Assembly (NCBI RefSeq): GCF_014648355.1
Contig: NZ_BMQY01000007.1
Coordinates: 124,001 to 188,000, forward strand
DNA: 64,000 bases
Source of the DNA: Couchioplanes azureus
Lineage (GTDB): Bacteria > Actinomycetota > Actinomycetes > Mycobacteriales > Micromonosporaceae
Direction: 5' to 3'
Position numbers and translations under genes: made by a program
Notes under the pieces: generated by a model
What the model was told of the DNA's origin: nothing
The model's input: only the letters and a program-made list of their open reading frames with translations
Databases searched by the model: none
In this document: piece after piece, positions 1 through 64,000 of the stretch
How the letters are laid out: each line of letters opens with the position of its first letter
How positions within the stretch are numbered: the stretch's first letter is position 1

Positions 1-353
1 AGGGAACCGCCCGCTCCGGCGCCAACAACGGATGGCTGTTCGCCACCAACGGATGGGCCTTCGAGGGGTTCTGGGCGCCGACGAACGCCGCGCCGTGGTA
101 TGCGCAGTGTGCCGCACAGATCTACGTGCAGTCGGCCGGCGCCGCCCAGGTGGGCATCGAGGTCTGGGACGGGCAGGCCCACCTGCTGGCGAGCAACTAT
201 CCCTTCGTCGGCGGCAACGGCTATCAGCCAGTCTCGACCAGGCGCTGGGCGCTCAACGGGGTCAACCCGGTGTTCGTGAAGGTGATCATCGGCAACAGCA
301 GCGGCGCCAAGTTCGTCCGCGCCGACGACATGACGCTGCAGTGCTACTGGTGA
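1..353 (+). CDS. C-terminal part of a secreted or surface protein (partial)
   Basis: The reading frame is open from the left edge of the window and stops with TGA at 351-353, so only the last 116 or so residues are present. The fragment is rich in Gly, Asn, Trp and Tyr, has two Cys and no hydrophobic helix. This composition is typical of extracellular beta-sandwich domains such as the ends of actinomycete glycosidases or proteases. The last residues are QCYW. No catalytic motif is visible and I do not recognise the family. An internal GTG at 126 could start a shorter ORF, but the composition continues unchanged upstream of it, so a gene entering from outside the window is more likely. Confidence 0.6.
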   Translation, partial: GTARSGANNGWLFATNGWAFEGFWAPTNAAPWYAQCAAQIYVQSAGAAQVGIEVWDGQAHLLASNYPFVGGNGYQPVSTRRWALNGVNPVFVKVIIGNSSGAKFVRADDMTLQCYW

Positions 354-459
354 GCCGCGCCGCCGATGGCGCGATCAGGGTGCTGCCGGAGCGAAGATCA
401 GGGTGTGCGGAGGGGATTCACCGGAGTGACCGTCCAGTGCGGACGGGCAGAGTGCAGGC

Positions 460-1659
460 ATGCGTAAACGTACTCGTATCCTCGCTGCCGCCGCCGCGAC
501 GGCGATCGTGGCCGGTGCTGCCGGCGTACCGTCGGCGGCGGTTGCCGGACCGCGGGAATGCCTTCTCGCACCCTCCGCACCCACGACGTTGCCCTTGTTG
601 TCCGAGAGCCGGCTGGAGGCGGCGATCGGAGCCGCTTCCGCCGGGACGGGCCGCCTGCCGGATGCCGAGGCCAGCGGTGCGCTGGTGCAGATCCGCGGCA
701 GCGCGGGCTGCTGGCAGGGCACGGCCGGCGTGGCAGACGTGCGTACCGGGGCCGGCGTGCCGCAGAACGGGCGGTTCCGGATCGGCTCGATGACCAAGGC
801 CTTCACGGCGGTGGTCGCGCTCCAGCTCGTCGCCGAGGGCCGCCTCGACCTGGACCGTACGGTGCAGCACTACCGACCCGGGTTGCTGCCGGCCGACTAT
901 CCGCCGATCACCGTCCGGCAGGTGTTGACGTACACGAGCGGGCTCAACGGTGTGGGCGTGCCGCACAAGACCCCGCAATGGTTCTTCGCGCACCGCTACG
1001 ACCACTGGGCGGACGGCAGCCAGCTCGATCTGACGCGCCCGCCCGCCTTCGATCCCGGGGAGCACCAGAGGTACGGCAATGCCGACTACTGGATGGCCGG
1101 CCTGCTGATCCAGCAGGTCACCGGGAACAGCTGGGAGAAGGAGATCCGCGACCGGATCATCCGGCCGCTGCGCCTGCACGGCACGACCACGCCGGTGGAC
1201 GACCCCCGGATCACCGGCCCGCACGCCCACGGCTACGAAACCACGGACGAGGGCTGGGTGGACGTCACGGCGGCCAACCCGTCGCTGCAGTGGTCGGCCG
1301 CCGGTATCGTGTCGACCGCGGCGGACCTGGATCGTTTCATGGTGGCGCTGTTCAGCGGAAAGCTCCTGCCACCGGCACAGCTCGAGCTGATGTTCACCGT
1401 CCCGCCGGACACCACCGCCTTCGACGGCGACCAGGATCCGGACAACAACCCGCCCGCGTCGTACGGCATGGGAATCGGCAAGTTCCAGGTGGGCGCGCTG
1501 ACTCTGTGGGGCAAGACGGGCGACCGGCCGGGGTACACGAGCGGCATGGGCGCCACCCGCGACCTGAGCCGCCGGCTCGTCTACTCGGTGAACACGTTGC
1601 GCATGGGCGGTGAGATGCCCGGCCGTGCCCAGCAGATCATCGGAGCCGCGTTCGGCTGA
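460..1659 (+). CDS. Secreted serine hydrolase, beta-lactamase / D-Ala-D-Ala carboxypeptidase family
   Basis: The protein has 399 residues. It has a basic N-terminus (MRKRTR), a hydrophobic stretch to about residue 26 and an AVAG-type cleavage site, so it is probably exported. The penicillin-recognising triad is complete: S110-M-T-K113 with the nucleophilic serine, Y205-G-N207, and K352-T-G354. Length and motif spacing fit the class C / DD-peptidase family (PF00144), which cleaves D-Ala-D-Ala peptides, beta-lactams or small esters. Sequence alone does not fix the substrate. It stands alone on this strand and meets the next gene convergently. The ATG at 460 puts a normal signal peptide at the N-terminus. 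Confidence 0.85.
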   Translation: MRKRTRILAAAAATAIVAGAAGVPSAAVAGPRECLLAPSAPTTLPLLSESRLEAAIGAASAGTGRLPDAEASGALVQIRGSAGCWQGTAGVADVRTGAGVPQNGRFRIGSMTKAFTAVVALQLVAEGRLDLDRTVQHYRPGLLPADYPPITVRQVLTYTSGLNGVGVPHKTPQWFFAHRYDHWADGSQLDLTRPPAFDPGEHQRYGNADYWMAGLLIQQVTGNSWEKEIRDRIIRPLRLHGTTTPVDDPRITGPHAHGYETTDEGWVDVTAANPSLQWSAAGIVSTAADLDRFMVALFSGKLLPPAQLELMFTVPPDTTAFDGDQDPDNNPPASYGMGIGKFQVGALTLWGKTGDRPGYTSGMGATRDLSRRLVYSVNTLRMGGEMPGRAQQIIGAAFG

Positions 1660-1748
1660 GCACGGCGGCACCGCCTTGTCCTGCGGCCGCGGCGGGTACG
1701 CAGCTCGACCTCGCCCTTGGCCGCGGCCGGCGTCGCGCCTCGGGCGTC

Positions 1749-2387
1749 TCAGCGGGAGAGGAGGTCGAGCAGGGCCTCGGCGACGGCGGCGGGCGCCTGC
1801 TCGGCCTGGTGGTGGCCGGAGTCGACGACGCGGTGTCGGAAGGGGCCGGCGAGCCAGGGGGCCCAGATCGCGGCCGGGTCGCCGTGGATGTCCAGGTCGT
1901 CGTCGGCGGATTCCAGGAGCAGGGCCGGGCACGTGACCTGCCGGCCGGCTCGCCGGTCGGCCTCGTCGTGGTCGCGGTCGATGCCCAGGCCGGCCCGGTA
2001 GTCCTCGCACATGCCGTGGCCGACCGCGGGGTCGCGCAGGGCCGCCCAGAGGTCGGCATGACTGCCCGGGCCCATCGCGGCGGGCCCGGGGGTGCGGTAC
2101 CAGGCGTCCGGGTCGGCGCAGATCACGCGTTCCGCGGGCTTGTCGGTCTGGCCGAGGAACCACCAGTGCCACCAGGCGCGCGCGAAGGCGGCGTCGGTCC
2201 GCTCGAGGTGCTCGACGACCGGCAGGCCGTCCATGACCGCCAGGTGCGTCACCGCCTCGGGGTGATCCATCGCGGTGCGGAACGCGACCAGGGCTCCCCG
2301 GTCGTGTCCGGCCACGGCGAACCGGTCGTGGCCGAGGAGGGTGACCTCACCCACGTCCACCTGGTCGAGATGGAAGCCGGTGAACAT
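1749..2387 (-). pseudogene. Alpha/beta hydrolase (haloacetate dehalogenase-like) with an internal deletion
   Basis: The frame encodes 212 residues; the family usually has about 290. The N-terminus, MFTGFHLDQVDVGEV, matches the usual family start, but it runs straight into LLGHDRFAVAGHDRGA, the nucleophile-elbow region with Asp in GHDRG. The 80 or so residues normally in between, including the oxyanion-hole HG segment and strands b3-b4, are absent. The rest of the fold follows normally, including a late GHH that could supply the catalytic His. The frame is intact, so this is either a recent in-frame deletion (pseudogene) or a shortened protein. It lies 3 bp after the VOC gene and ends the carboxylase operon. 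Confidence 0.6.
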
Positions 2388-2390
2388 CGG

Positions 2391-2864
2391 TCAGACGGTA
2401 CCCGGCTCGTCGGCTCCGTCGCTTCCGGTGAGCTGCTCGGCCAGGGCGACGATGATGCCCTCGGGACCGCGGACGTAGCAGAGCCGGTAGACGTTCTCGT
2501 AGGTCACCGTCTCGCCGACGAGCTCGGCGCCGTGGCTGCCCAGCCGGGCGACCACGTCGTCGAGGTCGTCGACGGCGAACATGATGCTGCGCAGGCCGCG
2601 CAGGTTCGGCGTCGTGTTGCCCGGCTCGGGGCCGACCGCGGCCGGATGGTGGAACTTCGTCAGCTCGACCCGGCCGTGGCCGTCCGGAGTACGCATCATG
2701 GCGATCTCGACGCGGAGGCCGTCCATGCCGGCCACCCGGTCCACCCAGGTTCCCTCGATGGGCGCCCGGCCCTCGAGCTCCATGCCGAGCTCGGCGAAGA
2801 ACGCCATGGCGGCCTCGAGGTCGTCGACGACGACGCTGACGTGGTCCATCCGCTGAATCGCCAT
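2391..2864 (-). CDS. VOC-family (glyoxalase/bleomycin-resistance fold) protein
   Basis: This is a 157-residue single-chain VOC protein. It opens with the typical MDHVSVVVDDLEAAMAFF strand-helix and repeats the pattern near residue 90 (IMFAVDDLDDVVARL), so two babab modules are present. Candidate metal ligands are H8 in the first module, a central Glu in the VELTKFHH segment and Glu near IIVALAEQ. VOC enzymes are metal-dependent lyases, epimerases or dioxygenases, or small-molecule binders; the reaction here is unknown. A VOC epimerase (methylmalonyl-CoA type) would suit a CoA operon, but this is inference. It lies 28 bp downstream of the TetR gene and 3 bp upstream of the truncated hydrolase, probably in the same transcript. 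Confidence 0.8.
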   Translation of the reverse strand: MAIQRMDHVSVVVDDLEAAMAFFAELGMELEGRAPIEGTWVDRVAGMDGLRVEIAMMRTPDGHGRVELTKFHHPAAVGPEPGNTTPNLRGLRSIMFAVDDLDDVVARLGSHGAELVGETVTYENVYRLCYVRGPEGIIVALAEQLTGSDGADEPGTV

Positions 2865-2892
2865 GCCCCGAGCATAGGACGGCCGTGGGGGC

Positions 2893-3519
2893 TCAGCGGG
2901 ACGACGCCGCGCCTGTCCCGGGCCGGGCCGCCGCGGCGGACAGCGCCGCGGCGAGCTGGGCCGACCAGGCGCGGACCACGCGGGCGCGGCGGCGGGAGTC
3001 GTCGGTCAGGACGTCGGCCAGGGCCAGGCCGCGGGCCAGGTCCAGGGTCGCCTGGATCAGGCCGCGCATCTCCGGGTCGGAGTCGTCCACCCGCAGCAGG
3101 CGTACGGCCCGGCGGTGCACTCCCCGGGCGAAGCGGCGCTCGAGGGGCACCACCGCCGCCCGCAGCTCGGGATCGGCGGCCGCCACCGTCCACACCTGCA
3201 GCGCGGCGCGGAAGAGCTCGCCGCCGATGGCGTCGACCAGGCCGGTCACCACGGTGTGGATGCGGTCCGGGCCGGAGTCCGGGTCGGGCAGCGCGTCGAG
3301 CAGGGCCGCCCGCTCCTCGAACATGTGCTCCAGGGCGGCGAGGATGAGGGCCTCGCGCGTACGGAAATGGTGCTGCACCGCCCCCCGGCTGATGCCGGCC
3401 TCGGCGGCGACGAACCCGACGGTCGAGAGCTCCCAGCCGTGCTCGGCCAGGCACCGGATGGTCGTCTCCAGCAGGCGCTGCCGGGTCGCCCGGGAGCGCT
3501 CCTGCTTGGGATCAGTCAT
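2893..3519 (-). CDS. TetR-family transcriptional regulator of the carboxylase operon
   Basis: A 208-residue one-domain repressor. The N-terminal helix-turn-helix reads VGFVAAEAGISRGAVQHHF (about residues 33-51), followed by the usual helix starting at RTREAL. The C-terminal half is all-helical and should bind a ligand, plausibly an acyl-CoA given the neighbours. The start overlaps the biotin carboxylase stop by 8 bp, so the regulator is translated with the operon it probably controls. The palindrome CAAGC-GT-GCTTG at the operon promoter (8843-8854) is the obvious candidate target. I assign no gene symbol because several unrelated TetR proteins occupy this position in acyl-CoA degradation operons. 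Confidence 0.85.
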   Translation of the reverse strand: MTDPKQERSRATRQRLLETTIRCLAEHGWELSTVGFVAAEAGISRGAVQHHFRTREALILAALEHMFEERAALLDALPDPDSGPDRIHTVVTGLVDAIGGELFRAALQVWTVAAADPELRAAVVPLERRFARGVHRRAVRLLRVDDSDPEMRGLIQATLDLARGLALADVLTDDSRRRARVVRAWSAQLAAALSAAAARPGTGAASSR

Positions 3520-5491
3520 CCGGGCCCGCCACCACGGCGAGGGTGGTGCCCTGGCCGACCTGCTGGCCGACGGTGACCGGCAGGTCCGTCACCGTGCCGT
3601 CCGCCGGGGCCCGCACCACGTGTTCCATCTTCATCGCCTCCAGCCAGAGCAGCGGCTGGTCAGCCACGACCGTGTCGCCCGCCTTCACCTCCACCCGGAC
3701 CACGGTGCCGGGCATGGGTGCGGTCAGCGTACCCGCCGGAAGCTGTGCCGACGGGTCGGTGAAGCGGGGGAGGCGGCGCAGCTCGGCCGTGCCCTGCGGG
3801 CCGTCCACCACCACCCGGTCGTCGAAGCGGCCCACCGTCCAGGTCCGGCGGACGCCGTCGACGTCCAGGACGACCGTTGCGGCGCCGGCCTCGACCAGGG
3901 TGAGCCCGCTCATGCCGGCGACCTCCAGGCCGTCGCGGCCGAAGCGGTAGCGCACCTCGATCTCCCGGTCGCCGGCGGCGTACGTGCGGCTGCGGTAGCC
4001 GACCGGGATGTTGCGGAAGCCGCTGGTGACGCCGCGCAGCAGCGGGCCGCGCCCGGCGGCGGCGTCGGACAGGGCCGCGACCACGGCGCCGAGGGCCGGG
4101 TCGAGCCCGGTTCCGGCGGTGAGCGACGCCGGCGGGTGGGTGGCGTAGAAGCTCGTGTCGGCGGTGCCCGCCAGGAACGCCGGGTGCAGCAGGCTGGCGA
4201 CCAGCAGGTCGCGGTTGGTGGTGACGCCGTGGACCCGGGTACGGCGCAGCGCGGCGGCGAGCCGGCGGGCGGCGGCCTCCCGGGTCGGCGCGTACGCGAC
4301 CACCTTCGCGAGCATCGCGTCGTAGTGGGTGCCGACGACGCTGCCGTCCTCGACGCCGGAGTCGAGGCGGATGCCGTCCTCGGCGGGCCCGAAGCGCGCC
4401 GTGACGCCGGGGACGTCGAAGGTGACCACGGTGCCCGTCTGCGGGCGCCAGTCGTCCGCGGGACTCTCCGCGTACAGGCGGGCCTCGACGGCGTGCCCGG
4501 TCATCGCCGGCTCCGGACCGCGCAGCGCGACCCCCGCGGCGACGTCGAGCTGGAGGGCGACCAGGTCGGTGCCGGTGACGCACTCGGTGACCGGGTGTTC
4601 CACCTGCAGGCGGGTGTTCATCTCGAGGAACCAGAAGCCGCCGCGGGAGTCGGCGAGGAACTCGACGGTGCCGGCGCCGCGGTAGCCGACGGCGCCCGCG
4701 GCGTCACGGCCGGCGGCGAGCAGGCGCTCGCGCAGGTCGCCGCCGATGCGGTCGACGAGTGGGGAGGGCGCCTCCTCGATGACCTTCTGGTGGCGGCGTT
4801 GCAGGGAACACTCGCGTTCGCCGAGCGCCCAGACCGTGCCGTGCGCATCGGCCATGATCTGCACCTCGACGTGGTGGCCGGCCTCGAGGTACCGCTCGCA
4901 GAAGACGGTGGGGTCGCCGAACGCGGCGCCGGCCTCCCGGGCGGCGGAGGCCACGGCGCCGGGCAGGTCGGCGAGCGTACGCACGATCCGCATGCCCCGC
5001 CCGCCGCCGCCGGCCGATGCCTTGACGAGCACCGGCAGGTCCGCCTCGGTGATGGCGTCCGGGTCGAGCAGGCCGAGTACCGGCACGCCGGCCGCGGCCA
5101 TGCGCTCCTTGGCGGCGACCTTCGAGCCCATCACCTCGATCGTCTCCGGGTCGGGGCCGATCCAGGTCAGGCCGGCCTCGATGACCGCCCGGGCGAACCC
5201 GGCGTTCTCGGCGAGGAAGCCGTATCCGGGGTGCACGGCGTCGGCGCCGGCGCGCCGGGCCGCCTCGACGAGCAGGTCGCCGCGCAGGTACGTCTCGGCC
5301 GGCGTGACCCCCGGCAGACGGACCGCGCTGTCGGCCTCCCGCACGTGCGGACTGCCGGCGTCGGCGTCGGAGAAGACGGCCACGGTGGCCAGGCCGCGCC
5401 GGCGGCAGGTGGCGAAGACCCGGCGGGCGATCTCGCCGCGGTTGGCGACCAGCACGCTCGTGATCGTCGTCGCGGGCCTCAGATCCGTCAT
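3512..5491 (-). CDS. Acyl-CoA carboxylase alpha subunit (biotin carboxylase + BCCP)
   Basis: 659 residues. Residues about 10-450 form the biotin carboxylase: the N-terminal VLVANRGEIARRV, the ATP-grasp glycine loop KASAGGGGRGM, and FLEMNTRLQVEHPVTE with catalytic Glu, Asn and Arg. A linker region follows, and then a biotinyl domain with EAMKMEHV, where K621 is the biotinylated lysine. The enzyme carboxylates biotin using ATP and bicarbonate and passes CO2 to the carboxyltransferase encoded 7 bp upstream. Domain order and size match MccA/LiuD (methylcrotonyl-CoA) and AtuF (geranyl-CoA) rather than pyruvate carboxylase. The substrate cannot be fixed from this subunit. Confidence 0.9.
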   Translation of the reverse strand: MTDLRPATTITSVLVANRGEIARRVFATCRRRGLATVAVFSDADAGSPHVREADSAVRLPGVTPAETYLRGDLLVEAARRAGADAVHPGYGFLAENAGFARAVIEAGLTWIGPDPETIEVMGSKVAAKERMAAAGVPVLGLLDPDAITEADLPVLVKASAGGGGRGMRIVRTLADLPGAVASAAREAGAAFGDPTVFCERYLEAGHHVEVQIMADAHGTVWALGERECSLQRRHQKVIEEAPSPLVDRIGGDLRERLLAAGRDAAGAVGYRGAGTVEFLADSRGGFWFLEMNTRLQVEHPVTECVTGTDLVALQLDVAAGVALRGPEPAMTGHAVEARLYAESPADDWRPQTGTVVTFDVPGVTARFGPAEDGIRLDSGVEDGSVVGTHYDAMLAKVVAYAPTREAAARRLAAALRRTRVHGVTTNRDLLVASLLHPAFLAGTADTSFYATHPPASLTAGTGLDPALGAVVAALSDAAAGRGPLLRGVTSGFRNIPVGYRSRTYAAGDREIEVRYRFGRDGLEVAGMSGLTLVEAGAATVVLDVDGVRRTWTVGRFDDRVVVDGPQGTAELRRLPRFTDPSAQLPAGTLTAPMPGTVVRVEVKAGDTVVADQPLLWLEAMKMEHVVRAPADGTVTDLPVTVGQQVGQGTTLAVVAGPDD

Positions 5492-5498
5492 CGTGGCC

Positions 5499-7097
5499 TC
5501 ACATCCGGAAGACGCCGAAGGTGCCGGTGCCCTCGACCGGCGCGGTGTGGATCGCGGAGAGGGCGACGCCGAGGACGTCGCGGGTGTCCCGCGGGTCGAT
5601 GATGCCGTCGTCGTAGACGAGGCCGGACAGCACGGCGGGCATCGCCTCCGCCGAGATCTGCTGCTCGATCATGTGGCGGACCACCTGCGCACCCTCCTCG
5701 TCGAAGGGCTTGCCCTGGGCCAGCGCGGACGCCCGGGACACCATGTAGGTGACGTCGGCGAGCTGCTGGGCGCCCATCACCGCGGAGCGGGCGCTCGGCC
5801 AGGCGAAGACGAACCGGGGGTCGTACGCGCGGCCGCACATGCCGTAGTGGCCGGCGCCGTACGAGTTGCCGATGAGCAGGGAGATGTGCGGGACGGCCGA
5901 GTTCGACACCGCGTTGATCATCATGGCGCCGTGCTTGATGATGCCGCCCTGCTCGTACTCCTTGCCGACCATGTAGCCGGTCGTGTTGTGCAGGAACAGC
6001 AGGGGAGTGCGCGACTGGTTGGCGAGCTGGATGAACTGGGCCGCCTTCTGTGCCTCGGCGCTGAACAGCACGCCGCGCGCGTTGGCCAGGATGCCGATCG
6101 GGAAGCCGTGCAGCTGCGCCCAGCCGGTCACCAGCGAGTCGCCGTAGCGGGGCTTGACCTCGTCGAAGTCGCTGTCGTCGACGATGCGGGCGATGACCTC
6201 GCGCGGGTCGAACGGGGACTTGGGGTCGGGCGGCACGATGGACAGCAGTTCCTCGGCGGCGTACCGGGGTGCTCTCGGCGTTGCGGTCGCCGGGCCGGAG
6301 GCCTTGCGCCAGTTCAGGCGGGCGACGATGCGCCGGCCGATCCGGATGGCGTCCTGCTCGTCGAGGGCGTAGTGGTCGGCGAGCCCGGACACCCGGGCGT
6401 GCATGTCGGCGCCGCCCAGCGACTCGTCGTCGGACTCCTCGCCGGTGGCGGCCTTGACCAGCGGCGGGCCGGCGAGGAACACCTTGGACCGCTTCTCGAT
6501 CATGACCACGTGGTCGCTCATGCCGGGCAGGTAGGCACCGCCGGCCGTCGAGTTGCCGAAGACCAGCGAGATGGTCGGGATGCCCTGGGCGGAGAGGCGG
6601 GTGAGGTTGCGGAAGACCGCGCCGCCGGGGATGAAGACCTCCTTCTGGGTGGGCAGGTCCGCGCCCCCGGACTCCACCAGCGCGATGACCGGCAACCGGT
6701 TCTGCTCCGCGATCTCGTGCATCCGCAGCGTCTTGCGCAGCGACCACGGGTTGCTGGCGCCGCCCTTGACCGTGGGGTCGTTGGCGATCAGCAGGCACTC
6801 CACGCCGCTGACCACCCCGATGCCGGCCACGACGCTGCCGCCCACGGTGAACGGCGACCCGTAACCCGCCAGCGCGGCCAGTTCCAGGAACGGCGCGTCC
6901 TCGTCGAGCAGCAGCTCGATGCGCTCGCGGGCGGTGAGCTTGCCCCGGGCGTGGTGCCGGGCGACCGCCTTCTCGCCGCCGCCCGCCACCGCCTTGGCGG
7001 TCTCGGCGCCGATCTCCTCGAGCGAGGCGAGCATGGCCTTGCGGGCGGCCCGGGCCTCCTCGGTGCCGGTGTCCAGGGTGGAGCGCAGCACGGTCAC
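5499..7097 (-). CDS. Acyl-CoA carboxylase beta subunit (carboxyltransferase)
   Basis: 532 residues with the two crotonase-like carboxyltransferase halves. The first contains VKGGASNP and ESGGADLP; the second contains LLFLHNTTGYMVGK and GNSYGAGHYGMCGRAYDPRF. These are the acyl-CoA and biotin pocket loops of methylcrotonyl/geranyl-CoA carboxylase beta subunits (LiuB/AtuC). The stretch after ESGGADLP differs from textbook MccB, reading IPGGAVFRNLTRLSAQGIP, so substrate specificity should not be assumed. It starts with ATG overlapping the AtuA-like stop (ATGA). The product carries out the second half-reaction, transferring CO2 from biotin to the gamma or alpha carbon of the acyl-CoA. Confidence 0.9.
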   Translation of the reverse strand: MTVLRSTLDTGTEEARAARKAMLASLEEIGAETAKAVAGGGEKAVARHHARGKLTARERIELLLDEDAPFLELAALAGYGSPFTVGGSVVAGIGVVSGVECLLIANDPTVKGGASNPWSLRKTLRMHEIAEQNRLPVIALVESGGADLPTQKEVFIPGGAVFRNLTRLSAQGIPTISLVFGNSTAGGAYLPGMSDHVVMIEKRSKVFLAGPPLVKAATGEESDDESLGGADMHARVSGLADHYALDEQDAIRIGRRIVARLNWRKASGPATATPRAPRYAAEELLSIVPPDPKSPFDPREVIARIVDDSDFDEVKPRYGDSLVTGWAQLHGFPIGILANARGVLFSAEAQKAAQFIQLANQSRTPLLFLHNTTGYMVGKEYEQGGIIKHGAMMINAVSNSAVPHISLLIGNSYGAGHYGMCGRAYDPRFVFAWPSARSAVMGAQQLADVTYMVSRASALAQGKPFDEEGAQVVRHMIEQQISAEAMPAVLSGLVYDDGIIDPRDTRDVLGVALSAIHTAPVEGTGTFGVFRM

Positions 7098-8809
7098 CGG
7101 GCCTCCTCACCTTCGCGGAGCAGCGATTCGGGAATGTCCACGTACCGCGAGCGCAGCCATTCGCCGAGGCCCTTGGCCTGCGGGTCGAACCGCGCGTGAT
7201 AGGCCACGCCCAGGCCGAGCAGCCCCTCGACGACGATGTTCACGGCCCGGACGGCCGGCAGCCGGGTGATGCGCACCGGCAGGCCGGCGGCTTCCGGCAG
7301 CAGCTGGCGCACGGTGTCCTCGGTGATCAGATTCGCCAGCCACGGGTACGCCGCGTCCTCGCGCACCCACAGGCCGATGTTGGCGTCGCCGCCCTTGTCG
7401 CCCGAGCGCGCCCCGGCCAGCGTGCCCAGCGGCAGCCGCCGGGCCGGCCCCGCCTCGGCGGCCCACGGCTCGGGACGGGGGCCGGCATGCGGTTCCAGGG
7501 CCTGCGTCCGGGCCGGCGGATCGATCGGCACGACGCCGCCGTCGGGCAGGACGACCTCGTGGAGCGGCACGTCCTGCGGCACGAACCCGGCGGTGAAGAC
7601 GCCATAGGGGTGGGCGCGCCCCGGCGGGGCCGTGCTGAAGAAGCCCGGGTACGACCCCAGCGCCAGCTCGATGGCCGTACTGGTGAACGCCCGTCCCGCC
7701 ACCTTCTCGTCGGGGTCACGGGCGACCACGGTGAGCAGGGCGGACGCCTGCTGCTGGGTCGGCGCGTCGGCGGCGTCCAGCCGGGCCAGGCTCCAGGTCA
7801 GCTCGGCCGGGGCGGCGCCGCGGGCGGCGGCCTCGAACTGGCGGCGGAACAGCGCGGCCTTGGCCTCGACGTCCAGCCCGGTCAGCACCACGGTCAGCTC
7901 GTTGCGGTAGCCGCCGATCGAGGTGCAGCAGACCTTGACGTCGGGCGGCGGGGGCTCACCCCGTACGCCGGTGATCTCGACCCGGTCGGGGCCGTCCTGC
8001 CGCAGCGAGACGCTGTCGAGGCGGGTGGTGACGTCGGGACCGGCGTAGCGCGCGTCGCCCACCTCGTAGACGAGCTGGGCGGTGACCGTGCCGACGGTGA
8101 CCGCGCCGCCGGTGCCGGCATGCTTGGTGATCACGCTGGAGCCGTCGCGGCGGATCTCGGCGATCGGGAATCCCGGGCGGTCCGGGTCGGCGATCTCGGT
8201 GAAGAACGCATAGTTGCCGCCGGTGGCCTGGGTGCCGCACTCGATGACATGACCGGCCACCGTGGCCCCGGCGAGCGCGTCGAGGTCGGTGCGCTCCCAG
8301 CCGAAGTGGGCGATCGCCGGCCCGACGGTCAGCGAGGCGTCGGTGACCCGCCCGGTGACGACGACGTCGGCGCCCGCCGCGAGGGCCCGGGCGATGCCGA
8401 AGGCGCCCAGGTAGGCGTGCGCGCCGAGCGGCTTGCCGAGGCCGAGGTCGCGGGCGCGGGCGGTGAGGTCGTCGCCGCGCACCAGGGCGACCCGGGCGTC
8501 CAGGCCCAGGTCGCGGATCGCGGCCACCAGGCCCGGCGGGTTGACGCCACCGGCGTTGGCGACGATGCGGACACCCCGGTCGAGGGCCAGCTCCAGGCAG
8601 TCCTTCAGCTGGGCGAGGAAGGTCTTGGCGTAGCCGGCGGCCGGGTCGGCCATCCGGTCGCGGCCCAGGATGAGCATGGTGAGCTCGGCGAGGTAGTCCC
8701 CGGTGAGCACATCGAGCTCACCGCCCTCGAGCATCTCGCGCATCGCCGCGAGGCGGTCGCCGTAGAACCCGGAGCAGTTGCCGACGCGCAGCGTCTCGGC
8801 GGCTGTCAT
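7094..8809 (-). CDS. AtuA-like acyclic terpene utilisation family protein (DUF1446)
   Basis: 571 residues. The ATG at 8809 gives MTAAETLRVGNCSGFYGDR, the usual beginning of this family; the frame extends further upstream only through the promoter. The N-terminal 450 residues match DUF1446/AtuA, with the GDYLAELTMLILGRD and IVANAGGVNP segments. The C-terminal part resembles the small domain often fused to it. AtuA is needed for citronellol and geraniol breakdown in Pseudomonas, but its reaction is unknown. Here it is the first gene of a carboxylase operon (overlap 7094-7097), the same company AtuA keeps with AtuC and AtuF. No AtuE-type hydratase is present in this window. Confidence 0.85.
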   Translation of the reverse strand: MTAAETLRVGNCSGFYGDRLAAMREMLEGGELDVLTGDYLAELTMLILGRDRMADPAAGYAKTFLAQLKDCLELALDRGVRIVANAGGVNPPGLVAAIRDLGLDARVALVRGDDLTARARDLGLGKPLGAHAYLGAFGIARALAAGADVVVTGRVTDASLTVGPAIAHFGWERTDLDALAGATVAGHVIECGTQATGGNYAFFTEIADPDRPGFPIAEIRRDGSSVITKHAGTGGAVTVGTVTAQLVYEVGDARYAGPDVTTRLDSVSLRQDGPDRVEITGVRGEPPPPDVKVCCTSIGGYRNELTVVLTGLDVEAKAALFRRQFEAAARGAAPAELTWSLARLDAADAPTQQQASALLTVVARDPDEKVAGRAFTSTAIELALGSYPGFFSTAPPGRAHPYGVFTAGFVPQDVPLHEVVLPDGGVVPIDPPARTQALEPHAGPRPEPWAAEAGPARRLPLGTLAGARSGDKGGDANIGLWVREDAAYPWLANLITEDTVRQLLPEAAGLPVRITRLPAVRAVNIVVEGLLGLGVAYHARFDPQAKGLGEWLRSRYVDIPESLLREGEEAR

Positions 8810-8842
8810 GCCGGTGAGATTGGCACAGCGAAGAAAAACAAT

Positions 8843-8854
8843 CAAGCGTGCTTG
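8843..8854. promoter_or_regulatory. Palindromic operator between the carboxylase operon and the acyl-CoA dehydrogenase
   Basis: CAAGC-GT-GCTTG is a perfect inverted repeat with 5-bp arms and a 2-bp centre, set in an AT-rich patch that stands out from the GC-rich surroundings. It lies 33 bp from each divergent start codon (8809 minus, 8888 plus), so one dimer could control both units. Motifs of this CAAG-n-CTTG type are bound by TetR regulators of lipid and steroid catabolism, for example KstR2-like proteins. The TetR encoded at 2893-3519 is the likely binder. Confidence 0.6.
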
Positions 8855-8887
8855 TTTTCGGCGGGTCGGCTTCGCTAGCGTCGGCCC

Positions 8888-10033
8888 ATGCGCCTGAACG
8901 AGGACCACCGCGCCTTCGCCGCCAGCGTCCGCCGCTTCGTCGACACCGAGATCAACCCGTACGTCGACGAGTGGGAGGCGGCCGGCCGGGTGCCCCTGCA
9001 CGACGTGTTCCCCAAGGCCGCGAAGCTGGGCCTGCTCGGCCTGGAGTACGGCGCGGAGTACGGCGGGGAGGGCGCCGACCACAGCTTCCAGATGGTGGCC
9101 GCCGAGGAGTACGGGCGGATCCACGCCGGCGGCGTCGGCATGGCCCTCGGCGTGCAGGCGATGATGGCGACGCCGTCGCTGCACGACTACGGCTCCGAGG
9201 AGCTCAAACAGCGCTACCTCGCCCCCGCGGTCGCCGGCACCGCGGTCGTCTCGATCGCCGTCACCGAGCCCGACACCGGCTCCGACGTCGCCCGCCTGCG
9301 CACCCGCGCGGTCCGCGACGGCGACGACTGGGTCATCACCGGCCGCAAGTTCTACATCACCAACGGCGCCCAGGCCGACTGGCTCTGCCTGCTCGCCCGC
9401 ACCTCGGACGAGGGCGGATACCAGGGCATGTCACAGATCGTCGTGCCCACCGACCTTCCCGGCTTCCACGTCGCCCGCACCTTCGACAAGCTCGGCCACC
9501 GCTGCTCCGACACCGCCGAGCTGGTGCTGGACGAGGTGCGCGTCCCGGTCGCCAACACCATCGGCCGGGAGGGCCGCGGCTTCCAGCAGCAGATGCAGCA
9601 GTTCGTCATCGAGCGGATGTTCGCCGCGTACACCGCCGTCGGCCAGTGCCAGTACGCCCTGGACCGCACCCGTCAGTTCGTCCACGACCGCACCGTCTTC
9701 GGCAGCCCGCTCGCCGACCGGCAGTACGTCGCCTTCCGCCTCACCGAGCTGCAGGCCGAAGTGGACCTGCTGCGCAGCCACAACCTGATCACCTGCGAGG
9801 CCCGGATGGCCGGCGAGGACATCACCCGCCTGGCGACGGTGGCCAAGCTCAAGGCGGGCCGGCTGCAGCGCGAGGTCGCCGACTGGTGCCTGCAGTTCCA
9901 CGGTGGCATGGGCTACCTGGAGGAGACCTGGACGGCCCGCACCCTCCGCGACGCCCGGCTGACCTCGATCGGCGCGGGAGCGGACGAGGTGATGCTCCAG
10001 GTCCTCGCCCGCCTCGACGGCCTGCCCGCGTAG
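8888..10033 (+). CDS. Acyl-CoA dehydrogenase, isovaleryl/citronellyl-CoA dehydrogenase-like
   Basis: 381 residues, the full length of a short-chain ACAD. FAD-binding signatures are present: VTEPDTGSDVA near residue 125, WVITGRKFYITNGAQAD, and QFHGGMGYLEE near the C-terminus. The position of the usual C-terminal catalytic Glu (YEGT) reads IGAGAD. A Glu sits instead at E242 in the helix FVIERMFAA, which is where isovaleryl-CoA dehydrogenase and similar branched-chain enzymes place their base. The enzyme would make the alpha,beta-unsaturated acyl-CoA that the divergent carboxylase then carboxylates. That order suits leucine-type or acyclic-terpene catabolism. The ATG at 8888 follows the shared operator by 33 bp. 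Confidence 0.88.
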   Translation: MRLNEDHRAFAASVRRFVDTEINPYVDEWEAAGRVPLHDVFPKAAKLGLLGLEYGAEYGGEGADHSFQMVAAEEYGRIHAGGVGMALGVQAMMATPSLHDYGSEELKQRYLAPAVAGTAVVSIAVTEPDTGSDVARLRTRAVRDGDDWVITGRKFYITNGAQADWLCLLARTSDEGGYQGMSQIVVPTDLPGFHVARTFDKLGHRCSDTAELVLDEVRVPVANTIGREGRGFQQQMQQFVIERMFAAYTAVGQCQYALDRTRQFVHDRTVFGSPLADRQYVAFRLTELQAEVDLLRSHNLITCEARMAGEDITRLATVAKLKAGRLQREVADWCLQFHGGMGYLEETWTARTLRDARLTSIGAGADEVMLQVLARLDGLPA

Positions 10034-10134
10034 GCCGGCCCTTTGGCGGCCGGCCCGCGTGGGCCGCCCTCCTCGGCGGCCTGTCCGCGTAGGCCGCCCG
10101 GCCTCCTCGGCGCTCGGGCCCTAAGATCGCCGGC
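10034..10134. repeat. Short degenerate GC-rich repeats in an intergenic gap
   Basis: The gap contains three diverged copies of a block resembling GGCGGCC-n-GCCCGCGTAGGCCGCCC. These copies can also fold as hairpins (GGCCGGCCC...GGGCCGCC). They follow the dehydrogenase stop immediately and may act as a terminator. No coding frame is supported. Confidence 0.35.
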
Positions 10135-10872
10135 ATGGCTACGCGGCTCGTGCAGATCACCATGAAGGCCCGGGACGACTCCGCGCTGGGCGGCTTCTGG
10201 GCGCAGGTGCTCGGCTGGGGGGTCTCCAGCGAGGGACCCGGCGTGACCAACCTCGAACCCGAGGGCTTCGTCTACCCGGACCCGGTCGCTGTCTGCGTCG
10301 ACCTCGTCGTCTCCCCGGAACCCAAGACGGTGAAGAACCGCGTGCACGTCGACCTCGCCACCACCTCGGCGGCCCACCAGGCGGAGGTGGTCACGCGCCT
10401 GAGGGATCTCGGCGCGACACCCGCCGACGTGGGCCAGGGCGACGTCCCGTGGACGGTCCTGGCCGACCCGGAGGGCAACGAGTTCTGCGTGCTCGACCCC
10501 CGGCCGCTCCACCGCGACACCGGACCGATCGCCGCGGTGGTGGTCGACTGCGCGGATCCCCGGGCCCTGGTTCGCTTCTGGGGCGAGGCCATGGACTGGA
10601 CCGTGCACGACGTGACCGATGACCACGCGGTCATGCGGTCCACCCAGGGCGTCGGCCCGTATCTGCGGTTCGTCCGCACACCCGACGTGAAGAGCGTGTG
10701 GAACCGCGTCCATCTCGACGTGCGCCCCTACCCGGGTGACGACGCGGAGACCGAGGCGGCCAGACTGCGGGCGCTCGGCGCCACCGCCGTCGACCTGGGC
10801 CCGACCGATGTCCCGTGGACGGTCCTGGCCGACCCGGAGGGCAACGAGTTCTGCCTCCTTGCCCCGGGCTGA
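10135..10872 (+). CDS. Two-domain VOC (glyoxalase-like) protein
   Basis: 245 residues made of two tandem glyoxalase-like domains of about 120 residues each. They end in nearly the same sequence, DVPWTVLADPEGNEFC, at about residues 102-118 and 224-240, so the gene arose by internal duplication. Each half begins with a conserved strand and an FW helix (GGFWAQVLGW; VRFWGEAMDW). Such actinomycete proteins (glyoxalase-like domain PF18029) have no assigned reaction and are often called bleomycin-resistance-like without evidence. The ATG at 10135 is preceded by only a weak ribosome site. It appears monocistronic; the next gene lies on the opposite strand. Confidence 0.8.
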   Translation: MATRLVQITMKARDDSALGGFWAQVLGWGVSSEGPGVTNLEPEGFVYPDPVAVCVDLVVSPEPKTVKNRVHVDLATTSAAHQAEVVTRLRDLGATPADVGQGDVPWTVLADPEGNEFCVLDPRPLHRDTGPIAAVVVDCADPRALVRFWGEAMDWTVHDVTDDHAVMRSTQGVGPYLRFVRTPDVKSVWNRVHLDVRPYPGDDAETEAARLRALGATAVDLGPTDVPWTVLADPEGNEFCLLAPG

Positions 10873-10950
10873 ACCGGAGCCCTGGTCAGCCGCTCACCTC
10901 GGCCGCCGGCGAGACGCCCCGGTTCCGCTGAGGGCTCGAACAAGGAGTCA

Positions 10951-12147
10951 TCACGTCCTCCGCCTCGCTCGCCTCACAATGGCGACCACGGCCAGGAAGC
11001 CCAGCAAACTGAACCCAGCCCCCTCCAGCAAACGACGTCTTGTGCGGGATGCTCGAGTGGGTGTGCTGGCCGCAGGTTTGGTTGGACGTCGGGCCGCGGG
11101 TGCCGAGTTGCCAGGCGTGCTGCCGGTCGACTGCTCACCCGTTGTGGCATCGTGCAGAGCGTGGCGAGCGCGGCCGGTGCTCCTCTCCGGATCAGGGTGC
11201 CGATCATCGGAATCGGAAGGATTCCCGCGGCGTCGCTTACCGTTCCTTCGCAGGGAGGTCAGGGCGCTGACCACAAGTTCGGACAACCAGACGAATGCGC
11301 CGCCTGCGATACCGACCAGGCCGCCTGCGACGAATATCTGGCGCTCGCGGGCAGCCTGGCGGTCGGCGAGCTGGGCCGTGATCTTGAGGTTGCTCACCGG
11401 TCTTTCGGCCGACGCCAGATCGAATTCCCACTCCAGACGCCCGGCGTCGGCAAGCTGCGGGCTGGTGAATACATTCTCCATATCCGCGGGCGTGTCTTTC
11501 ACCCGCATGTGCACCGAGGAGCCGGTGGGGAGCGGCGGGTAGCCGAAGCCGGCACTCTTCGGGAGAGCAGGCAGCTGAACGATGCCCGGAAAGCGGTAGG
11601 TCACTCTCGCTCCCGAGGTCTTGCTCGGGCCTGCCCCACTGGAGCCGATCATCAGCGCTTGGCGCAACCGGCCGGACTCGTCGGAGTCCTCGATCGACAT
11701 GGACGTGTGGACGCAGTCTTGCATGCTGCCGAAGGCCTGCGAGAAGAGCGTGACACCGCCCGGCGTCCTGAACGGGGTCCACTCTATGGGGCGGAGCTTG
11801 TTGTCCATGAATTGGGGATCGTCGGCAAAAGCGCCGCAGAGAAGTATGACGACCTGAAGATCATGCACCGAAGGGTTGGTGGCGACCTGCGTCAGGGCAA
11901 TGTCCAGGCTCGTCCGGCCGGGTCGGTCGTCGACATCGAAGATCGCGTCCACTGTGAGTGGAGCCCGCTGTGACGAGGGTGCCGCAGCGGCTATCCCGAT
12001 CGTTCCGGGCGCGCCTATTCGCGGAGTCGAGACGAACTGGCTCGATATCATGACGTAGGAGGCCGTGGCCGCGGAAAGCATGAGAAGCAGTGCAGCGAGT
12101 ATGAGGTAGACGCTGTGACTACGTGGTTGCTCCGACTCGCGGGACAC
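10951..12147 (-). CDS. Membrane protein of unknown function with an extracytoplasmic domain
   Basis: I do not recognise the family. From the GTG at 12147 the product has 398 residues. There is a transmembrane helix near residues 12-34 (VYLILAALLLMLSAATASYVM), an exported-type domain of about 230 residues with the two Cys of ILLCGAF and SMQDCVHT, and a second membrane helix near 290-310. A basic, Ser/Pro/Thr-rich low-complexity cytoplasmic tail follows, ending in a short hydrophobic segment and RRARRRT. An in-frame ATG at 12216 would add 23 residues but overlap the upstream GNAT gene by 65 bp; the GTG lies 4 bp after that stop and is preferred. Base composition is less GC-rich than neighbouring genes. 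Confidence 0.65.
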   Translation of the reverse strand: MSRESEQPRSHSVYLILAALLLMLSAATASYVMISSQFVSTPRIGAPGTIGIAAAAPSSQRAPLTVDAIFDVDDRPGRTSLDIALTQVATNPSVHDLQVVILLCGAFADDPQFMDNKLRPIEWTPFRTPGGVTLFSQAFGSMQDCVHTSMSIEDSDESGRLRQALMIGSSGAGPSKTSGARVTYRFPGIVQLPALPKSAGFGYPPLPTGSSVHMRVKDTPADMENVFTSPQLADAGRLEWEFDLASAERPVSNLKITAQLADRQAARERQIFVAGGLVGIAGGAFVWLSELVVSALTSLRRNGKRRRGNPSDSDDRHPDPERSTGRARHALHDATTGEQSTGSTPGNSAPAARRPTKPAASTPTRASRTRRRLLEGAGFSLLGFLAVVAIVRRARRRT

Positions 12148-12151
12148 CCGA

Positions 12152-12820
12152 TCAGTGTATCGAGATGCCCCCGCGCCGATCGCAGTCCTCCACGAGTCGA
12201 GAACGCGGCGGATCAAGCGGACCAGCGATCGGGCCGGTCCATTCCGTCGCCAGGGCTGACATGACGATCGAGTCGACCCGCTCGCCGTCGAACACGAAGG
12301 CGTCGCGTCTCACGCCCTCGGGCTTGAACCCGGCCTTCTCGTAGACTCGCCGGGCTCGTGGATTGAAGGCGTAGACCTCGAGACTCACGCGATGCAGGGA
12401 CAGCGTGGTGAACGCATAGTGGAGAACGAGGGTGGTCGCCTCCGTGCCGAGCCCGCGCCCGCGCCCGCTGGGGCCGATCAAGATGCGGAAGTTGCCGCTT
12501 TCGTTCGCCGGCTCCCAGTCGTTCAGCACGACCTCGCCCACGCACGCCGCGGAGTCGTTGTCGATGATCGCCAGGTCGAGCCGGTCGGCCTGACTGTTGC
12601 GGGATCCGTACCAACTCCGCAGCCGATCGTCGATGTCGGGTCTGCGACCGGCGGCTTCGGCGCTGGTGTGGACGCTGCCGGTCAGCCGCGCCACCTCGGG
12701 ATCCGCGATCGCTGCCGCGATGGCCGGCAGGTCGTCGTCGTGGAACGGCCGCAGGGTCACCTTGCGGCCGTGAAGCACCGGCTTGACGGCAAATGCGGAG
12801 AGGACGGTCACCTCAGGCAC
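12152..12820 (-). CDS. GNAT-family N-acetyltransferase (RimJ/RimL-like)
   Basis: From the GTG at 12820 the protein has 222 residues. It begins near the conserved VTLRPFHDDDLPAI segment, and the acetyl-CoA pyrophosphate loop reads SGRGRGLGTEAT (RGxGxG type). The motif B region LHRVSLEVYAFNPRARRVYEKAGF is typical of RimJ/RimL enzymes that acetylate N-termini of proteins or small amines. The longer open frame to 12994 adds an Arg/Pro-rich stretch unlike any acetyltransferase and is probably not translated. The substrate is unknown. It precedes the membrane protein by 4 bp and may be co-transcribed with it. Confidence 0.75.
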   Translation of the reverse strand: MPEVTVLSAFAVKPVLHGRKVTLRPFHDDDLPAIAAAIADPEVARLTGSVHTSAEAAGRRPDIDDRLRSWYGSRNSQADRLDLAIIDNDSAACVGEVVLNDWEPANESGNFRILIGPSGRGRGLGTEATTLVLHYAFTTLSLHRVSLEVYAFNPRARRVYEKAGFKPEGVRRDAFVFDGERVDSIVMSALATEWTGPIAGPLDPPRSRLVEDCDRRGGISIH

Positions 12821-13084
12821 CCTAGATTGCCGGCCTCTCGGGTCGCCTCTGGATTTCGCCTTGCACGGCGGGGCCCGCGGTGAGCGGCTTCGCGCCGAGG
12901 GCGGCGGATCTGCGGGCGCGCCGCGTGCGATGAGGACATCCGCCGAAGGCGGTGTCCGCCGCACGGTCGTCGCTCGGTGCGGGCCGCCGCGCACGAGGTC
13001 ACTCGTTCAGGGCCGGACGATGCGGACTCTTGCGCCGCCGTGCACCATCGAGGGTGACGGGCTCGGCGGCGATGGAGGCTCGGG
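12821..13084. other. 264-bp intergenic region with a distant inverted repeat
   Basis: No supported gene. GTGCACCATC at 13040-13049 is repeated in perfect inverted orientation as GATGGTGCAC at 13091-13100, across the ribosome site and start of the next gene. In the mRNA this could pair and hide the GGAGG at 13074-13078 in its loop. Confidence 0.4.
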
Positions 13085-13660
13085 TTGTCTGATGGTGCAC
13101 CGCCCGGACAAGATGCGGCTCTCGCGGAGTTCAATGCGCTGCGCGCCGAGCTCGTCGGCCGGCAGCACAGCCAGCAGGCGCTGCTGTCCATCCAGCTGAC
13201 CGCCGCCGGGGCGCTCTTCAGCCTGGCGCTGTCGGGCGCGGGGCGCTCGGCCGTGCTGCTGATCCTTCCGCTGGTGACGTACATGCTGGCGGGCCGCCAC
13301 GTCTCTCACAGCTATGCCTGTCTCAGCATCGCGACCTACATCCGCACCGAGCTGAGCGGCCGGACGGCGGGCGGGCTCGGCTGGGAGGACTGGCTGCGCG
13401 CCCATCGGTCCAGCCCCCGGCCCTACCGGACCTTGAACCCGCTGTTCATCACGTTTCCCGGGATCAGCATCCTGGCCGTCGCCGGCTCTCTGCCCTATCT
13501 GGCCGGTCTGGCGGCCTCGGCGACCGCGGCGATGCTGTGGGCGGCCTGGCTCGCGGGGGTCGCGCTCACCGGGTCGTCGGCGCGCCTCGTCTGGCAGGTT
13601 CGCAGCGACTCGTTCCTGTGGACGGGGCCGCTGCCCGAGGCCGGGCGATCGGGACCGTGA
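13085..13660 (+). CDS. Small four-helix membrane protein of unknown function
   Basis: 191 residues starting with TTG at 13085. The TTG is chosen because GGAGG lies 6 nt upstream (13074-13078) and no better start follows. There are two pairs of hydrophobic helices, at about residues 34-52 and 57-74 and then 123-142 and 146-166, joined by a hydrophilic stretch with a conserved-looking WEDWLRAHRSSPRPYRT. The N-terminal 25 residues form a polar helix (FNALRAELVGRQHSQQ). No enzyme motif is visible. Its layout is similar to that of the unknown membrane protein at 62821. A hairpin follows the stop codon directly. Confidence 0.6.
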   Translation: MSDGAPPGQDAALAEFNALRAELVGRQHSQQALLSIQLTAAGALFSLALSGAGRSAVLLILPLVTYMLAGRHVSHSYACLSIATYIRTELSGRTAGGLGWEDWLRAHRSSPRPYRTLNPLFITFPGISILAVAGSLPYLAGLAASATAAMLWAAWLAGVALTGSSARLVWQVRSDSFLWTGPLPEAGRSGP

Positions 13661-13684
13661 CCTCGGGTGGGGGTTCGCCCGAGG
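13661..13684 (+). terminator. Hairpin terminator after the membrane protein gene
   Basis: CCTCGGG (13661-13667) and CCCGAGG (13678-13684) form a perfect 7-bp stem with a 10-nt loop, directly after the TGA. With one mismatch the stem extends to 11 bp. No U-tract follows, as is usual in high-GC actinomycetes. Confidence 0.6.
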
Positions 13685-13737
13685 TGACGGCGTAGCGAGG
13701 GCAGGAGCGGTGATGGCGGGCGACGTCGGCGCTTGCG

Positions 13738-14343
13738 TCAGACCTCGAGTGCCGGGTCCAGGAGTGCGAACGCGCGCTCGGTCAGGGCGAGCGGATCCAC
13801 CGCGCCGTCGCTGAGGGCCCAGCGTTCCATCGCGGTGTCGAAGGCCGCAAGGGCCATCCGCGTGGCGAGGTCGGGGAACAGGTCGCCGGCGTCCAGCCCG
13901 AGCCGCCGTGCCAGCACCGCCGCGAGGCCGGCCTGCCAGCGGGCCTGGAGTTCCAGGGAGCGGGCGCGCAGCGCCGGGGTCCGCTGGATCAGCCGGACCA
14001 CCGCCAGGGTCTTCACCGGGTCGTGGTGGTCCGCGCAGAAGTCGAGCGCCACCGTGACGGCGTGCCGCAGGGCCACCGCCGGGGACTCGGCGGCCGGTCG
14101 GGCGGCCAGCTCGTCGCGCATCTGGTCGCCCAGGTCGGCCAGCAGCTGGATGACCACCTCCTCCTTGGACGCGTAGTAGCGGTGGAAGGTGCGCCGGGAC
14201 ATCCCCGCGGCGGCCACGATGTCGTCCACCGTCGTCTCGTCGTACCCGCGGGCGGCGAGCAGTTGCAGGGCCACCTCCCGCAGCTCCTCGCTGATCAGCT
14301 GCCGCTTGCGTTCGGCCAGCGTGGGGATCCGGTCCTGCGCCAT
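13738..14343 (-). CDS. TetR-family regulator, divergent from an SDR gene
   Basis: 201 residues from the ATG at 14343; a second ATG at 14361 would add six residues. The helix-turn-helix is TTVDDIVAAAGMSRRTFHRYYASKEEV, about residues 34-60. The C-terminal domain is helical and rich in Ala and Leu. The gene is divergent from the dehydrogenase at 14396, and a nearly perfect palindrome lies between them (14370-14384). This is the classic arrangement of a local repressor that controls itself and its neighbour. The ligand is probably the SDR substrate or product and is unknown. Confidence 0.85.
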   Translation of the reverse strand: MAQDRIPTLAERKRQLISEELREVALQLLAARGYDETTVDDIVAAAGMSRRTFHRYYASKEEVVIQLLADLGDQMRDELAARPAAESPAVALRHAVTVALDFCADHHDPVKTLAVVRLIQRTPALRARSLELQARWQAGLAAVLARRLGLDAGDLFPDLATRMALAAFDTAMERWALSDGAVDPLALTERAFALLDPALEV

Positions 14344-14369
14344 GCCGGTAGGGTACGCCATGACGTGGT

Positions 14370-14384
14370 TGACACACTGTGTCA
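14370..14384. promoter_or_regulatory. TetR operator overlapping the SDR promoter
   Basis: TGACACA-C-TGTGTCA has perfect 7-bp arms around one central base. The left arm overlaps TTGACA (14369-14374), a consensus -35. A -10-like CACGAT at 14392-14397 follows 17 bp later. Transcription would then begin close to the ATG at 14405, so a leaderless SDR transcript is possible. Confidence 0.65.
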
Positions 14385-14395
14385 CCAAGGGCACG

Positions 14396-15286
14396 ATGAG
14401 CCGCATGATGACGACAGGTCGCGTTTTCGTGGTCACCGGGGCGAGCGGCGGGCTCGGTCTGGCCACCGCCCGGGCGCTCACCGACAGGGGCGCCCACGTG
14501 ATTCTGGCCGTACGGGACGAGCGGAAGGGCCGGGCGGCGCAGGCCGGGCTGACCGGCGGCTCCTGCGAGGTGCGCCGGCTCGACCTGGCCGATCTCGACT
14601 CGGTGCGTGCCTTCGCCGCCGGGCTCGACCGGGTCGACGTACTGATCAACAACGCCGGGGTGATGGCGCCGCCGCGGACCCTCACCCGGCAGGGCCACGA
14701 GCTGCAGTTCGGGGTGAACCACCTGGCGCACTTCGCCCTCACCGGGCTCCTTCTCGACCGGCTGAGCGCCGGCGACGACCCGCGCGTGGTCACGGTGAGC
14801 TCGGTGCTGCACAAGAGCGGCCGGCTCGACTTCGCGGACCTGAACGGGGAGCGCCGCTACCGCGCCACCGCCGCCTACAACCACTCCAAGCTGGCCAACG
14901 CCGTCTTCGGCCTGGAACTGCACCGCCGCCTGACCGCCGCCGGCTCCCCGGTGCGCAGCCTGCTCGCCCATCCCGGGTACGCGGCGACGGGCCTGCAGGC
15001 CGCCGTCCGGCCCGGCCTCTACCGCACCCTGCTCACGAGGATCGGCAACCCTCTGCTGGCGGTCGGCGCCGACCAGGGGGCGCGGCCGACGGTCCATGCC
15101 GCGACCAGCCCGCAGGTGCGCGGCGGAGAGTTCATCGGCCCGGGCGGCTTCGCCGGGATGCGTGGCGCGCCGGGCGTCGTGCGGCCCGCCAGGGTCGCCA
15201 GCGATCCCTCGACCGGTCGCCGCCTGTGGGAGGTGTCGGAGGAGCTGACCGGTGTCCGGTTTCCGCTGCCTCGGCCCGCGGCCTGA
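14396..15286 (+). CDS. Short-chain dehydrogenase/reductase (retinol-dehydrogenase-like)
   Basis: 296 residues from the ATG at 14396; ATGs at 14405 and 14408 are alternatives. The NAD(P) site TGASGGLG is at residues 14-21, NNAG at 85-88, the catalytic Ser at 135-136 (VTVSSVLH), and Y161-N-H-S-K165 is the YxxxK pair. The loop LAVRDERKG after strand b2 suggests NADP preference. Length and the HSKLAN context resemble SDRs annotated as retinol dehydrogenase or oxidoreductase. In actinomycetes these usually act on xenobiotic or lipid alcohols and ketones. It is controlled by the divergent TetR across the 14370 operator. AAGG at 14387-14390 could serve as a ribosome site for the 14396 start. Confidence 0.85.
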   Translation: MSRMMTTGRVFVVTGASGGLGLATARALTDRGAHVILAVRDERKGRAAQAGLTGGSCEVRRLDLADLDSVRAFAAGLDRVDVLINNAGVMAPPRTLTRQGHELQFGVNHLAHFALTGLLLDRLSAGDDPRVVTVSSVLHKSGRLDFADLNGERRYRATAAYNHSKLANAVFGLELHRRLTAAGSPVRSLLAHPGYAATGLQAAVRPGLYRTLLTRIGNPLLAVGADQGARPTVHAATSPQVRGGEFIGPGGFAGMRGAPGVVRPARVASDPSTGRRLWEVSEELTGVRFPLPRPAA

Positions 15287-15312
15287 CGCGGCGATGTGGC
15301 GGTGGCCGGTCC

Positions 15313-15579
15313 CTAGGACGCCTGGCGGATCGGCATGTCGGCCAGCCAGGCGTCGGCCAGGTCGCCGAGGGGGACGTCGAGGGCCTGGCTGAGGCAGACC
15401 ACGGTGCCGAACGCCGGGGCGGGCAGACGGCCCGCCTCGATCTTGCGCAGCGTCTCGGGGGAGATGCCGGCCGCCAGGGCCACCTCGGCGAGGCTGCGGG
15501 CGGCCCGCGCGGCCCGGAGGGCGGCGCCCAGGCGCCGGCCCGCGGCGATCTGTTCGGCGGTGAGAGGCTGGCGCACCAT
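15313..15579 (-). CDS. Small XRE-family helix-turn-helix regulator
   Basis: 88 residues. The HTH covers about residues 15-70, with LAEVALAAGISPETLRKIEAGRLPAPAFGTVVCLSQAL, the standard lambda-repressor-like pattern in which helix 3 reads SPETLRKIE. There is no sensing domain, so it is likely a simple autoregulator or needs a partner. The open frame extends far upstream through the neighbouring gene in antisense, but the ATG at 15579 gives the normal family N-terminus. The gene is divergent from a methionine aminopeptidase gene, and two tandem copies of a 14-bp palindrome fill the space between them. Confidence 0.85.
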   Translation of the reverse strand: MVRQPLTAEQIAAGRRLGAALRAARAARSLAEVALAAGISPETLRKIEAGRLPAPAFGTVVCLSQALDVPLGDLADAWLADMPIRQAS

Positions 15580-15617
15580 GCCGGCAGGATATCCCGCCGG
15601 GGAGTGCTCGATCGCGT

Positions 15618-15645
15618 GGTATAAAAATACCGGTATAAAAATACC
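15618..15645. promoter_or_regulatory. Tandem XRE operator: two adjacent GGTAT-AAAA-ATACC palindromes
   Basis: GGTATAAAAATACC occurs twice with no gap (15618-15631 and 15632-15645). The junction makes an additional perfect ATACC/GGTAT palindrome. This is by far the most AT-rich patch in the area, and each copy contains a TATAAA-like -10. It lies 38 bp upstream of the XRE start (15579) and 21 bp upstream of the aminopeptidase start (15667), so occupancy should silence both. Confidence 0.75.
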
Positions 15646-15666
15646 GTGCCGGAGGGGGAGGCCGCC

Positions 15667-16440
15667 ATGATCGAGCTCAAGTCCGCCGAGGAGATCGGCC
15701 GGATGGCGGTGGCCGGGCAGTTCGTCGGCGAGCTGCTCGCCGAGCTGAGCGGTGCGGCCGCGGTCGGTGTCAACCTGATGGAGCTCGAGGAGCACGCCCG
15801 CCGCCGGATCAAGGAGCGCGGCGCCGAGTCCTGCTACTGGGACTACGCCCCGTCGTTCGGTCGCGGCCCGTTCCGCAACGTACTGTGCCTGTCGGTCAAC
15901 GACGCGGTGCTGCACGGCCTGCCGCACGACTACGTCCTGCGCGACGGTGACCTGCTCAGCATCGACATGGCGGCCGGCGTCGACGGCTGGGTCGCCGACT
16001 CCGCGCTCTCCGTCGTCGTCGGCACGCCCGACCCGGCCGACCTGACGCTGATCGAGGCCACCGAGGTCGCGCTGGAGGCCGGCATCGCCGCCGCCCGGCC
16101 CGGCGGCCGCCTCGGTGACATCTCCGCCGCGATCGGCGAGGTCGCCCGCTCCTACGGGTACGGCGTCAACGCCGAGTTCGGCGGGCACGGCATCGGCCGG
16201 ACCATGCACGAGGCCCCGCACGTGCCCAACACCGGCCGGCCGCGCCGGGGCATGCGGCTCGACCCCGGCCTCACCATCGCCATCGAGCCCTGGTTCTGCC
16301 GCTCGACGGACCGGATCAGGTTCGACGACGACGGCTGGACGATCCGGTCCGCCGACGGCTCCCGCACCGCCCACTCCGAGCACACCGTCGCGGTCACGGA
16401 CTCCGGCCCCCAGGTCCTGACCCGCCGCCCCACCCGGTGA
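15667..16440 (+). CDS. map: Type I methionine aminopeptidase
   Basis: 257 residues. The five metal ligands of the pita-bread fold are in order: D100 (LLSIDMA), D111 (WVADSA), H174 (GGHGIGRTMHEAP), E207 (AIEPW) and E238 (SEHTVAV). H83 in VLHGLP is the substrate-binding His. The enzyme removes the initiator Met from nascent proteins. Actinomycetes usually encode several copies; the housekeeping copy normally sits in the ribosomal/adk operon, so this one is an accessory copy under XRE control. The ATG at 15667 follows GGAGGGGGAGG by 6 nt. An upstream GTG at 15646 lacks a ribosome site. Confidence 0.9.
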   Translation: MIELKSAEEIGRMAVAGQFVGELLAELSGAAAVGVNLMELEEHARRRIKERGAESCYWDYAPSFGRGPFRNVLCLSVNDAVLHGLPHDYVLRDGDLLSIDMAAGVDGWVADSALSVVVGTPDPADLTLIEATEVALEAGIAAARPGGRLGDISAAIGEVARSYGYGVNAEFGGHGIGRTMHEAPHVPNTGRPRRGMRLDPGLTIAIEPWFCRSTDRIRFDDDGWTIRSADGSRTAHSEHTVAVTDSGPQVLTRRPTR

Positions 16441-16725
16441 CGCTCTCCAGGGAGGGATGCTCAGGACGCCGCCGGTCCGGGCCGCCCGGCGTAGCGGCCC
16501 GGCGCGATCGGCGGCCGCGCCGGGCGCCCAGGCCGGCTAGATCGGACTGGTCCTGGCGGGCCCGGCCGTCGCCGCCCTCGTCGCGGCCCACCGGTAGGGC
16601 GTCGGCTCCGACGGCCGGGGACTTCGCGCGCTGCAACCGAATGGCGACCCGTTCTGCTCCCGAACGGCACCCGGGACGGTCCACGCTGAGGCACTCAGCA
16701 CCTGCCCTGGCGAGAAGGCGGCCGC
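16441..16725. other. 285-bp intergenic region, no supported gene
   Basis: A short frame ending at about 16599 encodes IGLVLAGPAVAALVAAH and then a stop, which looks like the worn end of a membrane segment. It has no start or ribosome site. The rest holds the promoter of the GGDEF-EAL gene, without a clear consensus. Confidence 0.3.
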
Positions 16726-19077
16726 ATGACAGCTCAGCAGCGAGTCCGGGACCCGTTCCCGGCTGCGCTGGCCGGCGCCCGGGCCTGGTGGTGGTTCCTG
16801 CTCGGCGGCCTGCCGGTCCTGCTCGTTGGCGTCTGGCTGCGGCCGGCCGGCCAGCAGGCCGCGTACGTGCTGCTCGACACCGCCTCCGTCGCCGCCGTCG
16901 TCCTCGGGATCCGGGCCCACCGCCCGGCCCGCCGGGTGCCGTGGTGGCTGCTGGCGGCGGGCCTGGCCTGCGGGGCCGTGAGCGACCTGGCGTGGGGCAT
17001 CGCCTTCGTCGTGGACATGCCGCCGAGCGGCGTCACCGTCATCGACGCGGTCTACTACGCGATGTACGTCCTGCTCGCCGCCGCGCTCGCCGCGCTGGTC
17101 AGCCGGGGCCGGGGCTCCGCGCTGGTCGGCATGGCCGAGGCCGGCATCGTCGGGTGCACCGCCGCGGTGCTCGCCTGGGTGTTCCTGGTGGACCCGGTCG
17201 TCGAGGGGTGGACCGGCGGCACCGCCGGCTACGGCACGCTGGCGTACCCGATGCTCGACCTGGTCCTGCTGACCATGGCCGTCCGCCTGGCCGTCACCGG
17301 CGGAGCCATCAGCCACGCCCACCGCCTGCTTCTGATCGCCGTCGGCACGCTCATGGTCGCCGACGTCGGCTACTTCGTGTGGTACGCCTCCGGCGGCTCC
17401 TGGTCCGGCTCGCCCCTCAGCGTCGCCTGCTGGATGCTGTTCCACCTGCTCTGCGGCGCGGCCGCGCTGCACCCCTCGATGGCGTCCGGCAACGGCGCGA
17501 CGGCGATCGGCCGGTACTGGCGGTCCCCGCGGCGGATGACCGCCCTGTACGCCGTCGTGGTGCTGATCGGGCCGGCGGTCACCGCGTACGCGATCTGGCA
17601 GGACCACGGCCGTGGCGCGTTCGGCGTCGCCGACGTCATCCTGCCGCTGGGCGCCACCGCCGTCACCGCGGTCCTGCTGGTGGTCCGGCTCTCGCACACC
17701 AGCACCCTGGTCAACCGGCGGGCCGCGGACCTGCAGACCGCGCTGACCGACCAGGCGGCGATGCAGGAGCAGATGACCCACCTGGCGATGCACGACGCCC
17801 TGACCGGCCTGCCGAACCGCCTGTACCTGGACCGCCTGATCCAGGCGGCGGTCGACGAGGGCCGGCCGGGGTGCCTGCTCATCGTGGACCTGGACGGCTT
17901 CCAGCACGTCAACGACAGCTTCGGCCACCCCATCGGCGACGCCCTGCTCTACGAGGTCGCCGGGCGGCTGCGGGAGGAGGTCGCCGGCGCGGCCAAGCTG
18001 GCCCGCCTGGGCGGCGACGAGTTCGCGCTGCTGCTGCACGACGGCGACGAGCTGATCGCCGAGGGGCAGGCGCAGGCCGTTCTGACGACGCTGCGGCACC
18101 CGGTCGAGGTGCGGGGCCACCGCCTGCACGTCACGGCGAGCATCGGGCTGCGGCAGCTCGCCGGCGCCGCGGACAGCACCGAGGTCCTCAGCGACGCCGA
18201 CCTCGCCCTCTACGCCGCGAAGGCGGCCGGCAAGGACCGGGTGGTCAGGTACGACGCCACGCTGCGCGAGCGCCAGCTCCAGCGGATCGACGTGGTGGAC
18301 CGGCTGCGCACCGCCATCGGCACCGAGGCCATCGTGGTGCACTACCAGCCGATCGTCTCGCTGAGCACGGGCCAGTTCACCGCGGTGGAGGCGCTGGTGC
18401 GCTGGGTGCCGCCGGGCCAGGACCCGATCGGCCCGGACGACTTCGTCCCCGCCGCCGAGGACAGCGGGCTCATCGTGCCGCTCGGCGAGCAGGTCCTGCG
18501 GCAGGCGTGCCGCGACGCCGCGGCCTGGTACCACGAGTACGGCACCAAGCTGACCGTCAACGTCTCGCCCCGCCAGCTCGCCGAGCCCGACTTCGCCTCC
18601 CGGGTACGCCGTGCGCTCCGCGACGCCGGCCTGCCCGCCGCCGCGCTGATCCTGGAGATCACCGAGGGCGTGCTCGTGGCGGCCGGCGCGCAGGCGGAAC
18701 AGTGCATCGCGCACCTGGGCGAGTTGCGCCGCGCCGGGGTGCAGGTCGCCGTGGACGACTTCGGCACCGGCTACTCGTCCCTGGCCTACCTGCGCGACCT
18801 GCCCATCGACATCCTGAAGATCGACCGCTCGTTCATGCCGGACGCCGCGACGGGGGATGCGGCCCAGCAGGTGGCGCTCGTCCGGACGATCGTCGACCTG
18901 GCGCACACGCTGCGGCTGACCGCCGTCGCCGAGGGCGTCGAGACGGACGAGCAGACCGCGGTCCTGCGGACCCTCGGCTGCGACAAGGGCCAGGGCTTCC
19001 ACTACGGCCGGCCGGCCTCCGCCGACCGCACCTCCGCCGTCCTCGCGGGCGCGCTCACCGCCCCCGCCCAGTCCTGA
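16726..19077 (+). CDS. Membrane GGDEF-EAL c-di-GMP protein
   Basis: 783 residues. The first 325 form eight or nine membrane helices of an unassigned sensory module. A short linker leads to a GGDEF domain (about 355-510) with an intact G429-G-D-E-F433, and then an EAL domain (about 525-775) with E555-A-L and the DDFGTGYSSLAYL loop that holds catalytic acids. Both active sites look complete, so the protein could make and degrade cyclic di-GMP, switched by a membrane signal. An RxxD product-inhibition site is not visible before GGDEF. The ATG at 16726 is followed at once by a hydrophilic run and the first helix. It ends 9 bp from a convergent hydrolase gene. Confidence 0.9.
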   Translation: MTAQQRVRDPFPAALAGARAWWWFLLGGLPVLLVGVWLRPAGQQAAYVLLDTASVAAVVLGIRAHRPARRVPWWLLAAGLACGAVSDLAWGIAFVVDMPPSGVTVIDAVYYAMYVLLAAALAALVSRGRGSALVGMAEAGIVGCTAAVLAWVFLVDPVVEGWTGGTAGYGTLAYPMLDLVLLTMAVRLAVTGGAISHAHRLLLIAVGTLMVADVGYFVWYASGGSWSGSPLSVACWMLFHLLCGAAALHPSMASGNGATAIGRYWRSPRRMTALYAVVVLIGPAVTAYAIWQDHGRGAFGVADVILPLGATAVTAVLLVVRLSHTSTLVNRRAADLQTALTDQAAMQEQMTHLAMHDALTGLPNRLYLDRLIQAAVDEGRPGCLLIVDLDGFQHVNDSFGHPIGDALLYEVAGRLREEVAGAAKLARLGGDEFALLLHDGDELIAEGQAQAVLTTLRHPVEVRGHRLHVTASIGLRQLAGAADSTEVLSDADLALYAAKAAGKDRVVRYDATLRERQLQRIDVVDRLRTAIGTEAIVVHYQPIVSLSTGQFTAVEALVRWVPPGQDPIGPDDFVPAAEDSGLIVPLGEQVLRQACRDAAAWYHEYGTKLTVNVSPRQLAEPDFASRVRRALRDAGLPAAALILEITEGVLVAAGAQAEQCIAHLGELRRAGVQVAVDDFGTGYSSLAYLRDLPIDILKIDRSFMPDAATGDAAQQVALVRTIVDLAHTLRLTAVAEGVETDEQTAVLRTLGCDKGQGFHYGRPASADRTSAVLAGALTAPAQS

Positions 19078-19086
19078 CGGCGGGTC

Positions 19087-19755
19087 CTACCGGCGAGCGG
19101 CCGGAGCCGCGAGGTGGTCGCCGAACCATCGTCCGGCCTCCTCGGCGACCTGCTCCAGGGTGCCGGGCTCCTCGAACAGGTGGGTCGCCGTCGGGATGAT
19201 CCGTAGTTCCGCGGTCGCCCGCAGGGAGTTGCGGGCCTGCTGGTTGAGCTCGAGCACCCGCGGGTCGCGTTCGCCGACGATCAGCAGCGTCGGCGCGGCG
19301 ACCTGGACCAGCGCCGGTCCCGCCAGGTCGGGGCGCCCGCCGCGGGACACCACCGCCTGTACCGGGCCGGGCCGTGCGGCGGCGGCCACCAGCGCGGCCG
19401 CGGCTCCCGTGCTCGCGCCGAACAGGCCGACCGGCAGCCCCGCCGTCGCCGGTTGCTCCCGGAGCCAGTCGATGATCCCGACCAGCCGGTCGGCGAGCAG
19501 GCCGACGTCGAAGCGCAGATCGGCGGTGTGCAGGTCGACCCGCTCCTCGTCGGCGGTCAGCAGGTCGACCAGCAAGGTCGCCAGCCGGCGCCGGTTCAGC
19601 GCCTCGCCCACCGCGCGGTTGCGGGGGCTCTGCCGGGAGCTGCCGCTGCCGTGCGCGAACAGCACCAGCCCGGCGGCGTGCTCGGGCAGGTTGAGGTCCC
19701 CGTCGAGATGGACGCCCGCCGTACCGATCCGGTGGGCCGTCGTCCAGGTGGTCAT
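19087..19755 (-). CDS. Alpha/beta hydrolase, dienelactone-hydrolase-like
   Basis: 222 residues from the ATG at 19755, which has AAGGGGA just upstream. The longer frame to 19917 adds a stretch rich in Pro and Gly that is not family-like. The triad is S115 in GLFGASTGA, D164 in IVGERDPRV and H192 in TATHLFEEPG. The oxyanion region is FAHGSGSSRQSPRNR. The family cleaves esters or lactones; many actinomycete members sit next to phosphoribosyltransferase genes, but none is present here. The nucleophile is Ser, not the Cys of true dienelactone hydrolases. It meets the GGDEF-EAL gene tail to tail. Confidence 0.82.
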   Translation of the reverse strand: MTTWTTAHRIGTAGVHLDGDLNLPEHAAGLVLFAHGSGSSRQSPRNRAVGEALNRRRLATLLVDLLTADEERVDLHTADLRFDVGLLADRLVGIIDWLREQPATAGLPVGLFGASTGAAAALVAAAARPGPVQAVVSRGGRPDLAGPALVQVAAPTLLIVGERDPRVLELNQQARNSLRATAELRIIPTATHLFEEPGTLEQVAEEAGRWFGDHLAAPAARR

Positions 19756-19982
19756 GTCCGTCCCCTTCTCGTCGTTCGGTCGGACTTCCGCGGGGATAGG
19801 TCTGAGGGTCACCTCCGACGTTCCGCGGCCCGTCGCGTACCCGCGTACCGTGGGCTCATTCCCGCCGGCCACCGGGCCGCGGGGGCGAATCGGGTGCAGC
19901 CACGCCGGGCCGCTCACGCCCGGCGCCGGCCTGCCGATCGGCGGGATGTAGAGATCGTCGGATCAGAGAGGTGGTGCCGGCC

Positions 19983-21596
19983 ATGTGGCGGCAGGCTCTG
20001 GTCCTTCTCTTCGCCGTGTCCGCCCTGGTCGCGGCCGCGGTGACGGTCAAGAGCTGGCGCCGGCGGGACGCGACGGCGGCCATCCGCTCGCTGGTGCTCA
20101 TCGGCGCCGGCACCGTGGTGTGGGCGGTGGCCGACCTGTGCGGGGTGCTGACCGCCGACCCGGCCCGGGTGGTGCTCGCCAAGGCGGCGGTCTTCCCCGC
20201 CGTGTGCGCGGTGATCGCCGGCGTCTTCTGTCTCTGCCTGGCGGTGGTCGACCGCGGCTGGCGGCTGTCGCGCCGCACCCTGGGGCTGCTCGCCGTCGAG
20301 CCGGTGCTGGTCTCGATCGCCATCGCGACCAACCCCTGGCATCATCTGTTCGTCCTGGCCGACGTGCGCACCATGCCGGTGGGAGGCCTGGCGGTTCCCG
20401 TCTTCGGGCCGCTGTTCTACGCGCACGCGCTCTACTCGAACGTCCTGCTCGCGATCTCGCTCGGGCGCCTGGTCATGGCCCGGCGGCAGGCGCCGCCGGC
20501 ACACCGGCGGGTCATGGAGCTGGTGCTGGTGGTCGTGGTGCCGCCGGTGCTGGTGAACACCGTGGTCAACCTGTCGCCCGTTCCGGTCGTCGACGTGACG
20601 GTGGTCGTCTTCACCTTCTCCGCGGCCCTGCTGGTGTGGGGGCTGCAGCGCCGGATCTTCGCCGACCTGGTGCCGGTCGCCCATCAGCGGATCCTCGCCA
20701 CCATCGACGACGCCGTCACCGTCATCGACCTCTCCGGCCGGGTCCTGGACCACAATCCGGCCGCGGAGCGGCTGGCCCGGCGGCTCGTGCCGGAGCTGCC
20801 CGCGACGCTGATCGGCGTGCCGGTGGCCGACCTGCTGGGCCACCTCACCCTCACCGGTTCCGCCACCGAGCACGACATCGTCGACGCCCACCACCGCGGC
20901 ATCGACCTCAACGTCCGCGTCAACGTCCTCGACGACGGTCGGGGCGGGCACCTCGGCTGGACCCTGGTGGTGCGGGACACGACCGAGACCAACCGGCAGC
21001 GCCTGGCGCTCGAAGACGCCAACCGGCAGCTGCGCGACCAGCTGCACACCATCGAGCTGCTCCGCGCCGACCTCGCCGAGCAGGCGGTCCGCGACACCCT
21101 CACCGGGCTGCACAACCGCCGTCACCTGATGGCGGCCCTGCACCGGGAGGTGTCGCTCAGCAACCGGGCCTTCACGCTCGTCCTCATCGACATCGACCAC
21201 TTCAAGCAGGTCAACGACACGTACGGGCACGCCGTCGGCGACGAGGTGCTCACCCACGTCGCCGGCATCCTCGCCGACGAGATGCGCCACGACGACATCG
21301 TGTCCCGCCACGGCGGCGAGGAGTTCGTGCTGCTGCTCTTCGGCGCGGACCCGGCGCGGGCGCGGGCCCGCATCGAGAACCTGCGGACCCGGCTCGCCGC
21401 CACACCGGTCGACGCCGGCGGCACCCCGGTGAGCGTGACCTTCAGCGCCGGACTGACCGGGTTCACCGGCACCGGAACACCGGCGACGCTGCTCGCGGAG
21501 GCCGACGAGGCCCTCTACCGGGCGAAGCGCAACGGCCGCAACCGCGTGGAGCTGGCCGGCACCATGGCGGCGCTGTCGTCCGCCGGCTCGGGCTGA
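19983..21596 (+). CDS. Diguanylate cyclase with 7TM and PAS sensor domains
   Basis: 537 residues from the ATG at 19983. The N-terminal 225 residues form seven membrane helices of the histidine-kinase N-terminal 7TM type, including the HHLFV...GPLFYAHALYSN signature. A PAS domain (about 230-355) and a short coiled linker follow. The GGDEF domain carries G444-G-E-E-F448, an active diguanylate cyclase signature, with the inhibitory I-site RHDD nine residues before it. It should make cyclic di-GMP in response to a membrane or PAS signal and be feedback-limited. GTGs at 19971 and 19974 are alternative starts. The gene is divergent from the hydrolase across 227 bp in which I see no clear operator. 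Confidence 0.9.
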   Translation: MWRQALVLLFAVSALVAAAVTVKSWRRRDATAAIRSLVLIGAGTVVWAVADLCGVLTADPARVVLAKAAVFPAVCAVIAGVFCLCLAVVDRGWRLSRRTLGLLAVEPVLVSIAIATNPWHHLFVLADVRTMPVGGLAVPVFGPLFYAHALYSNVLLAISLGRLVMARRQAPPAHRRVMELVLVVVVPPVLVNTVVNLSPVPVVDVTVVVFTFSAALLVWGLQRRIFADLVPVAHQRILATIDDAVTVIDLSGRVLDHNPAAERLARRLVPELPATLIGVPVADLLGHLTLTGSATEHDIVDAHHRGIDLNVRVNVLDDGRGGHLGWTLVVRDTTETNRQRLALEDANRQLRDQLHTIELLRADLAEQAVRDTLTGLHNRRHLMAALHREVSLSNRAFTLVLIDIDHFKQVNDTYGHAVGDEVLTHVAGILADEMRHDDIVSRHGGEEFVLLLFGADPARARARIENLRTRLAATPVDAGGTPVSVTFSAGLTGFTGTGTPATLLAEADEALYRAKRNGRNRVELAGTMAALSSAGSG

Positions 21597-21603
21597 CACC
21601 GGC

Positions 21604-22332
21604 TCATCCGCGGGAAGCCTGGGCGGCCGCCTCCCTGACCCGGCGTACGGCCTCCCGGACGCCCCCGTCCCACGGCGCACCGTGGCCCGGCAGCACCCAC
21701 TTCGCCTCCAGCCCCGCGAGAACGTCGAGCGACGCCAGCGCCTGCGCCGCATCGTCGGTGAAGGGTGCCGGCTGCGGTCCCCGCCGGCCGGTCAGGACGT
21801 GCCTCGTGGTGAGGGCGTCCCCCACGAAGACGGCGTTCGCCCCGGGCACGTGCACGGCGACGCTGCCCGGCGAGTGACCCGGCAGAGCGATGATCCGCGG
21901 CGCGCCCGGCAGGTCGAGGACGTCGCCGTCGGCCACTTCGGACACCGCGGTGAGATATCTGGTCCGCAGTCCTCCCTTGCGGCTCGCGTACCAGAGGAAG
22001 CGTGCCGTGGCGCCGACCTTGGCGTGCCCCCAGCCGGTGTGGGGCTTGCCCTCGCCGCGGGCCCGCGCGGCGTCCGCCGCATGGACGTGGACCGCGACGC
22101 CGTGCTCGCGCCGTAGCCGCTCCGCGAAGCCGAGATGGTCGCTGTCGCCGTGGGTCAGGACCACGCCGCGGATGTCGGCGGGGGAGCGCCCCAGCCCGGC
22201 GAGCTCGGCGAGCAGCTCCCGCCAGTGCCCGGGCAGCCCGGCGTCGACGACGGTCACTCCGTCGCTGGTCACGACCAGGTACGCCGCGACGATGTCGTTG
22301 CCGATGCGATGCAGGTGATGATCGAGCCTCAT
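21604..22332 (-). CDS. MBL-fold metallo-hydrolase
   Basis: 242 residues. The metal-binding motif is H61-G-D-S-D65-H66, a common variant in which the second His of HxHxDH is Asp. Further ligands are in ALPGHSPGSVAV (His near 151), the GDAL loop (Asp near 169) and VLPGHGAPW (His near 216). The fold covers thioesterases, lactonases and glyoxalase II-like enzymes; the substrate is unknown. The gene is divergent from a TetR gene, and two copies of the same palindrome lie between them, so it is very probably the main target of that repressor. Confidence 0.88.
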   Translation of the reverse strand: MRLDHHLHRIGNDIVAAYLVVTSDGVTVVDAGLPGHWRELLAELAGLGRSPADIRGVVLTHGDSDHLGFAERLRREHGVAVHVHAADAARARGEGKPHTGWGHAKVGATARFLWYASRKGGLRTRYLTAVSEVADGDVLDLPGAPRIIALPGHSPGSVAVHVPGANAVFVGDALTTRHVLTGRRGPQPAPFTDDAAQALASLDVLAGLEAKWVLPGHGAPWDGGVREAVRRVREAAAQASRG

Positions 22333-22358
22333 GATTCCGCCCCTCCGGTCGCCATTCG

Positions 22359-22401
22359 ATGGCTACGATACATAGCCATCATGGCTACGGTCCATAGCTA
22401 T
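22359..22401. promoter_or_regulatory. Duplicated TetR operator between the MBL hydrolase and TetR genes
   Basis: Copy 1 is ATGGCTA-n7-TAGCCAT (22359-22379), perfect. Copy 2 is ATGGCTA-n7-TAGCTAT (22381-22401), with one mismatch. The centres are 22 bp apart, about two helical turns, so two dimers could sit on the same face. Copy 1 begins 27 bp from the hydrolase start. Confidence 0.75.
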
Positions 22402-22428
22402 GATGAAGGCCGACCGGAAGGAGCACGC

Positions 22429-22992
22429 ATGCCGACGCCCGAACGGACGTCCCTGGAGGAGATCGTCGAGGCCGCCCGCGAGATCCTCGAGCGGGACGGC
22501 CTCACGCGCCTGACCATGCAGGCGGTGGCGCAGCGCGTGGGCGTCCGCGCGCCGTCGCTGTACAAGCGGGTGCGCGACCGGGACGACCTGATCCGCCTGG
22601 TCACCGAGGCCACCGTCCGCGACCTGGGCGACCGGCTCCACGCCGTCGCCGCCGGCGGCGACCCCCGCACGCGCCTGGCCGAGCTCGTCCACGCCCTGCG
22701 GGCCTTCGCCCGCGCCCGTCCCGCGGGCTACCACCTGGTCTTCGCGAACGCGCCCGCGCCGGCCCGGCCCGAGGTGCGCGCGCTGGCCGACGCGGCGGCC
22801 CCGGTGCTGCAGGTCGCGGCGGAGCTGGCCGGCCCGGCTCACGCGCGGGAGGCCGCCCGTACGCTCACCGCCTGGGCGCACGGCTTCATCAGCATGGAAC
22901 TCGCCGGCGCCTTCAACCTCGGCGGGGACGTCGACCGCGCCTACGAGTACGGCATCGCCCTGCTGGCGGGGGCCTTCACGAAACCGTCGTGA
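22429..22992 (+). CDS. TetR-family regulator with TetR_C_33-like C-terminus
   Basis: 187 residues from the ATG at 22429, chosen for the AAGGAG 5 nt upstream. An in-frame ATG at 22381 lies inside the operator and is unlikely. The HTH is MQAVAQRVGVRAPSLYKRVRDRDDLIRL (about residues 26-53). The C-terminal helical domain contains HGFISMELAGAFNLGGDVDRAYEYG, a pattern common in TetR proteins that sense small hydrophobic drugs. It probably represses itself and the divergent MBL hydrolase through the duplicated operator. The gene ends within a strong hairpin shared with the convergent acyltransferase gene. Confidence 0.88.
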   Translation: MPTPERTSLEEIVEAAREILERDGLTRLTMQAVAQRVGVRAPSLYKRVRDRDDLIRLVTEATVRDLGDRLHAVAAGGDPRTRLAELVHALRAFARARPAGYHLVFANAPAPARPEVRALADAAAPVLQVAAELAGPAHAREAARTLTAWAHGFISMELAGAFNLGGDVDRAYEYGIALLAGAFTKPS

Positions 22993-22999
22993 AGGCCCC
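22969..22999. terminator. Bidirectional terminator hairpin
   Basis: GGGGCCTTCACG (22969-22980) and CGTGAAGGCCCC (22988-22999) form a perfect 12-bp stem with a 7-nt loop. The TetR stop codon lies inside the right arm. The convergent gene ends at 23014, so the hairpin can stop transcription from both sides. Confidence 0.8.
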
Positions 23000-23013
23000 G
23001 CCGGGCGGCCTCG

Positions 23014-25683
23014 TCACTTCGGCAGGCTGGCGTTCAGCAGTGGCGTCAGCGCCGCGGAGTACGCCGTGCTGATGTGGCTGCCGTCCTTCCACACCAGCAG
23101 GTTGCCCACCACCGGCGGGCAGACGGCGGCGGTGCAGAACCAGCCCTGGGAGTCGATCACCTTGGCGCCCAGGGAGGCGGCCTTCGCCGCGACCGCCTTG
23201 CGGCGGGCCGGCTCGTAGAACGCCTCGGCGACCCTGGCGCCGCACTTGTCCGTCGACTTCGGGTTGGTCACCATGCAGTCCGGCGTCGAGTTGGGCGGCC
23301 AGGGCGTGTCCAGCAGCAGGACCGGCACGGAGCCGGCCTTCTTGATCCGGTCCAGGGTCTTGGTCCAGGCGGCCACCCAGAACTCGTCCCGGACCGTCCG
23401 CTTGTCCAGCAACTTGCCGTCCGGCGCGACCAGGCCGTCGCCGTTGCCGCCGTTCGAGGAGAGCACCACGAACTTCGGGCGCTTCTGCGCGATCTCGTCG
23501 AGGACCTTCTCCCGCCAGTCCGAGCATTCCTTGTAGGCGCGCTTCAGCACGCTGTTGTAGACCTGCACCGACGGGGCGGGGCAGGCGCTCTTGGTGCGGG
23601 AGTAGAGCTGGAGGCCCCGCTTCTTGGCCACCGCGTCGACCGCCGGGAACCAGTGGCCGGCGTGCGAGTCGCCGAGCAGGAAAATGCTGTCCTTGCCCTT
23701 CGGGTTGCCGTACAGGCACGGGCCGTCCGCGGTGACGATCTCGTATTCGAGGTGGCACTTGTCCTGGTAGATCACCGGCTGGTCGGTCGCCGCGGACTGC
23801 GGCGCGGGCCGCACGTTCGACGGCAGCCGCGTCCGCCGGGCGGACTCGGCGAGCAGCGTCTGCAGGGCCGCCCGGGGGTCGGGCGCCTTGGCGAGCATGC
23901 TGGTGGGATCCGGGACCGCTTCGCCGGTCTCCACGGGCGGCGTGAACCGGCCGGCGCCGAAAGCGATTCCGGCGGTCACGCTGGACAGCACGAGGCCGAC
24001 CGCGATACCGCGCCCGGCGCTCGCCTTGATCGACGGACGGTTGCGGGCGGGATTCTCCACCAGGTGGTACGACAGGACGGCGACGACGAGCGAGGCGGCC
24101 GAGAGCGCCAGGCCGAGCTCCAGCGACGGCTCGCGGCCCAGCGCGGCCGGGCCGATCATCAGCGCCGGCCAGTGCCACAGGTACCAGCTGTAGGAGTACC
24201 GCCCGATCAGCTGGAACGGCTTCACCTTGAGCAGCCCGGCGACGCTGCCCCGCGGCGCCGCGCAGCCGCCCGCGATGATCGCCGCAGAGCCCAGTACCGG
24301 CACCAGCGCGGCCGTGCCGGGGAACGCGGTGTGCTCGTCGTAGACGAACGCCGAAGTGATCACGGCGGCCACGCCGGCCCAGGTGAGCAGGGCGGCGAAC
24401 GGGCCGGGCAGCCGGGAGAGCCGGGACGCGGCGACGGCCACGAGCGCGCCCACCGCCAGCTCCCAGACCCGCGTGTGCGCGCCGAAGTACGCCCACGGCG
24501 CCGCCGACTCGGTCTGCGTCACGGAGGCGCCCAGCGACACCGCGGCGACCACGATCAACGCCAGGGTGAGCGGGACCCGGGTCGCGGGCTTCTTCTCCGG
24601 GGTCTTGTCGACGACCGGAGCCACGATCTCCTTGCGCGGCTCGCCCGTCGGGTATCGGGACGCCGCGAGGCTCCGCGGATGCTGTGCCGGAGCCGGGCTG
24701 CCGGGTCGGGGTCCGTAGCCCCGGGAGTGCGGCGCCGGGGCCGCTGCGCCCGGCCGCACGGGTGCGGAGGCCGCGGCCCGATGTACCGGTGCCGGGCTGC
24801 CGGGCCGGGGTCCGTGGCCCCAGCCCTGCGGTGCCGGGGCCACGCCGGCCGGCCGGACGGCTGCCGAGCCCCCATTGCGCTGAGCCGGAGCCGGGCTGCC
24901 CGGCCAGACGGGTACCGAGGCCGCGGCCCGCGGTGCCGGCGCCGGGCCGGCCGGGCGCGGCCCGTTGCCCCAGCCCTGCGGTGCCGGGACCGAGCCGGCC
25001 GGCCGGACGGCTGCCGAGCCCCCATTGCGCTGAGCCGGAGCCGGACCGCCTGACCGGACGGCTGCGGAACCCCCGGTCCGTGGTGCCGGGGCCTCCTCCG
25101 GGGACTCCTTCGCGCGGCGGCGGGCCCAGATCGCGGCGTAGATCAGCATGAGCAGCGGCCAGACGAGGTAGAACTGCTCCTCGACGGCCAGGGACCAGAA
25201 GTGCTGCAGCGGCGACGGCGCGGCGTCGGCGTTGAGGTAGTCGACGCCCTCGTCGGCGAGGCGCCAGTTGATGCCGTAGAAGGTCGCGAAGAGCCCGTCC
25301 AGGCTGATCGAGTGGAACCGGGTGGACGGCAGCCAGAACCAGGCGCCCGCCAGCGTGGCGACCAGGACCAGCGCCGACGCGGGCAGCAGCCGGACCGCCC
25401 GGCGCGCGTAGAAGCCGCTCAGCGAGATGGTGCCGGTGCGGTCCAGCTCCTTCAGCAGCAGCGTCGTGATCAGGAAGCCGGAGATCACGAAGAAGACGTC
25501 GACACCCACGTAGCCGCCGGCCAGGGTCGCCATGCCGGCGTGCGACAGGACCACGAGGGTCACCGCGATGGCGCGCATGCCCTCGATGTCCGGCCGGAAA
25601 CCGGAGTGGGCGCGCGCTTGCCGAGCTGCGGCCGGCGCCTCGGAAGCGCGCGGGGTAACGACGGGGTCGTGGATAACCGACAT
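23014..25683 (-). CDS. Acyltransferase-3 / SGNH-hydrolase fusion (OafA/PatB-like) with a repeat insertion
   Basis: 889 residues. Residues 29-185 begin an acyltransferase-3 membrane domain, with the HSGFRPDIEGMRAIAV start and HFWSLAVEEQFYLVWP. The domain then stops for a Pro/Ala/Gly/Arg-rich cytoplasmic insert (about 192-368) and resumes with the remaining membrane helices (about 370-570). The C-terminal periplasmic part (about 640-889) is an SGNH esterase domain with FLLGDSHAGHWF and DGSHIS near the end supplying Ser, Asp and His. Such proteins O-acylate cell-surface polysaccharide or peptidoglycan: the membrane part moves the acyl group across and the SGNH part transfers it. Normal members are about 650-700 residues; the excess is the insert. 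Confidence 0.85.
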   Translation of the reverse strand: MSVIHDPVVTPRASEAPAAARQARAHSGFRPDIEGMRAIAVTLVVLSHAGMATLAGGYVGVDVFFVISGFLITTLLLKELDRTGTISLSGFYARRAVRLLPASALVLVATLAGAWFWLPSTRFHSISLDGLFATFYGINWRLADEGVDYLNADAAPSPLQHFWSLAVEEQFYLVWPLLMLIYAAIWARRRAKESPEEAPAPRTGGSAAVRSGGPAPAQRNGGSAAVRPAGSVPAPQGWGNGPRPAGPAPAPRAAASVPVWPGSPAPAQRNGGSAAVRPAGVAPAPQGWGHGPRPGSPAPVHRAAASAPVRPGAAAPAPHSRGYGPRPGSPAPAQHPRSLAASRYPTGEPRKEIVAPVVDKTPEKKPATRVPLTLALIVVAAVSLGASVTQTESAAPWAYFGAHTRVWELAVGALVAVAASRLSRLPGPFAALLTWAGVAAVITSAFVYDEHTAFPGTAALVPVLGSAAIIAGGCAAPRGSVAGLLKVKPFQLIGRYSYSWYLWHWPALMIGPAALGREPSLELGLALSAASLVVAVLSYHLVENPARNRPSIKASAGRGIAVGLVLSSVTAGIAFGAGRFTPPVETGEAVPDPTSMLAKAPDPRAALQTLLAESARRTRLPSNVRPAPQSAATDQPVIYQDKCHLEYEIVTADGPCLYGNPKGKDSIFLLGDSHAGHWFPAVDAVAKKRGLQLYSRTKSACPAPSVQVYNSVLKRAYKECSDWREKVLDEIAQKRPKFVVLSSNGGNGDGLVAPDGKLLDKRTVRDEFWVAAWTKTLDRIKKAGSVPVLLLDTPWPPNSTPDCMVTNPKSTDKCGARVAEAFYEPARRKAVAAKAASLGAKVIDSQGWFCTAAVCPPVVGNLLVWKDGSHISTAYSAALTPLLNASLPK
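24754..25053 (-). repeat. Two 150-nt in-frame tandem repeats inside the acyltransferase gene
   Basis: Residues 211-260 and 261-310 are two copies of a 50-residue unit containing PAPAQRNGGSAAVRPAG and PAPQGWG. A third, decayed partial copy follows (311 to about 334). At DNA level an identical 40-bp block recurs exactly 150 bp apart. The unit length is a multiple of three, so copy number could change without a frameshift. Confidence 0.8.
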
Positions 25684-25916
25684 GTCCTGCCTTCGCGATG
25701 ATCCCCGCAGCGCTGGCCCGCTCCGCGGAGGGAGGGAGATCGTACCGATGAGTAGGGCCGGTCAGCAGCCCGGAAAGCCGGATCCCGGCCGTGGCCTGGG
25801 TCTCATCGTCGCGAGGACCGCCGGAGGTCACGGACCAGAGTGGTCATTTCGGACCGGCGTGGCGGGCGGCGCGGAAATGGGTCGCGGCCTTCCCGGCGTA
25901 CGGGCACGATACGGCG

Positions 25917-26144
25917 ATGGCCGGCACACCTGAGGGATTCGCGTTCCGCCTCCGCGGCAGCGGGGAGGTGGAAGTGCTGCACCACGGCCGCGTCGCCACC
26001 GTGCTGCGCGGCTCGGCCGCGGCCCGGTTCCTGGCCGACGTGGACCGGGGGGATCCGCAGGAGCTGATGGCCCGCGTGACCGGCAACTACCGGCGCGGCA
26101 ACGAGCGGACGGCGCGCAACCATCCCCGCAACCGGGGCCGGTGA
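25917..26144 (+). CDS. Small conserved-looking hypothetical protein
   Basis: 75 residues from the ATG at 25917. The N-terminal part reads GFAFRLRGSGEVEVLHHGRVATVLRGSAAARFL, which predicts a short beta-hairpin and a helix. The C-terminal end is very basic and polar (TGNYRRGNERTARNHPRNRGR), suggesting binding to nucleic acid or ribosome. I recall similar short proteins of unknown function in many actinomycetes. There is no signal peptide. It ends 3 bp from the convergent STAS gene. Confidence 0.6.
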   Translation: MAGTPEGFAFRLRGSGEVEVLHHGRVATVLRGSAAARFLADVDRGDPQELMARVTGNYRRGNERTARNHPRNRGR

Positions 26145-26147
26145 CCG

Positions 26148-26474
26148 TCAGGCCCGGCTGTGCGGCTCCTCGGTCAGCACCTCGTGCAGGTTGGTCAGCT
26201 CGAGCACCATGCGGACCATCGGTCCGGGGTGGCGCAGCGTGAGGGTGATCGCCCGGGCGCTCGCCGCCTTCTGGGCGGCGACCAGCATGCCGAGGCCCGT
26301 GGAGTCGAGGAACGTCACCGCGCTCATGTCCACGTCGAGGCGCGTGCAGTCGCCGCGGTCGACGACCTGATGCAGCACCTGGCGCAGGACTGCCGCGTTG
26401 TCCGCGTCCACGTCGCCCTCGGGCACCACGACGATCGTGTCGCCATCCCGCTCGATGGTGCAGTCGAATGGCAT
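26148..26474 (-). CDS. STAS-domain anti-sigma factor antagonist
   Basis: 108 residues, a complete STAS domain. The phosphorylation site is S58 in TFLDSTGLGML, the usual DSTG motif of SpoIIAA/RsbV proteins. Such proteins release a sigma factor by binding its anti-sigma kinase (RsbW type) when unphosphorylated. No sigma factor or stand-alone RsbW gene is adjacent. The closest RsbW-like domain in this window is in the fused protein at 49132-49917, but a link is speculative. The gene is divergent from the first HDOD-linked histidine kinase, so the two may share a control region. Confidence 0.88.
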   Translation of the reverse strand: MPFDCTIERDGDTIVVVPEGDVDADNAAVLRQVLHQVVDRGDCTRLDVDMSAVTFLDSTGLGMLVAAQKAASARAITLTLRHPGPMVRMVLELTNLHEVLTEEPHSRA

Positions 26475-26607
26475 GATCGTCTTCCTCCCGGGGTCCGGTT
26501 CACGGCTACCCCCTGGGCACCCCGGTCAAACACCGGAAACGTCAGAGCGTTGGCCCCGCGGCCAGACGGGCTATTTCAGACCGATTTCGCGTAGCCCCTG
26601 CAAAAAT

Positions 26608-26624
26608 ATGGCGATACACGCCAT
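26608..26624. promoter_or_regulatory. Palindrome between the STAS gene and the histidine kinase gene
   Basis: ATGGCG-n5-CGCCAT is a perfect inverted repeat with 6-bp arms, preceded by the AT-rich CAAAAAT. It lies 44 bp upstream of the kinase start at 26668. A role as operator is inferred from position only. Confidence 0.4.
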
Positions 26625-26667
26625 GGGTCCGATAGCCCGTGCAGACACCTCGGCCGGAGGGGCGGCG

Positions 26668-28848
26668 ATGGTTTCTTGGACGTGGTGGGCGCGGCGCTGG
26701 CTTCGCGGCACCGACACGATGCTGGGACAGGTACGCACGCTGTTCCTCGGCATCCTGGTGGTCTGGCCGCTCTTCGGCCTGTGGGGCCTGTACGGCGCCG
26801 ACCCGGGGATCGCCCTGCCCGCCGCGGCGGCCGCCGTCCTCGTCCTGGTCTGGCTCTACCTCGGTTACCGGCGGCAGCGCTTCCCGGCGTGGAGCTGGAT
26901 CCCCGAGGGAGCGGCCGTAGGCCTGGTCGCCGTGGCGTCCGGCTTCGGCGTCTCCCTCGGCCTGTGCTTCGTCTGGCTCAACTTCCGGGCCCTGTACGGC
27001 AGCGGACGCGAGAAGTTCCTCGCCGCCGCCGTGCTGTGCGGCATCATGATCGCCGGCATGACGGTCGTCGGCGTCCCGGCCGGCAAGGCCCTGCCGTTGC
27101 TCCTGCTGGCGTTGTTGTCGCTGGCCGTCAACCACGTGCTCGCCCGGGGCAGCAGCGCCCGCGACCGGACGGCGGAGCGGGAGGGCACGCTGGCCTCCGC
27201 CGGAGGCGGCCTGGTCGCCTCGACCACCCGGGCCGAGGCGATGGACGTGACCCTGGGTGCCGCGCTCAGCATGGACCGCGCCGCCAGCGCCGCGCTCATC
27301 ATCACCGTCGCCGGCCCGGCGCTGCACGTCATCGCCGCCGCCGGGGTGGTCGGTCCGGAGGCCGCCGGCTGGGTGACCGAGAAGAACCGGCTGCCCGAGG
27401 AGGTCGCCGCCGCGCTGCGCCCCGGCGGGTTCACGATCGTCGACGGCGAGCCCGCCGCCGCGATGATCGAGGTGCTGCGGCTGCCGCCGCATCCCGTGGT
27501 GGTCGTCGCCCCGATGGCCGCGCACGGAACGGTCTTCGGGATGCTGGTGCTGGCCCTCGAACGCAAGCCGGAGGACGACCTGTCCGCGGCGGTGACCACC
27601 CTGGCCGACGAGGCGGCGCTCACCCTCGACCAGCTGTTGAGCCGGTCGCGGCTGAGCATCGTGGTGGAGCACTCCGGCGACGCGCTGGTGCTGTCCGGCG
27701 AGGCCGGCTTCATCCGCTTCGTCAACCCGGCCGCCGCCAAGATGCTCGGCTGCTCGAGCGACGAGCTGCTCGGCCGCGGCCTGTGGTCGCTGGTGCACGA
27801 GGACGACGCGGACGCGCTGCGCGACGCCGCGAACTCGCACCTGCCCTCGGCACCGGTCCCGGCGCGGATCCGGGGGCGCGAGGACGCCGAGTGGACGGAT
27901 GTGGAGGCGCTGGTCGAGTACGTCAACGAGCACGACGGCTCGCGCAGCATCGTCTTCACCGCACGTGACGTCTCGGAGCGGCACCGCCTGGAGCTCGAGC
28001 TGCGGCACGCGCAGAAGCTGGAGTCGGTCGGGCGCCTCGCCGCCGGCATCGCGCACGAGATCAACACGCCGATCCAGTTCGTCGGGGACAACGTCCGGTT
28101 CCTGGACACCGCCTTCACCGACCTGGAACGGCTGTGCGGCGCGTACCGCGAGCTGGTCTCGGCCGTGCAGGAGCAGGGCGACGTCGAGGCCGCCCTGCGC
28201 AACGTCGAGGAGGTGGCCACCGACATCGACGTCGAGTTCGTGATGGAGGAGGTGCCCACCGCCGTCTCCCAGACCCTGGAGGGCGTCAACCGGGTGGCGC
28301 ACATCGTGCGCGCCATGAAGGCCTTCGGTCATCCCGGGTCGGAGGAGAAGAGCCGCGCGGACCTCAACGAGGCGATCCAGAACACCATCGTGGTGGCGAA
28401 CAACGAGATCAAGTACGTCGCCGACGTGGAGACCGACTTCGGCGAGCTGCCCCTGGTCCACTGCCACCTGGGCGACATCGGCCAGGTGGTGCTGAACCTG
28501 GTCATCAACGCCGCCCACGCGATCGGCGCGGCGGACCGCGGCCGGGGCACGATCACCGTGCGGACCCGCCAGGACGGCGACTTCGCCGTCATCGAGGTGG
28601 TCGACACCGGCACCGGCGTGCCACCGGAGATCGCCGACAAGCTGTTCGACCCGTTCTTCACGACCAAGGAGGTCGGCACGGGGACCGGTCAGGGGCTCGC
28701 ACTGGTACGCACCCTGGTCACCGACCGGCACGGCGGCACCATCGACTTCACCAGCACGGTCGGGGTCGGCACGACCTTCACCGTACGGTTGCCGGTCGCC
28801 GGCATCGAATCCGCCCGGGGGGACCGGCTCATGGAGGCTGCGCAGTGA
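26668..28848 (+). CDS. Membrane sensor histidine kinase (copy 1 of the HDOD-linked kinases)
   Basis: 726 residues from the ATG at 26668, with GGAGGGG 6-12 nt upstream. About five membrane helices occupy residues 15-155. A GAF-like region runs from about 170 to 325 and a PAS domain from about 330 to 445. The dimerisation/phosphoacceptor helix carries H463 in GIAHEINTPIQFVGDN, and the HATPase domain (about 590-715) has NLVINAAHAI, DTGTGVPPE and GTGQGLALV. The HEINTPIQF form of the H-box is shared with the kinase at 36967-38538. It is coupled by a GTGA overlap to the receiver-HDOD gene, its likely partner. Confidence 0.9.
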   Translation: MVSWTWWARRWLRGTDTMLGQVRTLFLGILVVWPLFGLWGLYGADPGIALPAAAAAVLVLVWLYLGYRRQRFPAWSWIPEGAAVGLVAVASGFGVSLGLCFVWLNFRALYGSGREKFLAAAVLCGIMIAGMTVVGVPAGKALPLLLLALLSLAVNHVLARGSSARDRTAEREGTLASAGGGLVASTTRAEAMDVTLGAALSMDRAASAALIITVAGPALHVIAAAGVVGPEAAGWVTEKNRLPEEVAAALRPGGFTIVDGEPAAAMIEVLRLPPHPVVVVAPMAAHGTVFGMLVLALERKPEDDLSAAVTTLADEAALTLDQLLSRSRLSIVVEHSGDALVLSGEAGFIRFVNPAAAKMLGCSSDELLGRGLWSLVHEDDADALRDAANSHLPSAPVPARIRGREDAEWTDVEALVEYVNEHDGSRSIVFTARDVSERHRLELELRHAQKLESVGRLAAGIAHEINTPIQFVGDNVRFLDTAFTDLERLCGAYRELVSAVQEQGDVEAALRNVEEVATDIDVEFVMEEVPTAVSQTLEGVNRVAHIVRAMKAFGHPGSEEKSRADLNEAIQNTIVVANNEIKYVADVETDFGELPLVHCHLGDIGQVVLNLVINAAHAIGAADRGRGTITVRTRQDGDFAVIEVVDTGTGVPPEIADKLFDPFFTTKEVGTGTGQGLALVRTLVTDRHGGTIDFTSTVGVGTTFTVRLPVAGIESARGDRLMEAAQ

Positions 28849-30038
28849 GCCGCCGGCCGCACGTGCTGTTCGTCGACGACGAGCCCCGCATCCTCGGCGG
28901 CCTACGCCGCATGCTCCGGACGCACCGCGACCGCTGGGACATGTCCTTCGCGGAGGGCGGCGAGGCGGCCCTGGCCGCCCTGCGCGAGCGGCCGTGCGAC
29001 GTCATCGTGTCCGACTACCGGATGCCCGGCATGAACGGCGCGCAGCTGCTGGAGCGCGTCCGCACCGAGTATCCCGGCACCGCCCGGGTCATCCTGTCCG
29101 GGCAGACCAACGAGGACAACCTGCTCAGCATCATGGTGCTGGCGCACGAGTTCCTCACCAAGCCGAGCTCGCCGGAGCAGCTGGTCGCCACGGTCGAGCG
29201 GCTCATCGACGTGCGTACGGGCGGGCCGGGCGCCGACCGGGCCGTGCTGCAGTCGCTGCCGAGCCCGCCGGACACGCTGGTGCGGCTGATCGAGGCCCTG
29301 GACGGCGACGAGGCGTCGGCGCAGGCGGTCGGCTCGGTGATCGAGGAGGACCCGGCCGCCACGGCGAAGGTGCTGCAGCTGGTGAACTCGTCGGCGTACA
29401 CGGTGGGGCGCAAGGTCAGCAACGTCGGTCAGGCCGTGTCGCTGCTCGGGCTGCCGACCGTCCGCGGGCTGATCTGCATGCACGACCTGATCCGGACCTT
29501 CGACGTCTCCGGCGAGATCCCGGTCGAGTGGATAGAGGCCCTCACCCTGCACTCGGTCGAGACGTCACGGCTGTGCCGCTTGCTCGCCGAGGGTACGGAG
29601 TGGGAGAACAACGCCTTCACCGCCGGCCTGCTGCACGAGGTGGGCCAGCTGGTCCTCGCCTCCCTGCAGCCGGAGGCGTTCGCCCGGGCGTTGTGGCAAT
29701 GGCGCGACCCGGACCCGGAGCCGGAACCCACCTTCCTGTGTGCCGTGGAGTCGGCGGTGCTCGGCTCCACCCACGTCGACGCGGGAGCGGGCCTGCTGCG
29801 CTTCTGGGGTCTTCCCGACGCGGTGATCGAGGCGGTCGCCGGGCACGCCACGACGGCGCAGCCCGAGGCGGCCACCGACGCGTGCCGCACCGTCGTACTG
29901 GCTCACCTGGTGGTGGAGGCGGATCTCGCGCCGGTGTGCGGGCTCGCCGGGCCGGTCGCGCTCGACGAGTCGCGGCTCGACCCGCACAGCCGCGAGGCGA
30001 TCACCCGGTGGCGGCGCCAGCATTCCCGGCAGGGCTGA
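28845..30038 (+). CDS. Response regulator with HDOD output domain (copy 1)
   Basis: 397 residues. The GTG start at 28845 overlaps the kinase stop (GTGA). The receiver domain (about 1-125) has the acidic pair in FVDDEP, phosphoacceptor D57 in VSDYRMPG and Lys in FLTKPSSPEQL. An HDOD domain (about 145-345) follows, with PAATAKVLQLVNSSAY and VGQAVSLLGLPTVRGLI, and GLLHEVGQLVL near residue 265. HDOD domains are related to HD phosphohydrolases but usually lack the metal ligands and act as signalling scaffolds. The paralogue at 35777-36970 has the same length and layout. Confidence 0.9.
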   Translation: MSRRPHVLFVDDEPRILGGLRRMLRTHRDRWDMSFAEGGEAALAALRERPCDVIVSDYRMPGMNGAQLLERVRTEYPGTARVILSGQTNEDNLLSIMVLAHEFLTKPSSPEQLVATVERLIDVRTGGPGADRAVLQSLPSPPDTLVRLIEALDGDEASAQAVGSVIEEDPAATAKVLQLVNSSAYTVGRKVSNVGQAVSLLGLPTVRGLICMHDLIRTFDVSGEIPVEWIEALTLHSVETSRLCRLLAEGTEWENNAFTAGLLHEVGQLVLASLQPEAFARALWQWRDPDPEPEPTFLCAVESAVLGSTHVDAGAGLLRFWGLPDAVIEAVAGHATTAQPEAATDACRTVVLAHLVVEADLAPVCGLAGPVALDESRLDPHSREAITRWRRQHSRQG

Positions 30039-30056
30039 CGGCGGTCTCGTCCGCCG
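30039..30056. terminator. Hairpin between convergent regulator genes
   Basis: CGGCGG-TCTCGT-CCGCCG forms a 6-bp GC stem directly after the TGA of the HDOD gene and 4 bp before the end of the convergent gene at 30061. No U-tract follows. Confidence 0.45.
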
Positions 30057-30060
30057 GTCG

Positions 30061-31236
30061 TCACCGGACCATGTCCGGGCCGAGCTCCTCGTCGACGACC
30101 ATCAGGGGCTCCGCGACGCCTTCCTCGAGCGCGGCGAAGTTCTTCAGCCGGGTGATCAGGCTGATGGTGATCTCCTGGCCGGCGTTGACCAGCAGCATGC
30201 CCGACTTGTTGCGGACGGGGGCGGCGAGCGCCATGCCGACCTGGAGGTCGTTCAGCGCGATGGCGCGGACCTTCTCCGTCTCGGAGATCGAGGTGGCCTC
30301 GAACGCCTCCAGCACCTCCGGGTCGTACTCGTCCTCGCTGGCGCGCAGGGTCGCGAGCGTCGCCGCGGGCGACAGCCCGTGCATGATCAGGCTGTCGTGG
30401 TCCTGGACGAACCGGAGTAGCCGGCCGGCGAACGGGATCTGGTGCCCGGAGACGCCGTCCTTCGGGGTGCCCGAGCCGTCGTAACCCTTGCGGCAGTAGC
30501 GGATGGCGTCGGCCACCGGCGCCATGCGCGGGATTCCGGAGATCAGCTGCTCGGCGACGTGCGGAAGCTGGTCCACCATGACCTGCTCGGCGGGGGTGAG
30601 ATCGGCGGGGTTGTCGAGCTTCTCCGCGACGCTGGGCGGCAGCGCCACCACGCCCAGCTGGGACATGTCGACGGCCAGTTCCACCGCCCACCGGTCCTGG
30701 ACCTCCATCTGGTCCAGGATGGCGGTGGCCACCCGGCGCATCCGGGCCGCCCGCCCGAAAGCGAGCGGGCTGGACAGCGACAGCACGTCGGTCAGCGCCT
30801 TGACGCTGCCGCGCAGTGTCTGTTCGAGCAGTTCCCGTTCGGCCACGACCAACCGGTGCTGGGCCACGCAGTCGCGCAGGGCCTCGATCATGGTCTCGGT
30901 GTCGACCGGCTTGAGCACCATCCGGAAGACGTGGCCCTTGTTGACCGTCGCGGCGGCGTCGGCGAGGCTCGTGTGACCGGTGAGCAGCATGCGGGTGCTG
31001 GTGGGCGAGGCCTTCGCGGCGGCGGCCAGGAACTCGGCGCCGTTGATACCGGGCATCAGGAAGTCGGAGACGATCACCTCGAAGGGATCGACCGCCTTCA
31101 TGGCGAAGAGCCCCTTGGCGGCGCCGACCGCGGTCTCCACCGTGAAGTCCTTGCGCAGCTGCCGCCGGAGCCCGTCGAGCAGGTTGGGCTCGTCGTCGAC
31201 CAGCAGGATCCGGGGACGATCGACGGGGGTCGTCAT
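30061..31236 (-). CDS. Response regulator with a degenerate HD-GYP output domain
   Basis: 391 residues. The receiver domain (about 8-128) has D58 in IVSDFLMPG and Lys in MVLKPVDTE. A helix joins it to a domain that follows HD-GYP in length and sequence pattern, but the signature residues are replaced. HDIGK reads V189-D190-M-S-Q, and HHExxDGxGYP reads C248-R249-K-G-Y-D-G-S-G-T-P. With the metal-binding His residues gone, hydrolysis of cyclic di-GMP is unlikely; a binding or scaffold role is more plausible. The C-terminal 90 or so residues form an extra beta-rich module. The gene is convergent with the HDOD gene and downstream of the kinase at 31290. Confidence 0.85.
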   Translation of the reverse strand: MTTPVDRPRILLVDDEPNLLDGLRRQLRKDFTVETAVGAAKGLFAMKAVDPFEVIVSDFLMPGINGAEFLAAAAKASPTSTRMLLTGHTSLADAAATVNKGHVFRMVLKPVDTETMIEALRDCVAQHRLVVAERELLEQTLRGSVKALTDVLSLSSPLAFGRAARMRRVATAILDQMEVQDRWAVELAVDMSQLGVVALPPSVAEKLDNPADLTPAEQVMVDQLPHVAEQLISGIPRMAPVADAIRYCRKGYDGSGTPKDGVSGHQIPFAGRLLRFVQDHDSLIMHGLSPAATLATLRASEDEYDPEVLEAFEATSISETEKVRAIALNDLQVGMALAAPVRNKSGMLLVNAGQEITISLITRLKNFAALEEGVAEPLMVVDEELGPDMVR

Positions 31237-31259
31237 GCCAGCTCCTCGTGCTCGTCCGG

Positions 31260-31282
31260 ATTAGGACGAATATATCCCTAAT
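31260..31282. promoter_or_regulatory. AT-rich inverted repeat upstream of the degenerate HD-GYP gene
   Basis: ATTAGG-n11-CCTAAT fills most of the 53-bp gap between the kinase stop (31290) and the regulator start (31236). It is AT-rich in a GC-rich region, so a promoter or operator is plausible. As a hairpin its arms are short, so a terminator is less likely. Confidence 0.35.
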
Positions 31283-31289
31283 GGGGCGG

Positions 31290-33554
31290 TCAAGAGTCTG
31301 TTTCAGGCGTTGCGCGGGGCAGTGCCAGGGTGGCGACCGACCCGCGGGTGAAGACCGACTCCACCGTGACGTCGCCGTCCATCGCGCGGGCCAGCTGGCG
31401 GGCGATGAACAGGCCGAGACCGGTGCCGCCGGTGCTCATCGTCATGGGGTCCTCGACGCGGTGGAACTTCTCGAAGATCTTCTCGAGCTGGTCCGCCGGA
31501 ATACCCCGGCCCCGGTCGCGGACGTCGACGTACGCGCACGTCTCCTCGAGCCGCATCTGCACCACCACCTCGGTGTCCTCCGGCGAGTACTTGAGCCCGT
31601 TGCCGATGAGGTTCGCGAGCACCTGCAGCGTGCGGCCGTCGTCGCAGCGCACCGGGACGGGTCCCGGCGGCAGGTCCACGACGATGCGCTCGGAGCCGAG
31701 GTCGCGGGCGGCCTGCTCGACCAGGGCGTGCAGGTCGTGCTCGGCCACGGAGACGTGCAGGGACATCTCCTCCGGGTTGTCGCCGAAGCGTGAGGCGAGC
31801 AGCAGGTCCTCCACCAGCCGGGACAGGTGCCCGGCGCGGTCGCCGATGAGGTTGAGCGCGTCCAGCCGCTTCTGCGGGGTCATCCGCTCGCCCCGGCTGC
31901 GCAGCAGGTCGACATAGCCGATGATCGGCGTCAGCGGGGTGCGCAGCTCGTGCGAGACCATGGCGATGAAGTCGGACTTGAGCCGCTCGGTGCGGTACTC
32001 CCGGGTCAGGTCGCTGATGACCACCACGTCGCGGCCCACGGTACCGGCGGTGAAGATCGCGGAGTGCGCCAGCCGCAGCCGGCGCTGCTCGCCGTCGTGG
32101 CGCCGCACGCTCAGCTCGACGACGGTACGCGGCTGCTCGGCCGTGACCGGCATCAGCAGGGGGCGTTCGTCCTCGGCGGGCACGTCGAGGACGTCGGCGA
32201 GCAGCCGCCCGGTGGCCTCGTCGGCGCCGACGCCGGTGATCTCGGCCAGCGCCCGGCTCCACATCCGGATCGACCCGTCGCCGTCGACCACCATGATGCC
32301 CTCGGTGGACTGCTCGACCACGGCCTGCAGCTTGCTCGTCTCGTCCACGAGCCGGTCGAGGTGCTCGGCGCCCAGCATGGCCACGGCCAGGGCGCTGGCC
32401 AGCGAGGCGAGCAGGGTGACGTCGCCGGTGGTCATCCACCCGCGGTCGCGTTCGCGGATGGCGAAGGCGGCGGTGCCCAGCCGGCGCCCGCCGCTCTGCA
32501 CCGGCACGACGATCATCCGGCGCAGGCCCTCCGGCAGCTCGTCGGCGAGCTGCACGGGAGCGTCGACCGCGCCCAGCGCGGCCAGGTACGGCGGCACGGC
32601 CCCCCGCCGCAGCGTCCCCGGATCGGCGGCCTCCACCGACAGGGCCTCGTCGTCGTTCTCCAGCACCGCGACGGCGAGGTCGGCGCCGAACGCCTCGCGC
32701 ACCAGCAGGAGGAACTGCGGTACCACGTCGCCGCGCTCGGCCAGGGCGTGGGAGAGCTGGAGCAGGCACGCCGACCGGGCGCGCTCGTCGGCCTCCCGCG
32801 CCGCCGCCCGGTAGGCGAACGTGACGGCGAGGGCGGGCATCGCCATGAAGGGCAGCAGCAGCGGGGCATGCAGCGCGATCTCCGCGGTCGTCAGCCCGGT
32901 CGCCATGGTGCCGACGGCCATGTAGGCGGACAGTCGCGCCTCGGAGCGCACGATCCGCCACGGCGGCGTCTTGGTGATCACGCCGAGGATCTGCGCCAGG
33001 CAGCACAGGTTGACCCCGGTGAAGGCGACGGTTCCCACCACGACGCCGGCCAGCACGCCGGCCGTCATCACGCCCGGCGAGCCGCCGACCAGGTGCACGA
33101 TGGCGATCAGCACGGCCGCGGCGGCGGTGTAGGTGCCGAGGTTGAAGACGGCCTTCATGACCGGGCGGCGCTGCAGCACGCCGGCGACCAGCAGCCCCAC
33201 GGCGGCCGCCACGAGGGCGTCCTCGGGCGGCAGGAGCAGCACGTCGATGACGAGCGCCGCCTCGTAGAGCGTCAGCTCCTCGACGGCGTCGCCGTGGCGC
33301 AGCCGGACGACGGTGAGCTCGGCGAGGCAACTGAGCACGGTCAGGCCGGGCAGCAGCCACGCGGTCGGCACGCCGAGTCCCCGCAGCACGCTGGGGTGCC
33401 CGGCGAATCCCAGCACGACGGCGGCGGCGAGCCCGCTTCCCAGCAGGGTCACCGCCACCACCCGGCGCAGGATCGGATCCTGCAGGTGTTCCCGCACGGC
33501 GCCGGCCACCCGGGTGTTTCCCGGGCGGCCGGCGTGTGACGGGGCTGAGCTCAC
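31290..33554 (-). CDS. Membrane histidine kinase with GAF and PAS domains, coupled to the S8 protease
   Basis: 754 residues from the GTG at 33554, which overlaps the protease stop (GTGA). The open frame continues upstream through the protease gene in another frame and should be ignored. The N-terminal 250 residues hold about seven or eight membrane helices. A GAF domain (about 265-415) and a PAS domain (about 430-545) follow. The H-box is MVSHELRTPLTPIIGY with H535, a classic HisKA, and the HATPase has NLIGNGLKYSPED, DRGRGIPAD and GTGLGLFIARQ. No receiver gene is directly attached; the next gene downstream encodes the receiver/degenerate HD-GYP protein. Coupling to a secreted protease is unusual and suggests both act on the same surface signal. 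Confidence 0.88.
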   Translation of the reverse strand: MSSAPSHAGRPGNTRVAGAVREHLQDPILRRVVAVTLLGSGLAAAVVLGFAGHPSVLRGLGVPTAWLLPGLTVLSCLAELTVVRLRHGDAVEELTLYEAALVIDVLLLPPEDALVAAAVGLLVAGVLQRRPVMKAVFNLGTYTAAAAVLIAIVHLVGGSPGVMTAGVLAGVVVGTVAFTGVNLCCLAQILGVITKTPPWRIVRSEARLSAYMAVGTMATGLTTAEIALHAPLLLPFMAMPALAVTFAYRAAAREADERARSACLLQLSHALAERGDVVPQFLLLVREAFGADLAVAVLENDDEALSVEAADPGTLRRGAVPPYLAALGAVDAPVQLADELPEGLRRMIVVPVQSGGRRLGTAAFAIRERDRGWMTTGDVTLLASLASALAVAMLGAEHLDRLVDETSKLQAVVEQSTEGIMVVDGDGSIRMWSRALAEITGVGADEATGRLLADVLDVPAEDERPLLMPVTAEQPRTVVELSVRRHDGEQRRLRLAHSAIFTAGTVGRDVVVISDLTREYRTERLKSDFIAMVSHELRTPLTPIIGYVDLLRSRGERMTPQKRLDALNLIGDRAGHLSRLVEDLLLASRFGDNPEEMSLHVSVAEHDLHALVEQAARDLGSERIVVDLPPGPVPVRCDDGRTLQVLANLIGNGLKYSPEDTEVVVQMRLEETCAYVDVRDRGRGIPADQLEKIFEKFHRVEDPMTMSTGGTGLGLFIARQLARAMDGDVTVESVFTRGSVATLALPRATPETDS

Positions 33555-35239
33555 GACGGGGGCATCCACGCCCAGGACCGGGCGCTCCACCGCTCCGCCG
33601 CCCAGGCCCGGGCGGCCCAGTCGTCGCCGGCCCAGGCGCGGGCCGTCCAGTCCGCGTCCGCCCAGGCCCGCGCGGCCCAGTCGTCGGACGCCCAGGCCCG
33701 TGCGGCCCAGGCCCGCGCCGCCCACGCCCGGGCGGCCCAGTCCTCGCCCGCCCAGGCCCGTGCGGCCCAGGCGCGCGCGGCCCAGGCGCGGGCGGCCGGG
33801 TCCAGCTGGGCCCAGGCCCGCGCCGCCCAGTCGCGCGAGCCCGCGCTCAGCTTGTTCCACGCCTGCTCGGCGGCCTCCTGGTCGTCGTCCGCCACCGCCT
33901 TGGCGAAGGCCGCCCAGCGCTTGGCGTCGCGGCCCACCGTGGCGGTGTCCGCGTCGTACTGGCGCTGGACCTTGCCGGCCTTCCAGCCGGCCGCCGCGGC
34001 GAGCACCGCGGGGGCGTCGAGCCCGCCCACGCCGCCGCCGAGCTCCCGGCTCAGCCCGGGGCTGGCGTACGCGGTGCTGGTGACGAGGTTCTTCACCGCG
34101 TCCGGCCGCAGCTTCGGCTGCACCGCGAGGGCGCCGGCGATGACGCCGGAGGTGACCGCGGCGGCCATCGAGGTGCCGGAGCCGCGGAAGTACCCGTCGC
34201 CGACGCGCGCCTGCGGGTAGGCCTGGTCGACCACGCTGCCCGGCGAGCGCAGGCTCACCACGTGACCGCCGGCGGCCACCAGGTCGGGCTTGGCGTCGCC
34301 CTGCCAGGTCGGTCCGCGCCCGGACCAGGCGCCGACCACGTCGTCGCCGCGGTCGCTGGTGCCGGAGACGTCCAGGCCACCCGTGGTGAGCAGCAGCGGG
34401 TCGTTGCCCGGCGAGGTGACCGTGCCCTCGCCCGGGCCGTCGTTGCCGGAGGGCACGACGACCGTGATGCCCTGGTGCCACAGCGACTCCAGCGCCTGGG
34501 TCAGCGGGTCGATCTGGTACGGCAGCGGGCTCTGCGAGGACAGGGAGAGGTTGACGACCTGCACGTCCTTGCGGTGGTCGCTGATCCACTGCAGTCCGCT
34601 GAGCACGGTGGTGAGGTCGGTGCGGCCCTGCTCGTCGGCGACCTTGACGTCGATGAGCTTCGCGCCCGGCGCCACCCCCCGGTGCGCGCCGTCCGAGGCC
34701 TCGCCGGTGGCGGCGATCAGGCCGGCCATGAAGGTGCCGTGGCCGTAGCCGTCGCCGTCGCCCGTGCCGCTGAGGTCGACCCGGCGCTCGACCTGCCCGG
34801 CGAGGTCGGGCACGTCGGCGATGCCGGTGTCGACCACGGCCACCGTCACGCCCCGGCCCTCGGTGCCCTGCGCGGGCATGCCGACCATCTGGCGGATCGT
34901 CTCGGCGGCTCCGGACTCGGCCGGTACCGCCGCGGCGGCGACCTTGATCTCGCGCTGCGGCGCGACGAGCCAGCGGGGATCGAGGTGACTGCCCGTGGGC
35001 AGTTGCGCCGCGACGCCGCGGACCACGGGCAGCAGGGTCACGACCCGTCCGCCCGCCGCGCGCACCGCCTCGGCGGCCCCGTCGGCATCCGTACCGGTCA
35101 CGACGACGTCGCGCCATGCCACCGGGGTGGGGTGCGCACTCGCGGGAGCCGGGAGCCCGGCGACCACGAGAGCCGTCACGGCCGCGGCCCCCAGGCTCCT
35201 GCGGTAGGGGTTCTTCACGTCCTGCCACCTTCCATTCAC
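33551..35239 (-). CDS. Secreted subtilisin-like (S8) protease with C-terminal Trp-Ala-Ala-Arg repeats
   Basis: 562 residues from the ATG at 35239; a GTG at 35218 would remove seven residues and keep the signal peptide. The signal sequence (about 8-35) ends ASA-HP. The catalytic domain (about 125-415) has D137 (VAVVDTGI), H167 (GHGTFMAG), N266 (SGNDG) and S357 (GTSMAAA), so it should be active. After a helical linker, residues 471-560 are a strict repeat with Trp every five residues (17 of 18 positions) and the core WAARA, punctuated by DD, ED or AD pairs every ten. There is no cell-wall anchor signal. The stop overlaps the start of a membrane histidine kinase. Confidence 0.9.
   Translation of the reverse strand: MNGRWQDVKNPYRRSLGAAAVTALVVAGLPAPASAHPTPVAWRDVVVTGTDADGAAEAVRAAGGRVVTLLPVVRGVAAQLPTGSHLDPRWLVAPQREIKVAAAAVPAESGAAETIRQMVGMPAQGTEGRGVTVAVVDTGIADVPDLAGQVERRVDLSGTGDGDGYGHGTFMAGLIAATGEASDGAHRGVAPGAKLIDVKVADEQGRTDLTTVLSGLQWISDHRKDVQVVNLSLSSQSPLPYQIDPLTQALESLWHQGITVVVPSGNDGPGEGTVTSPGNDPLLLTTGGLDVSGTSDRGDDVVGAWSGRGPTWQGDAKPDLVAAGGHVVSLRSPGSVVDQAYPQARVGDGYFRGSGTSMAAAVTSGVIAGALAVQPKLRPDAVKNLVTSTAYASPGLSRELGGGVGGLDAPAVLAAAAGWKAGKVQRQYDADTATVGRDAKRWAAFAKAVADDDQEAAEQAWNKLSAGSRDWAARAWAQLDPAARAWAARAWAARAWAGEDWAARAWAARAWAARAWASDDWAARAWADADWTARAWAGDDWAARAWAAERWSARSWAWMPPS
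33560..33829 (-). repeat. Pentapeptide (15-nt) repeats encoding W-A-A-R-A
   Basis: Nine 30-nt units, each two Trp-centred pentapeptides, encode residues 471-560 of the S8 protease. At DNA level GCCCAGGCC/GCGCGGGCC blocks recur with differing third bases. The periodicity is therefore held at protein level rather than by very recent duplication. Confidence 0.85.
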
Positions 35240-35328
35240 TCAGAGTAGTTGAGCGAGTCCGTAAGATCCCTCCGGCCGCGAATGCCGGTGTTCTCTCGTG
35301 GGGGCACTATCGGCAGTGCGGACGCCGT

Positions 35329-35350
35329 CTTGAGGCAGACTTGAGGCAGA
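35329..35350. repeat. Two tandem 11-bp repeats upstream of the S8 protease
   Basis: CTTGAGGCAGA occurs twice back to back (35329-35339, 35340-35350). They lie in the 119-bp gap between the receiver gene stop (35359) and the protease start (35239), about 90 bp upstream of the protease. They could be an activator site of the OmpR direct-repeat kind. No binding protein is identified. Confidence 0.45.
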
Positions 35351-35358
35351 ACCCCCGG

Positions 35359-35742
35359 TCACCCTCCGGCGAGGTCGATCCGGTTGCTCAGCACCCCGTC
35401 GATCAGGTCCAGGACGGCGTCCGCGGTGAACGGTTTGGCCAGGTAGTAGTCCACGCCGCCGGCCCACGCCCGGCTGTTGGTGTCCGGCTCGGCGGCCGCG
35501 GTGAGCATGAGGATCGGCACCGGCTCCCCGGGGAGCTCGCGGACCGCGCGCAGCACGCCGAAGCCGTCCATGCCCGGCATCATCACGTCGAGGATCACGA
35601 AGTCCGGGGCGGCCGCCTCCACCGCACGGACCCCGGCGGGCCCGTCCACGGCGGTGTCCACCTCGTAGCCGTCCAGCTCCAGGACGTCGGTCAGCAGCTG
35701 CCGGATCGCCGGGTCGTCGTCGACCACCAGGATGCGCGCCAT
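35359..35742 (-). CDS. Stand-alone receiver-domain response regulator
   Basis: 127 residues: a single CheY-like receiver with no output domain. The acidic pocket is DDD at 8-10, the phosphoacceptor is D52 in VILDVMMPG, the switch Thr is in MLTAAA and Lys is in LAKPF. Such single receivers act by protein contact or as phosphate shuttles in hybrid relays. It lies 34 bp downstream of the HDOD regulator gene, so it is probably the last gene of the kinase, HDOD, receiver operon that reads from 38538. Confidence 0.88.
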   Translation of the reverse strand: MARILVVDDDPAIRQLLTDVLELDGYEVDTAVDGPAGVRAVEAAAPDFVILDVMMPGMDGFGVLRAVRELPGEPVPILMLTAAAEPDTNSRAWAGGVDYYLAKPFTADAVLDLIDGVLSNRIDLAGG

Positions 35743-35776
35743 GAGTTCCCCCTCCGCCCGGTTCCGGACCGCCGGA

Positions 35777-36970
35777 TCACCGCTCTGACGGCCGGTCCCA
35801 GGACGCGGCCTGCTTCGATGCTTGCTCGGCCGCCCGGGCCCAGTCGACGTCCTTCGCCCGCAGCTGCGGGTGCGCCAGCAGCTGCGCCAGCTCGCCCTCG
35901 TGCGTGCCGCCGTCCGGGCAGGCCGAATCCGTACGCTGGATGAGCAGGTGCGCGGTCCGTACGGCGGCCGTGACCCCGAGCCCCGACGGGTCGGGCGACT
36001 GCGGGGTGTCCCGCTGGGCGACGGCGCTGACGATCGGCGCCGGCAGGCCCCACAGGTGCAGCAGCTCGACGCCGACGTCCCGGAAGGGGACGCCGTCGCG
36101 GGTCTGGGCGGCGAGGTCGACGGCGCATTCCGCGCCGTCCGGCACCCCGGCCAGGCAGACCAGCCGTCCGACGTCCTGCAGCAGGGCCGCGGCCTGGGCG
36201 TGCGGGCGGTTCGCCGGCGACGCCACGAGATCGACCAGGCAGGCCGTCGCGACCGTGTGCCGCCAGACCGCCCGCAGGTGCGCCTCGACGGCCGGGCTCC
36301 ACTCGGAGGCGGGGCGCAGCGCGTGCCCGGCGCCGGCCACGGCCTGCACCATCGGTACGCCCATCGCGTTGACGATCGACTCGACCGAGGAGTTGCGGGG
36401 CTGGGCACCGAAGAACCGGGAGTTCGACAGCTGCAGCAGCTTGGCGGTCAGCCCCACGTCGTGCATCGCGGTCCACACCGCGTCCGAGAGGCTGGCGTCG
36501 GGCGCCAGCAGCGCCACGATCCGGTCGGCGTGCTCGGGCAGGGTGGGAATGGCGCGCACCGCGCCGGCGATGCGCCGGGCCTGCTCCTGATGGTGCGCGG
36601 AGGTGTGCACCAGCAGCTGGTCGATCACTCCGGTCAGGGTCTCGGCGTCGGACGGCTTGGTGAGGAAGCGGTGGCCGGCGACGGCCACCTGCACCGTCGC
36701 CTCGGGCTCGATGTGCCCGGACAGCACCACCCGGGCGACCTCGGGATGCCGCTGGCTGACCTGGGTGAGCAGTTCGGCGCCGTCCATGCCGGGCATCCGC
36801 ATGTCGGACACCACCACGTCGTAGTGGGCATCCGCCATCAGCTTGAGGGCCTCGGCGCCCTCGGACACGAAGTCCATGTCCCACTCGCCGCGCTTGCCGC
36901 GCAGCGAGCGGCGCAGCCCGTCCAGGATGCGCGGCTCGTCGTCGACGAACAGGGCACGCGGCTTGCTCAT
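35777..36970 (-). CDS. Response regulator with HDOD output domain (copy 2)
   Basis: 397 residues, exactly the length of copy 1 at 28845. The receiver has FVDDEPRIL, D56 in VSDMRMPG and FLTKPSDAETL. The HDOD domain (about 145-345) has GLTAKLLQLSNSRFFG, SIVNAMGVPMVQAV and ALLQDVGRLVCLAG; the HD-like position reads QD. The N-terminal 30 residues are nearly the same in the two copies (FVDDEPRIL-x-GLRR). The ATG overlaps the stop of its kinase (ATGA), so kinase and regulator should be made in equal amounts. The HDOD output probably binds a partner rather than DNA. Confidence 0.9.
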   Translation of the reverse strand: MSKPRALFVDDEPRILDGLRRSLRGKRGEWDMDFVSEGAEALKLMADAHYDVVVSDMRMPGMDGAELLTQVSQRHPEVARVVLSGHIEPEATVQVAVAGHRFLTKPSDAETLTGVIDQLLVHTSAHHQEQARRIAGAVRAIPTLPEHADRIVALLAPDASLSDAVWTAMHDVGLTAKLLQLSNSRFFGAQPRNSSVESIVNAMGVPMVQAVAGAGHALRPASEWSPAVEAHLRAVWRHTVATACLVDLVASPANRPHAQAAALLQDVGRLVCLAGVPDGAECAVDLAAQTRDGVPFRDVGVELLHLWGLPAPIVSAVAQRDTPQSPDPSGLGVTAAVRTAHLLIQRTDSACPDGGTHEGELAQLLAHPQLRAKDVDWARAAEQASKQAASWDRPSER

Positions 36971-38538
36971 GCGGCGGTGCCCGGCTCGCCGTCGATCGGC
37001 AGGCGCAGGACGAACTCGGTGCCCGTGCCGACCGTGGAGTGGACCTCGATCGATCCGTTGTGCTGCTCCAGCACCGCCCGGGCCAGCGCGAGTCCCTGGC
37101 CGGTGCCCTTGCCGACCTCCTTGGTGGTGAAGAACGGCTCGAAGATGGACTGCTGGATCTCCTCCGGGATGCCCGGGCCGTTGTCCGCGAACCCGATCAC
37201 CACCGTGGAGCCCTGCACGGCGGAGCGGATCCGGATCTCGCCCCGGCCGTCCTTGTCCCGCAGGGCGTCGGCGGCGTTGACCAGCAGGTTGAGGAACACC
37301 TGGTTGAGGTCGCCGCGGTGGCACAGCACGTCGGGCAGGTCGCCGAGCTCCAGCCGTACGTCGGCGACGTACTTCACCTCGTTGCGGGCGACCGTCAGGG
37401 TGGTGCGGATCGCCTCGTTCAGGTCGGCGTACGACTTCTCGGTGGAGTCCTTGTAGCTGAACGACTTCATCGCCCGTACCAGCGACGCCACCCGCTCGAC
37501 GCCCTCGAGGCTCTGGCTGACCGCGGTGGGGATCTCGGCGGCGAGGTATTCGATGTCCGCCTTGTCCTCGGCCTCCTGCGCCCGCCGGGTGCGCTCGCTC
37601 CACTGCACCTCGCCCAGCTTGGGCTCCATGCAGGCCCGGTACACCAGCAGCAGCTCCAGCATGTCGCGGTAGGCGTCGGCGAGGAACCGGGTGTTGTCCC
37701 CGACGAACTGGATCGGGGTGTTGATCTCGTGCGCCAGGCCGGCGGAGAGCCGTCCCAGGGACTCCAGCTTCTGGTCGTGGCGCGCCTCGAGCTCCGCGCG
37801 CCGGGCCTCCGTCACGTCGCGGAAGGTGATCACGGCTCCGGAGCTGCCGTCGCCGCGGCTCAGCGGCGCGATCGAGCAGACCACCTCGAACGTCGAGCCG
37901 TCCCGGCGGGTGAAGGTCTCCTCGACCATCTGCACCGACAGGCCGGACATGCCGATGCGCCGCAGCTCGCACTCGCGGTCCGGCCGCGCGGTGCCGGAAC
38001 GGGCCGGGGCGTGCACGGCGGCGTGCGCCGACAGGCCGAGAAGCTCCTTCTCCTCCCAGCCCAGCATCTCCCGCGCGGCCCGGTTCATCGACGTGATGTT
38101 GCCGTCGCCGTCGACCGTGAACAGGCCCTCCGCCAGGTCTTCCATGATCACCGAGCGGAACGCCTCGGCCTGCGCGCGCTCGGCGACCAGCGTCTCCAGC
38201 AGCGCGTGCGTCTCGTCGCGGTCGCTGATGTCGGTCGCCGTCGCGATCCACCGGACGGGCCGGTCGTCGCCGGCGGGCGCCAGGTGCACCGCGTGCCGGC
38301 GGAAGCTGCCGTCGCTCACCCGGAGCCGGCAGGTGAGCTCGTACGGTTCCAGGCGCGACTGCGCCGCGGCCACCTCGCGCCGGACCGCCTCCGCGTCCTG
38401 CGGGTGCACGGCCGACAGCCAGGACTGCCCGGCGCCGCACTGCTGGGCCCGCGGGTTCGCGTACACGACCTCACCGGACGCCGACATCACCCAGATGCCG
38501 TGCGGCACCGCGGCGAGCAGGTGGGCGTCGACGGACAC
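36967..38538 (-). CDS. Cytoplasmic PAS histidine kinase (copy 2 of the HDOD-linked kinases)
   Basis: 523 residues with no membrane helix. Two PAS domains (about 5-115 and 125-245) precede the H-box GLAHEINTPIQFVGDN with H270, matching copy 1 almost exactly. The region IEYLAAEIPTAVSQSLEGVERVASLVRAMKSFS is likewise shared with copy 1. The HATPase domain (about 385-515) has NLLVNAADAL, DNGPGIPEE and GTGQGLALA. The two kinases therefore share their catalytic core and differ only in the sensor: membrane plus GAF here replaced by two soluble PAS domains. It is the first gene of a kinase, HDOD, receiver operon. Confidence 0.9.
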   Translation of the reverse strand: MSVDAHLLAAVPHGIWVMSASGEVVYANPRAQQCGAGQSWLSAVHPQDAEAVRREVAAAQSRLEPYELTCRLRVSDGSFRRHAVHLAPAGDDRPVRWIATATDISDRDETHALLETLVAERAQAEAFRSVIMEDLAEGLFTVDGDGNITSMNRAAREMLGWEEKELLGLSAHAAVHAPARSGTARPDRECELRRIGMSGLSVQMVEETFTRRDGSTFEVVCSIAPLSRGDGSSGAVITFRDVTEARRAELEARHDQKLESLGRLSAGLAHEINTPIQFVGDNTRFLADAYRDMLELLLVYRACMEPKLGEVQWSERTRRAQEAEDKADIEYLAAEIPTAVSQSLEGVERVASLVRAMKSFSYKDSTEKSYADLNEAIRTTLTVARNEVKYVADVRLELGDLPDVLCHRGDLNQVFLNLLVNAADALRDKDGRGEIRIRSAVQGSTVVIGFADNGPGIPEEIQQSIFEPFFTTKEVGKGTGQGLALARAVLEQHNGSIEVHSTVGTGTEFVLRLPIDGEPGTAA

Positions 38539-38637
38539 GGTTCGCCTCTCCTCGGTGACCGGGACGCCAGTCGTCCCGTGTTGCCCATCGGCCGTTCGGG
38601 GCCGTATCTGAGGTTCCGGGCGATTTCCCGCCCGGTC

Positions 38638-40974
38638 TCAGCCGCGGCCGTGCGCGCCGTGCAGGTCTGCGTGCAGGGCCTGGGTGAGCTCGGCGCCGGT
38701 GAACGGCTTCTCCAGCAGGTGGACGTCCGCGGCCAGGGTGCCGTGGGTGGTGAGCACGGGCTGCGCGTACCCCGACATGAACACCACCCGGGTGCCGGGC
38801 CGGGCCGCCGTGACCGCCTCGGCGATGTCCTTGCCGAGCATGCCCGGCATGATGACGTCGGTGAGCAGCACGTCGATCGGGCCGTCGTGGGCCGCGCAGA
38901 TCTGCAGCGCCTCGCGGCCGTCGGCGGCGGTCAGCACGGTGTAGCCGGCGCGGTGCAGGATGCGCTCGGTGACGTCGCGCAGCGCGGTCTCGTCCTCCAC
39001 CACCAGGACGGTGACGCCGTGCCCGCTCAGGTCGGCCGGCGCCGGCGCGGGCCGGTTCTCCGGTACGGCCGCGTCGGTGACCGGCAGCAGGATGGTGATG
39101 GTGGTGCCGAAGCCCGGCTCCGAGTAGATCTGCACGGTGCCGCCGGCCTGGGTGATGATGCCGTACACGGTGGCCAGGCCCAGGCCGGTTCCCTGCCCGC
39201 TGGGCTTGGTGGTGAAGAACGGGTCGAAGGCCTTGGCGATGACGTCGCGGGGCATGCCGGTGCCGGTGTCGGAGACCCGGGTCCGCACGTAGGGCCCGGG
39301 CGGGAGGCCCGCGAGCACGGCGGGATGGTCCTGGTCGGCGTCGATCACGGCGGTGTCGATGGTGAGGTGCCCGCCCGACGGCATGGCGTCGCGGGCGTTG
39401 ACGGCCAGGTTCACCAGGACCTGTTCCAGCTGACCGGGGTCGGCCATGACCGGTGGAAGCGGCGCCGTCGTCGCCGTCAGGGCGATGTGCTCGCCGAGCG
39501 AGCGCCCCAGCATCTGCGTCACGTCGGTGACGACCGTGCTGAGGTCGAGCGGCCGTGGCCGGATCACCTCCCGGCGGGCGAAGGCGAGCAGCTGGTGGGT
39601 GAGGTCGCTGCCGCGCCGCGCGGCCCGCGCGATCTGCTCGGCGTCGCCGGCCATCGGCGTGCCCGCGGCGTCCTCGACGATGAAGGAGGCGTAGTTGAGG
39701 ATGACGGCGAGCAGGTTGTTGAAGTCGTGGGCGACGCCTCCGGCGAGCTGGCCGAGGCTCTCCAGCCGCTCGACGCGCTGCAGCCGGGCCTCGATCCTGC
39801 GCTGTTCGGCCTCCTCGCGCAGCGCCTGCTGCTCGGCCTCGGCGGCGAGGCGGTCGGTGATGTCGCGGACCGCGGCCACCACGATGATCCCCTCGCCGGT
39901 GTCCAGCGCGCTGCACGAGATCTCGACCGGGAGCCGGGCGCCGTCGCTGCGGTGTGCGGTCCGGGTCGCCCAGCGCGGCGCCGGTTGCCCGGGTCCGGGG
40001 TCGCCGATCCGTTCGGTGTCCAGCGGCGTCGAGTCGCCGCCGACGCGCAGCATGGTGGCGGCCGGGGGCAGCCCGTCGGGCAGCAGGCGGCGGACGGCCA
40101 TCGTGGTCAGGTCGTAGCGCGGATGGCCGAACAGCCGTTCCGCCTCGGCGTTGACCAGCACGACGTTGCCGGCGTCGTCCACGCCGAGCAGCGCGTCCGG
40201 GGCGGCGTCGAGGACCGCCTGCACCCGGGCCTCGGCGTGCTCCCGCTCGCTGATGTCGCGGGCGGTGTTCGTCATGCCGACGATCGTGCCGGTGCCGTCG
40301 CGCAGCGGCGAGACCAGGACGGACACGGTGATCGTGGTGCCGTCGGCGTGCAGGCGCGAGGTGCGGTAGCGGTCCATCCGGCCGCCTATGCGGACCAGGG
40401 CGCGGATCTCCGCCTCGTCGTGGCGCCGGTCCTCCGGGATGATCCGGTCGATCGGCTGGCCGACCATCTTGTCGGCCGGGTGGCCGTAGAGCAGCTCGGC
40501 GCCGGGATTCCAGCTCAGCACCACGCCGTCGAGGTCCGTGGTGACGATGGAGTCGTGCGACGACTGCACGATCGAGGCGAGCAGCGTCCGGGCCTGCTCG
40601 GCCTCGCGGCGGGCCGTGTCGTCGCGCAGCACCGAGGTCACGAACGTCTCGCCGTCCGGCGCCGTGACCGCGGCGAGCGACACCTCGACCGGGAAGACCT
40701 GGCCGTCGCGGCGCCGCCCGCGCAGCGGCAGCCGCCGCAGCGGGGGATGGGCGCTGGCGAGATACTCCGCGCGCTGCGCCGGATGTCCCGGGCGCACCTC
40801 GTCGGGCACGAGCGCGTCGACGGGCTCGCCGAGCATGGTCTCCGCGGGATAGCCGAACATCTCGTGGGCGCGCCGGTTCGCCAGCACGATCGTCCCGTCC
40901 TGGCGGCTGACGATCACCGCGTCGGGTGCCTCGTCCACCAGCTGGCCGGTCAGCGATCCGAGCGTCCGCACCAT
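38638..40974 (-). CDS. Multi-PAS hybrid histidine kinase with C-terminal receiver
   Basis: 778 residues, soluble. Three PAS domains span about 8-125, 130-250 and 255-385. A coiled stretch (EAEQRRIEARLQRVERLESL) leads to the H-box GGVAHDFNNLLAVIL with H416, the HDFNN subtype common in hybrid kinases. The HATPase domain (about 530-640) has NLAVNARDAMPSGG and GTGLGLATVYGI. The receiver domain (about 655-775) has D706 in LLTDVIMPG and Lys in LLEKPF. Phosphate could pass internally and then on to a stand-alone receiver such as that at 35359. It is divergent from a methyltransferase gene across 132 bp. Confidence 0.9.
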   Translation of the reverse strand: MVRTLGSLTGQLVDEAPDAVIVSRQDGTIVLANRRAHEMFGYPAETMLGEPVDALVPDEVRPGHPAQRAEYLASAHPPLRRLPLRGRRRDGQVFPVEVSLAAVTAPDGETFVTSVLRDDTARREAEQARTLLASIVQSSHDSIVTTDLDGVVLSWNPGAELLYGHPADKMVGQPIDRIIPEDRRHDEAEIRALVRIGGRMDRYRTSRLHADGTTITVSVLVSPLRDGTGTIVGMTNTARDISEREHAEARVQAVLDAAPDALLGVDDAGNVVLVNAEAERLFGHPRYDLTTMAVRRLLPDGLPPAATMLRVGGDSTPLDTERIGDPGPGQPAPRWATRTAHRSDGARLPVEISCSALDTGEGIIVVAAVRDITDRLAAEAEQQALREEAEQRRIEARLQRVERLESLGQLAGGVAHDFNNLLAVILNYASFIVEDAAGTPMAGDAEQIARAARRGSDLTHQLLAFARREVIRPRPLDLSTVVTDVTQMLGRSLGEHIALTATTAPLPPVMADPGQLEQVLVNLAVNARDAMPSGGHLTIDTAVIDADQDHPAVLAGLPPGPYVRTRVSDTGTGMPRDVIAKAFDPFFTTKPSGQGTGLGLATVYGIITQAGGTVQIYSEPGFGTTITILLPVTDAAVPENRPAPAPADLSGHGVTVLVVEDETALRDVTERILHRAGYTVLTAADGREALQICAAHDGPIDVLLTDVIMPGMLGKDIAEAVTAARPGTRVVFMSGYAQPVLTTHGTLAADVHLLEKPFTGAELTQALHADLHGAHGRG

Positions 40975-41106
40975 CCCTCGATCCCGGTGCTCCCGCCGGA
41001 ACGTGCGTCGCCGTCCGGCCGCCGTCTGCGGGGCCCGTCCTTCTCAACGTAGAGTCAGGGACACCCCCGGTGCTCCCGGTTCGCCGAAACCGCCGGAAGG
41101 GGCACC

Positions 41107-41910
41107 ATGGCCAACGACGCGTACCCGGTCGGGATCGATCCGAACCGGCCCAGCGCGGCCCGCATCTACGACGCCTTCCTCGGCGGCACCCACCACTTCG
41201 CCGCGGACCGGGCGGTCGCGGAGCGGGCCGTGCAGATCATGCCCGCACTGCCCCGGGTGATGCGGGCCAACCGGGCCTTCCTGCACCGCGCCGTGCGCTT
41301 CGCGGTGTCCCGGGGCGTCCGGCAGTTCCTCGACCTGGGTTCCGGGATCCCGACCGAGGGCAACGTCCACGAGGTGCTGCGCGAGCTGGTGCCGGACGGC
41401 CGGGTCGCGTACGTGGACCTGGATCCCACCGCGGTCCTGCACGCCCGGGCGATCATCGGCGACGACCGGGCCACCGTCATGGTCCAGGGCGACCTGCAGG
41501 ACCCGGAGGCGATCTTCGCCGATCCGCTGGTGCACGGGATGATCGACCTCGCCCGGCCCGTCTGCGTCCTGATGGTCGCCGTGCTGCACTTCGTGCCGGA
41601 CAGCGCGGAGCTGACCGCGGCGATGCGCCGCTACCGCGACGCGGTCGTGCCCGGCAGCCTGCTGGCGGTGACCCATGCCACCGCCGGGCCGCGGCCCGAG
41701 GAGGTCGAGCGGATCTCGGACCTCTACAACCGTACGGGCACGCCGATGGTGCTGCGGGACCCGCAGCGGCTGCGCGCGCTGCTGGAGGGCTGGGAGCCGG
41801 TCGAGCCGGGCCTCGTCCACGGGCCCGAGTGGCGCCCGGAGCTCGGCGACGAGTGGCCGGGCGACCCGGCCGAGTCGATGATGCTGGCGGCGGTCGCGGT
41901 CAAGCCGTGA
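41107..41910 (+). CDS. SAM-dependent methyltransferase, PF04672 (DUF574) family
   Basis: 267 residues. The typical family opening is present: IDPNRPSAARIYDAFLGGTHHFAADRAVAE, then RANRAFLHRAVRFAVSRGVRQFLDLGSGIPT, where DLGSG is the SAM-binding motif I. The acidic end of strand b2 is VAYVDLDP. The family is very common in Actinobacteria, with dozens of copies in Streptomyces and relatives, but the acceptor is unknown. GGAAGGGG just before the ATG is a good ribosome site. It appears monocistronic and meets the acyl-CoA dehydrogenase gene tail to tail. Confidence 0.88.
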   Translation: MANDAYPVGIDPNRPSAARIYDAFLGGTHHFAADRAVAERAVQIMPALPRVMRANRAFLHRAVRFAVSRGVRQFLDLGSGIPTEGNVHEVLRELVPDGRVAYVDLDPTAVLHARAIIGDDRATVMVQGDLQDPEAIFADPLVHGMIDLARPVCVLMVAVLHFVPDSAELTAAMRRYRDAVVPGSLLAVTHATAGPRPEEVERISDLYNRTGTPMVLRDPQRLRALLEGWEPVEPGLVHGPEWRPELGDEWPGDPAESMMLAAVAVKP

Positions 41911-41928
41911 CCGCCGCCGTCCGCCGTC

Positions 41929-43650
41929 CTACGGCTGCATCTCGTACGCCCCGCAGAGTGCCACGACCCGCTCCCACACCGCGGCGTCGCGCCGGGCGTC
42001 GGTGACCGGGCGGCGCACGTGGGCCAGGGCCCAGTCGGCCTGCTCCGCGGTGGTGGCCGCCTTGCTGTGCAGCTCCGTCGCGTACGCGGAGAAGTCGCGG
42101 ACGAGGATCGCGAAGATCTCGTCGAGGACCTCGGCGTCGAGCCCGGTCGCCTCGGCCTGCTCGCAGATCAGCTGGCCGTAGACGATCAGCGCGAAGAGCT
42201 GGCCCAGCGCGAGCAGGAAGTCCAGGTCGCGCTGTTGGGCCTCGTCGGGGGCGTGGGTGGCCAGCAGGGCGCAGAATCCGTCGGCCTGCTCACGGAAGAC
42301 GGCGACGTTGGGCAGCTGCGCGTATTTGTCGTAGGCGGCCCGCCAGTCGTGGAACTGGATCTTGCCCAGGCCCCGGGCCGGTCCCTGCCGGAAGAGGAAC
42401 TCGTCGTCGGCCGCGTCGTGGCGGGTCGGCACGGGCGCGAACTCGGCCGGCCGGAACAGGTAGTTCGGCATGAACTTGAGGATCAGCGCCAGGTTGACGT
42501 GCACGGTGCCCTCGAGCTTGGGCAGGCCCCGGATGTCCTTGGCGGCCTTGTCGAAGTAGGTGTCGGCCTCGAAGCCCTTGGCCGCGATGACGTCCCAGAG
42601 CAGGTCGATGACCTTCTCGCCCTCGGTGGTGACCTTCATCTTGGTCATCGGGTTGAAGAGCAGGTACCGGCGGTCGTCGGGCGTGGCGGACCGGAAGTAG
42701 TCGACCGCCCGGTCGCTGAACAGCTTCATCGCCACGAGGCGGGCGTACGCGTCCATCAGCTCGCGGCGCACGTGCAGGAAGTTCGTGACCGGCTTGCCGT
42801 AGAGCACCCGGCGATGGGCATGGGTGACGGCCTCGTACATGGCGTGCTCGCAGATGCCGACGGCGGCCGTGCAGAGGTTGAACTTGCCGACGTTGACGGT
42901 GTTCAGCGCGGCGTCGAACGCGGCCTGCCCGGTGTGCAGCACGTCCTGCGGGCGGACCGGGTAGTCCTCCAGACGGAACTCGCTCACGTACATCTGCGCG
43001 TTCACGACGTTCTTGACCAGGTGGTAGTTGTCGTGGCGGCTGTCGGCGGCGAAGAAGACGTAGCCGTCGGGGCCCTCGACGTCGGCGCGCCGGCCGAAGA
43101 CCGACACGAGCCCGGCGACGTTGCCGTTACCGATGTAGTACTTGGGGCCGGTGGCCCGGAAGCCGCCCTCGCCGTCCGGGGTGAGGATCATGTCGGTGGC
43201 GTAGATGTCGGCGCCGTGGGTGCGCTCGGAGAGCCCGAACGCCATGACGTGCCCGTCGTCGAGCAGCCGTGCCGCGTGCGCGCGGGCCTCGGCGTTGGCG
43301 CTCTGCCAGACCGGGCCGAGGCCGAGGACGGTGACCTGCCAGACGTACCAGTAGCCGAGGCCGTAGAACCCGAGGATCTCGCTGAGGGCCGCGTTGCGGG
43401 CGGTGTCCCAGCGCTTGTCGGCGTCGCCGCCGCCGTCGGCCGCCGGGGTGAGGAACGTGGCGAAGAGGCCTTCCTTGGCGGCGAACTCCAGGAAGTCGGC
43501 GTACCACTCGCGGTCGATGTACGAGTCGATCAGCGCCTTCTTGCCGCGGCTCTCGAAGAAGTCGACGGTGGCGCGCAGCAGCCGGCGCGACTCGGCGTCG
43601 AGGTGCGCCGGGTCGTAGGTGTGCGGGTTGAGCAGCAGTGGATCGGCCAT
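41929..43650 (-). CDS. Acyl-CoA dehydrogenase, long form
   Basis: 573 residues from the ATG at 43650; the open frame upstream of it runs antisense to the regulator gene. ACAD features are LSERTHGADIYATDMIL, the FAD-contact region, YYIGNGNVAG, and KLEGTVHVNLAL with E380, which occupies the catalytic Glu position of the LEGT motif. The protein is about 190 residues longer than a basic ACAD and has an extended C-terminal helical part, as in larger FadE-type enzymes. Substrate is unknown. The PadR gene 13 bp upstream is in the same direction and probably represses both. Confidence 0.85.
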   Translation of the reverse strand: MADPLLLNPHTYDPAHLDAESRRLLRATVDFFESRGKKALIDSYIDREWYADFLEFAAKEGLFATFLTPAADGGGDADKRWDTARNAALSEILGFYGLGYWYVWQVTVLGLGPVWQSANAEARAHAARLLDDGHVMAFGLSERTHGADIYATDMILTPDGEGGFRATGPKYYIGNGNVAGLVSVFGRRADVEGPDGYVFFAADSRHDNYHLVKNVVNAQMYVSEFRLEDYPVRPQDVLHTGQAAFDAALNTVNVGKFNLCTAAVGICEHAMYEAVTHAHRRVLYGKPVTNFLHVRRELMDAYARLVAMKLFSDRAVDYFRSATPDDRRYLLFNPMTKMKVTTEGEKVIDLLWDVIAAKGFEADTYFDKAAKDIRGLPKLEGTVHVNLALILKFMPNYLFRPAEFAPVPTRHDAADDEFLFRQGPARGLGKIQFHDWRAAYDKYAQLPNVAVFREQADGFCALLATHAPDEAQQRDLDFLLALGQLFALIVYGQLICEQAEATGLDAEVLDEIFAILVRDFSAYATELHSKAATTAEQADWALAHVRRPVTDARRDAAVWERVVALCGAYEMQP

Positions 43651-43663
43651 GTCGGCACCTTCC

Positions 43664-44218
43664 TCATGGGCGGCCGAGGCCGCGCAGCGTGTCGAGAACG
43701 TCGTCGAGCCAGGCGAGGACCATCCGCTCGTACGCGATGCCGCCGCGCAGCACGACGTGTTGCAGGCGGTGCTGGTCGTCGAGCGCCGCGGAAGCGGGGA
43801 AGTCGCGGACCTCGCCGGCCAGGTAGCGGGCGAGGGTCGCCTCGTGGGTGGCGCGGTAGCGCTCGACCTCGGCGACGAGCGCGGTGCGCCCGGCGGCGTC
43901 GGTGAACGCGGCACCGCGGATCTTCACGGCCAGTTCGTGGCGGACCGCCTCCGGCTGCACCGGGTCGCGCAGCCAGGCGGCGAGCACGTTACGGCCCGCA
44001 CCGACCACGGAGTAGGACCGCTTGTCGGGGCGCCCGCCCTGGTCGACCTCCTCCGCGGTGATCCAGCCGTCGGCCTCCATCCGCCGCAGGACGCGGTAGA
44101 TCTGCTGGTGCGTCGCGGTCCAGAACCGGCCGATGGACCGCTCGAAGCGCCGGGCCAGCTCGTATCCGGACCCGGGCTGCTCCAGCAGGGAGACCAGGAT
44201 CGCGTGCTCCAGCGCCAC
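43664..44218 (-). CDS. PadR-family transcriptional regulator
   Basis: 184 residues. The N-terminal winged helix reads MALEHAILVSLLEQPGSGYELARRF, then ATHQQIYRVLRRMEADGWI and GRPDKRSYSVVGAG, the standard PadR wing. The C-terminal part (about 95-184) is helical (PF10400, Vir_C type) and forms the dimer. A 24-bp perfect palindrome starts 11 bp upstream of the ATG. The gene leads a two-gene unit with the acyl-CoA dehydrogenase, so it should autoregulate and respond to a substrate of that enzyme. Confidence 0.88.
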   Translation of the reverse strand: MALEHAILVSLLEQPGSGYELARRFERSIGRFWTATHQQIYRVLRRMEADGWITAEEVDQGGRPDKRSYSVVGAGRNVLAAWLRDPVQPEAVRHELAVKIRGAAFTDAAGRTALVAEVERYRATHEATLARYLAGEVRDFPASAALDDQHRLQHVVLRGGIAYERMVLAWLDDVLDTLRGLGRP

Positions 44219-44228
44219 ACGGGCATTC

Positions 44229-44252
44229 TGCTATGCAACTCGTTGCATAGCA
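44229..44252. promoter_or_regulatory. PadR operator: 24-bp palindrome
   Basis: TGCTATGCAAC-TC-GTTGCATAGCA is a perfect inverted repeat with 11-bp arms. It lies 11 bp before the PadR start codon. The ATGCAAC half-site resembles known PadR/LmrR-type operators (ATGT-n8-ACAT family). The LamG gene at 44356 is on the other side and could be co-regulated. Confidence 0.75.
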
Positions 44253-44355
44253 AGCGCGGGTGCTGCGCTTCTCCAGAATCCTGCTTGAGCCGGGGCTGAG
44301 GTGGGGGCGGAATCCTCGACAGGTCGGTTCCGGCTCGTGGAGGGAGGGTGCGAAC

Positions 44356-46503
44356 GTGGGCGATACCCGCCTGCGGGCCCGGCGCCTGCTCCGCGCCTGC
44401 CGTGTGCCGCTCGTGGCCGCCCTGTTGCTCGTCCCGCTGACCCTGGTCGGCACGACCCACGCCGCGTTCACCGCCACCACCCTCGCCGGCGGCAGCACCT
44501 TCGCGGCGGCCGCCGCCTTCCCCAGCTTCACGCAGTCGGTCACCGGCGACGCGCCGGCGCTGTTCCACCGGCAGGAGGAGGCGGTGAACGCCAACGTCTA
44601 CGGCACCGTGGCGGACAGCTCCGGCAACGCCCGGACCGGCACGAACACCGGCGCCACCAACGGCCCGAGCACCGTGTGGTCGTTCGAGGAGGGCTCCGGC
44701 AGCGTCGCCACCGACGGTTCCGGTGTGGTGAACCAGGGCACGCTGCACGGTGGCTCGTGGCAGAAGCCCGGCCGGATGGGCACCGCGGCGGTCGCCCTGG
44801 ACGGGGCCGGCGACTACGTCGAGTCCGCCGGCCCGGCGCTCACCACCACGGGCAGCTACACCGCCATGGCCTGGGTCTACCTGACCGACGCCGGGCAGAA
44901 CCGGTACGCCCTCGGCCAGGAGGGCGACCGGCAGAGCGTCTTCGGCATCCACGCCTTCGTCAGCGGCACCGGCGCCTGCGGCTGCTGGTCCGTGCGCTAC
45001 GTCGCCGACACCGACAACCCCACCGGCGTCCGGGTCAACTCCACCACCCCGGTCGCGCTGCACACCTGGGTCCACCTGGCCACGGTCCGCGACGCCGCCG
45101 CCGGCAAGGTCCACCTGTACGTCAACGGCAAGGCGGAGGCCACCGTCGCGTACACCGCCACCGTGAACGCCACCGGGCCGCTCACCGTCGGCCGGGTCAA
45201 GGCCAACGGCGCCTGGTCCAACCACTGGAAGGGCGCCGTCGACGAGGTCCGCACCTACAACCGGGTGGTGACCCCTGCCGACATCAAGGGCCTGTACGAG
45301 GACGCCGCCACCGGGCACTGGGGCATGAACGAGGCGCCCGGCGCCACCACCGCGGCCGACGTGGCCGGTCGGACGGCGGCCCTGGCCGGCGACGCGACGT
45401 TCGGGCCCGGCCACGCCGGCAACGCGCTGCAACTCGACGGGATCGGCGACTACGCGCTGACGTCCGGCGTGCCGATCGACACCGACCAGACCTACACCGT
45501 CGCCGCCTGGCTCTACCTGACCGACACCTCGATCGACCGCAACGCGGTCGCCGCGGAGGGCAGCCTGCAGAGCGCCTTCGCCATCCAGGCCAACGCCGGC
45601 GCGCGGACCTGGCGGGTGCGGTTCGCCGCCGACGACGTCGCCGACGCTCCCAGCGCGCGGCTGGAGAGCACCTCCGTGCCGCAGACGGGCCAGTGGACGC
45701 ACGTGGCCGTGGTCCGCACCCCGACCAGCGGCCAGCTCTACATCAACACGGTGAAGGAGGACGAGCAGACGCTGCCGGCCTCATGGAAGGCCACCGGCGG
45801 GCTGAGCTTCGGCCGTCAGCTGAACAACGGCGGCCCCCTGGGTCTCTGGCGCGGCGCCGTCGACGAGGTGCGCGTCTACCCGCGGGCGCTCAGCGCGGTC
45901 CAGATCAGCCGGCTGTACAAGAACCGGGACGTGCAGACCGGACCCGGCATGACCGGCGCCGTCCCCGGTGCCCTGCGCGGGCAGGCCGCCGGTTCCGCCC
46001 TCGCCTTCGGCGGCTGGCTCAGCGCCTACAACAACACGGCGTTCGCCGACGCGGGGAACTGCACGGTCGAGGTGTGGTTCCGCGCGGGCGCCGGCGCCGG
46101 GGGACAGCTCGTCGGATTCAGCTCCAACCCGACCTCGCCGAACGCGAGCTCCAACGACCGGATGCTCTACCTCGACTCCGGCGGGCGGCTCAGCTTCGGC
46201 GTCGGCGCCGGCAACGTCCGCAGCCCCGCCGCCTACGACGACACCCAGTGGCACCACGCCGCCGCCAGCGTGGGCCCGGCCGGGCTGAAGTTGTACGTGG
46301 ACGGCGTCCGCGTCGCCATGGACTCCGCGGTGACCACCGGACCGGCGTTCACCGGATACTGGCGATGGGGTGGCGCGCAGCTGTGGGGCCGGCCAAACCG
46401 TCCCGCCAACGACTACTTCGTCGGCACCCTCGACGAGGTGGTGGTCTACCCCGGCCAGCTCAGCGATCAGCAGGTCGCCTGGCACCACGCGGCCGGCCGC
46501 TGA
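44356..46503 (+). CDS. Secreted protein with three LamG-like (concanavalin A-fold) domains
   Basis: 715 residues from the GTG at 44356, with AGGGAGGG 7 nt upstream. The signal peptide (about 1-37) ends THA, followed by AFTATTLAGGSTFAA, an N-terminus resembling SipW-processed TasA/camelysin-type surface proteins. Three LamG-type jelly-roll modules follow: about 75-250 (WSFEEGSGSV to GLYEDA), 253-435 (HWGMNEAPGATT to RLYKN) and 445-712. Each has the DGIGDY/DGAGDY and TYTVAAW-type strands and the AVDEVRTY/AVDEVRVY ending. There is no catalytic motif and no sortase signal. It probably binds carbohydrate or matrix outside the cell. Confidence 0.85.
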   Translation: MGDTRLRARRLLRACRVPLVAALLLVPLTLVGTTHAAFTATTLAGGSTFAAAAAFPSFTQSVTGDAPALFHRQEEAVNANVYGTVADSSGNARTGTNTGATNGPSTVWSFEEGSGSVATDGSGVVNQGTLHGGSWQKPGRMGTAAVALDGAGDYVESAGPALTTTGSYTAMAWVYLTDAGQNRYALGQEGDRQSVFGIHAFVSGTGACGCWSVRYVADTDNPTGVRVNSTTPVALHTWVHLATVRDAAAGKVHLYVNGKAEATVAYTATVNATGPLTVGRVKANGAWSNHWKGAVDEVRTYNRVVTPADIKGLYEDAATGHWGMNEAPGATTAADVAGRTAALAGDATFGPGHAGNALQLDGIGDYALTSGVPIDTDQTYTVAAWLYLTDTSIDRNAVAAEGSLQSAFAIQANAGARTWRVRFAADDVADAPSARLESTSVPQTGQWTHVAVVRTPTSGQLYINTVKEDEQTLPASWKATGGLSFGRQLNNGGPLGLWRGAVDEVRVYPRALSAVQISRLYKNRDVQTGPGMTGAVPGALRGQAAGSALAFGGWLSAYNNTAFADAGNCTVEVWFRAGAGAGGQLVGFSSNPTSPNASSNDRMLYLDSGGRLSFGVGAGNVRSPAAYDDTQWHHAAASVGPAGLKLYVDGVRVAMDSAVTTGPAFTGYWRWGGAQLWGRPNRPANDYFVGTLDEVVVYPGQLSDQQVAWHHAAGR

Positions 46504-46543
46504 GCGACCAGCGGGGCGCACCGTCCTCGCCTAGCATGATCAC

Positions 46544-47665
46544 ATGCCCTCCGCGCTGAGTTCCGCGAAGACCCGGTCCGCCCTGCGCACGTCGGCGCGC
46601 ATCTCGGCGCAGATGCTGCTCGTCCTGCTCATGACGGCGGTCGTGCTGTGGCTGCTCGGAAGGATGTGGTCGGTCATCTGGCCCCTGGTGGTGGCGTTGC
46701 TGCTGACCACCCTGACCTGGCCCCCGGCCCGCTTCCTGCGCCGGCACGGCTGGCCCCCGGCCCTGGCCGCGTCGCTGATCACCGTGCTCTTCCTGCTGGT
46801 CGGCGCCGGCATCGTGGTGCTCATCGCGGTGCCGGTGGCGGCGCAGTCCGGCGAGCTGGCCGAGGGGGTCGTCGACGGCATCCAGCAGCTGCGCGAGTGG
46901 GCGGCCGGGCCGCCGCTGCGGATCGGCGACGACCAGGTGACCTCCGCGCTGGACGCCGCGGTGGCGCGCATCCAGGGCAGCGTCGGCAGCATCGTCTCGG
47001 CCACCGTGACCGGGGTCGGCACCGTCGTCAACGGCCTGGTCACCACGGTCCTGGCGCTGTTCCTGATGTTCTTCTTCCTCAAGGACGGCCCCCGCTTCCT
47101 GCCCTGGCTCACCCGGCAGCTGCCCGGCCGGCTCGCCACCGACGTGCCCACGGTGGCCTCCCGCGGCTGGGACACCCTCGGCGCGTTCGTCCGCTCGCAG
47201 GCGTTCGTCGGCCTGCTGGACGCCGTCTTCATCGGACTGGGGCTGTGGATCGTCGGGGTGCCGCTGGTGCTGCCCCTGGCGGTGCTGACCTTCGTCTCGG
47301 CGTTCGTGCCGATCGTCGGCGCGCTGTTCGCGGGCTTCGTCGCCGTGCTGATCGCGCTGGTCTCCAACGGCTGGACGGACGCGCTGATCGTGCTGGCGAT
47401 CATCGTGGTGGTCCAGCAACTGGAGGGCAACGTCTTCCAGCCGATCGTGCAGAGCCGCGGGCTCGGCCTGCACGCGGCGGTGGTGCTGCTGGCGGTGACG
47501 CTCGGCGGCAGCCTGGCGGGCATCGTCGGCAGCCTGCTGGCCGTGCCGGTCGCCGCCCTGCTCGCGGTGCTCTGGAACTACCTGCGCGAGCAGCTCAGCG
47601 ACCCGGACGACCCGCCCGCCGCACCCGATCCGGCCCCACCCGCTCCGGCGCCCGAGACCGCCTAG
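46544..47665 (+). CDS. AI-2E-family membrane transporter
   Basis: 373 residues. Hydrophobic helices lie at about 25-45, 50-62, 70-105, 155-185 and 215-345, with the family signature GNVFQPIVQSRGLGLHAAVVLLAV near residues 293-316. The central FFLKDGPRFLPWL loop is also characteristic of PF01594. Members export diverse small solutes or Na+ in exchange for protons; despite the name most do not handle autoinducer-2. The C-terminal tail is rich in Pro and Ala and probably disordered. It lies 40 bp after the LamG gene and may be co-transcribed, but I see no functional link. Confidence 0.88.
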   Translation: MPSALSSAKTRSALRTSARISAQMLLVLLMTAVVLWLLGRMWSVIWPLVVALLLTTLTWPPARFLRRHGWPPALAASLITVLFLLVGAGIVVLIAVPVAAQSGELAEGVVDGIQQLREWAAGPPLRIGDDQVTSALDAAVARIQGSVGSIVSATVTGVGTVVNGLVTTVLALFLMFFFLKDGPRFLPWLTRQLPGRLATDVPTVASRGWDTLGAFVRSQAFVGLLDAVFIGLGLWIVGVPLVLPLAVLTFVSAFVPIVGALFAGFVAVLIALVSNGWTDALIVLAIIVVVQQLEGNVFQPIVQSRGLGLHAAVVLLAVTLGGSLAGIVGSLLAVPVAALLAVLWNYLREQLSDPDDPPAAPDPAPPAPAPETA

Positions 47666-47756
47666 GCGGGCCTGCCGGTTCGCTGCGGTGTTCCGCGCCG
47701 CAGTGGCGAGGCGGACCCGACAGCAACCGTTCGGCACAGGGTGGAAAGACCGCCGC

Positions 47757-49139
47757 TCAGAAGGGGTCGAGCGGCTGCCCGACGGCGATGCCGTCGTGGT
47801 TGATCTCGAACTCGTGCGCCTGCGGGAGGTGTCTGCTGGCCCGCGTCTTCAGCACGGTCAGCGCCCGCGCCGCCGTGCCGCGCCGGCGTACGTACTGCAG
47901 GAGGATCACGTTGTCGGACAGGTGTGACACGCCCAGCTCGGACAGCGCGGTCTGGCCGTACAGCTCGGGCGTCTCGAAGGTCAGCAGCACGCTGATCCCC
48001 TCGCGGGAGCAGCGGTCGAGCATCGAGTAGATGAACTCGCGGAACCGCTTGTCGTCGGGACAGGCCGCCGCCAGGTCGCCGAGGCTGTCGATGACCAGCC
48101 GGCGCGCCTGCCGCGACCTGATGGTGTCGAACAGCTCGTAGAACCACTGGTCGATGTAGATGTCGTTCGGTGACTCGCAGCGCAGCAGGACCCCGGGTTC
48201 GTCGGCGTTCCACCCGAACCCGCGGATCATCCGCTCGAGCTGCACCCGGTTCTCCTGCAACGAGGCGAACACCGTGGGCTCGCCGAGGCGCGCCCCGCCG
48301 AAGGCGAACTGCAGGCCGATCACGGTCTTGCCGGACCCGCACGGGCCGATCACCAGGGTGCCCGACCCGGGCCAGTACCCGTCGGCGAGCAGGGTGTCCA
48401 GGGCGCCGATGCCCGAGGTCGCCCGCCGGTCGCCCAGCTCGTACCGCGCGGTGCCGACGGCGCTGAGCCGGGGGAACACCTGCAGGCCGTCGGCGCCGAC
48501 GCGGTATGCGTGAGCGCCGGAGAGATAGTCGCTGCCGCGCAGCTTGAGCACCCGCAGGGCGCGGCTGTCGCGCTGGCCGTCGTCCTGGATGCTCAGCAGG
48601 ACGGCGGCGTCGGCGACCGCGAACTCGGGGCAGACCGCCAGCTCGTCGCGGTCGTACTCGCCGAGCCACAGCGCCATCGTGCCGGTCGCGGACAGCCGGC
48701 CGGCCAGCTGGTGCACGAAGCCCTCGACCTCGCGGGTGCCCACCGCCTGGTAGCGCAGCGCCCGGAAGCTGTCGATGATCAGCACCGAGCACACCCGCCG
48801 CGCGGTCAGGTCGCTGATCCGGTCGAGCGTGCCCGTGAGCCCCGCGCCGTCGATCCGGCCGCCGAGGTCGTCGAAGAGCACGGCGCGGCCGACGCGGGCG
48901 GGCTCGAAGAACGACAGTCCCTCGGCGAAGTAGAGGATCTTGCTGAGCGGTTCGGCGAGCGTGCTCAGGTAGATCGCCGGGCGCTCCTCGGTCCCGTTCG
49001 CGAAGGCGTACTGCTGCGCCAGCACGGTCTTGCCCGTGCCCGGCAGGCCCGCGATGACGGCGATGGACGGGTCGATGAGGCCCCCGCCGAGGATCGCGTC
49101 CAGCTGCGACCGGCCGCTCGACAGCCGCCGGCTAGGCAT
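47757..49139 (-). CDS. KaiC-like double RecA-fold ATPase
   Basis: 460 residues from the ATG at 49139, which overlaps the upstream stop by 8 bp. It contains two KaiC/RadA-type domains: Walker A GLPGTGKT at 31-38 and GPCGSGKT at 265-272, with Walker B VLIIDSFRAL (about 119-128) and LVIDSLGDL in the second half. Double-domain KaiC proteins form ring hexamers that bind and hydrolyse ATP and may phosphorylate themselves. No kaiA or kaiB is nearby, so a clock is not implied; actinobacterial and archaeal relatives act as signalling or regulatory ATPases. Coupling to the RsbW-like/receiver fusion suggests it reports to, or is controlled by, that kinase. Confidence 0.88.
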   Translation of the reverse strand: MPSRRLSSGRSQLDAILGGGLIDPSIAVIAGLPGTGKTVLAQQYAFANGTEERPAIYLSTLAEPLSKILYFAEGLSFFEPARVGRAVLFDDLGGRIDGAGLTGTLDRISDLTARRVCSVLIIDSFRALRYQAVGTREVEGFVHQLAGRLSATGTMALWLGEYDRDELAVCPEFAVADAAVLLSIQDDGQRDSRALRVLKLRGSDYLSGAHAYRVGADGLQVFPRLSAVGTARYELGDRRATSGIGALDTLLADGYWPGSGTLVIGPCGSGKTVIGLQFAFGGARLGEPTVFASLQENRVQLERMIRGFGWNADEPGVLLRCESPNDIYIDQWFYELFDTIRSRQARRLVIDSLGDLAAACPDDKRFREFIYSMLDRCSREGISVLLTFETPELYGQTALSELGVSHLSDNVILLQYVRRRGTAARALTVLKTRASRHLPQAHEFEINHDGIAVGQPLDPF

Positions 49140-49917
49140 GGGCCGCGGTTCCCGCCGCCGCATCGACCGGTTCGATCAGCTGCCGGACCGCCGCGAGCAC
49201 CTCCAGCGGGTGCACCGGCTTGCGCAGGAACCGGTCCGCGGGCAGCGTCGCGGGCGGCGGGAGGCTCGACAGCGCCAGCACCGGGATCCGCGAGCGGGTG
49301 AGCTCCTCGCAGAGCGCCGTCGTCGCGCCCTGCGAGCTCGTCAGGTCCACGATCGCCAGCCGGGGCGGGCCGCCCGGCGCGGCGCGCCCGGCCTGCGCGG
49401 ACGCTGCCAGGGTGGTCGGGTATCCCTCCGCCTGCAGGAACAGGGACAACGACCGTCCGGCGAACCGGTCGCCGTCCACCACGAGGAGCCGGGGCCGTCC
49501 GGGGACCTGCGCGGAGTGCACCGGCATGTGCAGCCGGACCGTGGTGCCGTGCTCGCCCCGGCGCCCCGCCCGTACGGTGACCTCGTCGGCCAGTCCCAGC
49601 ACGAGCCTCAACCCGACCCCGCGGTGGCCGGTGGCGCTCACGCCGAGCGCGAACACGCCGTCGTCCACCACGGTGATCCACACGCCGTGCCCGGTGGGCT
49701 CCCAGCGCACGGTGACCGCATCCGCGCCGCTGTGCTCGACGGCGTTGGTCGCCACCTCGTTGGCGACCAGCACGATCCGCTCCAGATCCCCGTCCGTGAC
49801 GCCGGCCGCTTGCCCGAGCCGGGTCACATAGGACCGGATGTCGCGCAACGTCGCTGGACTCGCGGAGAACACGTGCTCGACCGGCTCTGCCGATCCCGGG
49901 TCAGGCCATGAGGACAT
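49132..49917 (-). CDS. RsbW-like serine kinase fused to a C-terminal receiver domain
   Basis: 261 residues. Residues about 14-132 are a GHKL ATPase of the RsbW/SpoIIAB kind, with an N-box NEVATNAVEH (53-62), DDGVFALG and GHRGVGLRLV. Residues 141-250 follow the receiver fold: LLVVDGD (acidic pocket), D191 in LAIVDLTSS as likely phosphoacceptor, the switch region LALSS and K233 in LRKPVHP. RsbW-type proteins phosphorylate STAS antagonists and sequester sigma factors. A receiver at the C-terminus would let a histidine kinase or a phosphate donor modulate this. The gene is first in an operon with the KaiC-like ATPase. Confidence 0.82.
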   Translation of the reverse strand: MSSWPDPGSAEPVEHVFSASPATLRDIRSYVTRLGQAAGVTDGDLERIVLVANEVATNAVEHSGADAVTVRWEPTGHGVWITVVDDGVFALGVSATGHRGVGLRLVLGLADEVTVRAGRRGEHGTTVRLHMPVHSAQVPGRPRLLVVDGDRFAGRSLSLFLQAEGYPTTLAASAQAGRAAPGGPPRLAIVDLTSSQGATTALCEELTRSRIPVLALSSLPPPATLPADRFLRKPVHPLEVLAAVRQLIEPVDAAAGTAAHA

Positions 49918-50006
49918 GCCACACGCCTCCTTCGGACCTCCCGCTCAGAGTAGACCCGTCGGCGACGGCGGCCAAAGGGCCGACCGCGGGCGGGGTACGG
50001 CGGCGC

Positions 50007-50621
50007 CTAGGCGAGATCGAGCACGTACGAGTCGCCGTCGCGGCGGAAGCCCAGCCGGTCGTAGTACGGCGAGACCATCCCCGGCGGGCTGACCACGGTC
50101 CGGCAGCCCCGCCGGGTGAACAGGTCGCTGCGGCGGTAGACGAACTCCCCGGGCGTGAAGTCGCGGTACCGCTGGGTGACGTAGTCCAGCTCCACCTGCG
50201 CCCGGTCGCCGGCCACGCGGAACAGCACCACGCCGACGATCTCGTCGGCGTTCAGCACCAGGAACGCGCACCGGTCGTCGTCCTCGCCGACCGCCCGGAA
50301 GCCGGGGTTGAAGGTGACGATGTCGTCGTGGTGCAGGGCCAGCACGTGCGCCAGGACCTCGTCGCCGGGGCGGACCTCCGCCACCCGGTACGCCCGCTCG
50401 TCGTGCCGGCTCCTCATCATCCGGGTCAGGTACCACACGTTGATGACGGCGAGCACCACGTTGAGCCCGACCATCGGCCACACCCCGACGGCCGCGTTGA
50501 AGCCGATGAGCACCAGGCAGCCGACGAGGTTCAGCGCCCGCAGGCGCAGCAGCCTGGTCTGCAGCAGCGACCACACCAGCAGCGCCGAACCGGTCCAGCC
50601 GATCACGTCCAGCCACGTCAC
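50007..50621 (-). CDS. YgjV-like membrane region fused to a GNAT-like domain
   Basis: 204 residues. The N-terminal 75 residues hold three membrane helices with IGWTGSALLVWSLLQTRLLRLRALNLVGCLVLIGFNAAVGVWPM, similar to the YgjV family. The rest (about 78-204) is soluble and resembles a short acetyltransferase fold: a strand pair AFLVLNADEIVGVVLF, then YVTQRYRDFTPGEFVYRRS, and an end reading YYDRLGFRRDGDSYVLDL, like the usual YxxxGF end of GNATs. No clear acetyl-CoA loop (Q/RxxGxG) is visible, so catalysis is uncertain. It stands alone between two signalling operons. Confidence 0.65.
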   Translation of the reverse strand: MTWLDVIGWTGSALLVWSLLQTRLLRLRALNLVGCLVLIGFNAAVGVWPMVGLNVVLAVINVWYLTRMMRSRHDERAYRVAEVRPGDEVLAHVLALHHDDIVTFNPGFRAVGEDDDRCAFLVLNADEIVGVVLFRVAGDRAQVELDYVTQRYRDFTPGEFVYRRSDLFTRRGCRTVVSPPGMVSPYYDRLGFRRDGDSYVLDLA

Positions 50622-50686
50622 CCGATCAGCCTAGGTGATCGGAGCGGCCCGCCCGGGCGGTTCCGCCGTGCCTGCGTACCGGGCGG

Positions 50687-52786
50687 TCAGCGCAGGCCCG
50701 AACCCGGCGACGCGGCCCGCCGGGGTACGACCACCGACGCCGGCACGGTGAACCGGATGCACGTGCCGCGCCCGCCCGGGCCGGGCTCGGCGAGGATCGT
50801 GCCGCCGTGCCGCTCCACGATCCGGCGGCAGATGCCCAGGCCGAGCCCGGTGCCGACGTAGCCCGAGGTCCGGTGGGCGCGGTGGAAGTTGTCGAACACC
50901 CGGCCGTGCTGCCCGGCGGGGATGCCGATGCCGTTGTCGACCACCCGTACCTCGACGTAGTCGCCGCCCGCGTCGGCCGCGGAGATCATCAGTTCGGGGG
51001 TGACGCCCGGCGCGACGTACTTGATGGCGTTGCTGATCAGGTTGTCGAGCACCTGGCGGATCAGCACGGGGTCCGCGTACACCGACGGCAGCTCCTCGAC
51101 GTGGAAGCGCGGCACCGGGCCGCCGGTGCTCTCGGCCTGGTCGGCGCGGGCGGCGACGATCTCGGACACCAGCGGGCCCAGGGCGACGTCGGCCGGTGCC
51201 AGCGCCGCGTCCCGGGCGGTCGTGTACGCCAGCAGGTCGTTGATGAGGTTGCGCATCCGGACACCGGCGCGCCGCACCCGCTGCAGCCCGTCGACCGCGT
51301 CGTCGACGGCGGGATGCCGGGGCGCGTCCTCGAGGGCGACCAGCACCGCGTCGGACCATCCCTCGACGGTGGCGAGCGGGTTGAGCAGGTCGTGGGCCAC
51401 GACGCCGGCGAAGGAGGCCAGCTCGTCGCGGTGGCGGCGCTCGGCGGTGACGTCGCTGAAGATGGTCAGCGCGCACGCGCGCCCGTCGATGAGGTGCGGC
51501 AGCCGGGTGGCGGTCACGTGCAGGACGCGCCCGTCGGGCACCTGGGCGTTGCGCACGACGATGTCCATGCCGTGCGGTTCCCCGGTCAGCAGCGATCGCC
51601 GGAAGGGCAGGTCGGCGGCGTCGATCGGGGTGCCGTCGGGGTGGAACAGGCCGTAGAACGCGCTGTCGGCGAGGTGGCCGGTGGTGCTCACCACGCCGCC
51701 CATCAGCCGGGCGCCGGCCGGGTTGCGCAGGATCAGCCGGCCCTGCTCGTCGAGGACGGCGAGACCCTCGGCCATGCCGTCGACGATCGTGGTGAGCGTG
51801 GCGGCCTGGTCCGCCGCGGCCCGTTCGGAGGCGCGCAGGTCGGCGAGCAGGCGTGCGCGTTCGTCGCGGCTCAGGGCCAGGGAGAGGCCGACGACCGCCA
51901 CCATGCCGACGAACGCCTGGGCGATCAGGGCGCGCCCGGCGTTGTCGCCGACGTGCGCGAACGGCCCGTCGCCGTGCAGGGTGTAGAGCACGGCCACGCA
52001 GCCGAAGACCAGGTCGTGCAGGACCACGAACCCGGTGCGCAGCCGCAGTGCCGCCCAGACGGTCATGGTGAGCAGCGGGAAGGCCAGCGGGAGCCCGTGG
52101 TCGGCGCCGAACGCGATGAAGTAGGTGAACGACGACGCCACCACGACGGCGACGTACTCGCAGGCACGCTGCCAGGTGAGGGTGGCGAGCCGGTTGCGCA
52201 CCTGGGCCCGCAGCCCGGTCGCGGGCTCGGCGCGCATCCGGTGCAGCATGTGCCCCACGCGCAGGCCGACCGCGCCGATCAGCAGGATGCTGACCGTGTT
52301 GCGGGTCTGCCACACCGCGGTTGCGGGCCACGAGTAGGCGCCGTTGACGACCCAGCCCGCGGTGGGGCCGATCAGCGCCCCGGCCGCGCTGGCCAGGAAC
52401 GCCGAGCCGATGAGCCGCCAGAGCTCGGCGAGCCGGGCCAGCGGCTGGTCCCCGCCGCCGCCCCACAGATGCGGCAGCCAGCGGCGGAACAGGTACGCGA
52501 ACAGCGCGGCCTGGGCCAGGTTGGCGACGACGTACATCAGGGCCAGCACCGGCGGCGCCCCGGTCGCGGTGTTCACCCCGAACGTCACGGCCGCCAGGGC
52601 CAGCGCGTCGCAGGCCCGCCAGCGGGACCGGTACTGGACCAGGAACCACACCGCCGAGACGCCGGCGGCGGGCCACACCAGGCTGAGGTTGGTGCCGTCC
52701 ATGATCGTCTGCCGGCCCAGCCAGGTGGCGACCAGATACAGCGACGCGAAGCCGGCCGTCCGCAGCAGGGAGGTGGCCGCGGTCAC
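50687..52786 (-). CDS. Membrane histidine kinase with MASE1 sensor and PAS domain
   Basis: 699 residues from the GTG at 52786, which overlaps the stop of the receiver gene (GTGA). Longer frames upstream read into that gene and are false. Residues 1-315 form eight or so membrane helices of MASE1 type, with LSLVWPAAGVSAVWFL near the start. A coiled stretch, a PAS domain (about 340-455), the H-box GVVAHDLLNPLATVEGW with H465, and an HATPase domain (about 575-685) with NLISNAIKYVAPG, DNGIGIPAG and GTGLGLGICRRI follow. It is translated after its receiver partner, the reverse of the order in the HDOD pairs. Confidence 0.9.
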   Translation of the reverse strand: MTAATSLLRTAGFASLYLVATWLGRQTIMDGTNLSLVWPAAGVSAVWFLVQYRSRWRACDALALAAVTFGVNTATGAPPVLALMYVVANLAQAALFAYLFRRWLPHLWGGGGDQPLARLAELWRLIGSAFLASAAGALIGPTAGWVVNGAYSWPATAVWQTRNTVSILLIGAVGLRVGHMLHRMRAEPATGLRAQVRNRLATLTWQRACEYVAVVVASSFTYFIAFGADHGLPLAFPLLTMTVWAALRLRTGFVVLHDLVFGCVAVLYTLHGDGPFAHVGDNAGRALIAQAFVGMVAVVGLSLALSRDERARLLADLRASERAAADQAATLTTIVDGMAEGLAVLDEQGRLILRNPAGARLMGGVVSTTGHLADSAFYGLFHPDGTPIDAADLPFRRSLLTGEPHGMDIVVRNAQVPDGRVLHVTATRLPHLIDGRACALTIFSDVTAERRHRDELASFAGVVAHDLLNPLATVEGWSDAVLVALEDAPRHPAVDDAVDGLQRVRRAGVRMRNLINDLLAYTTARDAALAPADVALGPLVSEIVAARADQAESTGGPVPRFHVEELPSVYADPVLIRQVLDNLISNAIKYVAPGVTPELMISAADAGGDYVEVRVVDNGIGIPAGQHGRVFDNFHRAHRTSGYVGTGLGLGICRRIVERHGGTILAEPGPGGRGTCIRFTVPASVVVPRRAASPGSGLR

Positions 52787-53157
52787 GGCGGTGTCCCGGG
52801 GCGGGCGAGCAGGTCGGCGACGGCGTCGCAGAGCGCGGCCGGAGTGAACGGCTTGGCGACGTACCGGGCGTCGTAGTCCGCGGTCCTGGTCTGCACCTCG
52901 GCGCCCCACAGCACCGTCAGGAACAGCGCGGGAAGCCGCGGGTACGCCGCCCGCAGCCGTTCGAGCAGCTCGAAGCCGTCCACGCCGGGCATGTCGACGT
53001 CGAGCACGGCGGCGTCGGGCGGGCCGTGCAGGGCCACCTCGGCGAGGGCGGTCGCCGCGTCGTGCGCGTAGAGCACCTCGTGCCCGGCGCGGACGAGGTG
53101 CCGGGCGATCAGGGCACAGATGTCCGGCTCGTTGTCGACCACCAGTAGCCGCGCCAT
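52783..53157 (-). CDS. Stand-alone receiver-domain response regulator
   Basis: 124 residues forming one CheY-like domain: DNE at 8-10 for the acidic pocket, phosphoacceptor D53 in AVLDVDMPG, switch Thr in LFLTVLW and Lys in VAKPF. There is no DNA-binding output. Its stop codon overlaps the start of the MASE1 kinase gene, which makes that kinase its natural partner. Upstream is a 192-bp divergent region leading to the PLP-enzyme cluster. Confidence 0.88.
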   Translation of the reverse strand: MARLLVVDNEPDICALIARHLVRAGHEVLYAHDAATALAEVALHGPPDAAVLDVDMPGVDGFELLERLRAAYPRLPALFLTVLWGAEVQTRTADYDARYVAKPFTPAALCDAVADLLARPGTPP

Positions 53158-53294
53158 CCTCCGGACCCCCTTCCCCGTGTCCTATCGGCAGCCCGCCGGG
53201 CGGCGCTGAGCGCGGCCGCGGCCGCGGAAATCTGCAATTGCACGCCACCAGTGCCGAATAATGGACAGAAGTATTGACGAAAGCCTTAGGGATA

Positions 53295-53307
53295 TGCGGA
53301 TTCCGCA
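53295..53307. promoter_or_regulatory. Palindrome in the promoter region of the PLP-enzyme cluster
   Basis: TGCGGA-T-TCCGCA is perfect with 6-bp arms. It lies between a -35-like TTGACG (53274-53279) and a -10-like TAGCGT (53324-53329), within the 192-bp gap shared with the divergent receiver gene. The position suits a repressor of the cluster, but no regulator gene is adjacent. The rest of the gap holds a GCGGCC run near 53213 and nothing else clear. Confidence 0.45.
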
Positions 53308-53349
53308 CCGCTGGCAAATCGGTTAGCGTGGGGATCCGGACCAGCGGCG

Positions 53350-54828
53350 ATGACGGCGCCACGACTCGGCTTGGGAGTCGCTTTGACGCTTTACCTCACA
53401 CCGCGAATCGACGCGATACTGCGTTCCGTACTCGACGAGCCGGTCCTGCTCGGGGGCCTGGTCGAGGCGCTGGGGTCCCCGCTCGGCGTGGTGCTCCCCG
53501 AACGGCTCGCCGGCAACGTCGCCGCTTTTCGCGACGTCTATTCCGGGCACCGCCTCGGCGGGCAGATCTTCTTCGCGCACAAGGCGAATCAGTCCAGCGC
53601 CCTGATCCGGGAACTGGCCGCCGGTGACGCGGGCATCGACGTGGCGTCGCTGGCCGAGCTGCAGCACGCCCTCGGCGCCGGCTTCGCGCCGCAGCGCATC
53701 ATGGCGACTGGCCCGAAGAACCGGGAGTTCCTGTGGCTGTGCGCCCGGGCCGGGGTGACCGTGAACGCCGACTCCCTCGCCGAGCTCGCCGAGCTGGCCG
53801 CGCTCGTCACCGGTCGCGGCCTGCCGCGCGTACGGGTCATGGCCCGGTTGTCGGGCTTCGCCTCCGCCGGCACGGGCGTGGCCAGCGGCCGCAGCCGCTT
53901 CGGCGTGCCGAGCGCCGGCCTCGCCCAGGTGCTCGACCTCGTCGAGAAGCACCCGGAGGCGCTCGACCTGGTCGGCGTCGCCTTCCACCTGGACACCATC
54001 GGCCTGCCGGAGAAGGTCGTGGCGCTGGAGGGCTGCCTGGCCGCCCTGGACGAGTGCCGCCGGCGGGGTCTGCGTCCCTGGTCGGTGGACGCCGGCGGCG
54101 GGTTCGGCGTGGACTATCTCGCCGACGCCGCGCAGTGGGAGCGGTACACCTCGGAGCTCACCCGGGCGGTGCTCGGCCGGCGGCCGCCGCTGACCTGGCG
54201 CGGGCACGGCTACGGGCTGCGCAACGAGGGCGGCACCGTCCGGGGCGCGCTGGGGCTCTATCCCGCGCACCGGCCGGTCGCCGGTGCGGCATACCTCGAC
54301 CGGCTGCTGCGCGCCGCCGGGCCCTCCCACGGCCGGCCGCTGGGCGAGCTGCTGCTGGACAACATGTACGACCTGCACGTCGAGCCCGGCCGGGCGCTGC
54401 TCGACCAGTGCGGCATGGTGCTCGCGACGGTCCTGGAGGTCCGCGACGACGACGGCGACACGGTGGTGCGGCTGGACCTCAACGCCCGCGACGTCAGCCT
54501 GGAGGAGCACGGGGTGCTCATGGACCCGGTGGTGGTGCACCGCGGGAGCCGCGCCGCCGACCGGCCGGTGGACGTGTACCTGTTCGGCAATCTGTGCCTG
54601 GAGGCCGACCTGGTCACCCGGCGCCGGGTGTCCCTGCCGTCCCGGCCGCGCCCGGGTGACCTGCTCGCCTTCGTCAACACGGCCGGCTACTTCATGGACT
54701 TCAGCGCCACCCACGCGCTGCGCCAGCCGATCGGCCGCAAGGTGGCCATGTACCGCGACGGCGGCGCGTGGCGGTGGTGTCTCGACGAGCAGTACTGGCC
54801 CCTACACCCGCGTGCGGAGGCACCATGA
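53350..54828 (+). CDS. Fold-III PLP-dependent decarboxylase (DapDC-like; SbnH/Y4yA-type)
   Basis: 492 residues. The alanine-racemase-like barrel has the PLP Lys K78 in QIFFAHKANQ, a phosphate loop VDAGGGFGVDY and HVEPGRALLDQCG. The C-terminal beta domain has C416 in LFGNLCLEADLV, the place of the catalytic Cys of diaminopimelate and ornithine-type decarboxylases. The HIGSQ loop is replaced by FHLDTIG, so the substrate is unlikely to be diaminopimelate. It is longer than LysA (about 420) and resembles the Y4yA family and, more distantly, SbnH, which decarboxylates a citryl-diaminopropionate in staphyloferrin B synthesis. It is the first gene of a three-gene overlapping unit. Confidence 0.8.
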   Translation: MTAPRLGLGVALTLYLTPRIDAILRSVLDEPVLLGGLVEALGSPLGVVLPERLAGNVAAFRDVYSGHRLGGQIFFAHKANQSSALIRELAAGDAGIDVASLAELQHALGAGFAPQRIMATGPKNREFLWLCARAGVTVNADSLAELAELAALVTGRGLPRVRVMARLSGFASAGTGVASGRSRFGVPSAGLAQVLDLVEKHPEALDLVGVAFHLDTIGLPEKVVALEGCLAALDECRRRGLRPWSVDAGGGFGVDYLADAAQWERYTSELTRAVLGRRPPLTWRGHGYGLRNEGGTVRGALGLYPAHRPVAGAAYLDRLLRAAGPSHGRPLGELLLDNMYDLHVEPGRALLDQCGMVLATVLEVRDDDGDTVVRLDLNARDVSLEEHGVLMDPVVVHRGSRAADRPVDVYLFGNLCLEADLVTRRRVSLPSRPRPGDLLAFVNTAGYFMDFSATHALRQPIGRKVAMYRDGGAWRWCLDEQYWPLHPRAEAP

Positions 54829-56141
54829 GATACGACGCCATGACCGACGCGATCGGCAACACCCCGCTGGTGCGGATCGACCCGGCCGTGCACGGCCTGC
54901 GCCACATCGACCTGTACGCCAAGATGGAGCTGCTCAACCCGTTCGGCTCGGTGAAGGACCGCGCGGCCTGGACCATGGTGCGCCCGCTGATCGACCGGGC
55001 CGCCGGGCGCGGCGAGGTGGTGGAGCTGTCCAGCGGCAACACGGCCAAGGCCCTGGCGCTCATCGCCGGCCTGCACGGCCTCGGCTTCCGCAGCATCACC
55101 AACCGGATGAAGGTCCCGGAGATCAAGGATCTGCTCCTGCTGCTCGGCGCCGACATCGAGGAGCTGCCGGGCCAGGCCGAATGCCTCGACCCGACCGACA
55201 CCGACGACCCGCTGACCCGCATGCACCGCTCGCTCGCCGGGTCCGGCACCGGCCACCTGCACACCGACCAGTACTTCAACGAGCTCAACGTCGAGGCCCA
55301 CCTGCACGGCACCGGGCCCGAGATCGTCAAGGACCTCGACGGGCGCGCCCCGGACTACTTCGTCGCCTGTGTGGGCACGGCCGGCTCCTCGACCGGCGTG
55401 GCGGCGGCGCTGCGCCAGCACAACCCCGACGTGCGGGTGATCGGGCTGGTGGCGCACAAGTCCGACTTCATCCCGGGCATCCGCAACATCGACGAGGTGC
55501 ACGAGGTCGGTCTCTTCGACCCGGGCGTCTACGACGCCATCGAGACCATCACCGCCGACGACGCGATCGACGGGCTGCTCACCCTGGTACGCCGGTGCGG
55601 CACGCTCGCCGGGCCCACCGGCGGCGGCGCGTACCAGGGGACCGTACGGCACCTGCGGGCGATCGACGCACACCTCACCGAGCGCCGCACGGCGGTGTTC
55701 ATCGTCTGCGACCGCGTCGAGAGCTACCTGAGCTACCTGCGCGAGCGGCGCCCCGAGCTGTTCCGCCGGCCCGCCCGCGGGCACTCCACCCGGACGCTCA
55801 CCGACGCCGAGGTGGCCCAGGCCCCGTCGATCGGCGTCGACGAGGCCCGGACGTGGGTGGCCGAGCGGCGCGGCCTCGTGATCGACCTGCGCGGTCCCTT
55901 CGCCTACCAGGCGCTGCACATCGACGGCTCGCTCAACATCGCCGACGAGCTCTTCGCCGAGCTGCTGCGCGGCGGCCTGCCGTTCGGCCGCCGCCAGCCG
56001 GTCCTGCTGGTCTGCCCGGTGGGTGAGAAGTCCGCCCGCTACGCGGCCCTGCTCACCCGCATGGGCCATCCCGAGGCGCGGTCGCTGTCCGGCGGCATCA
56101 TCGCGTGGCGCGACGCCGGCGGCGAGCTGGTCCGGGACTGA
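54825..56141 (+). CDS. Cysteine-synthase-like PLP enzyme fused to a rhodanese domain
   Basis: 438 residues; ATG overlaps the previous stop (ATGA), with GGAGG 4 nt upstream. Residues 1-310 or so are a fold-II PLP enzyme: IGNTPLVRI, PLP Lys K44 in NPFGSVKDRA, and SSGNTAKALAL (70-80), where housekeeping CysK reads SGNTGIGLA. The GPTGGG phosphate loop is near residue 266. Residues about 340-438 are a rhodanese domain with C397 in LLVCPVGEKSARY as the persulfide-carrying Cys. SbnA, of this family, makes a diaminopropionate precursor from phosphoserine and glutamate. The fused rhodanese instead suggests sulfide or persulfide delivery to the PLP site. Confidence 0.85.
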   Translation: MRYDAMTDAIGNTPLVRIDPAVHGLRHIDLYAKMELLNPFGSVKDRAAWTMVRPLIDRAAGRGEVVELSSGNTAKALALIAGLHGLGFRSITNRMKVPEIKDLLLLLGADIEELPGQAECLDPTDTDDPLTRMHRSLAGSGTGHLHTDQYFNELNVEAHLHGTGPEIVKDLDGRAPDYFVACVGTAGSSTGVAAALRQHNPDVRVIGLVAHKSDFIPGIRNIDEVHEVGLFDPGVYDAIETITADDAIDGLLTLVRRCGTLAGPTGGGAYQGTVRHLRAIDAHLTERRTAVFIVCDRVESYLSYLRERRPELFRRPARGHSTRTLTDAEVAQAPSIGVDEARTWVAERRGLVIDLRGPFAYQALHIDGSLNIADELFAELLRGGLPFGRRQPVLLVCPVGEKSARYAALLTRMGHPEARSLSGGIIAWRDAGGELVRD

Positions 56142-56142
56142 G

Positions 56143-57336
56143 ATGGCCTTCCCCGAGCAGCTCCGGCGGTGGCAGCGCGAGCTGCGCGCGCAGTTCCCGC
56201 TGATCGTGGCGAACCCCGAGGTGGCCTATCTGGACAGCGCCGCCACCGCGCAGAAGCCGCAGGCGGTTTTGGACGCCGTCCTGAGCTACCTGACCACCGG
56301 CAACGCCAACGCGGCCCGGGGCACGTACCCGTGGGCGAACCGCACCACCGCGCGCATCGAGCAGGCCCGCGACCGGCTGCGCCGCTTCCTGGACGACCCG
56401 CTGCCGCACGGCTCCGGCGTGCACTTCGTCGGCGGCACCAGCGACGGGCTGCGCGCCGTCGCCCGCGACTGGCTGGCCCCGCAGCTGCGCGACGGCGACG
56501 AGATCATCGTGCCGTTCGCCGACCACGCGGCCAACGCCGAACCGTGGCTGGAGGCCGCGGAGCTGCTGCGCCGCCAGGGTGCCCGGATCCGGGTCACGCC
56601 GATGCCGTACGACGAGGCCCACGACTACGACGTCGAGCGGCTCGCCGCGCTCGTCAGCAACCGCACCCGGTTCATCGCGGCCACCCACGTGCACCACGTC
56701 TACGGCAACGACATGAACGTCCACCGGCTGCGCGCGGCGGCCGGTCCGGAGATCCCGATCTGCCTCGACGCCGCCCAGGGGGTCGGGCACCTGCCGCTGT
56801 CCACCGCCGAGCTGGACGTGGACTTCGTCGTCTTCTCCGGGCACAAGGCGATGGCGCTGCCCGGCATCGGGGCCGTCTGGGCCCGCAACACGCGGGGGCC
56901 GGCGTACGAGCCGGCCGGCTGGAGCGGCTCGCCGAACACCACCGGCATCATCAGCCTGGCCGCCGCGCTGGACTGGCTGGACGCCGCCGGACTGGGGCGC
57001 ATCGCCCACTGGACCACGGCGCTCGGCGCGCGGCTCACCGACGGCCTGCGGACCATGCCCAGCTACGAGGTGCTCGGCTGCCGGCAGAGCCTCGCCGCCG
57101 GCTCGGCCGTGCAGCAGCGCCAGGGCATCGTCGCCTTCCGCCACCACGCCATCGGCTCCCACGACCTGGGCTTCATCCTGGCCAGCGAGGGGATCCTGGT
57201 CCGCGCGGACGGTCACTGCCAGGGCGACGAGGGGGAGAAGACCGCGTCCGTACGGGTGAGCCTGCACGTCTACAACACCCCGGAGGAGGTGGACCGGCTG
57301 CTGGAGGTCCTGACCGGCCTGGACCGTTCGTGGTGA
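56143..57336 (+). CDS. Class V aminotransferase, SufS/cysteine-desulfurase-like
   Basis: 397 residues, starting one base after the previous stop. It opens with AYLDSAATAQKPQAVLDAV, the SufS/CsdA signature. The PLP Lys is K235 in VVFSGHKAMALPG. C359 in VRADGHCQGDEG lies where SufS carries its catalytic Cys (RxGxHC), so desulfuration of cysteine is possible. The loop THVHHVYGNDMNV differs from the usual HVSN segment, and no SufE, SufU or Fe-S scaffold gene is nearby, so housekeeping Fe-S assembly is unlikely. With the upstream rhodanese fusion, a dedicated sulfur relay is the simplest reading. Aminotransferase or epimerase activity remains an alternative. Confidence 0.82.
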   Translation: MAFPEQLRRWQRELRAQFPLIVANPEVAYLDSAATAQKPQAVLDAVLSYLTTGNANAARGTYPWANRTTARIEQARDRLRRFLDDPLPHGSGVHFVGGTSDGLRAVARDWLAPQLRDGDEIIVPFADHAANAEPWLEAAELLRRQGARIRVTPMPYDEAHDYDVERLAALVSNRTRFIAATHVHHVYGNDMNVHRLRAAAGPEIPICLDAAQGVGHLPLSTAELDVDFVVFSGHKAMALPGIGAVWARNTRGPAYEPAGWSGSPNTTGIISLAAALDWLDAAGLGRIAHWTTALGARLTDGLRTMPSYEVLGCRQSLAAGSAVQQRQGIVAFRHHAIGSHDLGFILASEGILVRADGHCQGDEGEKTASVRVSLHVYNTPEEVDRLLEVLTGLDRSW

Positions 57337-57362
57337 CCCGAGCGAGTCGGACACCGCCGAGG

Positions 57363-57377
57363 CCGACAATGGTTATC
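57363..57377. promoter_or_regulatory. Zur-like box upstream of the methyltransferase
   Basis: CGACAAT-G-GTTATCA matches about 10 of 15 positions of the actinobacterial Zur box (TGAAAAT-G-ATTTTCA), including GA-AAT-G-TT-TCA. It overlaps a -10-like TATCAT (57373-57378) and lies 43 bp before the methyltransferase ATG. The symmetry is imperfect, so the assignment is tentative. Confidence 0.4.
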
Positions 57378-57420
57378 ATGTGCGGGTCCGTGCCACCGCC
57401 GTACCCGGAGACCCCCCGCC

Positions 57421-58179
57421 ATGGCCACCACCGCCGGCGCGCTGAGCGCCACACCCGGCGCGGAGCGCCCGCGCGACACCTGGGACGACGTGATGGCCGG
57501 CTTCGTGCCCGGACTGGCCACCCTGGAACAGGCGATCCACGACGCCGCCCAGGCGCTGCGCCCGGACGGCCCCCGCCGCGTCCTCGACCTCGGCGGCGGC
57601 CCGGGCGTCCTCGCCGCCCGCATGGCGCGGCGCTGGCCGTCGGCCGCCGTCACCCTGCTGGACCTCGACCCGGTACTGCTCGCCCTGGCCCGGGCCGCGG
57701 GGCCGCGCGGGGTCGCCGTGGTCGACGCCGACCTCACCTCGCCGGCGTGGACCACCCGGGCCGGCGGCGCCCACGACCTGATCACCGTGGTCATGACCAT
57801 GCACTACCTGAATCCCCGCGAGGCCCGCGCCCTCTACGCCGACGCGCTGCGCTGCCTGGCGCCCGGCGGCCTCCTCGTCGTCGCCGACCTCATGCCCGAC
57901 GACGGCGCCCCGACGCTGATGCGCGCGCTGGACCCCGGCGCCGGGGAGGCGGCCGCGGAGCTGGCCTGGGCCCAGTGGTGGGACGACGCGGCGCGGATGC
58001 CGGAGCTGCGGCAGCCGATGCGCGCCCGGGCGGACCTCTTCGGCAAGCGGACCCCGGCCGAGTTCACCGCCGGCGTCTCCTGGCACGCCGAGGCGGCCCG
58101 CACGGCAGGCTTCGCCGAGGCCGGCCTGTTGTGGCGCTGCGGCCGGCACGCCGCCCTCGCCGCCCTCGCTCCCGCCTGA
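57421..58179 (+). CDS. Class I SAM-dependent methyltransferase
   Basis: 252 residues. Motif I is RVLDLGGGPGVLAARMA (about residues 52-68), with the acidic residue of strand b2 in VTLLDLDP and motif IV at LITVVMTMHYL. The lid region PREARALYADALRCLAPGGLLVVADLMPDDG is typical of O- or N-methyltransferases of small natural products. The acceptor is unknown. It lies 84 bp after the SufS-like gene in the same direction and has its own Zur-like promoter box. It may therefore belong to the same pathway or respond to zinc on its own. Confidence 0.85.
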   Translation: MATTAGALSATPGAERPRDTWDDVMAGFVPGLATLEQAIHDAAQALRPDGPRRVLDLGGGPGVLAARMARRWPSAAVTLLDLDPVLLALARAAGPRGVAVVDADLTSPAWTTRAGGAHDLITVVMTMHYLNPREARALYADALRCLAPGGLLVVADLMPDDGAPTLMRALDPGAGEAAAELAWAQWWDDAARMPELRQPMRARADLFGKRTPAEFTAGVSWHAEAARTAGFAEAGLLWRCGRHAALAALAPA

Positions 58180-58239
58180 GAAGGTTCACGCCCGGCGCCG
58201 GGACCTCGACACCGCATGAGCCGGTCCTCTCGGGCGCCG

Positions 58240-58704
58240 TCAGGCGCACTGGGCTCCGGAGAAGTGCGAGTCGGCGATCGTCACGTCGTAGATGCCCTGG
58301 TCCACGACCGTGAGATTGAGGTACGTCTTGTCGCCGTCGACGTCGGCGCTGGCGCAGAGCAGGGCCGTGTCGTCGCGTGGCGGTGGCACCTGCGTGACGA
58401 CCTGCCAGCCGGCGCGCTCCACCATGCCCCGGTAGAACGCGACCACCTCGCCGGGCTCCAGAGCGCTCTGGAACTGCCGACCCCCGTAGGCGACGACCCG
58501 GTCGATGTCGCAGCCGGCGGAGAACTCGGACGGCCGCGGGGCCTGCGGCCATTCGCGCAGCAGCGGCAGTCCCTGGAGCCGGGTGCCGCGCTCCTCGCAT
58601 CGGGCGAGCCGGTCCTGCCGCCACTGCTGGAGCTGCGGAACGGCGACGGCACCGCCTCCGACCAGGAGAAGTCCGGCGATCACGACCCTGACTGGCTTGC
58701 GCAT
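58240..58704 (-). CDS. Small membrane-anchored or secreted protein of unknown function
   Basis: 154 residues from the ATG at 58704; a longer frame starts at 58731. A basic N-terminus (MRKPVR) and hydrophobic stretch (VVIAGLLLVGGGAVAVP) form a signal or anchor. The soluble part has a patterned set of Cys: ARCEERG, AGCDIDR, LLCASAD and the terminal AQCA, which suggests two disulfides outside the cell. The FYRGMVERAGWQVV helix-strand and YLNLTVVDQGIYDVTI strand are reminiscent of small extracytoplasmic domains seen in actinomycete lipoproteins, but there is no lipobox. I do not recognise the family. Confidence 0.65.
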   Translation of the reverse strand: MRKPVRVVIAGLLLVGGGAVAVPQLQQWRQDRLARCEERGTRLQGLPLLREWPQAPRPSEFSAGCDIDRVVAYGGRQFQSALEPGEVVAFYRGMVERAGWQVVTQVPPPRDDTALLCASADVDGDKTYLNLTVVDQGIYDVTIADSHFSGAQCA

Positions 58705-58747
58705 CAGCGGACCGTAGCAACACCTCGCCACCGCGGCCAGTTACGGC

Positions 58748-60154
58748 TCAGGTGCCGCAGAACGTACGGTAGGCGCCGAAGTCGGGCGGGGCGGGTGCCG
58801 CGTACCGCCCCATTCCCGGTCGTTCGTCGTACGGGCGGGTCACCGCGTCCAGCAGCCGGTGCAGCGGCTCCAGGTCACCGTCGTCCGCGGCGGCGAGGGC
58901 CTCCTCCACGAGATGGTTGCGGGGGATGTAGGCGGGATTGACCCGGTCCATCGCCGCGGTGTCCGGCTCCAGGGCGCGCCAGCGGGCCGCCCAGTCGTCC
59001 AGGGCCTCGTCGCCGTGGATGACGGTCCGGGGCAGCGTACGGAAGAACGAGGTGTAGTCGGCGCCCTTCTCCGACAGCAGCGGAAGCAGCTCGTCGACCA
59101 GCGGAGCGGCGGCCTCCGCGGACAGGCCCAGCTTGGCGGCCATCCCGGCCGACCACTCGGCGTGGTAGCGGCGGCGGAACCCGCCCAGGGCCTCCACCGC
59201 GACCGCGACCGCCTGCTCCTCGTCGTCGTGCAGCAGCGGCAGCATGGCCTCGGCGAGGCGGGCGAGGTTCCATTCGGCCACGGCCGGCTGGTTGCCGTAG
59301 GCGTACCGGCCGGCGTGGTCGATCGAGCTGTAGACGGCGCCCGGGTCGAAGGCGTCCAGGAACGCGCAGGGCCCGTAGTCGATGGTCTCGCCGGAGATCG
59401 TCATGTTGTCGGTGTTCATCACCCCGTGCACGAAGCCGGCGAGCATCCACCGGGCCACCAGCGCCGCCTGCGCCGCGACCACCGCCTCGAACAGGGCGGG
59501 GTACGAGCCGGCGCCCGGGTGGTGCCGGGCGATGGCGTGATCGGCGAGGCGGCGCAGCAGGTCCACGTCGCCGGTCGCCCGGGCGTACTGGAAGGTGCCG
59601 ACCCGCAGGTGGCTGGCGGCGATGCGGGCGAGCACGGCTCCCGGGCGCAGGGTTTCGCGGCGTACCGTCCGGCCGGTCTCCAGCACGGCGAGGGAGCGGG
59701 TCGTGGGGATGCCGAGGGCGTGCATGGCCTCGCTGACGACGTACTCGCGCAGCATCGGGCCGACGACGGCCTGGCCGTCGCCGCCGCGCGCGAACGGCGT
59801 CCGCCCGGAGCCCTTGAGGTGCAGGTCGCGCAGGGCGCCGTCGGGGCGGGTGAGCTCGCCGAGCAGCAGGGCCCGGCCGTCGCCGAGCCGCGGGACGAAG
59901 CCGCCGAACTGGTGCCCGGCGTAGGCCTGCGCCACCGGCGTGGCGCCGTCGGGCACGGCGGTGCCCGCCAGCAGCCCGAGGCCGTCGCCGCGCAGCCACC
60001 CGGGATCGAGGCCCAGTTCGGCGGCGAGCGGCTCGTTGAGCACCAGCAGCCGCAGGCCGGGAGCCTCCTCGGCCTGCCAGGTCACGGCCAGCTCCGGCAG
60101 CTCCCGGGCGAAGCGGTTGCCGAGGGTCACGGTCGGTGTCGATGCGATGCCCAC
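58748..60154 (-). CDS. selO: Protein adenylyltransferase SelO (YdiU)
   Basis: 468 residues, near the usual 480. SelO has a kinase-like fold that binds ATP upside down and transfers AMP to Ser, Thr or Tyr of target proteins, with a role in redox stress. Conserved blocks include [41 protein letters not shown] (ATP-binding Lys), [30 protein letters not shown] (catalytic Asn and Asp), and [15 protein letters not shown]. The C-terminus ends YRTFCGT; in eukaryotic and some bacterial forms Sec or a second Cys is near here. It starts with GTG at 60154. The hydrolase gene 19 bp upstream runs in the same direction, so both may be one transcript. Confidence 0.92.
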
Positions 60155-60173
60155 CCTTCGAGGGTACGGGTCG

Positions 60174-61025
60174 CTACCGCGGAAGGTGCTCGCGCAGCCA
60201 GGGAGTCAGCATCGGCAGGACGGTACGGGCCTGCATGGCGCCCAGGTGGTCGGCGCCCGGCACGAGCTGCACGGCCCAGCCCCGGGCGGTCAGCTCGTCC
60301 CGGTGCCGGCGCAGCGGCTCGGCGATGGCGACGTGGGCGTCGTCCCACCGGGGACCGTACGCCATGTCGTCGTCGGCCCCGGCGAAGGCGAACCGCGGCA
60401 GGCGCAGGCGGTCGAGCGCGGCCGGCTCGTCGAAGTCCCGGAGTGACTCGTAGAGCGTGACGAACTGCCCGGTCTGCTCGGGGGTGCGGGTGAACTCGAC
60501 GGAGTCCCAGTCGCCCGGCCGGGGCTCGGTGGCCGGCGCGGCCGGGCCGTCCCGGTGGGCGAGGGCCATGCGGTGGGCGGCGCGGGTGACGGTCAGCATC
60601 GCCGCGTACGGCCCGCCGAGCGGGGGGAAACCGCCCATGACCAGGGCCGTGAGCCGGTCGGTGCGGATCGCGAGCTGCAAGCCGGTCAGGGCGAGCCAGG
60701 AGTAGCCGTAGTAGGCGAACCGCTCCACGCCCGCCGCGTCGGCCACGGCGAGCAGGTCTTCCGCGGCGGCCGCGGCGGTGAGCGTGTGCGGCTTCGGATG
60801 GTGGGTGAGGTGGTCCTCGTAGTCGGCCGCGACGACCCGGAAGCCGGCCTCGGCGAGCCCGGTGGCGAGGGTGTGGCCGAGGTGCGGGTCGGCGCCCCAG
60901 GCGCGCATCTGCTCGGCGGCCTCGCCCTCGGCGGTGGCGGTGCCGACCGGCAGCAGCACCGCCGGCCCGTCGCCGAGAACCGTCACGTCGATGGGGGAGC
61001 CGTCGTGGAGCCGTGCGACAGTCAT
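60174..61025 (-). CDS. Alpha/beta hydrolase
   Basis: 283 residues with the alpha/beta hydrolase order. The nucleophile is S109 in [10 protein letters not shown], an elbow that lacks the second Gly of GxSxG. An acid is likely in [11 protein letters not shown], and the His is in [10 protein letters not shown] near the end. The N-terminal [17 protein letters not shown] replaces the standard HG oxyanion loop, so the catalytic class is uncertain. It is divergent from a TetR gene with only 25 bp between the two starts, so both share one promoter region and are almost surely controlled by that regulator. Confidence 0.8.
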
Positions 61026-61033
61026 AAAAACAC

Positions 61034-61046
61034 TCTACGCTGTAAG
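61034..61046. promoter_or_regulatory. Candidate TetR site between the hydrolase and TetR genes
   Basis: TCTAC-GCT-GTAAG-like sequence forms a near-palindrome (TAC-n3-GTA core) in the 25-bp gap between divergent starts at 61025 and 61051. CTTAC-n3-GTAAG-type operators are frequent for this kind of pair. The arms here have one mismatch. Confidence 0.4.
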
Positions 61047-61050
61047 CGAT

Positions 61051-61791
61051 ATGACGACGACCCCGAACCGAGACGCCGACGCCCACGTCCGCCGGCTCTG
61101 GCGGCACCGCGGCACCACGCCGCCCGGTCCCCGCCGTGGCCCCCGCCAGCAGCTCGACCTGGACGACATCCTCGAGGCCGCCATCGCGCTCGCGGACGCC
61201 GAGGGGCTGTCCGCGGTGTCGACCCGCGCCGTCGCCGCGGCCTTCGGCAGGACCGCGATGGCGCTCTACCCGTACGTCGGCACCAAGGAGAACCTGCTCG
61301 CGCTGATGCAGGACCAGGCCTCGGCGATGCCCGCCTGGGAAGACCCCCCGGCCCTGGCGCCGGCGCTGTCGGCGTGGGCGCAGGCGCTGTACGAGGTGTA
61401 CCTGGCGCACCCGTGGCTGACCGAGCGGCCGTGGTCCGAGGCGACGCAGGGCCCGCACGAGCAGGACTGGCTGGAACGCCTGCTCCGGATCTTCGACGGA
61501 TTCCAGGTGGCACCGCGGGCCCGGCCGCCGGCGGTGACCATGCTGTACGCGACCGTCCGGGCCACGGCCGCGACGGATGCGGCGTACCGGCGGATGCGCG
61601 AGCACGGAGCGGGGGAGTGGCTCGAGGTGGCGCGCGCGACCCGGAGACATGTTCCCGACCTGGCCGACCGGTATCCACTCTCGACCGGCCTGGCACCGCT
61701 CACCACGCACTGGCAGGACGCGCCCCGCGCCGCCCTCCTGAGCGGCGTCGACCTGCTGGCACGCGCCCTCGCGGACGCGCCGGCCCGCTAA
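61051..61791 (+). CDS. TetR-family regulator with TetR_C_1-like C-terminus
   Basis: 246 residues from the ATG at 61051. A 30-residue basic leader (HVRRLWRHRGTTPPGPRRGPRQQL) precedes the HTH VSTRAVAAAFGRTAMALYPYVGTKENLLALM (about 55-85). This leader-plus-HTH order is typical of TetR proteins with a tetracycline-repressor-like C-terminal half. The C-terminal domain is helical (about 100-240). It is divergent from the alpha/beta hydrolase and probably controls it. The last codons overlap the convergent gene by 4 bp, which leaves no room for a terminator between them. Confidence 0.88.
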   Translation: MTTTPNRDADAHVRRLWRHRGTTPPGPRRGPRQQLDLDDILEAAIALADAEGLSAVSTRAVAAAFGRTAMALYPYVGTKENLLALMQDQASAMPAWEDPPALAPALSAWAQALYEVYLAHPWLTERPWSEATQGPHEQDWLERLLRIFDGFQVAPRARPPAVTMLYATVRATAATDAAYRRMREHGAGEWLEVARATRRHVPDLADRYPLSTGLAPLTTHWQDAPRAALLSGVDLLARALADAPAR

Positions 61792-62231
61792 CGCCGCCCG
61801 ATCGGCGTGTTCTGCGCGGCGGCCAGCCACCACCGCCCGTCGCGTTCGACCAGCACGTAGAGGGCCATCTCGGAGAAGCCGTCCGGCACGAGTGACTGCC
61901 GGCGGACCTGCGCCACGACGACGCCGGGAGCGGGCGCGAGGACCGACACGACCTCGAACCGTGACGCCGCGACGGGGGCCGGGGCGGATGCCGGCGGCGC
62001 CGGCTGGTTCATCAGCCGGCGGTGGATCGCGTTCAGCTGCGCGAAGCCCGTCACGGTCGCCCCGAAGGGGCTGCCCCAGAGGATGTCGGCGGCGAACCAG
62101 GCGTCGTACACGTCCGCGTCCAGGGTGTCCCCGCCTCGTTGCAGCTGCGCCGCCAGGGCGGCGGCCACCTCCTCCGCGGTGGCGCGAGCCGCCGGATCGT
62201 CCAGCGCGATGCGGTGCGTGGTCCCGCCCAT
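61788..62231 (-). CDS. SnoaL/SgcJ-like (NTF2-fold) protein
   Basis: 147 residues from the ATG at 62231, which has GAGGAG 6 nt upstream. An ATG at 62261 would add ten residues and might be used by a leaderless transcript. The sequence ARATAEEVAAALAAQLQRGGDTLDADVYDAWFAADILWGSPFG is the helix-strand opening of the SgcJ/EcaC family in the NTF2-like superfamily, and DGRWWLAAAQNTPI is its usual final strand. Members are cyclases, hydratases, isomerases or binding proteins; the role here is unknown. It is driven from a MerR-type box shared back to back with the gene at 62347. Confidence 0.8.
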   Translation of the reverse strand: MGGTTHRIALDDPAARATAEEVAAALAAQLQRGGDTLDADVYDAWFAADILWGSPFGATVTGFAQLNAIHRRLMNQPAPPASAPAPVAASRFEVVSVLAPAPGVVVAQVRRQSLVPDGFSEMALYVLVERDGRWWLAAAQNTPIGRR

Positions 62232-62279
62232 GGGTTGCTCCTCGCTGTCGGTGCCCGGCATGCGAGGGACGCTAAGAGG

Positions 62280-62299
62280 TCAACCGTGGTTGAGGTCAA
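62280..62299 (-). promoter_or_regulatory. MerR-type promoter box for the SnoaL-like gene
   Basis: On the minus strand TTGACC (62299-62294) is a -35, followed by the perfect palindrome TCAACC-AC-GGTTGA (62293-62280). A -10-like TAGCGT (62274-62269) comes 19 bp after the -35. A palindrome inside an overlong 19-bp spacer is the hallmark of MerR-activated promoters. Confidence 0.6.
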
Positions 62300-62308
62300 G
62301 CCGCCCGC

Positions 62309-62330
62309 TTGACCTGAAGTGCGGTTGAGG
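62309..62330 (+). promoter_or_regulatory. MerR/SoxR-type promoter box for the deazaflavin-dependent gene
   Basis: TTGACC (62309-62314) overlaps CCTGAAGT-GCG-GTTGAGG (62313-62330), which resembles the SoxR box core (CCTCAAGT-n-ACTTGAGG). A weak -10 CAGCAT follows after 19 bp. AGGTCAAG-n7-CTTGACCT (62293-62315) links the two boxes symmetrically. The implied start is next to the ATG at 62347. No merR gene is present nearby. Confidence 0.55.
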
Positions 62331-62346
62331 GCACAGCATGGGCGGC

Positions 62347-62703
62347 ATGACGACGACGGACGAGGCGAGGCAAGCGCTGGAGCGGCAGCGGACGGTCGAG
62401 ATCACCACGACCGGGCGCCGCAGCGGGCGCCCGCGCCGGATCGAGACCTGGCGGTATCGAGCGGCCGGGCGCTACTGGCTGACCGGCAGCCCGGGCTCGC
62501 GCGACTGGTACGCCAACCTGCTCGCCCACCCCGGGTTCACGCTGCACCTGCAGGATCGCGATGTCGAGGTACGCGGGCGCGCCGTGACCGACCCGCAGGA
62601 ACGCGCGCACGTGTTCGGCGAGATAGTGCCCGGCCTGGGCTGGGGCGGAAGCCTGGAGAGCTGGATCGCCGGAAGCCCACTGGTGGAGATCGAGCTCGAC
62701 TGA
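62347..62703 (+). CDS. F420/deazaflavin-dependent nitroreductase-family protein (DDN-like)
   Basis: 118 residues from the ATG at 62347; an ATG at 62338 is also possible. The family (PF04075) signature runs VEITTTGRRSGRPRRIETWRYRAAGRYWLTGSPGSRDWYANLLAHPGFTLHLQ, with TGRRSG binding the deazaflavin side chain and DWYANLLAHP the usual central helix. Members use reduced F420 to reduce quinones, nitro compounds or enones and are common in actinomycetes. Under a MerR/SoxR-type promoter a role in redox or xenobiotic defence is plausible. It is divergent from the SnoaL-like gene with matching regulatory boxes. Confidence 0.85.
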   Translation: MTTTDEARQALERQRTVEITTTGRRSGRPRRIETWRYRAAGRYWLTGSPGSRDWYANLLAHPGFTLHLQDRDVEVRGRAVTDPQERAHVFGEIVPGLGWGGSLESWIAGSPLVEIELD

Positions 62704-62820
62704 CACCAGGCGGCCGGCGCAGGGCACCGATCACGCAACGTGGCGGCCGTGTTGCGTGCAGCTGCGACGATGAGAGCGGCCTTGTCCGACTGCCGTCGAG
62801 ACCCTGAAGGAGGGTGGCGG

Positions 62821-63483
62821 GTGACCTTCGCGCTCGGCATCTACGATCTCTTCGCCTGCTCGATCCCGGGGTTCCTCTACATCTCGGTGTTCGGCTACAT
62901 CGCGAACCGGGTGGGATGGATCGCGATCGACCTCGAGGACGTGAAGGACGTACCGTCCCTGCTCCTGGTGCTCGGAGTCGCGATCGCCGCGTATCTGATC
63001 GGTCATGTCACCTGGCCGCTCAGCAGGCTCGTCGATCATCTGTCGTACCGGTGGTGGCCCGCCCCGGACGCCGCGAAGATCATCGTGGACCGCGATCCCG
63101 AGGTGGAGAAGAGCGGATATCTGAAGCACAGCCGCTTCCTGCTGCAGGCCCGCACGGAGCTGACCAACCGGGAAGTCGCCTCCGAGATCAGCCGCATGCG
63201 GGCCATCAGCCTGATGCTGCGGAACTGCACCATACCGCTGTTCATCGCCTCGGCCTGCGCGGCGGTGGAGCTGGCGACAGGCGGGAGCCGCGTGTTCGCC
63301 GGCGTCTCGGCGGCGCTCCTCCTCCTCGCCGCACTCGGCGCCGCGATCCAGAGCCGGACCATGGGCCAGTGGTCCGTTCTCAAGACCTTCGAGCTGTCGT
63401 ACTGGAGCTTCACCGAGGGCGGCCCCCACGCAGTACCAAGCCCCGCCGACCCCAACGGAAAGGCCCGAATCACCGGCGGCTAG
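62821..63483 (+). CDS. Four-helix membrane protein of unknown function
   Basis: 220 residues from the GTG at 62821, with AAGGAGGG 6 nt upstream. Helices lie at about 6-30 (FACSIPGFLYISVFGYIANRV), 46-65 (SLLLVLGVAIAAYLIGHV), 133-150 and 158-178. A hydrophilic, charged loop (about 75-130) reads KIIVDRDPEVEKSGYLKHSRFLLQARTELTNREVASEISRM in short pieces and carries no known motif. The C-terminal 40 residues are cytoplasmic. I do not recognise it. Compare the similarly laid-out protein at 13085. It is flanked by unrelated genes in the same direction. Confidence 0.65.
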   Translation: MTFALGIYDLFACSIPGFLYISVFGYIANRVGWIAIDLEDVKDVPSLLLVLGVAIAAYLIGHVTWPLSRLVDHLSYRWWPAPDAAKIIVDRDPEVEKSGYLKHSRFLLQARTELTNREVASEISRMRAISLMLRNCTIPLFIASACAAVELATGGSRVFAGVSAALLLLAALGAAIQSRTMGQWSVLKTFELSYWSFTEGGPHAVPSPADPNGKARITGG

Positions 63484-63526
63484 CACTGGTGATCTCGCCT
63501 GGCATGCCGGGTGGTAGGAAGGGAGT

Positions 63527-64000
63527 GTGCTGACGATCGGAATGCTCGGCGGAATGAGCTGGGAGTCCAGCGCCCACTACTACCGGCTGGTCAATGAGCT
63601 GGTCCGTGAGCGTCTCGGCGGCCTGCACTCGGCGCGGTGCGTGCTGTACTCCGTCGACTTCGCCGACATCGAGCACCTCCAGAGCACCGGGCGGTGGGAA
63701 GAGGCGGGACGCCTGCTCGGCCAGGGCGCTGCCGCGGTGCAGGCCGCCGGCGCGGACCTGCTGCTGCTGTGCACCAACACCATGCACAAGGTCGCCGACC
63801 AGGTGCAGGCCGCCGTGACCATTCCGCTGCTGCACCTGGCTGACGCGACCGCCGACGCGGTCACCGCCGCGGGCCTGCACACCGTGGGGCTGCTCGGCAC
63901 CGCCTTCACCATGGAGCAGGACTTCTACCGGGATCGGCTCACCCGCCACGGCCTGCGGGTGATCGTCCCGGAACCGGACGACCGCGCCGAGGTGCATCGC
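63527..64000 (+). CDS. Aspartate/glutamate racemase family protein (YgeA-like), truncated by the window
   Basis: The first 158 residues are present; the frame runs off the window. The GTG at 63527 gives LTIGMLGGMSWESSAHYYRLVNE, the YgeA/aspartate racemase opening. C82 in LLLLCTNTMHK is the first catalytic Cys; the second should lie beyond the edge. LGGLHSARCVLYSVDFADIE is also family-typical. The enzyme interconverts L- and D-Asp or Glu (or related acids) without PLP. GGAAGGGAG lies directly upstream, very close to the GTG; an ATG at 63542 is the alternative start but lies too far from it. Confidence 0.88.
   Translation, partial: MLTIGMLGGMSWESSAHYYRLVNELVRERLGGLHSARCVLYSVDFADIEHLQSTGRWEEAGRLLGQGAAAVQAAGADLLLLCTNTMHKVADQVQAAVTIPLLHLADATADAVTAAGLHTVGLLGTAFTMEQDFYRDRLTRHGLRVIVPEPDDRAEVHR

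Follow-up and report, generated by a model that had tools for sequence, protein, structure and literature searches.

A conserved actinomycete cassette of three PLP-enzyme genes, one with a rhodanese fusion, and a methyltransferase gene behind a predicted Zur box: a candidate zinc-ligand pathway

The DNA analysed, hereafter the window, is a 64,000-nt stretch of the Couchioplanes azureus assembly GCF_014648355.1 (contig NZ_BMQY01000007.1, positions 124,001 to 188,000, forward strand). Between window positions 53350 and 58179 lie three adjoining genes for PLP enzymes (P0001 to P0003), the second of them fused to a rhodanese, followed by a methyltransferase gene (P0004) behind a Zur-like box (Table 1). 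This arrangement had been recognized in a preliminary description of the sequence and is confirmed here by coordinates and Pfam domains. The reading frames of P0001 and P0002 overlap by four bases and a gap of one base separates P0002 from P0003, while the start of P0001 is uncertain, with matches to relatives beginning at residues 4-16 and a simple gene caller placing it at 53383. Pfam assigns Orn_Arg_deC_N and Orn_DAP_Arg_deC to P0001, and PALP (residues 7-296) followed by Rhodanese to P0002.

Table 1. Features of the cassette, in window coordinates.
Feature	Position	Strand	Basis
P0001, Y4yA-type fold-III PLP decarboxylase	53350-54828	+	Pfam; K78/C416 conservation
P0002, CysM-like PLP beta-replacement enzyme with rhodanese fusion	54825-56141	+	Pfam; residue conservation
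P0002 rhodanese domain, residues 342-430	55848-56114	+	Pfam; active-site loop C397-P-V-G-E-K-S
P0003, SufS-like group-II cysteine desulfurase homologue	56143-57336	+	Pfam Aminotran_5; residue conservation
Zur box before P0004 (predicted)	57360-57382, core 57364-57378	.	Matrix match; pattern search
P0004, small-molecule SAM methyltransferase	57421-58179	+	Pfam Methyltransf_25; model closest to BelI/CysG

We examined the best 80 of 577 listed relatives, a number that takes in ordinary family members and not fusions alone; the 103 loci compared include three pairs with an identical fusion protein and so amount to 100 distinct ones. The order decarboxylase, fusion, SufS-like enzyme is kept in 101 of the 103, the exceptions being one locus at a contig end and one that is rearranged, and the methyltransferase gene comes next after the trio in 84 of 99 distinct loci. 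The three gene types, whose joint occurrence in other genomes the preliminary description had proposed as a check, thus do travel together, and the six residues that it singled out (K78 and C416 in P0001, K44 and C397 in P0002, K235 and C359 in P0003) are invariant wherever they are readable. Across 60 related genomes, the decarboxylase and the fusion occur in an identical set of 27, and the SufS-like gene in those 27 plus one relic. The trio is present in 25 of 35 congeneric genomes, in the window's own genome and in one genome of another family (G055); the full set is missing from the remaining 10 congeneric genomes, one of which is the site of a relic. Among the matches listed, the taxa with the cassette comprise Actinoplanes-type genera, Micromonospora, Kitasatospora and many Streptomyces. 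The trio was not described among the matches listed from open-licence PMC papers.

In P0002, residues K44, Y150, R220 and C397 (codon at 56013-56015) are each kept in 103 of 103 loci, and the rhodanese loop C-P-x-G-x-x-S is intact even in divergent copies from two genomes of another family. The PLP domain scores higher against the CysM profile (156.7 bits) than against that of SbnA (132.2 bits), both values lying below the curated cut-offs (413 for NF008735 and 349.95 for TIGR03945). Like SbnA, the staphyloferrin B enzyme, P0002 has PLP fold II and a tyrosine at the position of SbnA Y152; it differs in the low SbnA score and in its extra rhodanese domain. We rejected Tyr150 as an SbnA signature because the CysM homologue of the same genome also has tyrosine there, and the residue therefore does not discriminate between C-N and C-S chemistry. 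Cyanide detoxification by a CysK-like enzyme plus a rhodanese was also considered, and set aside without a test.

Passages of PMC12751119 describe aspergillomarasmine A synthase and Fda4 (Fusarium poae) as CysK-like PLP enzymes with a rhodanese-like domain, which in assays form C-N bonds with an amino-acid nitrogen as nucleophile; an OPS complex has been solved for aspergillomarasmine A synthase (PDB 8h4h, 8h4q), whose product family chelates metals. P0002 shares with both the succession of a PLP fold-II domain and a rhodanese-like domain, whereas they are fungal and 8h4q is ~24% identical to it. When both domains were compared with 8h4q, the predicted P0002 model, itself moderate (mean pLDDT 77), gave Z 30.7 over 417 aligned residues at 24% identity, with an rmsd of 18.9 for the two-domain superposition and with CysM and SbnA within 2 Z units of 8h4q. 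The sequence of P0002 is nearer to CysM structures than to 8h4q (141 vs 96 bits, and 116.6 vs 78.9 in another comparison), and in the sequence test for aspergillomarasmine A synthase it proved closer to CysM/CysK. As the PLP domain is nearer to CysM than to SbnA or 8h4q in scores and sequence, the domain order common to P0002 and 8h4q may have arisen by independent fusion. We know of no desulfurase or decarboxylase linked to aspergillomarasmine A synthase or Fda4.

K78 and C416 of P0001 are conserved in 98 of 98 and 101 of 101 loci, respectively. Streptomyces scabiei has two near full-length matches to this protein, the trio copy (62% identity) and one at 596946-598277 (36%, or 32% by BLAST), which sits among nine genes spanning 11.0 kb that include SbnA-, SbnB- and arginine-hydroxylase-like genes. 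This stretch, whose bounds were our choice, apparently fits the EDHA cluster, given in a passage of PMC8914351 as an 11-kb cluster, scab_5231-scab_5311. The trio of S. scabiei is not the EDHA cluster, as the two lie ~9 Mb apart. Elsewhere, relatives of P0001 at ~30% identity adjoin cysteine-synthase- or SbnA-type genes in four of the five neighbourhoods opened out of 68 plasmid records; the same four also hold an ornithine cyclodeaminase, an opine dehydrogenase or a FAD/NAD(P)-binding protein, and three of them an exporter. The trio resembles the EDHA cluster and other Y4yA/SbnA/SbnB-type cassettes in having a homologous fold-III decarboxylase beside a cysteine-synthase-like enzyme. Unlike the trio, those cassettes also encode either SbnB/ornithine cyclodeaminase or an opine dehydrogenase, and frequently an exporter as well; neither a rhodanese nor a desulfurase was seen in such neighbourhoods as were opened. 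Of the three enzymes that together define an EDDS/EDHA-type cluster, the decarboxylase is present; in place of the SbnA-like enzyme there is P0002, which scores under the SbnA cut-off, and as to the SbnB-like or other N-linking enzyme, no SbnB-like gene recurs next to the trio or was seen among ten flanking genes of the window.

P0003 belongs to the SufS fold family, and its residues align with the K, C and R of SufS (PLP lysine K235, persulfide cysteine C359). H128, D209, Q212, K235, C359 and R371 are each found in 102 of 102 loci, the histidine presumably being the counterpart of the catalytic His of SufS. The protein departs from SufS in scoring about half the curated cut-off (250.5 vs 475.1, TIGR01979), in its altered loop (RADGHCQGD) and in occurring only together with the fusion, bar the one relic, across the 60 genomes. 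The conservation of C359 and C397 suggests a role for sulfur in the cassette.

The structures nearest to the predicted model of P0004 are BelI and CysG (Z 23.7), the belactosin and cystargolide methyltransferases, at 23-26% identity. The box before this gene, AGGCCGACAATGGTTATCATGTG, is the window's sole match of at least 10 bits to a Zur matrix derived from the 42 boxes that precede members of the znuA, cobW, L31, L28 and fur/zur clusters. These seed boxes were preselected by their match to typed Zur consensus strings, and one of the clusters behind them, cluster 8, contains other proteins besides ZnuA (L058:3603-4526 is without a Pfam family). The pattern YGANAAYSRTTNTCR, which we composed so as to cover the box, has it as its one site in the 7.6-Mb genome; a looser pattern gave 174 forward sites vs 28 for its reversed control, and loose matching therefore fails to single the box out. 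With the matrix, which derives from other genes, Zur boxes were found upstream of 83 of 89 methyltransferase-family genes vs 18 of 717 controls (all genes present in at most two loci); an earlier control of 600 random genes had 11 with a score of at least 12 bits. The six family genes without a box are mostly short gene calls, together with a second paralogue (L038) and a relocated copy (L130). A Zur box of its own precedes the trio in 17 of 100 loci, and in the window none of at least 10 bits lies upstream of it. The predicted box would thus belong mainly to the methyltransferase rather than to the trio, and this conserved promoter element makes the methyltransferase a putative member of the Zur regulon. 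The Zur-like box of the preliminary description accordingly stands for the methyltransferase, and does not extend to the trio as a rule.

A further zinc-starvation gene lies within ~10 kb in 42 of 100 distinct loci, a raw count without a background rate, for which the neighbouring families were checked, a His-rich one by composition only. In some loci, L037 among them, the trio has zinc-free-type ribosomal paralogues next to it. Beyond ABC-transporter ATPases, no further family recurs beside the trio in over a quarter of loci. Genes for SbnB, opine dehydrogenase, a synthetase or a dedicated exporter are therefore not conserved there, nor were any of these seen by Pfam among ten flanking genes of the window.

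The Zur boxes, the zinc-starvation neighbours and the presence of decarboxylase relatives in chelator- or siderophore-type cassettes lend support to the metallophore direction, one of those that the preliminary description had taken. We give roughly even credence to the reading that the cassette serves to make an aminopolycarboxylate-type metallophore or zinc ligand linked to zinc starvation. This compound would be akin to aspergillomarasmine, EDDS and EDHA, and would be either secreted as a zincophore or kept inside the cell; the product, every reaction and the physiological role of the cassette we infer as follows. P0002, probably acting on O-phosphoserine, would generate an aminoacrylate at K44 and add a nucleophile to it. 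The resulting N- or S-(2-amino-2-carboxyethyl) adduct would be decarboxylated by P0001, leaving a 2-aminoethyl (ethylenediamine-type) unit. Zinc shortage is expected to switch on P0004 via Zur; this enzyme would methylate the product, possibly on a carboxylate, and P0003 would take sulfane sulfur from cysteine onto C359 and hand it to the rhodanese C397. The bond made by P0002 may be C-N, as in its characterised relatives, or C-S, as first proposed. Several findings sit poorly with a zinc ligand: a C-N pathway leaves the conserved C359 and C397 without a job, only 17 of 100 trios have their own Zur box, P0002 is nearer to CysM in sequence and superposes on 8h4q at an rmsd of 18.9 from a moderate model, and SbnB, opine dehydrogenase, synthetase and dedicated exporter are not conserved beside the trio.

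To our knowledge, few zinc metallophore pathways are known from actinomycetes. Those that appear in passages of one review (PMC6103462) are coelibactin, EDDS and a metallophore set of Mycobacterium avium. This compact conserved unit could contribute a further class of chelators, akin to EDDS and aspergillomarasmine, and would reveal the role of a rhodanese fused to a beta-replacement enzyme. A bolder form of the zinc-ligand reading, which we regard as doubtful, is that of an undescribed, widespread class of actinomycete zinc metallophore, a counterpart to EDDS and aspergillomarasmine that carries sulfur, made by a bacterial PLP-rhodanese synthase charged with sulfane sulfur in cis by a dedicated desulfurase, an EDHA-type decarboxylase and a Zur-controlled methyltransferase.

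A sulfur relay of the kind that the preliminary description proposed, in which P0003 would pass sulfur from cysteine through C397 to an aminoacrylate on K44 whose precursor would not be plain O-phosphoserine, with decarboxylation and methylation leading to a thia metal ligand, is possible, though we think it unlikely. It would account for the invariance of C359 (102/102) and C397 (103/103) and for the intact rhodanese loop of divergent copies, and the SufS-like and fusion genes are clustered wherever the contig permits, bar the one relic. CysM-type enzymes can accept sulfur from protein carriers, which also speaks for it. However, from O-phosphoserine such a relay would only remake cysteine, and the two same-domain enzymes whose assays are reported in passages of PMC12751119 use amino-acid nitrogen.

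It is improbable that the unit is a zinc-sparing backup, with P0003 and the rhodanese replacing a zinc-dependent sulfur carrier and feeding Fe-S or cysteine metabolism. SufU is a zinc protein, and the ribosomal paralogues beside some trios, as in L037, are of the zinc-free type. Zur regulons hold zinc-free paralogues, according to passages of PMC6103462. Such a backup leaves the decarboxylase and the methyltransferase unexplained, and the 17 of 100 trios with a Zur box of their own and the 10 of 35 congeneric genomes without the full set, one a relic, argue against it.

That these are ordinary genes for cysteine synthesis or Suf-type Fe-S assembly, as the family resemblance to CysM and SufS might suggest, is very improbable, given scores far under both cut-offs, a patchy distribution, a stretch of 298 residues in the same genome that matches CysM better (284.7 bits), and another SufS-like gene there, 33% identical to P0003. 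The preliminary description had staked itself on the two cysteines and on this not being a standard housekeeping set; with C359 and C397 conserved, the decarboxylase and fusion confined to the same 27 of 60 genomes and these other copies present, it holds on both counts.

The four genes that the preliminary description had placed at this site are genuine, with their coordinates and Pfam domains as expected (see table). Along with the window, we gathered 20 genome stretches, two Streptomyces replicons and 80 named loci (the best 80 of 577 relatives), all retrieved through the PLP-rhodanese fusion, for a total of 103 loci, or 100 distinct ones given that three pairs share an identical fusion protein. 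The decarboxylase gene lies upstream of the fusion in all 103, and the SufS-like gene downstream of it in 101, the exceptions being a stretch that stops soon after the fusion (L115) and one in which the SufS-like gene lies upstream with one gene intervening (L051). A 4-base overlap joins the decarboxylase gene to the fusion gene in 97/103 loci, and the median gap between fusion and SufS-like gene is 2 bases (101 loci), so the trio is probably a single transcription unit. No metal or siderophore function was identified by Pfam among the flanking window genes (kinase, response regulator, KaiC-like ATPase, SelO, hydrolase, TetR).

Genes of the cassette in the window
Gene	Product	Position	Strand	Basis
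P0001	fold-III decarboxylase	53350-54828	+	Pfam domains
P0002	CysM-like enzyme with C-terminal rhodanese	54825-56141	+	Pfam domains
P0003	SufS-like enzyme	56143-57336	+	Pfam domains
P0004	SAM methyltransferase	57421-58179	+	Pfam domains

The six residues singled out at the outset are unchanged wherever they can be read: K78 (98/98) and C416 (101/101) of the decarboxylase, K44 and C397 of the fusion (103/103 each), and K235 and C359 of the SufS-like enzyme (102/102 each). The proposed reading, which was to fall if C397 or C359 proved variable, thus survives on this point. Four further residues of the SufS-like enzyme, H128, D209, Q212 and R371, are likewise invariant in the same loci, and the rhodanese loop is C-P-x-G-x-x-S throughout.

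Co-occurrence of these genes was examined in 60 related genomes. The fusion is found in 27 (the window's own, 25/35 congeneric and 1/24 from other families; E up to 1e-60), the decarboxylase in the identical 27, and the SufS-like enzyme in these plus one congeneric genome, G030. The methyltransferase is present in 20/60 (E up to 1e-40), all with the trio. In G030 (L189:9200-10526) the SufS-like gene is intact, with site and neighbours as in cassette carriers, and the fusion and methyltransferase genes are matched by short remnants only; this is the relic of a lost cassette. In a phylum-wide sample the fusion occurs in 5/396 genomes, the window's own counted, and carriers named among the best 80 of 577 relatives belong to Micromonospora, Actinoplanes/Paractinoplanes/Amorphoplanes, Streptomyces, Kitasatospora and Streptoalloteichus. 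Ordinary explanations fit poorly, in keeping with the original view that this is not a standard housekeeping set.

In 84/99 loci the methyltransferase is the first gene after the SufS-like one and has the same orientation, and a Zur-like box had been noted before it. We built a 23-base Zur matrix from 42 boxes upstream of znuA, cobW, L31, L28 and Fur/Zur cluster genes in these loci, leaving the methyltransferase out; to qualify, seed boxes had to agree with typed Zur consensus strings at 11 or more of 15 positions. The window box (57360-57382; 16.5 bits) is the sole match of at least 10 bits across the 64 kb, and its core, CGACAATGGTTATCA, agrees with the S. coelicolor motif, tGaNNatSatNNtCa in the available text of PMC5472717, except at two weak (lower-case) positions. 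Predicted boxes of at least 12 bits precede 83/89 methyltransferase-family genes versus 18/717 control genes, and were found upstream of 17/100 decarboxylase, 1/100 fusion and 2/99 SufS-like genes. A strong box of 29.9 bits lies upstream of znuA in the window's own genome, where the operon comes with one gene each of the ArsR and Fur families (G000:C10, L151:5220-8547). In one genome (L190:9334-16170) the methyltransferase stands away from the trio, upstream of an operon of the order znuA-C-B-B that is accompanied by an ArsR-like gene; znuA, a cobW gene and the methyltransferase each have a Zur box in front of them, and two cobW-cluster genes lie nearby. From the box counts by gene and this arrangement, the methyltransferase is the predicted zinc-controlled member, and the trio's link to zinc runs mainly through it, which is a weakness as the trio may be expressed under a different signal. 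A further zinc-starvation gene (CobW, L31, L28, S14, L33, S18, His-rich protein, Fur/Zur or ABC-3 permease) lies within about 10 kb in 42/100 distinct loci, as a raw count.

Upstream of the trio itself, GGCGTAAA is conserved in a Streptomyces group, many of them close relatives of each other (26/103 loci versus 0/732 control genes), and is possibly an alternative-sigma or regulator site. It is exemplified by L081, L090 and L114; in most, a TATAC- or TTAAC-like site lies some 22-23 bases downstream. Also near the trio in Streptomyces is a small histidine-rich protein with HDGH-type repeats and no Pfam family (L037:10116-10343, L081:13529-13828 and 11 other loci), perhaps a zinc binder. A GNAT acetyltransferase-like family, assigned by Pfam on one member, occurs on either side of the trio (L089:7855-8406, L118:7784-8344 and 14 other loci).

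The predicted model of the fusion (mean pLDDT 77) has as its best two-domain match aspergillomarasmine A synthetase (8h4q, solved with O-phosphoserine; Z 30.7, rmsd 18.9, 417 aligned). By sequence it is closer to CysM, so the PLP-rhodanese architecture may have arisen twice. The methyltransferase gives a good model (92.5), which is closest to BelI and CysG. The decarboxylase belongs to the family named Y4yA in NCBI record annotations. Among five inspected neighbourhoods of its roughly 30%-identical plasmid relatives (from 68 plasmid records), four hold a cysteine-synthase- or SbnA-type gene together with an ornithine cyclodeaminase, opine dehydrogenase or FAD/NAD(P)-binding protein; a MATE or MFS exporter accompanies three of these, iron ABC transporters one and an IucA/IucC gene one. 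The fifth, on a Tsukamurella plasmid, has a PLP-enzyme gene nearby, the other gene types just listed being absent from the annotation. The second-best match found in S. scabiei (36%, 32% by BLAST) sits within nine genes spanning 11.0 kb, including ABC transporter genes, an arginine-hydroxylase-like oxygenase, SbnB-like and SbnA-like genes and a MATE exporter. Its size, gene number and position suggest that this stretch, bounds included, is the cluster for the aminopolycarboxylate chelator EDHA, scab_5231-scab_5311 in the available text of PMC8914351.

We infer a pathway in which the fusion would form aminoacrylate and add a nucleophile to it, the decarboxylase would remove CO2, and the methyltransferase would methylate the product under low zinc, giving a compact, aminopolycarboxylate-like zinc ligand. 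The nucleophile could be an amino nitrogen, as it is for both assayed relatives, aspergillomarasmine A synthase and Fda4, in the available text of PMC12751119, but such C-N chemistry leaves the desulfurase and the rhodanese cysteine without an explained role. The absolute conservation of C359 and C397 and the close linkage of the desulfurase and rhodanese-fusion genes argue for genuine sulfur transfer. With nitrogen use in the relatives set against the conserved cysteines, we retain both C-N and C-S chemistry and consider the general zinc-ligand statement evenly poised. The metallophore reading first proposed is well supported in its zinc link, through the Zur boxes and zinc-gene neighbours, while its chemistry is only suggested; the cassette merits bench work.

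Divergent copies from another family (L051 and L141, in genomes G055 and G292) carry a fusion 46-47% identical, place the SufS-like gene first and include an inserted extra protein of no known family (L051:5022-6047, L141:12063-13232). At the end of this protein in L141, Pfam recognises a heavy-metal-associated domain, a possible second metal link.
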